DNA from: Boswellia sacra
Taxonomy: Eukaryota > Streptophyta > Magnoliopsida > Sapindales > Burseraceae
Length of the DNA: 64,000 nucleotides
Direction of reading: 5' to 3'
Assembly (NCBI GenBank): GCA_013180625.2
Contig: SNVD02006879.1
Span: 62,001 to 126,000 of the forward strand
Shown here: positions 1 through 64,000 of the stretch, piece by piece
Layout: the number at the start of each line of letters is the position of its first letter
How positions within the stretch are numbered: the first letter of the stretch is position 1
Notes under the pieces: generated by a model
The model's input: the letters and a program-made list of their open reading frames with translations, nothing else
What the model was told of the DNA's origin: nothing
Database searches by the model: none
Position numbers and translations under genes: made by a program

Positions 1-30
1 TTTTACGTCCAGAAACGGCTTGAACACCTT

Positions 31-579
31 TTATGAGTTGGGGATATGCTTTCCATCCAGTTTTCTTATAAACTGGCAAATAGGGTCGTTTTGAATCAGA
101 TTCCCAAGACTATAGCGTTCCTGCTCATCTCGAAATTGTATCCACAATTTAAAAATTTCACGCTGCACAAGTCCACAAGAATGCATCTCAAGAGTCATTC
201 GGATATCATCCAAAGACTCCCTACCCAGTCCATTCTTGATGAACTGTAGTTTATCCTCTCGATTATTAGACAAATATCTCAAGAAGCGGCAACGCTGGTT
301 ACAAGTCCATCTTGCATATTTGGGACAAACTTGTAACCTTTTCGCTCTTCCCTTTTTGGCGTAAGAGCTTTTTCCCACACCTGGCATGTGAGAAACAAGA
401 TTATCTGAAAATTCATAAGAAAATCAAACCTTGGCTTCAATTAACCATCTTACATCAGTAGGCATACCCTTACACATCAACATCCTTAGTCTGTCTGGGC
501 GAGCTTTGTAAATTTTAAGCAAATCATTTTGAGGAAGAGAAGGAAAATGTTTGTGCAATTTTGAGAGAATGGTATCCAT
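31..579 (-). pseudogene. Post-integrase ORF3 of element A, basic Cys-containing protein (virus NABP-like)
   Basis: The frame opens at an ATG at 579 and runs to a stop at 31, broken by one in-frame TGA at 424-426. It starts in the C-terminal part of the integrase frame. Its products match element B's ORF at 19524-20077 in order and wording: an FPSLPQN stretch, a WLIEAKV stretch, a very basic block (YAKKGRAKRLQVC), a Cys-containing segment and an FIKNG stretch. In this copy the Cys segment reads C-x2-Y-x4-C-x3-C, so one ligand seen in B is Tyr. No membrane segment is visible, unlike classic Athila env-like ORFs. The basic block plus short Cys finger recalls nucleic-acid-binding proteins of carla- and allexiviruses. 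That likeness is inference from memory. Confidence 0.7.
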
Positions 580-1487
580 GTGAAGAAAATGAGAGAGAAG
601 GAAAGAAAATGGATGCAAGGTGAGCAACAGTTTTTAGGGAACTGAAAAACCGTGTTTAAAAGCCACGAAGTACCATATCCACCACTTGACAGGAAGAAAT
701 CAATCCTCAAAAAGGATCGACTAAAGCAATGGACTTCATTTTGGTCACAATTTTCAAAAAATATTTTTAACCGTTGTCCATTAACTTTAAACACATTAAC
801 ATTCTTTGGGTTCTTAATTTCGACTGCTCCATGAGGGGAAACATTTTTAACGATGAAAGGCCGAGTCCAAGGAGACCGAAGTTTACCAGGAAACAGGTGC
901 AATGTTGAATCATACAAAAGAACCTTTTGTGAAGGTTCAAAAGATTTTCTAACAATGAATTTGTCATGAAAAAGCTTCATTTTTTCTTTGTAGATTTTAG
1001 AATTTTCATAAGCCTCATTCCTGATTTCTTCAAGTTCAGTCAGTTGGAGTTTACGTAACTTGCAAGCATCATTCAAGTTTGCGTTAAATGTTTTAATGGC
1101 CCAATAAGCTTTATGCTCAATTTTCACAGGCAAGTGACAAGGTTTTTCATAAACTAATCTATAAGGAGACATTCCTAATGATGTTTTGAAAGCAGTTTGG
1201 TAAGCCCAAAGTGCATCATTGAGTCTTAAAGACCAATCTTTACGATTTGGGTTAACCGTTTTTTCTAAGATCTGTTTTATCTCCCTATTAGCTAATTCAA
1301 CTTGTCCACTTGTTTGCGGGTGATAAGGTGTAGAAATTTTATAGGTTATTCCATATTTCTTTATTAAAGTTTCAAATGGTTTGTTACAGAAATGTGTACC
1401 CCTATCACTAATAATGGCTCGAGAAATTCCAAATCTACACAAGATATTCTCTTTCAAGAATTTGATAACTGTTTCGTGATCATTGTT
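486..1487 (-). pseudogene. Element A integrase, catalytic core and C-terminus
   Basis: This frame continues the integrase after a nonsense codon (TGA just inside 1488). The second catalytic Asp sits in IISDRGTHF and the Glu in [12 protein letters not shown], with 35 residues between them, the DD35E spacing of retroviral-type integrases. The first Asp is in the preceding frame (WGIDFMG). A C-terminal GPY/F-like region follows ([18 protein letters not shown]). After about 790 the frame has no recognisable domain and runs over the start of ORF3, so the true integrase end is probably near 780-640. It would integrate element cDNA in the nucleus. The nonsense codon makes it inactive as written. Confidence 0.85.
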
Positions 1488-3161
1488 TCAACATGGAATT
1501 GCATCGACCCATTTTGAAACATAGTCTATTGCAACAAGAATGTACACAAAACCAAATGATGGTGGAAAAGGTCCCATAAAATCAATACCCCAACAGTCAA
1601 AGATTTCAACAACAAGAATGAGATTCAAAGGCATCATGTTTCTTTTTGAAACGGATCCTAATTTTTGACAATTTTCACAAGTTTTGCAAAATGCATGTGC
1701 ATCTTTAAATAGGGTGAGCCAATAAAATCCACATTGCAAGGTTTTAACGGCTGTTTTTCTAGATGAAAAATGTCCTCCACATGCTTTGGAATGATAAAAA
1801 TTAATGACACTACTTACCTCATTGTCGGGTATGCATCTTCTAATTATTTGGTCCGGACAATATTTGAACAGATATGGGTCATCCCAATAAAAATTTTTCA
1901 CCTCGGTCAAAAACTTTCTTTTGCCTTGAGCATTCCAATGAGGTGGCATTTTTCCTATTGCAAGGAAATTTACAATGTTAGCAAACCAAGGTACAGCAGC
2001 AATGGAAAATAAAAATTCATCAGGAAAAGAATCATTGATAGGTGAAGTTTCAATTAATGTCTCTATCGTTAATCTTGAAAGATGATCTGCAACGATATTT
2101 TCGGCTCCTTTCTTATCCTTTATTGTGATGTTGAATTCTTGGAGCAATAAGATCCACCATATCAATCTAGGTTTTGCATCCTGTTTAGACATTAAATATC
2201 TCACAGCTGCATGGTCAGTGTAAACAATCGTGGAAGAACCAATTAAATAAGATTGAAATTTGTCTAGTGCAACTACTACTGCAAGTAGTTCTTTTTTAGT
2301 TGTTGTATAATTCATTTGTGCATAATTTAAAGTCATACTTGCATAGTATATCACATAAGGCTTACCTTCTTTTCTTTGTCCTAAGACAGCACCAACGGCA
2401 TAGTCACTTGCATCACACATCAATTCAAAAGGCAAGGACCAATCAGGAGATTGCATAATTGGAGCAGTTGTTAAAAGTCCAATTAACTTATCAAAGGCAT
2501 TTTGACATTCTTGAGTCCATTCAAAAGAAGTGTCTTTTATTAAGAGGTTACAAAGAGGTTTAGATATAGCACTGAAATTTCTTATGAACCTCCTATAAAA
2601 TCCAACATACCCTAAGAATGAACAGACTTCTTTGACTATTTTTGGTGGAGGAAAATGGAAAATTAATTTCACTTTTGCTTTGTCCACTTCAATTCCCTTA
2701 GAAGACACCACATGACCTAAGACAATTCCCGAAGTGACCATATAATGACATTTTTCCCAATTCAAAAGAAGATCTTTTTCTTCACACCTTTTTAGGACTT
2801 TTTCTAAGTTTTCAAGACAATTACCAGAAGAGTTTCCAAAGACAGTTAAATCATCCATAAAAACTTCTAAACAATGCTCAACCATGTCATTGAAAATGCT
2901 TAACATGCATATTTGAAAAGTGGCTAGGGCATTGCAAAGTCCAAAAGGCATTCTCCTAAATGCAAAAGTGCCGAAGGGGCACATGAATGTGGTCTTTTCT
3001 TGGTCTTTGAGTGCAATAGGAATTTGATAATAGCCTAAATATCCATCAAGAAAGTAGTAGTAGGAGTGCCCTACTACTCTTTCAAGAATTTGGTTAAGGA
3101 AAGGTAAGGGAAAATGGTCTTTTTTGATGACAGCATTTAATTTTCTATAATCAATGCACAT
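1488..3161 (-). pseudogene. Element A reverse transcriptase, RNase H and integrase zinc domain
   Basis: A 557-codon open stretch. RT: first catalytic Asp at residue 39 (FLDGYLGYYQI), FMDD at 101-104. RNase H: Asp250, Glu291, Asp316 and Asp359 in the expected order. Integrase HHCC zinc domain: His457, His464, Cys495, Cys498, then the first catalytic Asp527. The frame begins just after the conserved GWR motif because a single-base shift near 3180 separates it from the upstream polyprotein. It ends at a TGA where the integrase should continue. It would copy element RNA into DNA in virus-like particles. All catalytic residues remain although the reading frame is broken at both ends. Confidence 0.92.
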
Positions 3162-4357
3162 CCTCCAACTAGATGAGATCGAGTTGGTGAAAATTCACCC
3201 TTTTCATTTTTGACTACTGTAATGCTAGATTTCTTAAGTACTACTTGTGTAAGGCTTACCCACTTACTATCAGAAATAGGGTAGATAATTCTCACATCAA
3301 GTAGTTTAAGAACTTCAGCCCTAATCACCTCTTTCATATGGGGATTTAATCTCCTTTGAGGTTGTTGGGATGTTTTGGCATTTTCTTCTAAATGTATTCT
3401 ATGTGTACAAATCAAAGGGTTAATGCCTTTTATGTCTTTTAAAGTCCATCCAATTGCATTTTTATGTCTTTTAAGTACGTGTATCAACTTACCTTGTTGC
3501 TCGCTTGTGAGGGATGAAGAAATTACCATTGGATATGTCTGATTCTTCCCAAGGTATCCATATTTCAGTCCTTCAGGTAAGGGCTTCAGTTCTAACTCGG
3601 GAGCTTGCTCTTCCTTGCTTTCATTCATTTGCCCCAATTCTTCGAATCTTGGTTTTGAGCCTTTTTCTATCACATGTGCACAATCCAATAAAGAACATAT
3701 ATCAGAAAGATCAGACTCTAGTTCCATACTTGATTCTAATGAATTCACTAAACAAGTTTCCAAAGGGTCAGAAGAACTCCCTTTTTGGATGTGATCTTCC
3801 ACAATAGTTTCGATCATATTGGCCTCTTCAATTTCATCTTCTTCTTCATGTGGTTGTTTACACATATTGAAAACATTAAGTTCCAATGTCATGTTCCCAA
3901 ATGATAGCTTCATGACTCAAATCCTGCAATTAATCAAAGCATTAGAGGTAACTAGAAATGGATGCCCTAAAATGATAGGAATTGAATTACATGCTTCCAC
4001 TGGTTGTGTGTCCAAGACGATAAAATCCACTAGATAAATGAATTTATCAACTTGAACTAACATATCTTCTACTACTCCTCTTGGTACTTCAATTGATCTA
4101 TCAACAAGCAAAAGAGTCACAGAAGTCGGTTTTAACTCACCTAGATTGAGTTTCTGAAAAATTGAATATGGAAGCAAATTCACACTAGCACCAAGATCAA
4201 GTAAAGCTTGTTCAATTTTATGGTCTCCAATAACACATGAAATTGTAGGACAACCTGGATCCTTATATTTCACTGTATTATTGTTTTGAAGAATAGCACT
4301 TACTTGCTCGCTAAAAAGGCCTTCTTTTTCACATTCAATTTCCTTTTTACAGTGCAC
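3162..4357 (-). pseudogene. Element A aspartic protease and protease-RT linker
   Basis: 4357-3917 encodes a retroviral-type aspartic protease. The active site reads ALLDLGASVNLLP, with Leu where D-S/T-G is usual, followed later by the IILGHPFL flap/dimer region. A break near 3913-3917 precedes the linker (3913-3137), an acidic stretch followed by the conserved HKNAIGWTLKDIKGI and RRLNPHMKEVI segments that enter the RT fingers. The linker frame ends with a frameshift near 3180. The protease would cut the Gag-Pol polyprotein. The altered active-site loop and two frame breaks make activity unlikely. Confidence 0.85.
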
Positions 4358-5616
4358 AAGTCTTTCAAAAATTTTACATAAGAAGGTACCTGTTTGATCA
4401 CATCTAGCAAGGGAATGTTGACCTTTACTTGTTTGAAAATTTCAAAGATTTCAAAATTGTGAGTTGGCTTCTTTTGTGTGGCTAATGCTTGAGGAAATGG
4501 AGGCACAGATGAGGATTCGGTTTCTTCTTCGCTAGGTGTTGGTTTGGTAACCTTTTCCTGCCCTTTAGAGATCGATTCTTCTTCTTTCTCACAAGGGTTA
4601 GGAATGTGTTTTTCAACAACCTTACCGCTACGAAGGGTCATGACTGATTTGGCTTGGTCAAAATAATGGTCACTTAAACTCCCTGCATTTGAGTTAGATT
4701 GATCTTTGGGGTTTTGCAATGTTTGAGAAGGAAATTTTCCTTTCTCTTGGATGCTAAATGTAGATGCAAATTTTGCAAGAGTGTCTGACAAATTTGCTAA
4801 TGTTTGAGCAGTTTGACTATTGAAAGTCCCTTGCTTTGTAATGAATTAATGCAATGTCTCTTCAAAGTCACTCCTAGGAGGAGGAGCATATGCATGATCG
4901 TGAGAATTTTGAAAATTTTGTCGTGTTTGGAAGGGGACTTGTGAAGATTGTGCATGACTGTCATGTCTCCAACTAAAATTTAGATGATTTGTTTAACTGG
5001 GATTGTAGGTTTATGAGTATGGATTGTGATTTGGCCTTTTGAAAGTGTTGAAGGCATTGGCTTGCTCATGGAGACATTCCCTAAAGGCAGGCAAAGTTGG
5101 GCAATCATCAGTAGAATGGTCATTGTCATTACAAATGTTACAGTCATTTTCTTGAATAGAATTCAATTGACCAATCTTTTTCATGTCTAAAGCCTCAACT
5201 TTTCTAGCTAAGGATGCATATTTGGCTTGAAGGTCATGGTCTTCCCTGAGGTTGTAAATGCCTCTATTGGATGTCAAGGTTGGGGCCTTGCTTGGTACCT
5301 CATAGGTGCCAGCAGTGTCCCAATTTTGTGTTTTTTTTGCCAAGGAATCTAGGTAGTCAATTGCTTCCTCAGGGTCTTTATCTCCAAATTCTCTATTACA
5401 CATTAACTCCACTAGTTGCCTATCTTGAAGTGTTAACCCTTCATAGAAGTGTGCAACTATTCTCCAAGTTTCAAAACCATGGTGAGGACAGGTGTTAAGT
5501 AGTTCCTTATACCTATCCCAACATTGGTAAAGAGTTTCCCCTTGTTTTTGAGTGAAATTGAAAATTTGTCTTTTAAGAGAATTTGTCCTATGGGTAGGAA
5601 AATTTTTTATGCCCAT
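4300..5616 (-). pseudogene. Element A gag, N-terminally truncated
   Basis: 5616-5011 carries the core of the Athila-type gag (FPTHRTNSLKRQI, CPHHGFETWR, FYEGLTLQDRQLVELMCN) and a knuckle-like CNICNDNDHSTDDCP. 4791-4300 carries the gag C-terminal part (VMTLRSGKVVEKHI, VKVNIPLLDVIKQVPSYVKFLKDLC) and overlaps the protease frame. Between 4792 and 5010 the frame is broken. The N-terminal half of gag, which should lie upstream of FPTHRT, is absent. Instead LTR-like sequence begins directly at about 5617. Gag would form the virus-like particle and package RNA; this copy cannot be full length. Confidence 0.85.
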
Positions 5617-6235
5617 TTTAGGAAAAGAGAATTTAGCAAGACATTATAAAAGAAAGAAAACAAAATATAAGAAAAAGAAGATTTACTAATAACATAAAAA
5701 CACAAGAGAAAAACACAATAACAAGAGATCCCAGCCAAGGCCAAGATATTCCAGCCAAAGCCAAGATGCCCTAATGGGTCACAAGGCACCTCTATTTGTA
5801 GATACATTCAGGGGCAAACTTGTCAAATTACAAAGGAATAATTGTCAAATATTAGGTGAACTAACTTTGATAATTGGGATCATTAGGTACACCACTTTGA
5901 CCACCAATTTTGACATTGAATTATTGAGCATTTTAATCACATGTCTTCATGAAAGTTGTAGATATTTCTCTCAGTTTTTTAGAACATATTGATTTGTACA
6001 ATTTGAATACATATTTTGAGAGATATGATCAAAATACTGAGGCATGATCAGGCTGGGCCGAAACTGTAGATGGGTTCACTTCAAGCCCAATTTTGGTCTA
6101 CTAAGAGCCCGAATTTGATGATGCTTGTGAAATACAATCGTGTAGATAATTGAATCAGCTTTCTAAACCATTAAGATTTGCACATTCTAATCTATAAATA
6201 GAAAGTTATGCCCATTTTACCGAACCTACATCAAA
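5617..6235 (-). repeat. LTR remnant fused to element A gag
   Basis: Non-coding sequence upstream of the truncated gag. 5626-5798 is closely repeated at 38983-39134 in the same orientation, except that this copy has a 20-bp internal duplication of the GCCAAGGCCAAGAT tract. In minus orientation it reads like LTR R/U5 sequence (T-rich, TTATTAATAAATCTT-like tract), with the rest looking like U3. The outer edge near 6235 was not fixed by a target duplication, so the limit is approximate. Confidence 0.6.
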
Positions 6236-6880
6236 ACCAAAATTAAGAGAAAGTTAATTCCAATGTAAAGACTACAAATATGCAAAGACTACAAATATGC
6301 TTAAGTTGAGGAATTTAATGGCACTATTAATGCAATATGATGAATTAAGCTCTTATTACACATACATATTTAAGTGTTCGTCAAATATAATATTTAAAAT
6401 TTCAATAAATTTATCTAAATATAATTAAACAATATAATTTTTTAATCTAAAATTAAAAATAATTTTTAAAAATCTTTAAATTAAAGATAACATTATTATA
6501 TGTATGAAAAGAATAAATTTTTAAATTTTAAATTTTAGAAAAATGAATTTTTAAATGTGGAAATTTATGAAATAAATAAAATTATTTTTTAATTTCAAAG
6601 TGATGAAAATCATATTATTTAATTGCTTTGATGAAAATTAAGCAATTAAAAATATTAAAAAAATTATTTTGCAATAATATAACATTCTAAATATGCAAAA
6701 ATTATTATAATTTATTTTAAAAATTAAATTAAAACATTTAATGCTCTAAAAATTATAAAAAATTAGTCTAATGGTGTAAATGAAAATGTTTGAAATATAG
6801 GGATTGAACAGGGCGATGATTTTAATAATTTTTAATAGATATGGATTTCCTGGAATTTCACAATCCTATATAAGGAAAAT
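6236..6880. other. AT-rich spacer
   Basis: Very AT-rich with no coding signal. A 17-bp word (AAAGACTACAAATATGC) occurs twice in tandem at about 6268-6301. A TATA-like CTATATAAGG at about 6866-6875 lies before the phosphate-carrier remnant and may be its old promoter. Confidence 0.5.
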
Positions 6881-6964
6881 GAAACAACCCTAGCCGTAAT
6901 CTCCTAGGCCTAAATTCGTCAAGGAATTCTCTCATTCCAGGCTTCCTTTACTCTACTTCCCCTC

Positions 6965-7605
6965 TATAGAAATCCTTTGCTTCTACTGTTGCCTTCGATG
7001 CAGCTACCGCGGCCTCGGCTCCAGCCCTCGCTCCCTCCTTGACTAGGCGGAGCTTCGCTGTGGCTTCGCTGAGCGAGCCGGGGAAGAAGATGGAGATGTA
7101 TTCTCTAGCATTTTACGCCACGTGTACTGCTGGCGGGATCCTCAGCTGTGGACTTACTCACATGGCTGTCACTCCTCTTAATCTCATCAAGTGTAATATG
7201 CAGGTCTGTCTTTCGCTTACAAATCTGTCGCTTTAACTTTCGTTTTTTTACTGATTTTGACGTTTTAGTTTTAGATTTGGCACGAGATTCGCTCTTTTGT
7301 GTTTGTAAATATTTACTACCTTGCTGGCTCTGCATCTGCTGAGGTGATCGCTGATGTTGCACTTTGCCCCTTTGAGGCAGTAAAGGTCTGGATTCAAACT
7401 CAGCCTGGTTTTGCTAGAGATCTGTCTGATGGGCTTCCCAAATTTGTCAAATCTGAGGGTGTTCTCGGGTATGCTTATTTAATTTTGCTCCTTTTTGTTC
7501 TCTGAAATGTAAACAAAAATGTGTGGGAGTGCATTTATAACCAATTTTCTTGAATTTTTGCAATTTGTATAAGGGTCTTGTTCCTCTATGGGGACGTTAG
7601 ATTCC
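6965..7605 (+). pseudogene. PHT3: Mitochondrial phosphate carrier (PHT3/MPT family) remnant
   Basis: A frame from about 6978 through 7203 encodes the end of a presequence (SLTRRSFAVASLSEPGKK) and the first carrier helix (YSLAFYATCTAGGILSCGLTHMAVTPL), ending KCNMQ at a GT donor. After an intron-like stretch, 7318-7470 encodes YLAGSASAEVIADVALCPFEAVKV and QTQPGFARDLSDGLPKFVKSEG. A scrap at 7572-7605 encodes GLVPLWGR, then TAG. The family imports phosphate across the inner mitochondrial membrane. The exon between KCNMQ and YLAGS is missing, no ATG remains upstream in frame (a TAG precedes it), and everything after LWGR is absent. Introns remain, so it is a DNA-level copy or relic, not a processed one. 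Confidence 0.85.
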
Positions 7606-8400
7606 TTGTAAGTTGGAGAGGAAGCTGAGGGTTAGGAGAAAGTTGCTTTGGGAGATACATGCCCAGGAGAAAGTTGATTTGGTTCGTCAAACAGTTTGGG
7701 GAACTAAAATTAGGAGAGTTGTTGGATACTCCTCCGCCTGGTCTGGATGAAGCTATTGCCTTTTCAAAGGTATGAATAATCCCCTACAGTTACATTATAT
7801 CAAATGCAAAATAGCTCGTATTTATTGTCTTTTTTTAAAACCAACTTCACAGCTGCCATACACTTCGGCTTCTTACTCTGCCTTGACTTTCTAGATGCAT
7901 CCATTGGAAAAATAATGAAGGTAAGGATGTGGTACCTTATTTGAGTTGATTCCTATTTTTTGGTTCAACTTGATCTTAAAACTGGCTGAGTTTTATCATA
8001 CCCTTTTAAGCAGAACAATTAGAAGAAATGTAAATGTGGGAATTCTCTTAAAACTGGCTGAGTTGTATCATACGCTTATTCATTTGTTCTTTTATGTAAT
8101 CTAGATGAGGAAGAAGTTAGAATCAGCAACATCAGCATGAAAAGAGAATGCTCCCAAGATTGTCACCAAGCAATATGTTGAAAGTTACTTTGACTTGGAG
8201 CTTCGAGCTATTGTCATGCATGATGTTCTTGATGCTATGCCAGGTGAGAATCTTTTAACATTATGTACTTCCTCTAAAGTGTGATTTTTTTGGCATTCCA
8301 ATTTTGGTTATCTATGATTTTCTTTCTTAACAGTGTAATTTATATTGCAGAGGATATTAAGCAAAACAAAGCTAGAACAATATTGCAGCATCTCAGTTTT
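7606..8400 (+). pseudogene. Unrecognised host-gene fragment with exon-like blocks
   Basis: Exon-like blocks in the same orientation as their neighbours. 7606-7769 needs frame changes to read through; its end encodes LGELLDTPPPGLDEAIAFSK before a GT donor. 7850-7920 encodes LPYTSASYSALTF and LDASIGKIMK in shifted frames. 8104-8242 encodes MRKKLESATSA, a TGA, then [20 protein letters not shown] and [10 protein letters not shown] before GT. 8350-8396 encodes EDIKQNKARTILQH. The wording looks like a conserved alpha-helical plant protein, but I do not recognise the family. Frameshifts and the stop make it a pseudogene. It sits between phosphate-carrier and WOX13 remnants with no normal gene ends. 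Confidence 0.5.
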
Positions 8401-8532
8401 AATTTTTTTATTTTATTTTGTTTTAGTTTTCATACTCGAGGAAACTTGACTTGTGACTTCTCTTTTCACAGAGAGAATTCCAACAGTAGTAGAGTTGTTT
8501 ACTGTTGTGATAAATGTTTTATGAAGTGAAAA

Positions 8533-10300
8533 ATCGAATGGGATAATCAAGAATCGTTGGAGAATCACAGCCAGAGAGCTGAGAATGCTGCAGTTGGGAG
8601 TAGTACTGTTAATGGAGCAATGTATGTCAAGGTTATGACTGATGAGCAGCTTGAAACTCTCAGGAAACAGATTACTGTTTATGCTAAAATTTGTGAACAA
8701 CTTGTTGTGATGCATAAATCCCTCTTTGCCCAGCAAGATCTTGCAGGTTTGTTTTGTTTATATTTATAAATATCTTATGTTTTCTTCTAGGCCTGCTCTG
8801 CTTTTTTTTTTTTATGTCATGAGGCTATTTTCCTTTTCATTGACTATAGTTTTCTCTTGATCTGTCTCTTGGAGATGTTGTAAAACTTGTGACTTGGTGG
8901 TGTTGTGATGTGGGTTTGGTGTTAACCGTTGGAAACGATTTCATTTTCATTCTGTTATTGGAAGATAAAAGATTCTTCTTGATCTAGTGTGTTGATTTGT
9001 GTTGTGTTTTGTTTCTTGGAAATTCAGTTCAGAGCACTTTGTGGGGTATGTATGTGTGTGAATATGTGTATGTAAGATTAACTTTTTGATGAAGTTGTAG
9101 TGTTTGTTATTGGAAGAACTCGGCTGGGGAATCTTTATTGTGACCCATTTGATGACATCTACAGGCCACAAGATAACAGCTAGGCAGAGGTGGACTTCAA
9201 CTCCTTTGCAACTTCAGATTCTTGAGAGCATCTTTGATCAAGGGAATGGAACTCCAAGCAAGCAGAAGATCAAAGAGATAACCTCTGAACTCAGCCAGCA
9301 TGGTCAAATCTGTGAGACAAATGTCTACAATTGGTTCCAAAACAGGCGTGCTCGCTCCTAAAGGAAACAAGTGGTTTCTTCTGTGCCCAATGCTGAATCA
9401 GAAGCCAAGACTGAGGTTGATTCACTGCATGAACAAAAGACAAAACTTGAGAATTTTTAACACCCAACAAAACGCAGCAGCTCCAAGGGCTGAAGATCTG
9501 TGCTTTCTAAGCCTTGAGATAACCCCTGAGCTGCATTTTTTGGGTGTGTTGTCTAACTCCAGTAAGTGAATTGCTTAGTTTTTTAGAATTAAAATTTCTT
9601 TTGGCTGCTTAGTCATAATTTGGAAAAATGGCAACTTCAAAACCCTTAACATACAATACACTCAAAATACTTTATCTCTTTTTCATTAGATAAAAAGCAA
9701 TCTGAGACCATCGAAAACAAATAGCTAAAGTCTATTGAATTGGAGGACATTTGTTTCATAATCTTTCGTGTAAAGATGCCTTGCAGGGCCATTTCTCTTT
9801 GTTTGGCTCCAACTTTATATTTACTCTGAAATTTTAAGATAAATAGCCATCTTAAATACCTGGTCAGGCTGATTAGATACGATCTATTGTGTTTAGCATG
9901 AAGAGGGTTTCTCTCCATTAAGCAGAGTATTTTAGATGAATTAGTAGTTTATTGTAGAGATCAGGTAGAGCTTCAAAAATTTCCTATTTTTAGGTTTAGT
10001 AGAATTTCTCTAAATGCTAGTCTATATGCATGTAGCCATTAATCTGTGGCTTGGTTGATGCTTTACGCATATAATTTCTATCAATTTATCCAAGTTGATC
10101 ATAGCCAAAAACAAGAAATATCCTTCTGCATAAGAGAGTTGTGTATATTAGTAATGTAATTGTAAATTGTATGTGGCAGTGGTCCATAATTTACCTCTAA
10201 AATAACTTGTGCAGGAGATGATCATCTGTCTAGAAAGATGGGAATGCTAGAGAGCTATAATCTTTATGAGCATGCAGAAGACTACAGCATGGCTATATGA
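8533..10300 (+). pseudogene. WOX13: WOX13-like homeobox gene, disabled
   Basis: Exon 1 (8533-8746) encodes [13 protein letters not shown] then [20 protein letters not shown], the WOX13 N-terminal signature. The expected ATG reads ATC (8533-8535). Exon 2 (about 9114-9520) encodes RLGNLYCDP, then, after a one-base insertion near 9149, the homeodomain ([41 protein letters not shown]). The Lys after RRARS is TAA at 9359-9361. A last exon (10215-10300) encodes the C-terminal SYNLYEHAEDYSMAI and a stop. WOX proteins are nuclear transcription factors; the [11 protein letters not shown] recognition helix is intact. Lost start, frameshift and nonsense codon show this copy is dead. Introns are retained, so it is not a retrocopy. 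Confidence 0.9.
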
Positions 10301-10659
10301 CAAACACCCTATAATTCATCTGTCTGACAACTTTATATAATGAGTAGAAGCATGTGTATTGAGATTCTTGGGCAAGTAGGCATCAGAGATGAAACAATGC
10401 AGTCTAATTATGAGAACATACTCTGCCTGATGTAGCAATTTATCAAGGTTCATAACTTTTCATCTTGCTGTAGCTCTTTTTCTTTCAAGCATTGGAATGC
10501 TTATACATGTACATTTCCTCTGGAATCATGTGGACATTCTGCGAGCATCTGTTATTTTGGTTATCGTTGTTAAGACAGTTGTTGCTGCTATAGTTACTAA
10601 GGTGTTTGGATATAGCATGAGGACATCAATTTTTGATCCTTTAATTGTTTCACTATTTC

Positions 10660-11000
10660 TTCCACTCTACGTGTAATTAAATATATACTTGCGGCTAAAA
10701 ACTGCCAAGTATATATATTTTTTTTATTTTTAAAGCTACTTATACTTGACGGTAAAAAATCTGTTAAAAACTGCCAAGTATATTTTTTTTTTATTTTTTT
10801 AAAACTATTTATACTTGGCGGTAAAAAACCGCAAGTATAGTCAGGTGCATATTTGGCACATTGATCGACCGCCAAATATGGTAAATTGACCATATTTGAC
10901 GGTGCAATTGGTGGCGCTTTCAAGACCGCCAAATATATACATATTTAACTATATATTTGGCGGTCAAAAATCGCCAAATATGAGCATTTTTCTTGTAGTG
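10660..11000 (+). mobile_element. CACTA transposon right terminus with subterminal repeats
   Basis: The block ends TTTTTCTTGTAGTG at 11000, the reverse complement of CACTACAAGAAAAA, the typical plant CACTA terminal repeat. Inside are subterminal repeats: ACTGCCAAGTATAT twice, 69 bp apart (10701, 10770), and several TTGGCGGT/ACCGCCAA words in both orientations. The last 130 bp closely parallel 53110-53243, so both ends belong to one family. No left-end CACTACAAG was found upstream. Confidence 0.8.
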
Positions 11001-14000
11001 AATATTATGCCAAGGTAATATGGTGTATATTAGCTCTATCAAAGGCTGACTATAATATATAAAAGCGACAAAACTAGGACATGGGTGTGTGATTGCACTG
11101 ACACATGCATGAGTGCTCATTATTTATCATGGAGGATTTTGAGTTTGTAAAGGTTAAACATCCGTTTTGATGAGGAATAACAGGTTCCACAATAACCTAT
11201 AATCACAATAATATCTAACTTTTTTTTTCCGTTTATATCTTACAAAAAAAACATAAGAAATTGAGAAAAGTAGAATAAATTACTAGAGAATTTGGAAATT
11301 CTCTACAGACAAGTTTACAATGAAAATTACAACCCAGAGCCAAGGTAGCTTCAGACAAACTCTTGTGTTTAACATGTATGCTTGACTAAACTTAAGGATT
11401 TCTACTATCAGTTAAAAATTTGGAACAAAAAAATAAAAAAAGAAAAATACGACAAAAATATTTTTTAAGATTCCACATATTCATCTTACTTCATTCTTTC
11501 CCCATCTGCTCAAAATTTCGTCTAGCACCACTCGAAATTGTAGGCTTTGTAACTCTTACGCTAATAATTTCAACGCCTGGAGCATAATATGTGCAATCAC
11601 CCTGAAAAGCATCTTTCATCTTTTCATCAATCTAAAAGGTGTAAAAATAGATTGTTCTTAATGTTCAATAAAATTTGACTACGAAGGGTCATTCTCAAAT
11701 CGAAATAGTCCAAAAAACAATTGAAACACCCAAACAATTGCATGTTCTAGTAAGCAAATCAAACCACGAACAAAGGGTTTCAGAGTGCCACAAGATTTTA
11801 TTAGTTTTCAATGATTACTAGCACAGTTTGTTTATTTAGTTTCTTCAATAGTGTTTAATTATAACAAAAGTTCATGAAGAGAAATTAATATACATTTTCG
11901 TTATCTTTTTTTTTTTAAAGACACTTCAAGAAGGATAATGTTTTCTAGAATTTATATGAAATTAACTAAAAAAATGCATAAAGGAAAAGCTATACCAATT
12001 GTTCTATGGTTAGCACAAAACAATGACATCCGAACTTGTAACTTGTAACTCACATGCACTTGCACATGGCACATAGCTATTCAAATACACATGAATTTCA
12101 TTTAAAGTAAGAACAATATATATCAATTATATTTATAAATACAAAGAATGCGTTTAACTACCTTTTTAATTCAGGCCAATAAAGAAACTAAAATTGACAT
12201 TTTATTAATTAAAAAAAATGCTTAAGTTCTATTAATTATTATGCTTTTAATCATTTCTCATTAGAAAAACAGAAAATTCACCTAATAAAATTCGAGCAAT
12301 TTTCCATTTCATTTTTACACATCACAAGTAATATAAATAAACTATGAAATTAATTCCAATGGTTCAGAGTTGATATAGTTCCAATACAAAACATCAAATA
12401 TAGGAAAAGGCCAGATAACATGAAACTTGTCGAGATAGAAATTGTCAACCAATTAATTATCAAAGTCAACTAATGATATATTATTTGATATTTAAGAAAA
12501 ATGAAGAGATAACCAAGCCACTTAACATTTTACATAACTAGAAGTACTCATAGCATAATTAGAAAATTGCAACCTTTAGTCTCTAGGATCCTTAGAAAAA
12601 CAAAATCAATACTTATTTTATCTTTATGTTACTTATTTATTTAGTGTTGTGATGCAGTAAAGGCCAATTCAGCCTAAAAAAAAACTTAAATAGTCTAATA
12701 ATTTGCATCCTAAAAGTTGAAAGAAAGCAAATCTTGATAGATATATGGAATTAAAAAGAGTAGAACACATTAAAATGCAATAAGTAAGTCAAAAATTGAT
12801 TATACAAACAAATGATACAAAAATAAGAAAATCATAAACTAAACACAAAACTACGGAGAATTACAAGGAGCTCACATTGCAGAATTTTGAGATGATCTAA
12901 AAAACTTATATATTGTGGGTTGAAAGACAAGCAAACACTTATAAATTAAAGAGAGAGAGAAAGATCTATCATAATGAGTGTAAGTACTATATATGTTTAC
13001 TTCCTGCCTTGATCTCATTTCTCTCTAATTTGTTTGTGAACAAACCCCTATCTCTCCTCTCTTCCTCTGCCAACTTGTACTCTTCCACTCTTTTATGCTG
13101 TGTAGCAAATGCTAAACCAAATGGTTGAACCCTAGTTTTTTAATCAAGTAAAACATATAAGCAAACAGGTTATATTTGTTATACAAAGAAATACCCATAT
13201 AAACAAATAATTAGAATAGATATTTCGCACACATAATGTTAACGAAATGAAAAATAATACATAAATGAACCTTTGGTAGGATGATGTTGAAAAGATCAAT
13301 TAGATCCTACAGTCCAAGGAGCAACTTTGAATGATGAATAAAAATTATAACACAATAAACAAATTATAAACAATTTAAAAAAGAAGAGGGAAAAAAAATT
13401 GAAATAAAACAAAGTATTTTTGTCCTTTATAAGAAGAATTATGATGTAAAGAGAGTTGAAATTGAGCCTGATAGAGTGATCCAAGCTGGTGAGGAAGCAG
13501 AGATGTCAGAGTCAAATTGAGATTAAAATCTGGAGATAGCGGACGATAACACTCTGGAAAGAAGCAAATGGTAGTGAATGGAAGTATTCAAACTGTTGAA
13601 AAAGAGTTGTGAGATGTACCTGGTGCCAGAGAGAGACTAGAATAGGATCACACCTTTAGCTTCTCTAGAGGTCTACAACAACAAATATGAAGTTACAAAA
13701 AATAGGTCGAAGACAAGGTGGGTGAATAAATTAAGGGGGAAAAATAAAGTTATGGCAAACACCCTAAACAAGAAAGTGGAGGCGGCTGCGAGTCGAAGCA
13801 CGAGAGACAGTGGAGTGGCGGCGACCTGCAAGCACACAGTGACGGTGTAGAGGAGGTGAGCTACGAGCACAATAGAGGACAGTGGACGCGAGGAACGGAA
13901 AAGCAGTGATGGTGAAGGGGGGGCGCGTGGAGCGGTAGAGGAGGGAAGCCATGGAGCGGTCGGGCAGTCGCAAATCGCCTGGAGGTGTTGGAGGAGCCGT

Positions 14001-14080
14001 GAAATTGGTAGAAGATTGAGACTCGAGCTAAGCTCAATCTAGGATTAATTGCACACCTGACAAAATGCAAAACGACGTCA
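11001..14080. other. AT-rich spacer with a GC-richer tract at 13480-14080
   Basis: 11001-13480 is AT-rich with no coding signal. 13480-14080 is GC-richer and has short open frames on the minus strand that resemble no protein I know. It ends near an AAAACGACGTC word common in plant repeats. It may be the 5' part of a transposon-borne gene, but this cannot be supported. Confidence 0.35.
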
Positions 14081-14559
14081 TTTCATTTGATATTAAATAA
14101 ACAAATTTATTTTTTATTAGTTATAATTTAATAACGAAGTATCCTTACTTATGATATATCTATATTCTACCATAAAATTATATTATTTTAATAAAATATT
14201 TAATATTAAAAAATAAAACATTTAAAATCCTAATATTAGTTAAATTTTTATGTTAAAAAATTTTAAATCTAATATATCTATATTTAATATTAAAAAATTT
14301 AAATTTTAAAAATTTTCATATTACTTAAATTTTTAAAATTAGTTAAGTTCCTTTTATTCAAAAATTTTATTTCTAACTATACTTAATTTAATGTCCAAAA
14401 ATATTTAAAGTTTTCAAATTCTAATATTAGTTAAATATTTAATGTTCAAAAACTTTAATTTTAATAAACTAACAATTAAATAAAAATCAAAATATACAAA
14501 ATTAAAATAAGACATTTGGCAACATGCAAGAAAAGATGTTGTTGAATCTTATAGCTTTA
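14081..14559. other. Extremely AT-rich tract inside the presumed CACTA-like element
   Basis: Long runs of A and T with repeated AAAATTT/TTTAAT words and no coding signal. It leads into the palindromic subterminal region at 14560. Confidence 0.4.
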
Positions 14560-14748
14560 GCAATGTGCAGAAAATACACATTGCTGAATGAGGCTTTTCG
14601 CAACGTGCATGCTTTGCACGTTGCTAAAAGGCAAATTGATAAAGTTTTCACAACACAAAAAATGCACGTTGTGAAAAGTCTAATTTAGCAACGAGCATGA
14701 CTGCGTGTTGCCGAACGTGTGTTGTGGTATCCAACTTTTCTTGTAGTG
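14560..14748 (+). mobile_element. Second CACTA-like right terminus with palindromic subterminal repeats
   Basis: Ends CCAACTTTTCTTGTAGTG at 14748 (inverse of CACTACAAGAAAAG). Just inside are inverted repeats around GCAACGTGCA...TGCACGTTGC (about 14600-14626) and CACAAC...GTTGTG (about 14649-14663). Copia coding sequence begins at the next base. The inner repeats differ from those at 11000, so it is a different CACTA family. The left end was not found. Confidence 0.65.
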
Positions 14749-15604
14749 AATAAAACACAAATTTTTCTTTCACACATCATTATGTGTGTTTCTTGGTTAC
14801 AGCTCTTATCATAAAGGGTATTTTTGTTTATATTCCTCTGACAAGATTTATGTCCTTAAAAGTGTTGCTTTCCATGAAACACAATTTCCTTTTCATGATG
14901 ATAATTTCTTTACTTCTAATACTGGTTCTTCATCATTTATTTTAGACTCTTCCTCATTATCATCATGGTCTTTTCCATTGGCGTCCTCTTCTATTGTGAG
15001 GGATAATAAATCATTACGTCCACCTTCTAGTTCTTCTGAACCTATATTTACTATTCCAGCTTCTCCATTATTGCCTTTCTCAGATCCTAGTCCCTATAAT
15101 ACTCACATTGATAATATCTTGATCTCAATTCTAATCCTGATTCTCCTCTGAACCTGAATTTAATTCTGAACCTGGTACCACAAATTTTCATCCCCTGATC
15201 ACCAAGTCTAAAGCTGGTACTTTCAGACCAAAAACTTTTACAGTTGATCTACAAAGCTAAGTTCCAAATTTAGTTTCTCAAGCCTTCAGTTCTCCTTGTT
15301 GGTAGGCTGCTATGAAAGTAGAATTTGATGTTTTTTTTGTCTAATTCCACTTGGTCATTGGTCCTTTTTCAGCCCTCTATGCATTTAGTTGATTGTAAGT
15401 TGGTATTTAGAATAAAATATAACTTTGATATTAGCCTGCAAAGATAAAAGCCAAGCTTTTTGCCAAAGGCTTATAACAAACACCAATCATTGATTTCTTT
15501 GAGACTTTTAGTCTAGTTATAAAGCCATCCACTATCAGAGTTGTTTTATCTTTGGCTATCACTTTCAATTGGGATATATAACAAATTGCTATCAATAATG
15601 CTTT
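14749..15604 (+). pseudogene. Copia C1 integrase C-terminus to RT start
   Basis: Encodes CVFLGYSSYHKGYFCL, the conserved segment after Copia integrase. A Ser/Pro-rich variable linker follows, then FETFSLVIKPSTIRVVLSLA and NNAF at the start of reverse transcriptase, where element B is inserted. Stops and frameshifts interrupt it near 15150 and 15260-15420. In Copia elements this linker joins integrase and RT in one polyprotein. Confidence 0.85.
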
Positions 15605-17016
15605 TGATAAGTGCTATTTATATATCATTTTCATATCAATTCGTCCATGTTTCTTTGCTATATTCCTTGGTATTTTTATGTTTTTGTGTGGTTTTAATAT
15701 TTGTACGAGTTTTGAAGCAACTTGCACAAAAATGGAGTAAAACCCTTCATTTTCACCTCTGCTAGTCAACCATCTTCTCGGATTTAATTGTATTAATATA
15801 CAATGAACCCGATGACATATTATATACCGTTGGAAAGCTCTCGAAGTCTATTTTCTGGAGAAATTTACGGTTTATAAATCCATTCAGTGTACCAAAAGTT
15901 GTAATCAAAACAGTGTGAGAAGTATAGAAATGTAATTCCACAAATCACTGTAGCATGTATAATACGGGACACTGTAGCAGGTTACTGTAGCAGAGTATTT
16001 AAACACATTTTAGGGTTTTATTTTCATAACTTGAAGAGGGGAGAACGTGGTGGAGGCTGCAGCTCTGGAATTCTTTCATCTCCTGGAGTTCTTGAAGGAG
16101 AAAGGAAGCTTGGAAAGAGGAAGAACTACAATCCAAAGAGAATTACATCAAATTTGCTAAGTTTTTCCCTTCCCTTTCATTTTCTGGAATGTCTCCATGT
16201 TGTATTGTATTTACCACGTTCTTAAACATGTGTAACTGAATCTGAATTGGTTGAGGGTGATTTCAAAGCCCCTGATATGGTTTTTGTAAGTTGATTGTGC
16301 AAGAAGTTGTTATCCAATTCTCTAATTGAAGTTGCTTGTATTTTCCCATATCTAATGCTTATGATTGCTTGCTGATTGTATTTGGAATGGCCAACTGAAT
16401 ATAATCTGGTTGTTGTCTATTGCTAGAGTAGAAATCTTGATCCGTAATTGTCTTGAATTTCTAATCCTTAGTAGCAAAATTGTGATCAGAGATTGCAATT
16501 GGAGAATACAACCTAAGTTAAATAATCCGAGCTTGTGTGTTTATTGCTTAGATCAACCTATCTTTCTTATCGTAATGCATCCATTGAATTAAATTTAGAG
16601 AGCTTGTTCTAGGTTGTTTAATGGATAGAGATTAAATAAAGAGCCTGTTTTGTTTAACAACAAAGTAAGGAAAGATTGGGATAACAGAGCTTGTTGTTAT
16701 CTACGGTTGATAATTTCAATGGTGTAATTGGATGACAATTCTACAATTAATTCGCAAATTCATATCTTGTGGTAGAGAAGGATCCCTTAACCAGGTTTTT
16801 CTCATTGATTTTTCAATCTGTTTAAATTTGCATTGTGTTATTCTTTGCTTGCATTAATATTTCATCTAGTTAATCAATCAACAAAACCCCCCTCATTTAG
16901 TTTATTGTTGCTTTCGAATAACAAATTCAATTAGAATCAATCCTCGTGGGAACGATATCTTACTCATCACTTTATTACTTGTGCGACTAGTATACTTGCT
17001 AGTTTCGAACGCATCA
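15605..17016 (+). repeat. 5' LTR of element B
   Basis: Matches 23341-24754 along its whole length. Begins TGATAAGTGC and ends GAACGCATCA. The short open frames inside recur in the other LTR and are not genes. Confidence 0.95.
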
Positions 17017-17022
17017 AGTTTT

Positions 17023-17040
17023 TGGCGCCGTTGCCGGGGA
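17023..17040 (+). promoter_or_regulatory. Primer binding site of element B
   Basis: TGGCGCCGTTGCCGGGGA lies six bases after the 5' LTR. This is the usual Athila-lineage minus-strand primer site, known to pair with tRNA-Asp. Confidence 0.85.
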
Positions 17041-17122
17041 TTGATTTTCTAATCGATTTGTTATTTTGTTTTCATTGTTGATTCATATTTTTGTTTTTTT
17101 TGATTGTTTGTGTTTAGACGAC

Positions 17123-17706
17123 ATGGCAGTAAACTTCCATCAATTCAGTGGCGGATTGGAGCCACAACTACCATGGAGAGTGAATGAGGTAAGCACTCCG
17201 AACATTGAACAACAACTTTCTGAGTTAACTTCTCTTGTGGAAAACATGGCTGTAGGACATATGCAGAAATCTTATGCATGTGAGGTGTATTCTACCATGG
17301 AGCATCCAATCGACATGTATCCAACTTTGCAAGGAGATATGGAACAAGCCAATACCATGGATGGATTTCCAAGACAAACAAGGCAATGGTATGATCCCTT
17401 CTCTAACACTTGTAATGCTGGATGGGAAGATCACCCTAATTTCAGTTACTGGAACATCAACCAATCGCCCCAAATGCCATACCAAATCGGCCACAAGGTT
17501 TTAATCAACTTAGAGTGCAGAAACCATTTCAAATGCAACCACCACCAATGCCACAACCAGCACCACAACCAGCTTCAGAAAACTCAGGTATGTCACTCCA
17601 GGATATTGTTAATGCACTTGCCACTAACACAATGCAATTCCAGCAGGAAACTGGGCAAGTATCCAAAACCTGGCAAATCAAATGGGACAATTGGCCACTA
17701 GCATGA
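17123..17706 (+). pseudogene. Element B partial gag
   Basis: An ATG at 17123 opens a frame containing IEQQLSELTSLVENMAVGHM, a degenerate zinc-knuckle region (YEVYSTMEHPIDMYPTLQ, where the usual Cys residues are Tyr) and a Pro/Gln/His-rich tail that changes frame near 17510. The gag core seen in element A (CPHHGFETWR) is missing, so the N-terminal two-thirds has been deleted. RNA binding by the knuckle is probably lost. Confidence 0.75.
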
Positions 17707-19102
17707 GCAAATTCGAGGGCCAAGGCTCAGAAGAATTATCTTGTCAAACGGTGATCAATCCAAGAGAGAATTCTTGTGCGATAACTTTGCAAAATGGAGA
17801 ACAATTAGATGTCCTACCAAAGAAATCACAAACTGATGAAGGAGATGACACCACTTCCACCATGAACAAAACAATGACTTCTCAGGTAAATCCTATAACT
17901 CCCATTCCTTCATATGTTTCTCCTCCACTTTTTCCTAGTAGATTTGCAAAATCGAAGGAGGAACAAGAACAAGAAATCCTGAAAACTTCTCACAAAATCG
18001 AGGTAAATATATCACTTCTGGATGATATCGAGCAAGTACCTCATTATACAAAATGTCTCAAGGAGTTATGCACCAGCAAAAGAAAGTTAAAAGAAATGAG
18101 AAAGTAAGTGTGGGGGAAGATGTTTCAGCTATATTGCAAAGGAAAATTCCTCCAAAGTGCAAAGATCCAGGTACGTTCACCATGCCATGCACCATTGGTA
18201 AAACCAAGTTTGAAAGAGTTATGTTACATTTAGAAGCATCTATTAACATCATGCCATATTCTATTTATGCTTCTTTAAATCTTGGACCTTTTGCGGAAGT
18301 TGGTATTACCATTCAAATTGCTGATTGTTTTAATGCATATACCAAAAGAGTTGTGGAAGATGTGCTTGTGCAGGTGAATCAATTGGTTTTCCCAGCAGAC
18401 TTTTATGTTTTTGAAATAGAGGATGAGACATCTCCTAATCCAACACCGATTCTTATAGAGAGACCATTCTCGAAAACTGCTAGAACCAAGATTGATGCTC
18501 ATGATGGCACTCTCACCATAGTGTTTGATGGCAAGGTGATCCGTTTTAATATTTTTGAGGCAATGAGGTACCCTAGTGACTTATATTCTGTTTTTGTAGT
18601 TGACATTACTGATTCTCTGCCACAACAATGTTTTGAGTTAACTTGCAAGAATGGATTGGATGTAGCTATTAGTGAGCACATAGGGACAAAAAATTCTAAG
18701 GAATCAAGAATTTTGATACAAGTGTTTAAAGAAGTGAAGGAAGCTCTGGCAAGCTTAGATGAGACTATAGCCATAACCATAAGTAGGTATGATGTTTCGT
18801 ATATTGAATTATCTTTATCTAATGAGAAACTTCTTCATTCTGTGATGAAGGCCAATTATTGTGGATTCTTGGGTGAGAATGGTACTTTGCCAATTATAAT
18901 AGAAATGGGCCTTGCACCAATACAAGAAGTGAAACTCGTCCAAGTACTTAGAGATCACAAAACGGCTATTGGGTGGACAAGTGCTCACATCCAAGGCCCA
19001 GCCATATGCGTGCAGCATTTCTTGTGGAAAGAAGGATCCAAGCCCACTAGTGAAGCACATCGAAGATTGGATCCTCCCATGATGGAACCAACATCGGGCT
19101 GA
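17682..19102 (+). pseudogene. Element B gag C-terminus, protease and RT approach
   Basis: 17682-18107 encodes the gag tail (ending VNISLLDDIEQVPHYTKCLK). 18053-19102 encodes the protease region, where the active site is ruined (VMLHLEASINIMPYS in place of D-S/T-G), then the linker ending HKTAIGWTSAHIQG and RRLDPPMMEPTSG. It stops exactly where RT should begin. A spacer typical of the end of Athila pol (GCGCTTATTGGGAGGCAACC, from 19117) follows directly. RT, RNase H and integrase are therefore deleted. The protease is inactive as written. Confidence 0.88.
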
Positions 19103-19523
19103 GGACGTTAAACCAAGCGCTTATTGGGAGGCAACCCAATATTTTTGAAAAAAAGAAAAGAAAAATAAAATAAGGAATAATGATCAATTTTTGTGTCTCG
19201 AGGAGATTCCTTTCGTAGACCATCAAATTGACCAGGTTTTATCTCTCTTTGTCATCTGTCTTATTTGTTTTTATATTTTTTTACTTTTGTTTGATATCGT
19301 GTTGTTATCTCTTTTATGTGTCCTTAGTTTCGTTTCTGCTCTTTTCTTTTCCTTTGTTTTGTTTAATTTGATTATTCCGTACTTCGAACTCATTTGTGCA
19401 ACAGCTTGAGGAAACATCCAAACGAGAGCTGAAGCCATTGCTCGAAGGTTTGAAACGTGCATATCTTGGGGAAAAACATACTCAATCGTATTATCGGTAA
19501 TATCTCTTCTTTTCTCCTCTTCA
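19103..19523 (+). other. Post-pol spacer of element B
   Basis: Contains the GGGAGGCAACCCAA motif found downstream of pol in Athila-like elements, then T-rich sequence and a TTCTTTTCTCCTCTTC tract before the ORF3 start. The tract could be a splice acceptor region for ORF3, as proposed for Athila env-like ORFs, but this is inference. Confidence 0.6.
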
Positions 19524-20077
19524 ATGGATGCTGATATCTTTTTGTCGAACCTTCGTAAATATTTTCCTTCACTTCCTCAAAATGCTGTGTTTAAAATTTA
19601 TAAAGTATGGATGACTAGACTTTGGGCGTTGATGCTCCTAAATGTGCCTGCTGATATCCGATGGCTTATCGAAGCCAAGGTGAGATTGTCTGGTGAGCGG
19701 GACATTAATCTCGCAAAATACATGCCTGGTCTAGGAAAAAGCTACTACGCCAAGAGGCGAAGAGCGAAAAGGTTACAAGTATGCTATATATGTGCTAGAT
19801 GGAATTGTAACCAGACTTGTCGTTCATTAGGTTTTGTGTCTAGAAATAGAGAAGATAAACTCTCGTTTATTAAGAATGGCTGAGTAATGAGTCGCTGGAT
19901 AATGTTTTATTAACTCTTGAGTCACATTCTTGTGGACTTGTTCAGCGTGAATTGCTTAATCTATGGACACAATTTCGTGATGAATTGCAGTGTTATAGTC
20001 TAGGGAAGCTGACTAAAAACGACCCTGTTTGCAAGTTTATAAGAAAACTGGATGGGAAGCAAATCCCCGACTCATAG
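19524..20077 (+). pseudogene. ORF3 of element B, basic Cys-finger protein (virus NABP-like)
   Basis: ATG at 19524, open for 119 codons, then TGA at 19881. A one-base shift there restores homology with element A's ORF3 to a TAG at 20075-20077. Visible features are FPSLPQN near the start, a basic block (YAKRRRAKRLQVC), a C-x2-C-x4-C-x3-C cluster, and GFVSRNREDKLSFIKNG. No signal peptide or membrane helix is seen. Conservation between two diverged elements suggests past selection. The basic block followed by a compact Cys finger resembles viral nucleic-acid-binding proteins of carla/allexivirus type, which bind RNA and can counter silencing. That relationship is inferred, not tested. Function in the element is unknown. 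Confidence 0.7.
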
Positions 20078-20301
20078 AAGGCGTTTCAGCCGTTACTGGA
20101 CGTAAAACCAGAGGAAGATGTGAGCTACAATCACAACTACTTGTACATTTGAATGTGCGTTGTTGTTGTTGAATTTTATTTTTTTTTCTTGTTTCGTTTG
20201 ATCTGATTATCAATGTTGTTTTTGTGTTGTTATTGTTTGTTGATTTTGTTTGTTTTAATTTCAAGTTTTCTTTTTGACAAACCATATGACTACCCTATGG
20301 C

Positions 20302-20338
20302 CTGTCTCTTATACACATCTAGATGTGTATAAGAGACA
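20302..20338. other. Tn5 mosaic-end palindrome: Nextera mate-pair junction artefact
   Basis: CTGTCTCTTATACACATCT (20302-20320) is followed at once by its inverse AGATGTGTATAAGAGACA (20321-20338). These are 37 of the 38 bases of the Nextera mate-pair junction adapter. Translated, it gives VSYTHLDVYKRQ, a peptide known from contaminated database entries. It is not plant DNA. The flanks may not be contiguous in the genome. Confidence 0.97.
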
Positions 20339-20530
20339 AGTGTGGAGGTTTTGTCAACCTCCGCCGAAAGTATATCTTTACTTTTCATGCTTCACGTGGG
20401 AGGCAAGTGTGGCGGTTTTGTCAAACCCCGCTGAAAGTATATCTCCATTTTTCATGTTTCACGTGGGAGACAAGTGTGTAGGTTTTGTCAAACCCCGCCA
20501 AAAGCATATCTCTTTTTTTTCAAATCTTGG
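20334..20530 (+). repeat. Three tandem copies of a 67-bp unit
   Basis: Units start at about 20334, 20401 and 20468 (AGRCAAGTGTGG...GGTTTTGTCAA...CCGCC...AAAG). The first unit begins inside the adapter junction, so the array may be longer in the real genome. Confidence 0.8.
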
Positions 20531-20710
20531 GGCGATAAATCTGCATTGAGCAACCCCCACCGAAATTATGTCCCCATGTGTCAAAATTTGACAGTTTTAT
20601 GGGTGTATATATACATTCTGCATATTTTCATATGTCATTCCATAACCTGTCTTGCAATTGAAAAGCATAATATCTAACGTGTCTTACACAAGATTAGAGC
20701 ACTTGTAGAA

Positions 20711-21360
20711 ATGGAGAAAAAACCAATTCGGCGATTCCGCAATATATGCGTATTTTGCGGATCGCAATTTGGTAAAGATGGAGAGTTCACCACAGTAGCT
20801 CTTGATCTTGGTAGGACATTAGCTGCGAGGGGTATTAATTTGATTTATGGAGGGGGGAGTCTTGGGTTAATGGGGTGTGTGTCGACAGCTGCATCCCTAG
20901 GAGGGAGTAAAGTTCTCGGCATTATCCCTAAAACCATTAGCTGTACGAGATATCGTAGGCAATACAATCGGGGAAGAGTTACAGGTCTCTAGCATGCATG
21001 AGCGTATTGCACATATGGTTGTTAAGTCCGATGCATTTATAGCTTGCCTGGTGGTTATGGTACATTAGAGGAGATATTTCAAATCACCTCTTGGGCACAG
21101 CTAAACATCCATCGGAAACCCATTGGTTGTTAAATGTTAATAATTTTTTTGATGGTTTGTTGTCATTTCTTGATCAAGCTGTAGAAAAAAATTTCATCTC
21201 ACCGTCAGCAAGGCAAATGCTGGTTACAGCTTCAACTGCATGATAGTTAATTGACAAACTACAAGAATTCGTCTATTCACCTGATCCAACAATGGCTCGG
21301 ATAAATTGGTTTGGAGAAGGCAAAAAAAGGCGTCAACTGGATTTAACCCTCCATCTGTAA
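20711..21360 (+). pseudogene. LOG: LOG-family cytokinin riboside 5'-monophosphate phosphoribohydrolase, intronless copy in element B
   Basis: ATG at 20711 opens FRNICVFCGSQFGKDGEF and INLIYGGGSLGLMGCVS, the LOG nucleotide-binding start. The copy continues to PTMARINWFG and a TAA at 21358-21360, about 217 codon lengths, normal for LOG. LOG releases active cytokinin bases from nucleotides. The catalytic motif GGYGTLEE is present at about 21052-21080 but in another frame. Breaks are an extra A near 20933, a missing base near 21035-21045, another near 21125, and stops near 21240. Plant LOG genes normally have several introns and none is present, so this looks like an RNA-derived copy captured by the retroelement. 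Placement depends on contiguity across the adapter at 20302. Confidence 0.88.
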
Positions 21361-23340
21361 TCTCTATTTGCTGGTTTGCTTCGTTTTTGTTTACTTTCTT
21401 TTTAGTGTGTTTATTTGAGATTTTTCATGTCATTTCTTTTGAGTTTTTTTTTTCAGGTTATTTATTTCACCCCAGGTAATATTTTCTAATCTTGGCTTTT
21501 AGAGTGGTGGCTTAAAAAGTTCAAGTTCTCTTGAAACGCATTCTGGATTTCTTTAATCCATAATGGCTGAATAAGGAGGCTAACTTCTAAACTTTTTAGA
21601 CCCATTCTAACTGACTTGTTTTGTTTGCTGATTTGTTGGACTTTATTATTTTCTGAGTAAGTTTAGTTTTATGTAATTTAGAGTTGTTATGTGTTTTTGT
21701 CTTTATCAGTTTAGATTCGAAAAAAACAATTGTGGAAAAACCTGAGAATGACAGAATATGGGGTTTCTTAACTCTTGAAACGCATTCTCTCTCAATAAAT
21801 CTGTAGTTTGTTTATTTCATGTTGTTTGAAGTGTCTTGTTTCTTGTTTTGTTCTTTCATAATAAGGGTATATAGGCTGGAAACCTTAAGTCTGCGGGCTA
21901 CTGGTCCTAAGGATTGTTGAAATATACAATCTTGACTCAGGTGTAACAACGCCACGTACCTCTTTTCTTGCATTTTGTGGGTCGATGATAAGATAATGAT
22001 TGAATTAAGAATAACTCTTGGAAAATGATAAATGATGCATGGATCTGTGTGCTTGAAATGTTTATTGGTTTTCGCTTTGCTTTTGATTCCTTGCGCAACA
22101 TTGAGCACTGAGCTATTATCACTGAGTTATTTGTTCACTTAGAGAAAGTTTATGTAATTTAAATGTTTCTTCAGATTTCAATGAATTCTAGAACTTGTTT
22201 GATGGTCACTCGAGGCGAAATCCTAGACTGTGCAACATTGGGGAAATGATTTAGGCCATCTTTGGACCGTTTGAGCCTTAATAGCCAACCTTGACTGAAA
22301 TTGATCCCTAGTTACCCCTTTGAGCCTTTGTAAGCCTTTTTCTTTGTTAACTCACTAAAAGATTTCCTAACCTCAAATGAATTTGTTCCAAACAGTTTAT
22401 CCCTTACCTATGAGCATGTAGATCATTCACAATTAAATTTTGAGCTATGTTCGGTTTTGGGAAGTTAGAGGAGGTTGGGATGTGTCATGAGCAATGCAAG
22501 TGAGTTCTATTGTGTTTGTAAAAAAAAAAGAAAAAAAGAAAAAAAAACCAATATGTACTTATCGTCCACGTACTTACACATTGAGGACAATGTGTTGTTT
22601 AAGTGTGGGGGAGGGGAAGTGTAATAAAAAAAAAAAAAAAAGAAGAAAAAAAAGAACAAAAAGAAGAAGAATAAGAGATCTATACCCTTAAGTGTTCTTA
22701 AAAAGAATGAAACAACAAAGTGTGGGGGTGTAGTTTTCTTTTGTTTTCTGCAAAAAAAAAAAAAAAAGATTGAGTGTTCTAAATAAGTTTGGGGGAGTAA
22801 CCTGCTGAATTGAAATGAAGTTGTGTTATAGGGTTGAGCTCTACACAGTCTTGAATAATTTATGTGTTTGTGGGTGATTTGAGCCAAATTATTATCCTTT
22901 ATCATACCTTCACCCAAGCCAAACGTTACAAGCTTAATAAAGTCCTACTTGATCCTTGGTGTTGTGCATGTCTACATTAGTGGAGAGTGACTTGAAAAGC
23001 AGGCCTATGGAGTTCATTTATACACACATCTTCAATATTAAATATGATTCATTTTTATGCATAAACTCATTCGGGTTACAAGTGATTAGGTGAGAATGGC
23101 TCTACACACACACACTTGAGGAATTGAAGTGAAGCGAAACTAATCCTTGAGATGAAATTCTTGATCAAGTGCATTATTTTGAAGTTTTCCTTGGGTTATA
23201 ATTAAGTACAATCTTTGAGGCCTATTTGCAAGATGAAGCATTTGTGTGTTTTAATTTTTTGTTGATTCTGTTTCGGTTTAGTTTTATTTCATATTATCAT
23301 AGTTGCTCGAGGACTAGCAAAGTCTAAGTGTGGGGGAATT
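21361..23340 (+). other. 3' untranslated region and polypurine tract of element B
   Basis: No coding signal. It holds several GTGTGGGGG purine tracts (about 22598, 22718, 22788), A-rich runs (22520-22550, 22625-22660, 22752-22767), and finally the polypurine tract TGTGGGGGAATT (23329-23340) next to the 3' LTR. Such extended G-rich regions before the LTR are typical of Athila-lineage elements. The tract primes plus-strand DNA synthesis. Confidence 0.75.
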
Positions 23341-24754
23341 TGATAAGTGTCTATTTATATATCATTTTCATATCAATTCGTCCATGTTTCTTTGCTATAT
23401 TCCTTGGTATTTTTATGTTTTTGTGTGGTTTTGATGTTTGTAGGAGTTTTGGAGCAACTTGCACAAAAATGGAGTAAAACCCTTCATTTTCACCTCTGCT
23501 AGTCAACTATCTTCTCGGATTTAATTGTATTGATATACAATGAACCCGATGACATATTATATACCGTTGGAAAGCTCTCGAAGTCTATTTTCTGGAGAAA
23601 TTTACGGTTTATAAATCCATTCAGTGTACCAAAAGTTGTAATCAAAACAGTGTGAGAAGTATAGAAATGTAATTCCACAAATCACTGTAGCATGTATAAT
23701 ACGGGACACGGTAGCTGGTTACTGTAGCAGAGTATTTAAACACATTTTAGGGTTTTATTTTTAGAACTTGAAGGGGGGAGAATGTGGTGGAGGCTGTAGC
23801 TCTGGAATTCTTTCATCTCCTGGAGTTCTTGAAGGAGAAAGAAAGCTTGGAAAGAGGAAGAACTACAATCCAAAGAGAATTACATCAAATTTGCTAAGTT
23901 TTTCCCTTCCCTTTCATTTTCTGGAATGTCTCCATGTTGTATTGTATTTACCACGTTCTTAAACATGTGTAACTGAATCTGAATTGGTTGAGGGTGATTT
24001 CAAAGCCCCTGATATGGTTTTTGTAAGTTGATTGTGCAAGAAGTTGTTATCCAATTCTCTAATTGAAGTTGCTTGTATTTTCCCATATCTAATGCTTATG
24101 ATTGCTTGCTGGATTGTATTTGGAATGGCCAACTGAATATAATCTGGTTGTTGTCTATTGCTAGACTAGAAATCTTGATCCGTAATTGTCTTGAATTTCT
24201 AATCCTTAGTAGCAAAATTGTGATCAGAGATTGCAATTGGAGAATACAACCTAAGTTAAATAATCCGAGCTTGTGTGTTTATTGCTTAGATCAACCTATC
24301 TTTCTTATCGTAATGCATCCATTGAATTAAATTTAGAGAGCTTGTTCTAGGTTGTTTAATGGATAGAGATTAAATAAAGAGCCTGTTTTATTTAACAACA
24401 AAGTAAGGAAAGATTGGGATAACAGAGCTTGTTGTTATCTACGGTTGATAATTTCAATGGTGTAATTGGATGACAATTCTACAATTAATTCGCAAATCCA
24501 TATCTTGTGGTAGAGAAGGATCCCTTAACCAGGTTTCTCTCATTGATTTTTCAATCTGTTTAAATTTGCATTGTGTTATTCTTTGCTTGCATTAATATTT
24601 CATCTAGTTAATCAATCAACAAAACCCCCCTCATTTAGTTTATTGTTGCTTTCGAATAACAAATTCAATTAGAATCAATCCTCATGGGAACGATATCTTA
24701 CTCATCACTTTATTACTTGTGCGACTAGTATACTTGCTAGTTTCGAACGCATCA
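23341..24754 (+). repeat. 3' LTR of element B
   Basis: Begins TGATAAGTGT right after the polypurine tract and ends GAACGCATCA, followed by the duplication GCTTT. Near-identical to 15605-17016. Confidence 0.95.
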
Positions 24755-25265
24755 GCTTTCTTAAATAGGGATTTATAGGAAGATGTATATATAACTTAGC
24801 CAGTAGGTTTTGTTGATATCTCTAGATCAGATTATGTCTGCAAACTTCATAAATCTTTGTATGGATTGAAGCAGGCTCTTAGAGCCTGATTTGACAAAAG
24901 CTCTACTTCAGTGGGAGTTTTGTGCATCTTTAGCTGACACTAGTCTGTTCATCTACAAGAATAAAGACACAATGAATCTGTTACTAGTCCATGTTGATGA
25001 TATTTTAATCAGAGGTAGTGATACTGCTAAGCTGTAATAGGTTATCTCTGACATAAACAAAAAGTTTTCACTAAAAAGTCTTGGTGCAGTTCACTACTTC
25101 TTAGGATTTGCGATTAAAAGAAGTAAAGATGCTCTCCTGCTTACTCAAAACAAGTATGCTTGAGATTTGTTGAAGAGATGTGGAATGATAAAAGCCAAAG
25201 GAATTCAAACACAAATGGTTGCAAATATAAAACTATTAATAAATGATAGTGAACCTTTTGAGCAA
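24755..25265 (+). pseudogene. Copia C1 reverse transcriptase, middle part
   Basis: Continues the RT from the break at 15604: PVGFVDISRSDYVCKLHKSL and YGLKQAL, then the catalytic box LLVHVDDILI near 24985-25015, KFSLKSLGAVHYFLGF, and LLLTQNKYA. Stops and a frameshift interrupt it (for example near 24795, 24885 and 25036). Ends at EPFEQ, where the solo LTR is inserted. Confidence 0.88.
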
Positions 25266-26882
25266 TGATAAACGCATGAAAGTGCACTGTTAAGCATAAA
25301 TAATTAATGTTAATTGGTCAATATTATAAAACTTTTATGATATTTTAGCATAATTATTTTGCTTATGCCTTTTTTATATTTGTTTCATTTCTTTTGCATT
25401 TTCTTTAGTCTTTATCTTGAAATAAAGTGTTGTCCCTAAATTGTGACTAATGGAAATCATTTTGCAGGATTATAAAATGGACATAACTCTCAATCTATGG
25501 ATCAAAATGAAGAGATTCTTAAACCTGGAGCAACATGACTCAATCTTACACAAAGTTGAAGAACAATCAAAAGCCCAAATCCAACATTTGATGGGCCGAA
25601 ATTGAGACACAAGAAAACCAAATTGTAGTTGTTGCTCAGCCCAACCCATGTCCGGTATTTGGGCCATATCTCAGCCAATACTTGTCCAAATTGCTTGAAT
25701 CCAGTGGCCATGGAAAGCTAAGACATAATTCTACAACTTTCATGTTTACCAGAAAGCCCAATTCGATCAGTTTGGTGGTCAAAAATCTGCTACAAGTTGG
25801 TGGAATGTTTGGTGGCTGAAAATGTGGAAGGTTTGGTGGAAAGTTGACCAATGTTCGGTATTTGGACCATATCTCAGAGAATACTTGTCCAAATTGCATG
25901 AATCCGGTGGCTATGGAAAGCTGAGACAAAATTCTACAACTTTCATGTTTACCACAAAGCTCAATTCAATCAATTTGAAAGTCAAAAACGTGCTGCAAGT
26001 TGATAAAAAGTTTGGTAGACGAAAATGTGGAAGAATTGGTAGAAAGTTTGGTATAATAGTTCCATTTCATCACCTATATAAGGACAACTTGAGGAGTTGA
26101 ATGAGGAAGGCTGAGAATTTCATTATATCATTGTGTATTACAATTCTCTCTTGTATTTCTCTTTACAAATGATGGGAATGAATTGTAAGTTAGGCTAGAA
26201 CTCTTGGTAAGGCTAGAGATGAAATTATATGTGTAGTTTGTCTACTTCTCCACTTTGATTCTTCCTCAAGGGCTATAAAGTATGTATGTTTGTTATGTTT
26301 TAAACTCTTTCTCATCTTGTGATTTCTTTTTAAATCCAGAAATTATACTTCTCAATTTCATATAAATTCAGTCATGCTTTCTTTATGTGATTCGTGTTGA
26401 ATTATAATTGTTACTGGTAGTTTCGTTTTATGAGTTAATCTTTTACTGCAATATTGTCATGTGATATATTGTCGCTCTTGGATAACTTGTAAGGATGAAT
26501 GTTGTTGATAAATATTACTTGTAAAGAGTTTATGCATATCAAATACATGTGTTTATTAATTGTGCTATACTATACATATTTTCCGATTGATTGTTTGGGA
26601 TGTGAAACTTTCAATTGAGTTATAATTGTTGAATCAAAGTGGGGATTAGATTTACAAAACATATAAATGATTCTCGATGCCTTACCTCTTAATTACGATC
26701 GATTGTTTTCAATTATTAAATATTGTAATATCTTTAGAACCAATCACTTTAAAGTTAAATTTTACATCTTTGTTATCTTTTTAATATTTTTGTTTTACCA
26801 ACCTATTTTGTCGAAAGCCTCCTTGTGGATACGACACCTCAACTTATACTACAATAACCGCGGTATATTTTGGGCGTAATCA
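25266..26882 (+). repeat. Solo LTR (gypsy-like) inserted in Copia C1
   Basis: 1,617 bp, begins TGATAAACGC and ends GGGCGTAATCA, flanked by AGCAA at 25261-25265 and 26883-26887. No internal coding region exists, so two LTRs recombined and left one. An internal tandem duplication of about 203 bp (about 25646-25848 and 25849-26050) is visible, including repeated CCATATCTCAG and TTCTACAACTTTCATG words. Orientation is judged from the LTR-end wording. Confidence 0.88.
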
Positions 26883-26887
26883 AGCAA

Positions 26888-27590
26888 CCATCAGTATATA
26901 GAAGTGTAGTGGGGGCTTTGTAGTATTTGGTTATGTCAAAGCCTGAAATTTCTTTTGTTGTAAATAACCTCAATCAGTTTCTGCAATCACCTACAATGTT
27001 GTAATGGCAAGCATTCAAAAGACTATTGGGATATGTTAAAGAAACAATTCATTATGGTATGGAATTCAAGTCTCTGCAATCATTTGTGTCAACTGGAATT
27101 AGTGATGTTGAGTGGGCAAGCTCAATTGATGATAGGAAATCCACTTCAAGACAATGAGCATATTTTGGAGGAAATTTAATATACTGATCAGCGAAAAAAC
27201 AGAAGGCTGTTGCAAGGTCTTCCACTAAGTCTGAGTATTGAGCTTTATCTCAAGCTGCTATTGAAGTAATATTGTTACAAAGCTTGCTGGTAGAATTGAA
27301 TTTTAAGCTAGATGAAGTGCCTATAGTTTGGTATGATAATAAAGGAGCAGAATCACTTGCTACAAATTATGTCTCCATGCTCGAACTAAACACATAAAGG
27401 TGGATGCGCATTTTATCAGAGAAAAAATTATGTCCAAGTAGTTGAATGTTAAGTATATTCCTACAGAACTTCAAGTTGCTGATATCATGACTAAATCATT
27501 AGCTTAAAACAAGTTAGAAGGTTTTAGAGACAAGCTAAATGTTATTTCCTGTAGCAAGTTTACTGATCAACAAACATTTAAACTTGGAGG
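26888..27590 (+). pseudogene. Copia C1 RNase H region
   Basis: Encodes YRSVVGALQYLVMSKPEISF, SDVEWASSIDDRKSTS (RNase H Asp), SSTKSEY (Glu) and YDNKGAESLATN, with several stops, then ends in the purine-rich AACTTGGAGG before the LTR. RNase H removes the RNA strand during reverse transcription. Inactive. Confidence 0.85.
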
Positions 27591-27857
27591 TGTTAAGGAA
27601 GTATTTACTATACTGGTGTAGAGTGTAAGCTACATTAAATATTTTGTTACTTACATAGAGTATAGTGTAAGCTTGTTGCCGCCAGCTTAGCTAATGAGTT
27701 TGTTGGAGCTCCAGTTAAGTATAAGAAGTTAGTTATAGAACATGCTTGAATATTTATAAATAGTGTAGATTGAATCTTCTATCAATTAATGAAAATAAGA
27801 ATTTTCTAGAATATTCATTTCCTCTCTATCTTTAGTTTTCTAAGTGTAATTTACATC
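27591..27857 (+). repeat. 3' LTR of Copia C1
   Basis: Starts TGTTAAGGAAG after a purine tract and includes a TATA-like TATTTATAAATAG at about 27750. It appears to end near TTTACATCA at 27857. The 5' partner is missing, so the right edge is approximate. Confidence 0.6.
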
Positions 27858-28594
27858 AATTTATATAGAAAAATATTAAGTTTAGCATTATTGTATTTTT
27901 AATATCAATTTAAGAACTTAATTACCGATGGATTATAGTAAACAAATGACCATGAGTCAATATAGATATAATTATAAGCTTTCAACTTTCAATAGTCCAA
28001 CCTTGTTTTAAAGTTTATTAAATTCATCGAAAATATTTTTTCGACAAATAAATATAAGAATGATATTGCATATATAAACCATTTATATAAACTCATTTCA
28101 CATGATTAAATAATTGTCACACCATCAATATTAATTAATGTATTAGTTCGTAAAATTCATTCTTTCAATCATATCAATTTGTATAAATATGCAAACGATT
28201 TATACGAGCAATATTTTTATAACATAAATATGATTATTATTAGGCCAAATATTGAAAGAAAAGTTCTATTTAAAAATATCAAATTATGCCCCAAGAAATT
28301 TTTGCACTTCTTCTGGATGCGTCTAATCAAACAAGGACGTTGAATGCTAATTTTTGTAACATTTCATTTTTGTTGGGCTCAGATGTTGGGCCAACTCAAT
28401 TCCTTAAGTCTCAATTTTTAGTTGTTCACGAATCCTTTTTTAATTGAGATTGTTAATTAATTAGTTAGGGGAAATTTTTAATTAATTACTTAGGGTAATA
28501 ATTAAGATTAATGATGTATTATTTTATTTTTAATTGCATTTTTTTCAAATATGTAGTTAACAACCTTTGATTACACAGTCCCAAAAACTCCTTT
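27858..28594. other. AT-rich spacer
   Basis: No coding, repeat or structural signal beyond high AT content. Confidence 0.5.
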
Positions 28595-28599
28595 CACCT

Positions 28600-28826
28600 T
28601 AAAAGAGTTTAGAGAAACTGAAGAATATTATTCTGTGTGTTTTCATTAGCTTGTTTATGGTCTTTATATACAACAACTGTAGCAATCAAATCCTTGATTT
28701 CAATCCTATAATTGTGGACAAATCAAAGGAATAAAATCATAATTTAATACAATGGAATCACATGTATACAGGAAATCAATCTCAGATATTTAGCATTTGA
28801 TTGCTTCCTAAGATTGCTCTCTATTA
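28600..28826 (-). repeat. 3' LTR of Copia C2
   Basis: Matches 33261-33483 with scattered substitutions and small indels. On the minus strand the purine-rich ACAGGGGCT lies just before it, at about 28827-28835. Confidence 0.92.
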
Positions 28827-28829
28827 AGC

Positions 28830-29856
28830 CCCTGTAAGATTGGGCTTCTTTCATGAAGACCAAGCTTGGAATGATGATAAAGAAACGACTTGTGGGCAAG
28901 AGGTTTAGTGAGAGAATCAGCCAACTGGTCATTAGAGTGAACATGAGTAACCCATAAACGATTACTGAGCACTTGATCACGAACAAAGTGAAAGTCAATG
29001 GCAATATGTTTCATGCGAGAATGGAAGACAGGATTTTGACACACATATGTGGCACCAATATTATCACAATAGATCGTTGGAGTGGAGTGCAACTAAACTT
29101 TTAATTCTTGAAGAAGATTTGTAATCCAATTTAACTCAGCTACTGTAGATGTAATGGCTCGATATTCAGCCTCTGGTGAAGAACAAGCAATTGTCCTTTG
29201 CTTTTTGGAGTGCCAACTAATTGGATTTCCACCAAGGAAAATAACATATGCAGAAGTGGACATGCGATCATCAAGATTTCCTACCCAATCAGAATCAGTA
29301 AAGGCATGAAGACTAGAAAATGATTGTTTTTGAAGTAAAAGTCCAAGATGACTGGTTCCTTTGAGATAGCACAAAAGCCGTTTAACTGCAGACTAATGAA
29401 TTGAGGAAGGGCAATGCATAAACTAAAAAAGTTTATTAACAGAAATAGGATTTCAGGACGGGTGAAAGACAGATATTGCAAAGAACCAATAACTTGATGA
29501 TATTGTGTTTCATTTGTTGCAGGGCTGCCATCATGAAGCTTGAGTGCAGCAGTGGGAGAAAGAGGCGTGACAACTGCATTGGCTTTATGCATTTTATGTT
29601 TCAATAAAAGATCATTGATATACTGTTGCCAAGATAGAAACAAACCATGTGGAATATAAGTGGCCTCAATGCCAAGAAAATAACTAAGGGTTCCAAGATC
29701 TTTAAGTGAGAACTGTTTAGCCATAGTTTTTATAAATAGCTCGATGGAAGAGTGATGGTTTCCTGTGATGATAATGTTGTCAACATACACCAACAAATAT
29801 ATAAGAATTTGGCCACGAGAAAAAATAAAGAGAGAGCTATCGGATTTTGAATTCAT
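28830..29856 (-). pseudogene. Copia C2 reverse transcriptase (C-terminal part) and RNase H
   Basis: 29856-29281 encodes LLVYVDNIIITG, where the catalytic YVDD reads YVDN, then KDLGTLSYFLGIEATYIPHG and YHQVIGSLQYLSFTRPEI before a frameshift. 29374-28830 encodes MCYLKGTSHLGLLLQ, TDSDWVGNLDDRMSTSAYVI, SSPEAEYRAI, YCDNIGATYV and HVHSNDQLADSLTKPL, the RNase H core and tail in order. The Asp-to-Asn change in the RT active site would abolish polymerisation. Confidence 0.9.
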
Positions 29857-30982
29857 GAAACCATGAAGAAGTAGAAAGATTTCAACTCATGATACCAAGC
29901 TCTCGGTGCTTGACGAAGACCATAAATTGCTTTTCATAGTTTGCACACATGATGAGGAAACTGTTGATTTACAAATCCTGGTGGTTGTTGCATGAAGACA
30001 TCATCTGAAAGTGAGCCCTGCAAAAAAGAATTATTCACATCCAATTGTCGTAATTGCTATTTTGTTGAGATAGCTAGACTTAAGATTATCGTCGGCTTGA
30101 CAACTGGACTAAATGTATAAGTAAAATCAACACCATGTCTTTGATGAAACCCTTTGGCAACAAGACGAGCTTTATAACGTGCAACTGATCCATCTAGGTT
30201 TCGCTTAATCTTAAATATCCATTTACACCCAGCAATATTTTGTGTGTGGTGGGAGGGAACAAAGGTCCAGGTTGAATTTTTTATGAGTGCATCATATTTT
30301 TCACTCGTGGCTTTACACCAATGAGCAAATTTTTGAGCTTGCTAGTAGGTAGTAGGTTCAAAGTTATTGAAGGAAGTTGAAATGTGGTGTGAAGGTCAAG
30401 AATTTTACAGGGTTTGAAGAAATTGTGTTTTCAGCGAGTGACCATTTGAGGTTCAGATAAAGGATTATGATTCAATGAGGTAGGAGAGTGTATACGTACC
30501 TGTGAAGGACTAGAGGACGTGGCATCATTAGTAGAGGTCGTGGAAGGCGATTGCATAGAATGAGTGGTCTTCGTGTCATCGCTAGACTCAAGAGCATATG
30601 GAGAAGAAGTTGAATGTAGGGAACAAGTGGATTGTGTTGAGTGAGTATCTTCCAAAATAGTCAAAGTATTAATAGGAAGGTGTGAAGTGGAGAAAGGAAA
30701 GTCAAGTGAAGATATGTTTCTAGAACTAGAAGGAATGAGGTACCATTTTGACAAGGAATCATTGGTAGAATGAGAATCAGATAGAGACATATGTTGAAAA
30801 GGAAAAGTAGACTCTATAAATTTGACATGGCGAGAAATAAAACACTTGTTCGTGGAAGGATCTAGGCAAATATATGAGTTGTGAGTGAGGGAGTAAGCAA
30901 GAAACACGCAAGGTTTGGATTTGAGTTCAAGTTTATAAGAGGTGTAGGGACGGAGCCATGGATAACATAAGCAACCAAACAC
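29857..30982 (-). pseudogene. Copia C2 integrase C-terminus, linker and RT N-terminal part
   Basis: 30982-30431 encodes FGCLCYPWLRPYTSYKLE and YICLDPSTNKCFISRHVKF, the segment after Copia integrase, then a Ser/Thr-rich linker. 30430-29857 carries RT N-terminal wording in broken frames ([16 protein letters not shown] and QQPPGFVN-type segments on the minus strand), with several frameshifts and no long open stretch. Confidence 0.8.
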
Positions 30983-31100
30983 TTTAAGTTTGTGGTAATT
31001 TGGGTGCTTATTAAAAAGCTTTTCAAATGCTGATTGAAATTTTCAGGATTGGAGTGGGCAACCTATTAGTAAGATAAGTAGCAGCTTGACATGCAAAAGA

Positions 31101-32015
31101 CTAAAATTTTAGTGGTAAGGAAGCTTGGTGAAGAAGAGCGAGACCAGTCTCGACTATGTGGCGATGTTTGCGTTCTGTTGAGCCTACTAATTGAGGGGTG
31201 TAAGGTGGTGATTTAAGATGTTGAATACCAAAGTTGGGTAGTTGGTGCGCCAAGCCTTGATATTCACCACCTCTATCAGAGTATATGGTTTTAATGGTGG
31301 TTTGGAAGAAATTTTCAACTAATTTTTTGTAACGAAAGAAAATAGAAAAAATATCAGATTTTTGTCTCATTGGAAAAAACCAAGTATATTTAGTAAAATA
31401 ATCAACAAAGATAACATAATATCGAAAATTGTCAAAAGAATTTATTGGCGATGGTCCCCATACATCTGTATATATAATTTCTAAAGGACAATTACATGAC
31501 ACAGATGAAAGACCAAAAGGAAGTTTGTGACTTTTGTTACAAAGACAGGAGTCACAATGAGATTTGACAAAATGAGACAAGGGAAAAGAGCAATTGGACA
31601 TTACTTTTTGTTGAACTAACATAGACGGGTGGCCAAGATGACGATGCCAAATATCAGATGAGACAACAGTAGTGGTTGCGAAGGTAGTAGGATGAGAGCT
31701 CTGAGGTGATGATGATGACGATGGCCACTCATATATGTTGTCCTTACTCCGGCCTCGAACCAAGAATGCCCCCGTGCTCAAATCCTTCACAATAAGAGAG
31801 TTAGGAAAGAATTCAATTGATACACTATTTTGTTTACAAAATTGAGATACAGATAGAAGATTCTTTTTAATATTAGGTGCACACAAAACATTGTTCAGTG
31901 TAAAGCAAATATTTGAAGAATTAAGCTTGGTAGAATCGATATGAGAAATAGGAATACCATTACCGTCCCCAACCATGATATGTTCATTACCAGCATATTT
32001 TGAGTGGACAAACAA
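31101..32015 (-). pseudogene. Copia C2 GAG-pre-integrase and integrase core
   Basis: Encodes IWHRHLGHPSMLVQQKV with SHCDSCLCNKSHKLPF (the HHCC zinc domain). The core Asp residues lie in EIIYTDVWGPSP and KTIYSDRGGEYQG, and Glu in GSTERKHRHIVETG, so the DDE set is present. It would insert element cDNA. The frame ends early near 31101, before the FGCLCYPW segment, which is separated by a frame change. Confidence 0.9.
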
Positions 32016-33245
32016 GTTTCGTAAGTCGGATGTAATATGGTGAGAAGTCTACGAGCCAATTCCTATTGTTGTCAGATTGATCAAAGGCCGTGAAATTCGC
32101 TTGAGGCCAGCTAGGAGTATATGTGGACTTCGGACGTGAACGACACACCTTGGTAATGTGACCAATCTTATCACATAGTTGGCACATTGGTTTTGAATAT
32201 CCAGAGTTGAAGTTTGGCCTCCATGATTGTTGAGGAGAGTGATGAAGGCTGTTACCATTATGATAAAAATTGTTGCCATTGTGTGAGGAATAAGGAGAGC
32301 AAATTTGAGAACGGAAAGGCTGATTATTACTTGAATTTCCTTGAAATTGTTGATTATTGTTGGAATTTCTGTGAAATTGTTTATTGCCATAGATATTGAG
32401 CCCACGATTATTGGTGTGGTTCCTATATCCGCTTTTATTTTTGTTGCTGGTTTGCTGGTTGAACTGTGCTGTAATTGGAGGATCAATCTTCTTTGCTTCT
32501 TCACGCTTCAAAAATGTTTCATAATCTAAGAGCTTATCATGAAGCTCTTCATGGCAATTTCTCGAGTGCGTATTGCAGCACTTAATTCTTTATATTCATT
32601 GCCAAGCCCATTGAGTATATGAACAACAATTTTAGCATCAATGAGTGGATGATCTATCAAGGCTAAATCATCAATCAGACCTTTGATATTTTGCATATAT
32701 TCAGAAATCATGATACCCTCCTTTGAAGTTTCCATCAATGTGGAAAGTAATGTTAGCATCCGAGTTTGAGATCTATTTGCAAAAGTAGTTTCAAGTTTCT
32801 TCCATGCTTCAATAGAGGTGGTGCAAGAAGAAATAAGTGAAGCAATATTACCAACAAGAGGAGCTTGAATAGCTTGCAATATGAGCCGATCTTGATGGAG
32901 CCAAAATTTATGAGTAGGATTTGGTGAAGACTCTATTTCTCCTGATTTTACCATGGTTTCCAGTGGGCATGGATGTGATCCATCAATGTAACCAAGCAAA
33001 TCATAGCCAAACAGAAGGTTAGAGAACTGTGATCTCCAAGAGGCATAGTTTCCTCCTTTAGAGAGTTTGAATGGAATTTGTGATGCTGTGTTGATTGAGA
33101 TGAGTAAAGGGGAGATAGAACTATTATTATTTCCAGTTGACACCACAACAGTGAGTTCAGAGGTTGAGGATGAAGAAGAGGAAGACATTTTGAGTGAAAA
33201 AAGAAAGAATAAGGAAGATGAGGATCTTTTGTGCTTTGAGAGCAC
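31987..33245 (-). pseudogene. Copia C2 gag with CCHC knuckle and protease remnant
   Basis: 33245-32526 encodes a Copia-type gag (PFKLSKGGNYASWRSQFSNL, LLGYIDGSHPCP, WKKLETTFANRSQTRM, HILNGLGNEYKELSAAIRTR). After a frameshift near 32520 the second part (32511-31987) is Asn-rich and carries the knuckle CQLCDKIGHITKVC (C-x2-C-x4-H-x4-C). Then comes NWLVDFSPYYI, where the protease D-S-G is destroyed. The usual start is probably the internal MSSSSSSS rather than the first codon of the frame. Confidence 0.88.
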
Positions 33246-33260
33246 TTGGCTCTGATACCA
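33242..33260 (-). promoter_or_regulatory. Primer binding site of Copia C2
   Basis: On the minus strand TGGTATCAGAGCC follows directly after the 5' LTR, the standard initiator tRNA-Met primer site of plant Copia elements. Confidence 0.9.
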
Positions 33261-33483
33261 TAAAAGAGTTTAGAGAAACTGAAGAATATTATTCTGTGTG
33301 TTTTCATTAGCTCGTGTATGGTCTTTATAAACAACTGCAGCAATCAAATCCTTGATTTCAGTCCTATAATTGTAGACAAATCAAAGAATAAAATCGTAAT
33401 TTAATACAATGAAGTCACACATATACAGGAAATCAATCACAGATATTTAGCCTTTGATTCCTTCCTAAGATTGCTCTCTATTA
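33261..33483 (-). repeat. 5' LTR of Copia C2
   Basis: Pairs with 28600-28826. Adjacent to the primer site on one side and the duplication CACCT on the other. Confidence 0.92.
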
Positions 33484-33488
33484 CACCT

Positions 33489-34910
33489 GCCTGCTAACCC
33501 CCCAAACAAAATAGGTGGACTAATTAATGGGTAAGTTTCATTAACAAATTTCTGAAAAAAAGGGTGGTTGATATTTGATTAAAAATGGGAAAGATGATTT
33601 ATGCCTATCAATTTCGTGAAATCTAAGGATAGCATGAGAACTATTTTTCAATTACCATGGACGTCGATGGTTTTATGCTTTGCCAAGAATTTTGAATGCA
33701 AACAAAAGCATCCTATGCTCAAAGCTTTGCTACCTGCCATAGAATTTAAAAGAAGTGATGACTCTCTTTTGGACTATTCCAATATTTAAAATTGAATAAT
33801 TCACAAATCTTATTTTCTTATTACGTATAGAAATAAAAAATATTTACTTGGAGACAAAATTTAGAGTATTGATGTGTCCAAATCATCTACGACCATTGAT
33901 TCTTTCGGATATTCTTAAATTATATATGTGTTGTTTTTTAGTGTAACTATTGATCTTTTCTTTTTCTTCAGGAATACGAAATTTTGTATTTAATTACAAT
34001 AATTTTACATTTTAGGATGTGACGTTTCATGTTATGAATAATAAGAGGATGATACGACGAAAGAAGATGCAATGTTTTTACCGAATTAATGATTTTATAG
34101 ATCACTTTAAAGTTTTAAGTTATTCTAATGATTATCTTTAACAGAAGAGATTATAACAGCTTTCAATTATTAATTCTAGTAGCTTTCAAGAAGTGGAAGT
34201 AGTATTCAACAACTCACCTTTACCTCAATCAGACTCCAATGATAAAGTAGCAGACAAAACAAATGCATAATAAAAATTAAAAAGTGAACAGCTGACTGAT
34301 GCCTAGCTGACTTTCATGCCACAGACCACCAAAGTAGATTCATAATTCATTAAATTAGTGCATAACCAAATGGAATTTAGTATACCCCATTAGTCTCCTA
34401 ACTTGGAATCTTTTAACAGGAATTACTATGTTAAATTACACATTCTTGATACCATTTAATTATCAGAATCAAAAGTTCTAATGGCAATTTATAATATAGC
34501 ATAACATTAACTGTAAATATTATTACTTCAATAATATATATATCAGAAAATACGTCGAAACTTATAGAAAATATGATATGCTTAAAACAAATAGCTAATA
34601 TGATATAAAATATCAAAACTTATAGATAAGGTGATATATTATATATAACGCGATATATTTCTTCTAATGAATTTTTTTTCCAGTGTTAAGAGTATTGGAT
34701 GAGAATTGAATATCAATTAATTTCTCTCATGAAGGGCATTAACAGAAGACTTAAAAAACACACAAAACTTGAAAGATGCTTGAGAGAAATTTAATATTAA
34801 AAAAAAGGCAAAAGAAAACTCAGATTCATTTCACAATAACTGAAAGAGGAACTGATCACTTTCTCTGTAGCAAAAAGTAAAGTTGGATTCACCCATGGGA
34901 TGAAGAAAGC
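33489..34910. other. Intergenic AT-rich DNA
   Basis: A short open frame at 33601-33789 resembles nothing I know. The rest is AT-rich. The last 100-200 bases probably include the 3' untranslated region of the gene at 34911. Confidence 0.5.
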
Positions 34911-35474
34911 CTACAGTCCAAGAAATCTCTTACAGGCTTTCAGGATCTTGCCTCTGCTATGCTTCTTCACAGATCTTGTTCCTTCCATTCCAAAGCCATC
35001 TTCATAGTAATCATCAATAGGAGATGACAAGGTCACAGACTGGTCATGGATCCTGCGATACCTTTCTGAAACAGAAGCACTTCTTCTCATGGAGAATGCC
35101 CTCTTCACTGCAGACTGAACCACTGCAGAAGCCGAGGAAACTGAGCTGTTCCTACTCAGCTTCACATGACCAAACCTCTCGCCACCATTGCACTCTCGAG
35201 GATGATGATGATGATAATCATCTGAGTACTCCTCCTGCTGATCTGAAAATGATGAATCTTGTGGGGATTTTCTCTTGTTGGGATTCCTGATGATAATCTG
35301 GTGATTGGTAATTTCCTGGAATTTGGTTACAGAGTTTGGAGTAGTAGTGGCACTAGATATGGATTTTGGATTTTGAGGAACTGATGGTGGTGATGATAAA
35401 AGATCTGATGAAAAGTCCATGGATCTTGATTTGGTAGCAGTGCCAATGATTTTCATCTTGGAGTAACCATTCAT
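34911..35474 (-). CDS. Plant-specific Ser-rich basic protein of unknown function, intact
   Basis: A single uninterrupted exon of 187 codons from ATG at 35474. The N-terminal half is Ser/Thr/Pro-rich and low in complexity (an SSPPSVPQNP stretch), with basic NKRKS at 66-70 and a His run at 88-91. The conserved-looking core is FSMRRSASVSERYRRIHDQ (127-145), followed by an acidic DDYYEDGF patch and a basic C-terminus (KHSRGKILKACKRFLGL). RRSAS and RNSS fit basophilic kinase sites. No signal peptide or membrane helix is visible. I recall similar RRS.SVSERY.RIHDQ proteins in other angiosperms but know no function for them. The next Met (residue 7) is an alternative start. A TATA box lies about 140 bp upstream. 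One of two intact host genes in the window. Confidence 0.85.
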   Translation of the reverse strand: MNGYSKMKIIGTATKSRSMDFSSDLLSSPPSVPQNPKSISSATTTPNSVTKFQEITNHQIIIRNPNKRKSPQDSSFSDQQEEYSDDYHHHHPRECNGGERFGHVKLSRNSSVSSASAVVQSAVKRAFSMRRSASVSERYRRIHDQSVTLSSPIDDYYEDGFGMEGTRSVKKHSRGKILKACKRFLGL

Positions 35475-35611
35475 TTTTTCTTCTTTCCTGGTCTGCTTTG
35501 TTGTCCTTTTTGTTTATTTCTAGGCTAATGGGTGCTAGCTAGGCAGCTATCTAGCTTGGTAGAAATTGAGAGGCAATGGTAGACCTTGAAGGAGAGCAAG
35601 TAGAGAAGGAG

Positions 35612-35622
35612 ATTATATATAC
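35612..35622 (-). promoter_or_regulatory. TATA box of the 34911-35474 gene
   Basis: On the minus strand GTATATATAATC lies about 140 bp upstream of the ATG at 35474, leaving a leader of roughly 100 bases. Confidence 0.6.
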
Positions 35623-35639
35623 AAATGCAACAAGACAAT

Positions 35640-38150
35640 TTATATTAAATTTTTTAGGTTTTGAAACTAGGGTCAAATTGTGGAGGTGAATATAATTTGA
35701 CTAAGAAGTTCTAATCATGGTAGATTTGGAATTTTTGAAGAAGAAAAAAATATAAGGAAAGACAAGAATTATATAGTATTACTTTAGACGGGTTTCTCGC
35801 CAATATATTTTTATAAGCTATTTTATATCCTTTTTGAATTGATCAATGTGCTAAGTGCAGTAAGTGTGGAAATCATTTTTCTTTCATTGGTAACATAGGA
35901 CACAGAAAAATGATGAACACATAAAAATTACATTGCATTGACAATAGATTTTCCATGACATGCACAATTCACATTACAGAATAATGTTGGACAAGATAAA
36001 AGTGATTTTATTATTATCATTATTATTTTATTTACTATTTAGATCAGATCCAAGGCCAAGTTCTTATAAGCTTAAACTTAACAAATATTTTCAAAGAGGT
36101 AAAAAAAGACATACGTATATTGTTAAAGCATTTAATACTTTTAAACGCTCAAAATTTAATCTTATAACATGCATAAAATTTGTAATTAAAAGTTCATCAA
36201 ACACCCATTATTATGAAGTTCTGGATTAAAATTAAGAAAAGAGTCTTGTAAATGTAAAAGTAACTAATTAAAGTTGATTATTTTAAGATGTGTTCATCAT
36301 CTATATATGAAGGGAAAGGGGATATATAATAATTAATTATTCACGGAGAGGCAGCACAATTTCATGTTACATAATCTAATTATTTTTTGAAGCCATAAAT
36401 TGACAGCCCATGTGCTTTGCTAAAATAAATGTTGATAATCAATAGCACGTGACTCCCCAAGTTTGAAGTCAAAAATGAGAAAAAACATATTACTCTTTTT
36501 ATAATGACAATGGCACGAGTGATGCCTCACTCTACTCTTATCTCTTACTTTGAAATTTGGTCGCTTCGTTGGGTCCATTAATTATTATTAAAATTGATTT
36601 TATTTCACGATAAATATTAGATTTATAATTTATATATAATTTAAATTTTATAATATGATATAATAGTCTATATGATAAAATCTTATCGAAAATATAACTT
36701 TCTTTATTTTTTTCTCTTTCAGTAAATTTTTATCATGCAAACTACCACATCAGATTATAGAGTTTAAATTACATGTAGATTAAAAATCTAATACTACTGT
36801 CATTTTACTGACCAAATATACAAGTAAAAAATTTCTAAACTAGAAGAAAGCAGAAAAAAATGTTCAGTGAGATGGACTTATCATATTATTATTTTACATT
36901 TATTAAATTATTATTTAATTGATTAAAGTTATTATTTGTTATTTTTAAAATAGATGTATATATTATTATATAATTAGATTTATATAAATAAAGGACATCG
37001 TAAGCTTATCTTACATAATTTTTTTTAAATGATATATTTTTGAGATGAATTGGGGATTTATATAATTTAATCATTATCAATTAGATACATGGAAAAAGTT
37101 TATATATCTATATATATAGACACACACATATTGAAGGTGGTCTTTGGTACTTTTTGAATTTATGAACATTTATGTCATAAAGTATTGGAACCTTTCTATT
37201 ATATAATTAAAAGATAGAAAAAATTTTAACAAACATGTTTTCAATTTCCTTAGAAAGGTTCGGGAAGATATTTAATTAATAGAGTTATGTAATCATTTTC
37301 GGAGTTCTGTTTCTTCATTTTCAAATTAAAAAAAAAAAAAATTTGTTTGGTAGCTTCTTTAGAAAAACATATTGTTGGAAAGTTGTTAAAATCGTTTTAT
37401 ACCAACTTTGTAAAGAAAAGGCCGAAAAATATCAATTTTTGTGTTTTAGCACTTTTTGGGAAACTTTTCAAAAGAGTGGATATTTATTTACTGCTTTACT
37501 CGTTTTCAAACTTTTTTTTTTCTACAAAGCATATTTGTTTTCATATGTGTATTGTAACTTTTTGTTCAACTTCTGGTTCCTATGTTAATAGGAGTGGGAC
37601 TTCTACATTTTTGAGTGCCCAAAATACACATCTAACTTGCTCGATTTAGTATATAATTATCTATATACAAACTTTTGTTTCTGAAGATAGGGGATAGAAG
37701 GAATTTTAAGAAAATGAGTACGGTTGATATGTTTTTGAAGTTAAAATTTTAATAGCATTTTATTATAAAAATTAGTATAAAATCTAAAAGTAGAAAAAAT
37801 AAATTTCCTTATTTTTCATAGGTTTTAACTCTGAAAATGATTCCTTTTTAAATATTCTATCAAGCATGTTAATTTTTTGGCCGAGATTAATTTTGTTAAT
37901 GAAACTCAAAATTTTGGATTATTTCAAATTTTTAAAGTTAATTCAAATCACAAACTAGGTGCCCCCTTTTTGTTCTTTTTATTGTCCAACATAAGCTTCT
38001 AATATTGAAAGAGGAAAGATTTACAAGACCTTTTGATAAAAAATGTTGATTGCCAAATTGGCACTCTTGCTAGTGAAAAAGGATGTCATTGACTTTAGGT
38101 ACCAAAATTAAGGCTAGAACAAATTAGGCCGTCAAGGTTTTTATAAGACC
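35640..38150. other. Intergenic AT-rich DNA
   Basis: No convincing gene. Short T-rich open frames at 37343-37649 are low-complexity. 36600-37100 is extremely AT-rich. Confidence 0.5.
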
Positions 38151-38159
38151 CGTCACCCA

Positions 38160-39135
38160 CCCCGCCTGACACATCCGAAAATAGGATTATCTCCCAAGTA
38201 TAGGAGTGTCGAAGTAATAAATCCGGTGAGATCGGGGTCGATCCATGCAGAGGGGGATTTTAGCGCTGTAAATTATAAGGTAAGTAAATATGACATGATT
38301 AATATAAATGAATAACAAGATAATATCAATAAATAAATATTAAGATGGTAGGAGGTATTACCCACCATTCCAATGTAAAACAAAAATAAAAGGTGGTAAG
38401 ACCATCCATAAGAATAGGTGGTAAAACCTACCATAGCAAATAAGATAACAAATTCATAAAACTAAAATACACAAGTAAAAGGAATTAACACAATAATAAT
38501 GAAAGCTAAGGTTAGGGGATCCGCCCTTGATATATCAAATAAGAATAGACAATCCAATTATAACTAAATTGAAATCCACACATCAAAGAGGTTCCAATCA
38601 GAAGGTATGTCATTTAAGCCCAATGGTAGTTATATGAATTATATTTGTTTTATTACAAATATTTATACTACTTCTTGTAAATGGGTTCAAGCATCCAATG
38701 TGCCAATCACTATAAATCTATAACAAAATCAAGGTTCCTAACTAGATTTGTGTTGGTAAGGAAGAACCGTACGACATTTAGAAAGGATCCAAGCATTTGA
38801 TGTGCCAAGGATTATCTACAATGGATCAAGTCCTCCACTTTACAAGTGGTGTCAAGATTAATTAAGAAAATAAATATAAATCATATAAAATAAATAACAA
38901 AGATTATGATTATTAAGCACAAATCAAAGGGTTAGAAAATTACTACTCTCATATCAAGGGTTTCACCCTCTCACTGTAGCAAGAGAGAATTTAGCAAGAA
39001 CTATAAAAGAAAGAAAACAAATTACAAAAATAAGATTTATTAATAACATAAAAACACAAAAGAGAAAAACACAATAACAAGTGATCCCAGCCAAGGCCAA
39101 GATGCCCCAATGGGTCACAAGACACCTCTATTTAT
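38160..39135 (-). repeat. Gypsy LTR fragment of the element A family
   Basis: 38983-39134 repeats the LTR-like sequence at 5626-5798 beside element A, in the same orientation. Further left, TTATCTCCCAAGTATAGGAG (about 38188) and CCGGTGAGATCGGGGTCGAT read like an inverted LTR end and adjacent leader. The right edge is cut by the LTR at 39136. No coding region is attached. Confidence 0.6.
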
Positions 39136-39350
39136 TGTTAGCCCTAAGGCTACATGATAATTTTGATGATAACAATACACATTGATTCATTGAGATTTAC
39201 TAACATGTTTATTTATGTGCAAGAATAAGATTATTGAAATAATTGTAAAATCAAGAAGGGGCTTATTAAAATGAAGTGTTGAAGCTAAGGAGAAAACTAC
39301 ATGTTAAAGGCACTAAAGTTTAAGAACAAGGATTGACTCAAGGAATGTGA

Positions 39351-40070
39351 CACATGAGCAATGTTCAATCAATTGGTCATATATATCTCTACAAATATCC
39401 AAATGACGTGCTTCTTGAGCCTTTGGAAAGCTTACTCAATTTATAACATTTCATATGTTTTAATGAAATTCAAATTTCAAGTGCAAGGTTGTCCAAATCA
39501 TCATGTAAATTGAAAGACAAATGGAAGCAGCTGACATGAGCACCGAATACTCCTTTGGACATATCTTGAGCTAGAAAAATCAAAATGACTTAATTCTTAT
39601 AGCATTGGAAAGATGACTTAATGAGAACATTTCATATGTTTTGAAAAAATTCAAATTTCAAACAGAAGGCCGACATAATTGACATGCAATTCGGTGGACT
39701 AACGCAAAGAAGAAAAATCAACTCACATGAGCACCGAATGGTGTTTTGGCCATATCTTAAGAGATCAGATATTCCAATTCCTCTTAATCTATGTTGTTTG
39801 GAAAGCTTATTCAAATATGAAGATCTTTTATGTTTGAAGAAATTCAAATTTCAAATGGAAGGCTGACAGAATTATCATTCAAGTCAGTGGACAGACACAT
39901 GAAAGAAAAATCAAGTCACTTGAGCACTGAATGGTGTTTTGGCAATATCTTGAGATACAGATATCCAAATGACTTGGTTCTTGATGCGTTGGAAAGCTTA
40001 TTAAAATGTACAGATCTTTTATGTTTTACAGATTTTCAAATTTCAAACGGAACATTGACAAAAATGGCAG
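39351..40070 (+). repeat. Four diverged tandem units of about 190 bp inside the LTR
   Basis: Units start at about 39351, 39533, 39724 and 39917. Each contains a TGAGCA start, TTTGG.CATATCTTGAG, a TTGGAAAGCTTA-like word and AAATTCAAATTTCAAA at the end. Spacing is 182-193 bp. Confidence 0.8.
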
Positions 40071-40357
40071 ACAAGATTACGGTTTTTATGGTGGGCATAA
40101 AATTTGGAGATGGTGTCTTCACTTGATTAAGTTCATCTCATTTGCCTATAAAAGGAGCCATTCTCCCATGCATTCAAGAAGTGCACGAGAAGCATTTTAT
40201 CAAGCAAAAAGCAAGAGAAATATCAGTCTAGGAGAGCTTTTATATTATTTATCTTACTATTTGGAAGAGAGTTATACTTTTGTTGTAAAAACTATCTGTG
40301 TTCTGTATTGTGTGTGAGAGTGAGATATTAGTAAAGGATAATAGTTATCCTTGAGAG

Positions 40358-40612
40358 AACTCTTTTTTGTGTGTTAGCAAGAGTTGAGGAAAGTAATGCC
40401 TTGGGTGAGGTGTTCAGCAAGAAAAAACTCTTGTGTGGTGTTTCAAGGGTGAAGGAAGTGCCTTTGAGGTGTTCATAAGACAGAACTCTTGGTGTTGGTT
40501 ATCAAGGGTTGAAGGAAGTTGCCTGGTGAGGTTGTTCATCAAGAAGAACTCTTGGTGTGGTGTTATCAAGAGTTGGAAGAAAAAGTCTTGGTGAGGTTGT
40601 TCATCAAGCAAG
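40358..40612 (+). repeat. Four-unit minisatellite of about 63 bp in the LTR
   Basis: AACTCTT starts each unit at 40358, 40426, 40484 and 40547, followed by ATCAAG.GTTGAAGGAAG and GGTGAGGTTGTTCATCAAG-like words. Spacing is 58-68 bp. Confidence 0.8.
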
Positions 40613-40937
40613 TTGTAAAGAATTCTACAACTTAGTGGAAAGCCTAGCTCGTGGAGCTAGGAGCCCGTGGACGTAGGCAAGGTTTGCCGAACCACGTAAA
40701 TTGAGTTTGCACTCTCTCTATCCATTTCCTCTTTTCATTTACTTGTACTTGTGATTGTTCATTATTATTAATCTTTTGATTGCATTTTTGATAAATTCTA
40801 ATTTCATCTTCTTCACCTTTATTCTAAAAGAAAGAGTTAAATAATTTTGATCTTTCAAGAAAAGTTTTCTAAATCCATTTTTATAAATAAAAGCCCAATT
40901 CACCCCCCCTCTTGGGTTGCCATACCTGGGTCAACAG

Positions 40938-43274
40938 TTATCTCTTCTGATATCGAGACCATGACAACCCGGTAATGACATAGATGTTTATTTAGTCCCA
41001 TTAATAGATGACTTGAAACTTTTATGGGAGGAAGGTGTTGAGGTCTATGATGCTTATAAGAAAGAAACTTTTAACATGCGAGCTATCTTGTTATGGACAA
41101 TCAACGACTCTCCAGCCTATGGTAACCTCTCTGGTTGCTCAGTAAAGGGGTATTATGCTTGTCCAATATGTGGGAAAGAAACTGTTTCATGTAGATAAAA
41201 CATGGCAAGAAAAATATCGAAATGGGCCATAGGCGATTCCTCCCTAAAAATCATCAATTTAGAAAAAAGAAGAAGGCATTTAATGGGGAGCAAGAAATTG
41301 GGCTTGCTACAAAACTGCTTAGCGGGGAAGCCATATTAGATAAGCTAGAAAATTTCCAAGCATCTTAGGGGAAAAGTAAGGAAAGAAAGCGCAAAAAAGT
41401 GGAAAATGATGAGTACTTGTGCTGGAAGAAAAAATCCATCTTCTTTACTCTTCCATATTGGAAACATTTAACATGTTCGTCACAACCTTGATGTTATGCA
41501 TATTGAAAAAAATGTTTGTGAAAGTATCTATGGGACTTTATTAAACATTCCTGGAAAAAAAAATGATAGTCTTTAAGTCTAGGTTAGACTTTGTTGATTT
41601 GGGTTTGAGGGCAGAGTTACATCCATTGGTTACTAAAAGTCGTACTTATTTGCCTCCAGCATGCTACACACTTAGCAAGAAAGAGAAACAAATGTTCTGC
41701 CAAACATTATATGATATTAGAGTCCCTTTTGGATATTGTTCGAACCTTAAAAACCTTGTATCCATGGATGACTTAAATCTTATTGGTTTAAAATCCTATG
41801 ATTGTCATGCTCTTATGCAACAATCTCTTCCTTTGGCAATAAGATCGATGTTGCCCAAACAAGTTCGTTATGCAAGTACATGTTTTTGTTCTTCTTTAAT
41901 GAGCTTTGTACCAAAGTGGTTGATGTTCCTAAGTTAGATAAGGTGCAAGATGATCTAGTCATGACCTTGTGCTTGTTGGAGAAATACTTTCCACCTTCGT
42001 TTTTTGACATCATGGTTCATTTAACCGTACATCTAGTTAGAAAAGTTAGATTATGTGGGCCTGTATACCTTAGACAGATGTATCCTTTTGAGAGATTCAT
42101 GAAAATCCTTAAAGGGCATGTACAAAATAGAAATCGTCCCGAAGGTTGTTTTGCTGAGTGTTACATTGCCATGGAAGCAATGGACTTTTGCTCTGAGTAT
42201 GTGACTTCCGTTGATGAGGAAATTGAAATAGATAGGCCATTGCGTGGGGATCGAGTGATTTCAATCAGCCAAGATGAATGGTCACAAGTACACCTATATG
42301 TCCTCCAAAACGTCGACAATGTCCAATCTTACATTGAGTAAGTGTCTACTTTTCTTTGGCAACTTCTTGTATTCATCTTATGTTATTCAACCTCTATCAT
42401 TCATTGACAATCATTTTTTTTTTTATTTTTGTTAGATTGCATAAGAAATGGTTGACGGATCATTTTCCAAGGCAATCTAGAAATGCCAAGTGGGTGCAAG
42501 ATGAACATAATCGAACCTTTATTGATTGGTTCAAAGATAAGGTAAAAGAAGCCTTATACTAATTTCTTTTCTAGAAAAATAGAATATTATAGCTTTTTAT
42601 CAATATATAAGATATCAATAACACTTTTGTTACTTTCATACTAGGTTGGAAGGTTAATTAACAACGAGGAAGAAATCACCTCCACCTTGAAATGGTTTGC
42701 ACAAGGGCCTCGTCCATATGTGACATCCTATTCGGGTTATGTCATCAACAATTGTCACTACCACACAAAAGACCATGGGGAAACTAAGGTCAATCAAAAT
42801 AGTGGAGTGACCATTGTTGCAAGGACAATGCAGATTGCAAGTGCCAAAGACAAAAAACCAACTGTCGGGGACTTAAGTTTCTATGGTATAATACGGGAAA
42901 TTTGGTCTCTTGACTATCACATGTTTAGTTTTCCCATGTTTAAACGTGATTGGGTTGACAACAACGGAGAGGTTCAGATGGATGAATTCGGTGTAACGCT
43001 GGTAGATCTATCACGTATTGGCCATAAATCAGATTCATTTGTCCTAGCATCACAAGTAAAGCAAGTCTTTTATGTCGCTGACCAAAGTGATAGTACGTGG
43101 TCAATTGTACAATTCACATGTGATAACTCGTACAAAGTTGATAGAAGTCAAGATGATATTCTTCCTTTGGTTGAACAACATCTTTTTAACAATGTCTTGA
43201 CATCCCTAGAGGCATATGATACATATGATGACGATGATAGTGGTTGTATTCGCAATCATTTAGAGGGTATTTAG
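40938..43274 (+). pseudogene. CACTA tnp2 transposase
   Basis: Starts mid-gene with LSLLISRP, a TGA, then QPGNDIDVYLVPLIDDLKLL, MRAILLWTINDSPAYGNLSG and YYACPICGKET (Transposase_21 core), VRHNLDVMHIEKNVCESIYG, then the DUF4218-type domain (PKLDKVQDDLVMTLCLLEKY, QMYPFERFMKILKGHVQNRN). Two introns (about 42341-42435 and 42543-42645) lead to the DUF4216-type end (FYGIIREIWSLDYHMFSFPM, ASQVKQVFYVADQSD). The protein cuts and joins CACTA ends in the nucleus. Stops and frameshifts occur near 41196-41570 and 41860-41940. The N-terminus is missing. Confidence 0.9.
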
Positions 43275-43395
43275 GTTGATAACACAACATTGAAATGAAA
43301 GGATGACTCATTTTGATTTCATACTCATTAGTAGTTACTGATCTTGATTACTAACTTGTTTCTTTTTTTTTTTTTGTAATTGCAGGTAGGGGGCT

Positions 43396-46260
43396 ATGGG
43401 AGATGACGATGGCAATGAACATAAAGGAATTGATCACATGGACGAGTCCCCACCCAAAAAGCGCAAAACTAGAGGCCTTTGCACAAATAAGAAGTGTAAC
43501 AAAAAAAATTAAAGCTGAAATATTGAAACTACAATGCAATCAGTACGGGCAGCATGTTGGGAAAAATGCTACAGACTTAGCAATCCAGATTAGTTGTTTT
43601 GCAAGCCAGACAGTCTCGATTTAGGACACGGATTGGCGAAATGTGGATGAAGTTTACAAAGAAAAGATATGGGCAGACCTGATAGTAAGTCTTAGAATGC
43701 AAAATTTTGTCATATAATATACTCATGTTACTTGGCACTTTCCTTTCTCTCTGTTTTGCTTAATTACAAAATTCATTTTTTCCAACTTGTTTTCTTTAAT
43801 ATGTTTTAGGTGATAATGTTAATATGTTGAGTTACTCTTTTGCAAAGTAATAATCTAATGCATCAAATTATAGGGATTATATTTCTGTATAACCTTGGTT
43901 GTTTATTAGTTTACATGCTCCATTTAATTTCCTTGCAACAAAAGTTTGATGTATACGCCAGATCTAAGGATAGATTGATGAAGAGAGCTGGCGAAGCATG
44001 GCGCTCTTTTAAGACAAGGTTGACCACAAAATTTATCCTTCTGTACAAGGATGATCCGAAGAAGTTGTGACATCCTCCACCATTGTACAAGAACATCATT
44101 AAACAAGAGGAGTGGGAACGATTTGTTGAAAGTCGTTTGAGAGACAAATTTGGGGTAATTTCTTTATTAACTCATCGAATGCAAAATCTGTTGTTGATTC
44201 TATAAATAGTTCAGGTTTCTTTTGATTAATTAAACTGCTTGTCGATATTATATGTGCAAAAATAGTAATCATTAATATGCCCCTTCGGTATAGTTGTGTA
44301 CATCACAGAATATGATTGCATTGTTATAGGTTATTAGTTGTTTGGAATTGTTGATTTAATTCTACATAAATTGATAGTGATACAAAATGCACCAAATATT
44401 TATGAATTGCAGGTGAATTTTATAAAAGAGTAATTGGAGCTTAATGTTGTCAAATGACTGGGTTGAGTTCAGAATTATTGTGTTCAGATTGGATTGATAT
44501 ACTGTTTTGTCTATGTCATTAAAGTTTCTTGTTTATATTTTCAATGACGTTAGTTTTTGTTGCATATCCTAAATTCGGGGTTATGTTATAATGTTTTATG
44601 AAGGAATTCAGTGAACAACAACGGGAAAGATGTACGATCATTGTACAGGCAGATCAGGATATGCAAAGATCGAAGAGGAGATGGTAATGAATATTCTGAT
44701 TGATGATAATGTTGTTTTAAGTTGTTTGAAACCCATTACACTTTAGTCTTCATGTTCAGTTAATGGTTAAAATATTTCACTATAGTGGGTAGAGTCTGGA
44801 GATTGGGATTCGTCTATTGATCGATGTGGAAAAAGGAAGGATAGGGATTACCATTCCAACGTTGTTCCTATAATTGAGAAGATTGTAAGTAGTCTACACT
44901 GTATTCTAATTATGCACATGGGCAAAGTTATTTGTATTGTAGTAGATTTTATTTTATTCTATTATTTATGACCTTGCACATTTGAGTTGGTAATCAGTAT
45001 TTGCATGTTGATCATATGAAGTCAAGAGTTTATTAAGTAGATGCTAATTTTTGAAACTGTGGAAGATTTGATTTCTCATAATCAAATATATGTAGTTAGA
45101 TGGAGCCATATACAGCCAGTCTCCCTGTCAATGCATGTCATTAAAGTTTCACATATAAACCATACTGAAGTACATTGCACGGAAATGGATGTATCAGATT
45201 ACTCAGCAAGTTTAATAGGATTCCGTTTCAAGCATTTGTAAAAAAAGTGTGGACAAGTATTAAGGGGAGGAGGAGGGGGAAGGAGAGGGGGCACGGGGGT
45301 TGGTGTTCTAAATTGTGCACAGTTGCATTCAGCCCTTTAGGGGTGCTATATGACTTTGTTGAGATTTTCATGATTCATTCTTCTTCGCTATATACTCTAA
45401 ATAATGGTGTATTAGTTATTTTCTAATTTAATACATGGGTTGTTTGTTGTAGGAAGAGTTGAAGTTGCAGCCTCAGTCAAGTGTGACAGACATAGCATTA
45501 GGGAGCGATATACTCACTCAAGCATTGGGCAAACCGGAGCATAGGGGCGAGTGAGAGGGGTTGGGAGATTTGTCACACCAACTTCATATTTTAAAAGTGT
45601 TCACGGAAATTATGAGAGAGACAAGAAAGTACAGGAGTTGAAGAGGCAACTGAAGGAATCCCATGATGAAATAGTAAGACTTTGGAGTGAAGTTGTAACT
45701 GTTAAGTCAGCTGGCTCAAGTAACACACAACAAGTGGAAAAGGAAACAGATATTAAAGCTTTTGATGATTTGAAAAAAAACCCCAACTTCGGGTGTATCG
45801 ATAAAACATGAGGTTGAGTTCTCAAGGAAGTGTAGCAATTCCAAAGTTGGGAAGCAATTAGAATTGGAAGATTTATCAAACAGTGACAACGAGGGACCTG
45901 TAAAACCAAAAACTGCATCTGAAAATAGAGAGGTACCATTGGTGCAGTGTTTAATTTCCTTATATTATCTAAAAATCTATGTAGTTACTGTTTGAGTATA
46001 AATACAATGTTGACATGTAATTTAATGTTATGACTTAGTGGAAATGCTGTGATTTGAAAGTGGAGGAGGGTGGAATCACTATGGGCACTGGAACCATTTT
46101 GAAAGATTCGACTCCAAATGTAATTGTGTCACTTGATCAAGCCTATGATCAATATACTTTTCTCCCCATTCAGCAGAAAAGTGATGATATAGTCACTTTA
46201 TATGAGACATGTGGTTGCCATGTACTTGTTATATGGTCTGAGGTAAACAATTCATCATCA
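43396..46260 (+). pseudogene. Second CACTA gene, plant transposase (Ptta/En/Spm-like)
   Basis: ATG at 43396 gives a basic start (DESPPKKRKTRGL, likely nuclear localisation) that soon meets stops. Later exons encode KDRLMKRAGEAWRSFKTRLT (43964-44069), YKNIIKQEEWERFVESRLRD near 44090-44155, a coiled coil (VQELKRQLKESHDEIVRLWS, 45630-45690), and VEEGGITMGTGTILKDS with SLDQAYDQYTFLPIQ (46060-46180). Exons alternate with AT-rich introns. Such proteins bind subterminal repeats in En/Spm systems. Individual exon limits are uncertain and several frames are broken. Confidence 0.7.
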
Positions 46261-46329
46261 TGATCTAAGTTAATTTAACATTATTTGTATTATTGTTATA
46301 TAATATACAGTAACTGAACGTTTAAGTTG

Positions 46330-47644
46330 TTTTTATAAAGGACTCAAGTGATGCATCACCTAAAAAAAAGAAGAACTTAAGTAAGGAATTGAAGGGGCTT
46401 AAAGCTGATGTAGTAGAAAAACGGACCATTGAAAAGCCTCAACTCGTTACCCATTTTGAAGCGCTCATGAAGATTACAGTGCAAGAAGAAAAACCACTTG
46501 AAATCCATTTTAATGATTGCGTTTTTGGCTACCCAGTGAAAACTTTCTTGTCTTACTTTGACATGTATTATATGATTGATTTTAAAGAGCTGAGTCAGAA
46601 TTGTCTTACAATTTATATGAGGTTTTGAATTCTCACCTATTTACATTGTGTTAAGGATTATATCATTAGCTTACTTCATATATTTTGCACACGAAAATAA
46701 TTCATTGTTGATTAATACATTTAGTCATCTGTATGGGGCTTGTGATGGTGGATCGGCCTCAGTGAAGTTTGGGTTTATTCACCCCGAAACCATACTTGCA
46801 AGCAAACTAAAGGACAAGCAACTGTGTTTACAAATGTCTCAGTCACTTGCAGACAAGCTGGAAAAATTGAAAAATAGAGACTATGTTGTATTTGTTCATT
46901 CCTTACAACCCAGGGTCAGATTTCTTAGTTGTATTTGTAAATGAACCAGCATTTTGTACACTTACTGACTTGGGTTTATTTGCTTCCAATATGCAAATAC
47001 CATTGGACTTTGATTATTCTTAACTTGTCCTCTTTAAGGATATTTCATATAGATTCCCTGAGGAAAGGAATTCAGGAAGGTGCTAAGCAAGTAATAAACC
47101 AGTAAGTTTTCACCTTCATTTCTAATCATCAAAATTTGAGGATATGTGTAAAAAACAATTCTTCAAAGTGCAATTATTTGACTTCAAAGGGTTCATTATG
47201 TGGCAATCTGCAGTGGACAAAAATTGAAGAAGAAAAATCCATAGATAATCGTGAAGGTATACTAGAAAATAAGTTAATTTCATTAATTAATACTTTGTAG
47301 ATATTTAATCTATTCAAACAGTGTTTGTGAGCCATTAACACCAGTTTGTGCATAATTAGGGACCACGATAGGAGGGATCGATAGAATGTGGATATTACGT
47401 ACTCAGATACATGAAGGAGATCATAAAAGACCCCAAAATCCTCTCTGAGAAGGTTAGATGATAATGATGCAATAAATTATTTTCTCAATGGTTCACTCAC
47501 AAGATATTAATATTGTTGTACATGATTATGTCTTAGTTCAATTACAAGGATAAATACAATGACAATGAGATGAATGACATTAGAACTGAGTGGGTGAACC
47601 ATGTATCTGGCATCATTCTAGAGCAACTTGTCGACCAAAAGTGA
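46330..47644 (+). pseudogene. ULP1-like cysteine protease (C48) carried by the CACTA element
   Basis: Exons encode VYGYPVKTF-like wording (IHFNDCVFGYPVKTFLSYFD, 46500-46560), FGFIHPETILASKLKDKQL, then HWTLIILNL (His at 47001), IDSLRKGIQEGAKQVIN (Asp at 47052) and IECGYYVLRYMKEIIKDPKI (Cys at 47387), ending VDQK and TGA at 47642-47644. The His-Asp-Cys order and a C-terminal location match SUMO/C48 proteases, and ULP1-like domains are known passengers of plant DNA transposons. Catalytic residues look preserved, but short frames and unclear splice sites leave activity doubtful. Confidence 0.72.
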
Positions 47645-48539
47645 AGCAATCAGTTATTTGCAAGTATAATTCACTTATATGAGTACATTTTTCTGTTTCA
47701 ATATTCGGTAAATGTTACTAATTTGATGCATCTTTGCTTCTAATTTATATTATATTTTTATTATTACAGATGGAAGACTAACAAATTTGAATGTTATTTT
47801 GAAGATATAAATGATGATTTTTTTTGTTTGAAGATTTAGATGCTGATGGATCTGCTGATTTTTGTGGAGCCATGATTACATGATGAAAAGAGCAATTTCA
47901 AAGTAGATGGATAGGAACCATTTAAATAGGATCGATCTTTTAGGGATTTTTTTGTGAACGAATCTAAAAACTATTATTGTCAAGTTTTTAGAGTACTCTC
48001 CTTACGTATATATTAGTAAAGTTGAATGTGGCTCTTTACTAACCATGGTTTATTACTAACAAATTTGTTTGATCATTCATTTTTGTGTTTCAAAGTTTTT
48101 GTTAAAGAACTATGTCTTTGTATGCTTTCCAAGTAGATATATTTGAATGAGCAATGGAGAAGATCATGATTTATAACAAGCAGTTGATTCATTTAAAGGA
48201 TTTGCAGCTATTTGAGTTTCCAGGTTCCAGGTATGCCTTTGCTCTGCATTAATTAAATGTCCATTTAATTGCTTGGATGTTGTAGATGACAACTATGTTC
48301 ATATGATATATATATATATATATATATATATTATGTTTAAATCTAATTGAAGACTGTATTAAGCTGGTAAAGGGTTAATATTAATTTAACAAAAAACTTT
48401 TATTTTTGGTGTTGTCCCTGCAAACCTGCAAGTTGCGAGAACATAAGAAGCCCAAAAGCCCAATTTAACGGCCAATAAAAAATCTGATAATTGAGACGCA
48501 CATGTGTTTCTATAGGCACGTGTCTGTATAAACCCCAAA
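47645..48539. other. Spacer after the ULP1-like gene
   Basis: AT-rich, with a (TA)n microsatellite at about 48307-48331. No coding signal seen. Confidence 0.5.
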
Positions 48540-50670
48540 CCGTAGCTCCCCCTGTATCTCCCAACTCTAACGCAGTCATTTCTCTGTTTATGAATCCTAT
48601 TATTTATGGGTTTTGGATTTGGTAGAATTTAATTATGTTTATTTAAAACGATTTTATTTATTTATTTATGCTAAAAAGTAGAATAAAAACTAGGAAAGTT
48701 GAAGTTGATTGCAGATGTACCATTGGAGGAGATCAGCAATATCGTCATTGAGAAACACATGGTTTGGTATTTCAAAATCACAAAATGCTCTTGAATATAA
48801 ACCTACAAAGTGTGTCTCCGATATGGGTTTGGGTCGTTTTTCCTCACCAGCCGTTGAGAAAACCACTTTTGATTCTTCTGCAAAAAAGGTATAATGTTTT
48901 ATCTTTTTTATTTTTCTAGGTCTTCTTTTTGGCCTTTTGTTTGTTAGTTTCCTGATTTTTTTCTGTATTGTTTCTTCTTTCGAATTTTTTTGTGTTGATT
49001 TGATTATGTTATCTTTAATCACATTCTAATTTGCAAGTTGGTGTTTTTCGCTGGATTATAGGATTTTCTTATTCAAGATTTTTTTTTTGGTTCATAAAAG
49101 ATGGAACATTGGGCTATAAAGTGAAGTGTATGCAATTATAGAGAATTAATCTAGTCAATTATTAGTTGTTTGTACCCTTCTAGGATGGCGAGGATTTCCC
49201 AACTGACATGTTGAAACTAACTTTTTTTATTCTTTTGAACATAGGGATGGTTCCAATTATCCCAATGTTTTGGTTTTAACTCAATTCTGTCCCTATGCTT
49301 GTTTGCAATTGATTTACTGTAGCATTATAATTTTGTTGATTATGAATCCTTTTGGTGGAACATGAATTTATGCCGTTGTTTTTTTTTATTTTTTTATTTG
49401 GTGGCCAAATTCCTATTGAAATCCATGTTAACAATTCAACATCCTTCTGATAAGAAAACTATTGGGAGGATCGGAAATTTTTTTCTTTTAGCCTAAAGTG
49501 TTGCATTTTTTTTTACCTTGGTATAGAAAGTTCTTCTGGATTTGAGTTTATCAAATTTAAGTTACTTTCTTATGACGATGTAGTTGCCTGTGGTGAATAC
49601 TGGTATGATTATCCTTCTCATTAATTTATTTTGTTCTAGTTTACTTTCATTTTTATGATTATTGTCTTTGTTTTATTCTGCAGGATATATTTAGAAGTAA
49701 TGGTTAGTGACTATCTTCATTAATATATCTTGTAATGAAAATGCTATGTTGGATTCATGGGTTTGTTGAGATTCATATCCTCTCTCCCTCCCTCCCTCCC
49801 TGCCAAGGTGTTGATATTATTATATTCCCTTTGGTATATGTTTGTTCTATAATATTAAGGCTGCATTCTGGTCTCCTTTTTACTGGATGCATGACTCTAT
49901 CAGACTGTAGATATCCTTTTGTGGATTATATTTGATGGCTTTTTTTGGGCAGGAATCTCTATTCTTTTTAGAGGAATGTAAAACTAGAGGATACATAGTT
50001 GACTCTTGCTCACCTTTTAAAGTAATGGAGAACCATATAGCAAGCACCATAAATCTTTGTTCTGCCAGATCCTTTGCAGCAAAAGCTTCAAAGCAACAAT
50101 CAGAAACGCCATCTGAGGTCTGTTGTAGATTGAAGTTTTTGAAACTTATCTTATCACAGAAATATTTTGTTATCAAACAAAGTTCATGTTACTTTCGTGT
50201 AAATAATCAACAATCAAACCTTTGCAGACAAATAGCGTTGTACTGCTATCCATCCAATAATTCCATCATATTTTGTTGGTTTGAATTTATGGTACATTGG
50301 GTTTTTTTAATTTTCTTGTCTTACCTTGCACTGCCCTACAGCCCAAAAAAGACCTATCAACTATTGAGGATCCCTTTGATGCTCCTACATACAATATTCC
50401 AGATAAGCCAGTGACTTTTGCAGAGGGGGCCTCATATAGTGTTATAATTCTTGCTAGGCTTGGGGTTGCTGCTGTTGCTGCATATGCTATTTTCAAGAAG
50501 CTCATATTTGAATCAAAAGAGTAAGATATCTCTTATTGAATTGTGTTCTATAGTGGAAATTTGGAATTCTAACTTAACCTTTGTCAATTCAAAGCTGATT
50601 TCAGGTCATTTTCTAATTCAGGTATAAAATTTTTAACAAAGCTCTAAAAAGAATTCAAGATGATAGTCAG
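48540..50670 (+). pseudogene. TIM21: TIM21 (inner-membrane translocase subunit), 5' part only
   Basis: Four exons fit cleanly: 48715-48888, 49953-50117, 50342-50520 and 50622-50670, with GT/AG borders and continuous phase for 189 codons without a stop. The start is a presequence-like stretch (MYHWRRSAISSLRNTWFGIS). Exon 3 encodes [20 protein letters not shown] and a membrane helix ([20 protein letters not shown]); exon 4 ends KALKRIQDDSQ. TIM21 couples the TOM and TIM23 complexes in mitochondria. The conserved C-terminal intermembrane-space domain is absent: after the donor at 50671 the sequence is unrelated. The start at 48715 is chosen because it gives a presequence in phase. The fragment is intact but cannot make full TIM21. 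Confidence 0.88.
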
Positions 50671-51106
50671 GTTTGTCAAATTTATTTATTTATTGATTGT
50701 CCTACAGCCTTGAATTTTAAAATAGTTAACACTATTTATTTTATTGGACCAATCTAAGGAGAGAAATATTTTATGTGCTGTATTTTTTATTTATTAATTT
50801 TTTAATAGAAACAATGTTAGGAAGGCGGGATTCGCAAAGCTTAAAGCAATCCTAGGGAATGGATTTTGACCTCTATTTGTCACAAATTTTTCTTAATATT
50901 AGTACAATGATGAATGATGAAAATGAGCATTTTTCTTGTAGTAGAAAGACAGAGTCATTCGCAACGCATAGCTATTTGCGTGCTCAAGTTAATTTTTTTT
51001 AAATTTAAAGCACAAATTTGTAAGTTCCTGATGATAAGGAACATTAATAGAGTCAAAATTCTCATAACACCCAACCCATTTGGGTAGAATCTTGATAAGT
51101 TACTAC

Positions 51107-51142
<36 letters not shown>

Positions 51143-51553
51143 TAAATATTTTCCTTGTATGATATACTCTATAAACAATCATAAAAAAAGACTATGCTTA
51201 AAATGATGAAAATAATAATAAAGAATTATAAATATTTTTATGTGTTATTTTAACAAATAAAATATTAATATCATAATTTAGGAGATCAGGGTGGAGTACA
51301 AGTGAGGACAAAGCGGTTGATACCCGCCAAAACTGTGATGAAAATACATCATCGGACAGTCTTTTCTTGGGACTCCACATGAGATAGATTCATATTTCGC
51401 CATTTGTCTTGTTCATCACCATCTCTTGCTACGTGAATTTCAGTGTTCCCATCTAATCAAAAGCTATAGTTGTTGTTGTCTTGTACTTCGAAAAGCTTGA
51501 GCATCTTCTTTTGTTATGCCAATAAAGACTTGAAAGAATCCAGAATTGAGATA
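50671..51553. other. Spacer with a CACTA-like end and a (TA)n repeat
   Basis: GAGCATTTTTCTTGTAGTAG at 50925-50944 matches the CACTA terminus at 53243 except at its last bases. A (TA)n microsatellite lies at about 51107-51137. No coding signal is convincing. Confidence 0.5.
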
Positions 51554-52515
51554 TGCAATCTTTCTCTACTCTGAAACCTTTCCCACTTTACCCTTCTGTT
51601 GTTTACAAGCTTTCTCTCCATGAAGGTTCCAATAGGGTTTTTTGAAACACTGTGGAGTTTTCTGTCGTTTTTACCTTACTTCTTTCTACTCTTCATCCTT
51701 GGCCTCCTTAAAAGTATCTTTACTTTCCACGTTTATGGTTTTTTATTATTTAAAACATGTTTCATTTTTGATACATGTTTCATTTAATTTAATACATGTT
51801 TCATTTTTTTTTCACCCATAAACTCAAAATATTTTGCACTTAAGAAGCCATCCCATGTACATGTACATGTACATATATGATAATATGAAACATGGACATG
51901 AGACACGAGTGCTATGATGAATAAGTACCGTCGTTTTGAATGTGAAAGTGTGCTTGCTATTGGTATTATGTGCGCATGTGCTCATGTGCATATGAATTAG
52001 TTCATGTTTCTTTTATATGTAGACATTTCTTATGTGTATGTTCACAGTTTTATAGGTCAATTGAAAACCGCAGAGGTCTTCTCATATGTATGTTGTTTCA
52101 CAGCGGCAATCATTTGTCCCATTGTTGTAGGAATCATTGCGTCAGCTGTAATAATTGGCCTTTGGCCTGCACATTTTCTCTAGACTTACTACTGTATATT
52201 GAGGTATGCCTAGATCCTTCAAAATCATTACATAGTTGTTTAATTCAATTTCAGGTGCCTCTTGTTTATCAATAACATTTTTACTTATGCTCTCATTTTC
52301 TTTATGGGATTATAATTTCAGAACCAAGAGGCTAGGACTAGTTCTAAAGATTATGGTGCTAATAGCATTGCCAGTGCCTCTGATTTTTTGGCCAATTATT
52401 GGAATTGTTGGAAGTCTTTTAGCTGGAATAGGATATGGGTTTTTCGCTCCCCTTTTTGCACTTTCGAGGTTGTTGCAGCGAATGTCACTGACAAATGCTA
52501 CCACTACTTTGTTGT
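51554..52515 (+). pseudogene. Plant membrane-protein gene fragment, unnamed family
   Basis: Exon 1 (51620-51713) encodes MKVPIGFFETLWSFLSFLPY followed by FFLLFILGLLK. A second exon (about 52106-52201) encodes IICPIVVGIIASAVIIGLWP and AHFL, then TAG where the family has Trp, then TYYCI. A third (52321-52515) encodes TKRLGLVLKIMVLIALPVPL and WPIIGIVGSLLAGIGYGFFA, then shifts frame at about 52463 before FEVVAANVTDKCYHYFV. The wording fits a conserved plant multi-pass membrane protein with no function known to me. Nonsense, a one-base loss and a truncated 3' end make it a pseudogene. It stops where CACTA subterminal repeats begin. Confidence 0.75.
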
Positions 52516-52579
52516 GAGTTTTTCTCTCTGTTTTAGGCTCTGTTTAAGTAGTAATTTAGTTGAAATTTGTCTTTGTGTT

Positions 52580-53243
52580 GCTGAAGTAATCAGAAAGGAT
52601 GAAAAACGTTTGTGTTTATCGTTCAGAAAGCGCCAAATATGACAAAATTCAAAAAAGTTAACCGTTACAAAATCATATTTATCGTTAAGAAGTGCCAAAT
52701 ATGACAAAATTTTAAAAAGTTATCCGCTACAAACTATATTTATCATTTAGAAAGCCCCAAATATGAAAAAATTGAAAAAAGTTAACCGTAAAAAAACCAT
52801 ATTTATCATTCAAAAAGTGCCAAATATGACAAAATTCAGAAAAGTTAACCGCTACAAAACTATATTTATCGTTCAGAAAGCGTCAAATATGACAAAATTC
52901 AAAAAAATTAACTGTTACAAAACCATATTTATCTGGCAAAAAGCGCCAAATATGACAAAATTCAAAAAATTTAACCGTTACAAAACCATATTTATCAAGC
53001 AAAAAGCGATAAATATGTTGAAATTAAAAAATGTAACAATTACAATATACCAAATTTGACAATAAAAAGTGACAAATATGACAATTTTCTACAGTTTTTA
53101 TGTTACTATACTTGGCGCTTTTTTGTGAGAAATATGGTTGTTAATATATTTGGTGTTTTGACCGACCGTCAAATAGACTATATTTGGTGGTACCATTGGT
53201 GTCGTTTTGTTAACCGCAAAAATTGAGCATTTTTCTTGTAGTG
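52580..53243 (+). mobile_element. CACTA right terminus with seven 63-bp subterminal repeats
   Basis: Tandem units with GCGCCAAATATGACAAAATT start near 52630, 52692, 52754, 52817, 52880, 52943 and 53006 (spacing 62-63 bp). They are followed by TTTGGTGTTTTGACCGACCG, TATTTGGTGGTACCATTGGT and finally GAGCATTTTTCTTGTAGTG ending at 53243. The last 130 bp parallel 10870-11000. Subterminal repeats bind the element's second transposase protein in En/Spm systems. Confidence 0.85.
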
Positions 53244-54286
53244 TTTCAGTGGCAACAACACTCCTCAACTTAAGTCACACCTACTATTACTAGAAGTCTA
53301 GTCTTTCTCATATCTCGATCTCGAACTAACGGCCAGAAGAGAGATATTAAGAAAACCCAATTTCTTATCCTGTTTTAAAAACTTAACTCAAAAGAGAAAA
53401 GAAGATCAAACTCAAAGAGATCCCACTTTTGACGATTGAACTACACTTTTATTCCCATCTCATGATTGCTTTCTCCATGACTTAGAAAAAATATGTAAAT
53501 ATAAAGAGCTAAATTTGTTGTAGAGTTGAGTTTTACGTTTGGGTTAAAGAGCTTAAATTCATACCATAACTTACGGTTTAAATAATGAGAATCAGGGTTA
53601 ATGAGAATCAGGGTTAATTGTACAGTAAATAATTAAGTTCGTGTATTTAGATTTTTTTATCCTATTTTGTAATTTTATTTTAGGACAAAATTATAAAAGA
53701 AAAGAAAATAAAATAAAATAAAATTAGGGGCAAAAGATGTAAAAAGTGGGGCTGAATAGAACAACTTCTTAACCAATCTAATTCCAATTACCCCGTACCC
53801 AGTCTAAGGGCCCCTTGTTTGTTTTAGACTTTGAAGTATGAAATTAATAGAATTCAGTTTTTAAAAAATGAGATGCTTTATTCAACCCCTATTTTTTATC
53901 TTAAAAAGGGTAAAATTGTAGTAAAATATACTTAAATGAGAGTGTTCAGTTATTGAATGGTTGCAATTAGGAAAGCTAAAATATTTTCCATATATTCACT
54001 ATTTCTATTTTTATCATTTAAATCTATTAATCTTTTTCTGTATATATTATAACTTCTCCAGTATTCTATAAATATAGATTAATCACCATCACCATTATCT
54101 TTGTTTTTCAAAAACAAAATTATATAATTGATTTTGTCCGTGTTAATCTTAACTGCATAAGAAAATGCAACCAAGTTAGGTACAGAAAAAAAAAAGAATT
54201 AACATAACAACCAAGTTAGAAAGAAAAAAAAAATTGCTAGTGAAGTTTTGATCTCCGGGTTGAGTTTTACAAAAAGAAAGAAAATA
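53244..54286. other. Intergenic AT-rich DNA
   Basis: No gene seen. A 19-bp-scale duplication GAGAATCAGGGTTAAT occurs at about 53588-53618. Confidence 0.45.
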
Positions 54287-54494
54287 TATAACCTAAGAGC
54301 GGTGCTAGACTTACAATCTCCATACAACCCAAACTCTATAACCTGACAGTCTGCAAGGCAAAAATTCAATGGAGGAGGAAAAAAAATGAGGGAAGTTATA
54401 TCTCCAATAGGATTTTCCTATATTGACTGCTATATCAGGTTGTATAGTTTGGATTGTATGAAGATTATAAGTCTAGGATCACTGTATAACCTAA
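54287..54494. mobile_element. MITE, Mutator-like, with 10-bp target duplication
   Basis: The duplication TATAACCTAA flanks the element (54287-54296 and 54485-54494). The 188-bp element (54297-54484) has inverted ends of about 50 bp with mismatches: CTAGACTTACAATCTCCATA on the left, the inverse of TATGAAGATTATAAGTCTAG on the right. A 9-10-bp duplication and long inverted ends suit Mutator-like MITEs. Confidence 0.82.
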
Positions 54495-55346
54495 TATCAA
54501 AGGTTAATAATAATTGAAGATACGTAAAGAATAAAAGTTTTAATACTACTATTATTTGATTTATTATTATTTCGGTTGTGTAAAGGAAGCAAAAAAATTA
54601 ATCAGCTACTAAATCTTAATATTTAATGATATAAATGTGTAATAAGTTCTTCAGATTTTATTTGATTTTGTGAACCTATTTTATCTTCTAATATTACAAT
54701 TTTAGCCTTTTTAAATTAAGGGTGGGGTATATTGAGATGAAAAATGGGAGCTTGATAAAACCACTCTTTAAAAGTTTAGGTCGGTTTGTTTTAACATCTG
54801 ATCATTTTTTTTCAGACATAGACGTCTAAATGAGAAAAGTGAAAAAAAATCAATTTTTCATTCAAAACCTCTGAATGGATTAAAATACCAAAAGTGCCCC
54901 TGTATTTAAATTAAAAACAATTCCGATTTTGTTGTTTATCGTTTAACCTACCTGCCCTCAAATCTTCAATTATCTGGCCATTTCACCACTTCAGGCACCA
55001 ACAATAATTTTCCGACGACCAATATTATATCAACGATAATTTCCCTCTACCGGTTTTGCTTCCTCTTCCTTTGTCATCATTTATCCATCAAAATCTGGCC
55101 AATTAGTGTTGATTCCAGCTACCTACTGCTTCCCGCAAACTCCTCCCTTCGCAGCCAATAAATTTAATTATTAAAAACTTAATTAGTTTGGAAAGGTAAA
55201 TTTGAAATTAGGAAGGGTATGCAGTCTAATATTAAAATTTTATCAACCGATATGTGAGAAATTTGGGTGTTCAGATATTTTTATTAGTGCAAATAGTTAT
55301 AGCCCCTATCCTATATTAAATTATCAAAGAAGTTTTAATGGATTTT
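54495..55346. other. Intergenic AT-rich DNA
   Basis: No gene seen. A C-rich stretch at 54950-55150 has no coding frame. Confidence 0.45.
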
Positions 55347-56345
55347 AAAATATTACTTGACCCCCATTATACTCGAAAACGCATAGACCCCTTTTTTTCA
55401 AAAAAAAAAAAAAAACCCCAATCATTAGTTCATTACCCCATTTTTTCAAAACAATTATAAAATCCCCAACCCGGTAATAGTTTTCCGTTTAACGTAGTGA
55501 TATACCCTCAAAAAAGGTTCAACAAACAGATCAATCTCATATTACAATCATTTTATGATAATTAAATTACAAAATATAAAACTATTTAAATAAATTTCTC
55601 CTAATAAGCTTTTTCCCCCAGCCAAATTTGTCCCCAATTAAAACCTCAAAATCTACACACAAATTAAACTCAACCAATGATAAATATAATACCAACTTAA
55701 ACATTAGAAAATCCCATCTTAAATCAGACACCGTTGAATATGTGGAGAAGCTGAAAAATTGATGATAGTTGACTCATATTCCTCTCTACAAAACCATTCT
55801 TGGTCCTTGGAGAATGCTTAATCAGTCATAAAGAAATCTTACAACATTGTGAAAGGTAGTGTCTACAAGACCCATTACGTTATCTTCTCGATTGCAGCCT
55901 CATGCACTTAAAAGAGTTAAGCTCAACAAAATATCAGTCTCTCTCCTCAAATCACCCACTTTCACTTGGAAATTACTCGTATAGAGAAGAAAGTACATGG
56001 TCTCGGCGAGCTTCAGTTAGTTAAATAGACCGATTAATCGACGGCGATAAGGGGTGTTTGGGAAGCGGAAGGTTGTGGTGTTGGATATGAGTGAGTTAGC
56101 AATTTAGTTTTAATTTTGGAACAAATTTTAATTGATTTAGGTTTTTTTTTTTAATCGCGAGTATAGAAATCATTAAAGTAGAAAATTAATGTTTTATTTA
56201 ATTATTATCAAATGACAATCATACCCTTAAAAGCGTTACTTAAAACTTTATGAAATTAACGTTGAGGGCTTTGAAAAAGCCAGTGGGTCCTAGTATATGT
56301 TAACGTAGAAAGGGGGTCGACCGACATTTCCCCTTCAAAATATTT
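55347..56345. mobile_element. Probable non-autonomous inverted-repeat element next to the thioredoxin promoter
   Basis: The left end (TTGACCCCC...ACGCATAGACCCC...TTTTTTTCAAA, about 55356-55402) pairs with the inverse of the right end (about 56267-56320). Flanks AAAATATTA (55347-55355) and AAAATATTT (56337-56345) match at 8 of 9 bases. The right end carries about 15 bases more than the left, so one end has decayed. No transposase is inside. Confidence 0.55.
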
Positions 56346-56357
56346 GTTATTTCATAA

Positions 56358-56363
56358 CACGTG
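56358..56363 (+). promoter_or_regulatory. G-box CACGTG upstream of thioredoxin o
   Basis: CACGTGGC lies about 95 bp before the chosen ATG. It is the strong G-box/ABRE core bound by bZIP and bHLH factors. It sits just outside the right edge of the inverted-repeat element. Confidence 0.5.
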
Positions 56364-56454
56364 GCATAATGGGAACAGACAAAAACCCTACCGAAGAGAA
56401 GAGGAGATGATAGCGGAGATTTTGCGAAGTGACGGACTCAGAACGAGAGGGAAA

Positions 56455-59400
56455 ATGAGACCCGTTTTGCGTAGATTTCTTCTCCAACGCAATTTCTCAT
56501 ATCTTTCTCCATTTTCTTCTTCCTCTCCACATCTCACTGAAACTCTAATTTCAGTTTCTAAATCAATTTCATCACCCACCTATCAAATCCCCAGGATCCC
56601 CTTCTCCAGTAACTGTATTTCCACACACTTCACGCCCAACGTCCCCCTTCTTCAGTTCCAGAGAGCCCTCAGCTCCTCTTCCGACGGTACTCTCTTACTG
56701 TTTGTTAGAATATTATGCAATGCAGTCTTAGATTGAAAGAAAAAAAACAAGAAATTGAACTGGAATTTGAATTCTTTTTGTTATCAATCATAGCTCCTGC
56801 GCTGCACTTTTAGTTTAAGGAACAAAATTAATGTTCATAGACTGAAGTACCCTTATCTGAATTGTTTGATGATGTGTGATTTTTACTCGTATAGAAAACA
56901 AGTCTCTACTGGTTTTGGTTTTTGGATTATGTTCACTTGTCCTATTTCAAAATATTGGCTGTAGAAAATTGCATATGTTTTCATCGTCAAGAGACGATGA
57001 ACTTGCATCGGTAAGAGGAGCAGACATGTTGGTTGTAGCAATAGGATTATTGGTTTCTACCTCTCTGTAGTCCTTTCTGGTGCGGTTGTTGGAATAGAAT
57101 GTAAGCAATTCATGTGAGAAATAGCGGAAATGTGAGTCCCTGATATGCTAATTTTGATTTTGATTGATTCTGTAGTCAAAGCCGGTTATCAGAAAGATTT
57201 TAAATGAGTTGTTTAGAGTGCGTGATTGAAGTTTTATCTTTCAAGTATGTACGTGTGAGTCATGATTTTTTTATGGTTTTAGGTGGTATTTCGTTGTATA
57301 AATCAGTTATATGTGTAGTTTACTTCAGATCTTTTAAGCTGAGACACTTTAAGTAGTCTCTTACAATAACTGAACCCTGGTTGTCATCTCTTCATGACTT
57401 GCTTTGTTTTCTCCGTTCTTTAAGCTAATATTTGAGGAATACAATGGTGCATGTTTAATGAAATAGGATTTACTTTTTGATATGATGAAGAAATCAAATA
57501 TCATGAATATAATTACTATCAAGTTAATAATTTCCTTTCAGGTTCATCAAACATTGTCCTCATTAAGTCAGGAGAAGAGTTCAATAGCTCACTTAGAAAA
57601 GTTAAAGGTATGTAGGCATGTACTTGTATTTTGTTTGTTAGAAAATTTTTATTGCTTAATTGTTGAGAAACTTTTTGTTGCTCACAATGTTGTTGAAATT
57701 CATTGTGGTAGATGAATCTTTGCCGGCAATATTCTATTTCACTGCTGTATGGTGTGGTCCCTGTAAGTTCCTAGTTAGTTTCTTTTTTTCTAATGGAGTA
57801 ACATGCTTTAAACTATATATGTGCTTTTAATATTGAATTTTAAGCTATTTATTTGGTTATCTATGGCTTTATTGGTATATTTATCCTGTGCAGGCAAGTT
57901 CATATCTCCTGTCATAGAAGAGCAGAGTGCAAAATACCCTCATGTAAAGACATATAAGATTGACATTGACCAGGTACCTAGGATTTGTGGTTTTGCTAGA
58001 TATATGTAATACTTTTTTATATTTTCATTAGCAGGTCATATCATTCTTTGACTTTATTTGTCTACTGAATCTTGTGGAATACAGAAAGCCATAAAAATTG
58101 CAATTAATATTAGGATTAGATATTCAGCTGGCTCTTGATTTGTAAAATAAATGTTTTCACTCTGAATTTATTTCCTTGAAACACTATTTTACCAATTTTA
58201 TCTCTTAGACCTTACCAAATTGTGAGAAGAATTGTGTGAGAAATTGAGGTAGGTTGAGTAAAGTTGTTAGGGGTTAATGGGGGCTTGCCCTTCTTTCTCA
58301 CTCTTTCTACTTATCCTCCCAATTCCTTTTGCCTTCTGCTCGTCATTAAGTTGTTCATCTAAAGCTGTTAGGGATTATTGCCTTCTTTGCATTGCAAAGC
58401 TATTGATATATCCTGCTCGGTTTCTTCATAGAGATATCAGCGTGTCTTGTCTCTTTTTGATGCCTACTTCTCAATAAAAACTCTCCTATAATTCGTTTGG
58501 TCAAAAGTAAACTGTGATAATAATGGGAATCTTGTAGATGAGAGCGATGTCACAAAAATATGCAGGGAACATTTTATCTGAACAGAAAATGGTGTAGCAG
58601 GATTCTGCTAGTCAAATTTTACTATTGCATTTTAACTTTCTTTATAATCAATATCTTTGTGATCGAACATACTATTGAGTCTTGAGATTCTTGGCTTCTT
58701 AAATAAATATTAGTTGGGTAGATTGTTTATCGTTGAGCAAGTGGACAAAATCTGAAGCTAAGAAATGTCACTTGAATGGCTGATAAGGTTTTTAATAAAC
58801 TTGCTGGGGTGGCTAAAAATTATGTGTTATGCAATCTTCTTATATGAACTAGCATTTATAAAGTACCTTATAGAGAAGATTTATAATATGAATTGGGAAT
58901 TAACAGCTTGGTTTCCTATTCTCTCTTACAATTATCATTATATGTAAGCTGGCCTCATTAAGTAGTTAAGATTTATTTTGCTTGATGGTAGTGTAACTGT
59001 ACTCCAAAAAAGTTTCTGGAAGTAATATGGTCATTCTATTGCAGGAGGGGCTTGAAAGCGCATTAAGCAACTTAAATATTACTGCCGTGGTGATTAGCTT
59101 GATCCCTTTCCCACTCTTTTCTGAATATTATTGTGTTATGCTAGGAATCAAATTGCTTTGTGAGTGTGTATATTTATTTGTGTTCTTATCTAGAATTGTC
59201 TGTTGTTGTCTATGTTCCAATTTTCTGTTGATTGACATTTTGCTCGAACTAGGTGGACATATCCTACAAGGTCCATCCTTCCAGTAAATATTGACAACAA
59301 TGGAGAAAAACATGAAAATATCTTTAAAATCACACTCAAGGGAAATTTTAACTAACAGTAATTTGAAGGTTTTGGTCAGTTCATTTCTTTATATTTTATG

Positions 59401-59844
59401 ACATCCCTATTTTGGTCATTTTCTGTAATTTCTTGATATCCTGGTTTGTTTTTGACTGAAAGGAGATAACAGCTATAGTGCTGTTGTGCTCTTCATACTT
59501 CTGTGATAATCTTTTGTTTGATCATTTTGTATTCTCGGTGTACAAAAATTTTTAATTGTCTTTGTTATAAGAGAAAAAGTTTAGAAATATGATCACATAA
59601 TTACATATTTGAAAAAATAAGATTGTCCCTGGATGTTGATCGACAATTCCATTTTGTCTATTCTGAATGTTGATTAACTTCATTTTCTTAATCTAACCAG
59701 TCACACTTCATTTTTTAAGTTGCTAATGTGCCCCTTATGCTGCAGCCCACACTTCTTTTCTTCCACAATGGGGAAAAGGTTACTGAAGTAATTGGTGCTG
59801 ATGTTTCACGCTTGAAGAACACTATGGAAAAATATTACAAGTAA
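56455..59844 (+). CDS. TRXO: Thioredoxin o, mitochondrial, six exons, intact
   Basis: Exons 56455-56686, 57542-57607, 57712-57762, 57894-57973, 59045-59089 and 59746-59844 all have GT/AG borders and sum to 573 bases: 190 residues plus stop, with no break. Residues 1-77 are Ser/Arg-rich and lack acidic residues near the start (MRPVLRRFLLQRNFSYL), a mitochondrial presequence. The thioredoxin fold follows, with active site WCGPC at 113-117 and the cis-Pro at 159 (TAVPTLLFF). It reduces protein disulphides in mitochondria, fed by NADPH-thioredoxin reductase. An in-frame ATG at 56407 would add 16 residues; 56455 is preferred because it gives a clean presequence. The promoter abuts a transposon at 55347-56345. 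Confidence 0.93.
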
Positions 59845-60659
59845 AAGTTTACTATGCATTACGTGCCTGCATTTGTGGAATTCTAAGCTTTGTGAATTGT
59901 GAATACAGTTGTGGTTTTTTGTTTGGACCACAGTGGTTGGCATGATGGCTTCGAATGGTAAAATTTCAGCTTGTTTTGAATTATCTTCTCACCCTCCTCC
60001 TAACGCTTAGATGTAGCTATAATACCATAGAAATGATATACTATAATTAAGCACATAAAATTGTGAGCTTCTTTGTGTTGTTTTACAACTTCTATAGAGG
60101 GTTGATGTTTCCTAGTCTGTCTATCTAATAGCATTATGCTTATAATCTCTCATGCATCTGGCGTTGCTTTTGCATTTGAAGTGCTTGTTATCAGTACGAA
60201 ATGGTTATTACAAATTCAAAAATCATATGGGATGAGTCTTATTAGTTTAAAGCTCAAGAATAACCGGGCTTCTGGCCTTTCGAGGTTGAGATGTGTTCCA
60301 GTTTGTATCTCAATTGTGTTCGTTTTTTTGTCTTGGTTTGTCAATGCTTTTCTTTTTCCCTCTAAAATGTTGTGCCGGTTGAAAAAACGAAAATAGAGGA
60401 CTATTATGTTACGCCTTAGTTTAAGAGTTAATGCTATTTGCAATTTTGCACCCAGCCACCGTGTTATAGGAAACCTATTTTTAAAAGATTTTTAGTTACG
60501 AATTTATCCTAATAATGAATTACATAAAAACCTAATATAAACTAACATAACTTACCTTTGGTTTCTTCTCTAAAAAAAATTTTTACGTACCATTTACATA
60601 AATCCTAGTTTCCAAATTCTAATCCCCAATTTCTACGTTAACCTGATTTGATATGATCT

Positions 60660-60695
<36 letters not shown>

Positions 60696-61700
60696 GGACA
60701 GATACGTAAGGATTATTAGCAATAATTTATAACTTTTACAGTTCGCAAGCTTTTTCCAATCTCTTCTCAATAATCTTATGAAGACAAGCTTAATGTCAAA
60801 TTCAAAGATATAAGTTCAAATATTTTTATTGAAAATAGGATATGAATTTGATTTAAAAATATAAGGAAATGAAATAAAGAAAATAAGAAAAATGCATTTT
60901 TAAGTTCAGTCTTCTTTCTCTTTTAAGTTTTCTCATTGTTTTGTATATTTTGGAAGAAGAGCTTTCGTCGGAAAAATATCAAGGCTAAGTTTGATGAATC
61001 TGATGAGTTGTTTGTGTGTGAAGATAAATAGATCAGGGTTATTTGTAGAATTAATGGATATAATGAGGAAGTAAATATTTTAAAAACTTTAAATGAGTTC
61101 CTTTAATTTAATGGTGGTCTGCAAAAGACACTATTCTTAGTGAAAAGAATATGGGCTTTTTTAGGGCCTTCAAAACAGCACAAGGACATTACCAAGCCGG
61201 GCCAGGATTTGTTTGGAGGCCTTTCTCTTCGAAGATTTTAGTCTATATTCCCTCTTTTTTAGTTATTAGTGAAAGATGAAACTTCTTTGGGATTACATGT
61301 GGCCCCTAGTTTAGGGGCTTAGGGAAAATGACCTTACTCTCCAAAATTTTCATGCAATTGGCTCTATAGCCCCAAAATTACATCAATGCCCCTTTCGCAA
61401 TTACTTTCTCTAACACACACACCAATCACCAGCAGAAATCTTTCTCTAACTCTTCCCATGGCTAAACTACCTCATATTCAAACAAAAATAAAGCAAGCAC
61501 AACAATCTAAATACTACATTCTATAATTAAAACATTAAAAAAAAAGCAAAAAGTAAGGTTGAAAAGCTTTGGAAAGGCTTGTAAAGGTAATGTTCCTCTC
61601 AAACTCATCTCCAAATCATTCCTTATATTTTTTAGCATGATATAAATTTTAAAATTAATCCCATATGTGTAGAAATAGACAAATGAAGGTTGGAATAGAG
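59845..61700. other. 3' flank of thioredoxin o and intergenic DNA
   Basis: No gene seen. A poly(T) run of about 34 bases lies at 60661-60694. The first few hundred bases probably hold the thioredoxin 3' untranslated region. Confidence 0.5.
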
Positions 61701-61938
61701 TTAGATCGATAGTTTTAGATGTTTGTTGTGTGAAAGTCATGTTTTCTGCGCTAGAACCCGAATATGGGCCTGGAAATGTAGGCATCCGACAGTTCGACAT
61801 TTGTTCGACCGTTCCACAGTTCAATAGTCAAACTACTGATGTTTCGTCCAACAGCAATCGAATTGTTGAAGTATCATTGAATTTTGGCCCTCTCGTTGAA
61901 CACTCGTCGGCTAAGAAAAGAATGGTCTTCCTTGCACA

Positions 61939-61970
<32 letters not shown>

Positions 61971-62900
61971 AAAAGAAAAAATTGAGGGGTCATTCTGAAC
62001 CGCATACATTTCACAATTTACAATGTTCGTTACAAAGTGCTTATCGTCTACAAGATACCAAAACTCCTCGTCCACCATATCATATGCCTTAGCCTTGTGC
62101 AATAACAGATTGTTGACCAATTTCCCCAGAAAATTCAAGTCTTGGATGTCTAATAGATTTCTGAAACCTGTCTTTTTTACAAAGAGGGTCTATTGCCTTT
62201 TCATATGGTTGCCCTTGACCAAATTGATGCACTTTAAAATCGTCATATTCATCATCGTCACATCAAAATGCTCGGAATTGAATGTTTTTAGGTCAAAAGT
62301 GATCCTCGGATCTGGGGACTCCATGTCTCAACTTGAAATAATAGATAAAATTAGTCAAAACCCAAAAACAGGCAAAAAATTAAGTAAAAAGCATTCATGA
62401 AAAAAAAATTCGACGGTTCGACATAGTAAAAATTGAACTGTCGAACCTTGCTATTTGACGAGATATCGATAGTTCGACGATATTTCTTTCATGTTTGATG
62501 ATTGCATAATGAAATTCGATGGAAGTTTGACAACAGTTTGACAATAAATTAAATGTACTCTACAATAAAACAGTTCGATGCCCTAGTTCTACGTTTCGAC
62601 AGATCGGAAATCTAACTGTCAAACCATTATTTCGACATCGTGTTGTGGTTCGATGATGGTTCATCCAAGTTTGATGATTGCTTCATGCAATTCGACAATG
62701 GTTCGACGAGGTTCGACAATAAATCTATGAGTAGTCTAAACTTCCACAGCTCGGCAACTATTTCTAATATTCGATAGGGTCATTCGCCAATTCTACAATG
62801 ATTAGGTGGTTCGACAAACAATCGAATCATCGTCTTTAACATCCATAAAACACCCATTTTGAACAAACCAACACCAAAATCATAAAAAAAAAAAAACAAC
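61701..62900. repeat. TCGAC-rich repeat with a diverged tandem duplication
   Basis: GTTCGAC-type words recur from about 61785 to 62820, and a poly(A) run of about 28 bases lies at 61941-61968. A unit near 62474 (GTTCGACGATATTTCTTTCA, then TTTGATGATTG and TTTGACAATAAAT) recurs near 62650 with divergence, about 176 bp apart. No coding frame is convincing and the family is not recognised. Confidence 0.5.
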
Positions 62901-64000
62901 AAAACGACCAAAATACAACAAACCAACACCAAATCATACAAACTGAATCGAATAATATAAATAACTCTAAAACATCAACCAAATACCCTTATGCAAAACT
63001 GTTTCTCTCTCAAACCAAATTTTTTTCATAATATCTAAACACAATTCAAACACCCACATATTTGACAAGATAACTTGAAAGTTTTCATGGTTACTTACTC
63101 GAACTGTAGATGGTTTGCCAATTGGGCTTCGTGAACTCCCCTTCTCTCTCTAAAACAGTAAACTCCTTCTCTTTTCACGATCGGGATGAACTCCCCTTCA
63201 CTCTCTAAAACAATTTAATCTAAATGCTGATTGCTAATCGAAAAACTTATTGGAAATGGCTTTGGGTTTGAAAGTGATGGTTTGACTGGAGGGAAGAATA
63301 AGGGTTACGAGTTTGAAAATAGACAAGGGTGTTGAGGTGATTTTCGGGTTTAGAGGCTATTTAAATGACCTCCAAATGGGGGCCAGATGAGAATTTTCCA
63401 ACTTCTTTTAACTTTATTAAGTTCGTTTTTCGCAAAAAGTATTGCAGTTAACAATAAAGATTTATCAATATAACTAAATTAAAAATCCATTGGTGTAAAA
63501 TTATAGAAGTGTAAGAATATAAATATCTAATTATGAGTCATGATATGGTGTCAAAATTATAATGTCATGGGTAAGATATTTTAGAAGATACTAAAATTAA
63601 ATCTTTTTCGTGGTTAGATATATAACAATTGTGATGATAATTAACTTTCAAAATTAACAAAACTTGTATACTGCTAGATCTATACTCCAATAGTTTCGTG
63701 CACTTGTGAGTTTAATTTAAAACAACAACAATTTTCTTTTCAAAATTTTCACGTCATTTATAAGAAAATAAATTAAAAATATATTACTCTTACATATAAA
63801 CTTTCATAGTTCAAATTTAAATTTATTAAATTTTTATATGATATGTTTATACAACTTGTAAATATAAAATATATGTATGGACATATCATCCTTAATGAAG
63901 ACATATATGTCAATTTAACAATTTAAAGATATTTTTAGCTTATAATAACAAACAACTTAATACTTAGAATCAATCATTAGAAAATGAAAAACAAACATAT
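62901..64000. other. Intergenic AT-rich DNA to the right edge
   Basis: No gene or clear repeat seen, apart from a short duplicated GAACTCCCCTTC word at about 63129 and 63188. Confidence 0.45.

Follow-up and report, generated by a model that had tools for sequence, protein, structure and literature searches.

A palindrome at 20302-20338 is almost certainly a residual mate-pair junction adapter in place of native retrotransposon sequence

Why does a plant genome assembly carry a 36-base perfect palindrome inside a retrotransposon copy, and do the sequences on its two sides belong together? We addressed these questions in a 64-kb stretch of the assembly (the window; 64,000 nucleotides, numbered from its first base and equal to positions 62001-126000 of contig C3492). 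The sequence at 20302-20338 is almost certainly a residue of the mate-pair junction adapter, presumably brought in by reads that were not clipped; it replaces roughly 20 native bases and does not reflect biology.

Identity of the palindrome

Over 37 consecutive bases, 20302-20338 is identical to the Nextera-type mate-pair junction adapter, a 38-bp sequence in which a 19-bp Tn5 mosaic end is followed directly by its inverse, so that two mosaic ends stand head to head. The 19-mer CTGTCTCTTATACACATCT matches exactly at 20302-20320 on the forward strand, and its inverse abuts at 20321-20339, the sole mismatch being the last base, which is A in the window and G in the adapter. Here the native sequence GAGACAAGTG takes over, and the adapter's final G is missing because native sequence resumes with A; the 37 adapter bases are annotated as an artefact, with no strand assigned.

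The perfect palindrome extends from 20303 to 20338 (arm length, 18) and is the longest in the window, the runners-up being AT runs with arms of 13 bases; the longest arms in 20 order-2 Markov simulations were 7 to 11 bases. Allowing up to 3 mismatches, the 19-mer matches the window twice (expectation, 0.03), a number reached in 0 of 100 shuffles. An earlier note on this DNA had described a 19-base mosaic end followed by its inverse, exact over 37 bases, and had attributed it to an assembled remnant of the mate-pair junction adapter; the description was verified, with 37 of the 38 adapter bases present, and the attribution agrees both with this identity and with the abundance of the 38-mer in the assembly.

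The mosaic end was engineered as a hybrid between the natural Tn5 ends. The 19-mer is named as the Tn5 mosaic end in two publications (PMC2229646, PMC10037646), and a third prints the 38-mer as the biotin-labelled ring adapter of a mate-pair type library, where it is ligated to sonicated DNA (PMC7357533). According to the NextClip paper, the junction of the Nextera kit consists of two joined 19-bp adaptors, and unprocessed reads lead to a lower scaffold N50 (PMC3928519).

Other adapters were also screened by their 13-mers. Those of TruSeq, Nextera R1/R2, P5, P7, 454, and ONT had no match in the window, and the SMRTbell 13-mer matches at 20158-20172 are a GTT repeat.

Occurrence in the assembly and in other records

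The assembly that holds the window comprises 638,608,913 bases in 7,431 contigs, and the exact 38-mer occurs in it at 2,118 places, compared with none for a control pattern, the 38-mer read backwards. The 37-mer occurs 2,124 times in forward and 2,119 times in reverse orientation. From the differences between the 37-mer and 38-mer counts, the final G is missing at 6 of about 2,125 sites, including the site in the window, and the first C is missing at 1, such that the outer two bases deviate at only 7 of the approximately 2,125 adapter sites. Gene models, palindrome surveys, repeat dating, and peptide searches based on this assembly will meet the 38-mer 2,118 times, making it a flag on data quality.

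The sequence also occurs in unrelated organisms. The exact 38-mer is present in 7 stretches of viral contigs and in 5 plasmid records, and bacterial genome contigs contain its 36-base core in at least 120 stretches. Among the matches listed, 127 viral and bacterial stretches contain 156 core sites, 149 of which are full 38-mers and 7 of which lack one edge base. The 38-mer had no match in E. coli complete genomes, and the window stretch 20250-20400, used as the query, had none in phage records. A 9-base match between flanks was found at 1 of 148 bacterial and viral controls. At the control junctions (L001-L127), base composition is biased, with G as the first base on the right in 57 of 134 cases and C as the first base on the left in 67 of 134. 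A target preference of Tn5 would give a base bias beside the adapter.

Residues of this kind in public assemblies (Enterococcus, an Ideonella metagenome-assembled genome, Scytonema, and a Cronobacter plasmid) resemble the window in having the exact adapter sequence inside contigs. The Cronobacter plasmid, published as complete, contains at positions 3001-3567 of the retrieved stretch (L128) two 38-bp adapters around a piece that includes 343 inverted bases, whereas only about 20 bases are replaced in the window. It is the one plasmid control that was compared with a relative, and its outer flanks are collinear with that relative; part of the difference is an IS903-type element, so that an assembly error is the probable, though not certain, cause of the inversion.

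Native sequence at the site

The adapter lies within an LTR retrotransposon, here called element B, whose membership in this class is indicated by paired LTRs, a primer-binding site, a polypurine-tract-like sequence, and a 5-bp target-site duplication, features that classify the host element only. All are on the forward strand. Comparison of the LTRs places the 5' LTR at 15605-17016 and the 3' LTR at 23341-24754, with 19 substitutions and 2 gap columns between them. The sequence TGGCGCCGTTGCCGGGG at 17023-17039 is, as in LTR elements of this kind, presumably the primer-binding site, and the polypurine-tract-like AAGTGTGGGGGAA at 23326-23338 adjoins the 3' LTR, an identical 13-mer being found also at 18106. 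The target-site duplication GCTTT is present at 15600-15604 and 24755-24759; the probability that two random 5-mers of the window match by chance is 0.0019. A tandem array of 67-bp units (2.8 units, 20333-20519) starts at the adapter, and its unit number, which differs between element copies, is uncertain in the copy within the window.

When the left flank was used as the query against the assembly, the best 40 of 1,347 candidates comprised the window itself and 39 other matches at 96 to 98% identity. Nineteen of these 39 best-scored matches (L139-L157), together with one copy found next to a further adapter site (L136), served as comparison copies. Every one of the 20 has the left flank, 19 to 20 native bases, and the right flank in this order on one strand. 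Eleven of the 20 copies match the typical native 20-mer, ATAAGTACACGTGGGAGACA, exactly, and 17 have GAGACA at the site. This hexamer, at 20333-20338 in the window, is common to the tail of the adapter and to the native sequence, such that the return to native DNA takes place in or directly after it; the clear loss amounts to 14 native bases, and native sequence continues with the A that follows the hexamer. Because the flanks lie 19 to 20 native bases apart in every comparison copy, the adapter has taken the place of about 20 native bases, i.e., the 14 that are clearly gone plus GAGACA. The few bases at the adapter site itself stay uncertain, and a natural change could distinguish the copy in the window from the 20 used for comparison.

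The agreement among the other copies, together with the intact ends of the element, indicates that the two flanks belong together. The earlier note had cautioned that kilobases might separate the flanks or that their orientation might differ, which finds no support in the 20 copies in which they are neighbors or in the matching target duplications at the element ends. It had further regarded the locus as an assembled circularization junction. In a circle, the end of a fragment is linked to the upstream start of that fragment, and if such a mate-pair molecule had been assembled whole, the left flank would be the end and the right flank the start of a single fragment, with kilobases between them in the actual genome. 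Arrangements of this type do exist: among 134 testable bacterial and viral control sites (8 close to the end of a stretch and 14 next to runs of N having been set aside), copies of the flanks showed the circle arrangement alone at 36, a mixed arrangement at 11, the opposite arrangement at 13, and an inverted one at 1, with no copies within the stretch at 73, and the right flank lies upstream of the left at 2 of 47 sites sampled from the plant assembly. Against this reading at the window site stand not only the neighboring positions of the flanks in all 20 copies but also the intact LTR polarity and target duplication, as well as the lack of an upstream copy in the window of the right 25 bases and of a downstream copy of the left 25 bases (4 or fewer mismatches, with the array's own units downstream excepted). 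At this locus the right flank comes directly downstream, unlike in a single circle junction read through, and in its simple form, in which two distant places are joined, that part of the earlier reading is not supported; a whole assembled circle is very unlikely. The absence of a circle topology lowers only the whole-circle claim, since it is a feature of the junction read and not of the adapter sequence. The earlier note was thus right on the identity of the adapter and on the contaminant peptide considered below and too cautious on the structure, displaced flanks and a single circle junction being the parts that gained no support, and the verdict is that of an artefact.

Adapter sites elsewhere in the assembly

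We compared the window with 47 other adapter sites, comprising 46 of 50 listed sites (contigs C2 to C145) and one met in a comparison copy (L151); the 4 listed sites in C148, C156, and C157 lay outside the sample, which is not a random draw, since its contigs are about 13 kb or about 130 kb where size is shown. For each site, 300 bases per side were aligned to the element in the window. All 47 sites have the full 38-mer, and 42 have a flank in the element B family. At 31 sites, the flanks are collinear with the element, with between -9 and 51 native bases replaced (median, 32) and replaced lengths of 15 to 55 bases at 29 of these. The pairing of the flanks is specific to the site, with 31 of 34 true pairs collinear versus 14 of 1,122 pairs crossed between sites. 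The window site is atypical in having 20 native bases replaced, compared with the median of 32, and in having 37 adapter bases instead of 38. No stretch of about 30 bases is lost at two of the collinear sites, L184 (-9) and L170 (1).

The remaining 16 sites are those at which only the right flank (6 sites), only the left flank (2 sites), or neither flank (5 sites) aligned to the element, those at which the right flank lay upstream (2 sites), and one with a forward gap of over 2,000 bases. At least one of these sites, L163, was scored as right-only because its left flank ends in a masked stretch. Because these 16 sites are not simply collinear, some of them may be real misjoins. The collinearity of the sampled flanks indicates that adapters in a high-copy family tend to stand in for native sequence of about their own length. 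In the sample, a short native stretch was overwritten at most of the 31 collinear sites, and pieces out of order were clearly joined at few. By this pattern, the structures around an adapter are often trustworthy, unlike the site itself over a few tens of bases.

The adapter of L163 (402-439) follows ATAAGTACACGTG in a different element copy, at a position only about 13 bases beyond that in the window, such that two element copies were struck at nearly the identical place.

The abundance of exact copies, together with the concentration of sampled flanks in one element family, is also what might be seen if a real 38-bp palindromic insertion sequence, native to this genome, were jumping into the retrotransposon family. 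A mobile 38-mer would leave a duplicated target where it inserts. The flanks overlap by exactly 9 bases at 2 of the 47 sites (L165 and L184), which this reading would count as target duplications, but a flank duplication of 5 or more bases is absent at the other 45 and the window site has none at all, and at most collinear sites native bases are missing, in numbers that vary from site to site. The sequence is, moreover, a laboratory reagent that occurs in unrelated bacteria, viruses, and plasmids, and at its outer two bases no more than 7 of about 2,125 sites deviate, whereas the 39 best-scored left flanks differ by 2 to 4%. A native insertion sequence is therefore improbable in the extreme. 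The 9-base overlaps at L165 and L184 are as would be expected for the two sides of one tagmentation cut, 9 bases being the length of the gap left by Tn5 as given in PMC10037646.

The same publication states that Tn5 mobilizes DNA flanked by two mosaic ends, which raises a third reading, that of a genuine Tn5-derived transposon or an engineered insertion in the plant. The two mosaic ends in the window abut with no cargo between them, however, and the site lacks a 9-bp target duplication (CCCTATGGC versus AGTGTGGAG), making this the least probable of the alternatives, with hardly any chance of being correct.

Under the preferred reading, that of residual adapter, mate-pair reads left unclipped at the junction would have entered the assembly, or the closing of gaps, of the plant genome. 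Within a high-copy LTR retrotransposon family, the assembler would then have accepted an adapter-bearing path between two stretches that are true neighbors, with 37 adapter bases replacing about 20 native bases in the window and the path re-entering native sequence through the 6-base overlap GAGACA. Unclipped mate-pair reads are the presumed source, and we infer that the responsible step was bubble choice, contig extension, or gap filling. The pattern at the sampled sites is what repeat resolution or gap closing with such reads would give. The evidence tips slightly toward a systematic failure, in which unclipped junctions provided an abundant alternative path of nearly native length that was picked at some 2,100 places. 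If so, about 30 native bases would often have been overwritten with long-range order kept, and the assembly would have passed scaffold-level checks with its local sequence, gene models, and repeat annotation broken.

Open frame across the adapter

A spurious open frame, which is not a gene, spans the adapter on the forward strand (20259-20549) and encodes the peptide VSYTHLDVYKRQ. The exact 12-mer is present in all 90 database proteins returned (E ≤ 10; 245 candidates scored), and on this basis the earlier claim that the peptide is a known contaminant holds, although a literature search found no paper with the peptide in print. The residues VWR follow the peptide in 79 of the 90 protein matches. 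They were considered as part of a longer fixed adapter, a possibility rejected in that TGTGG follows 0 of 134 control junctions, and the excess of VWR is taken as a probable effect of how database candidates are picked.

Other features of the window

Between the open reading frames of element B and its 3' LTR lies a coding copy resembling LOG, the cytokinin-activating phosphoribohydrolase (20711-21360, forward strand). It is apparently intronless and disrupted in frame, and it matches PF18306, PF03641, and PDB entry 2a33. LOG-like DNA is present in 18 of the 19 other element copies read, so that the element family seems to have taken up a host-type gene and amplified it along with itself.

No reverse transcriptase or integrase match was found among the scanned open reading frames of element B (15605-24754), smaller pieces lying outside the scan, and no open reading frame of 150 or more amino acids with a common start was found between the end of the protease-like frame at 19102 and the adapter. 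The copy of element B in the window looks non-autonomous, judging from its reading frames. A stop-to-stop frame of 157 amino acids at 19410-19880 (forward strand) matches the Pfam families Viral_NABP (E = 7e-9) and Carla_C4 (E = 1.7e-4), which are nucleic-acid-binding proteins of the carlavirus type. Its DNA occurs in 18 of the 19 other element copies, partially in one of them, and homologous DNA is found on the minus strand at 1-552 of the window. The frame has 147 database relatives at E ≤ 0.001, and the 120 of them that were listed include proteins of Populus, Orobanche, Acer, Striga, and Xanthoceras; a literature search, judged by titles, found no paper on a frame of this kind.

A second Gypsy-type element occupies 1-5616 on the minus strand and extends to the window's left edge. 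It has matches to reverse transcriptase, RNase H, and the integrase zinc-binding domain, with the integrase core below the cutoff. Farther downstream, a gene of 187 amino acids at 34914-35474 has its nearest named matches in rosid plants, e.g., Corchorus, Melia, and Citrus.
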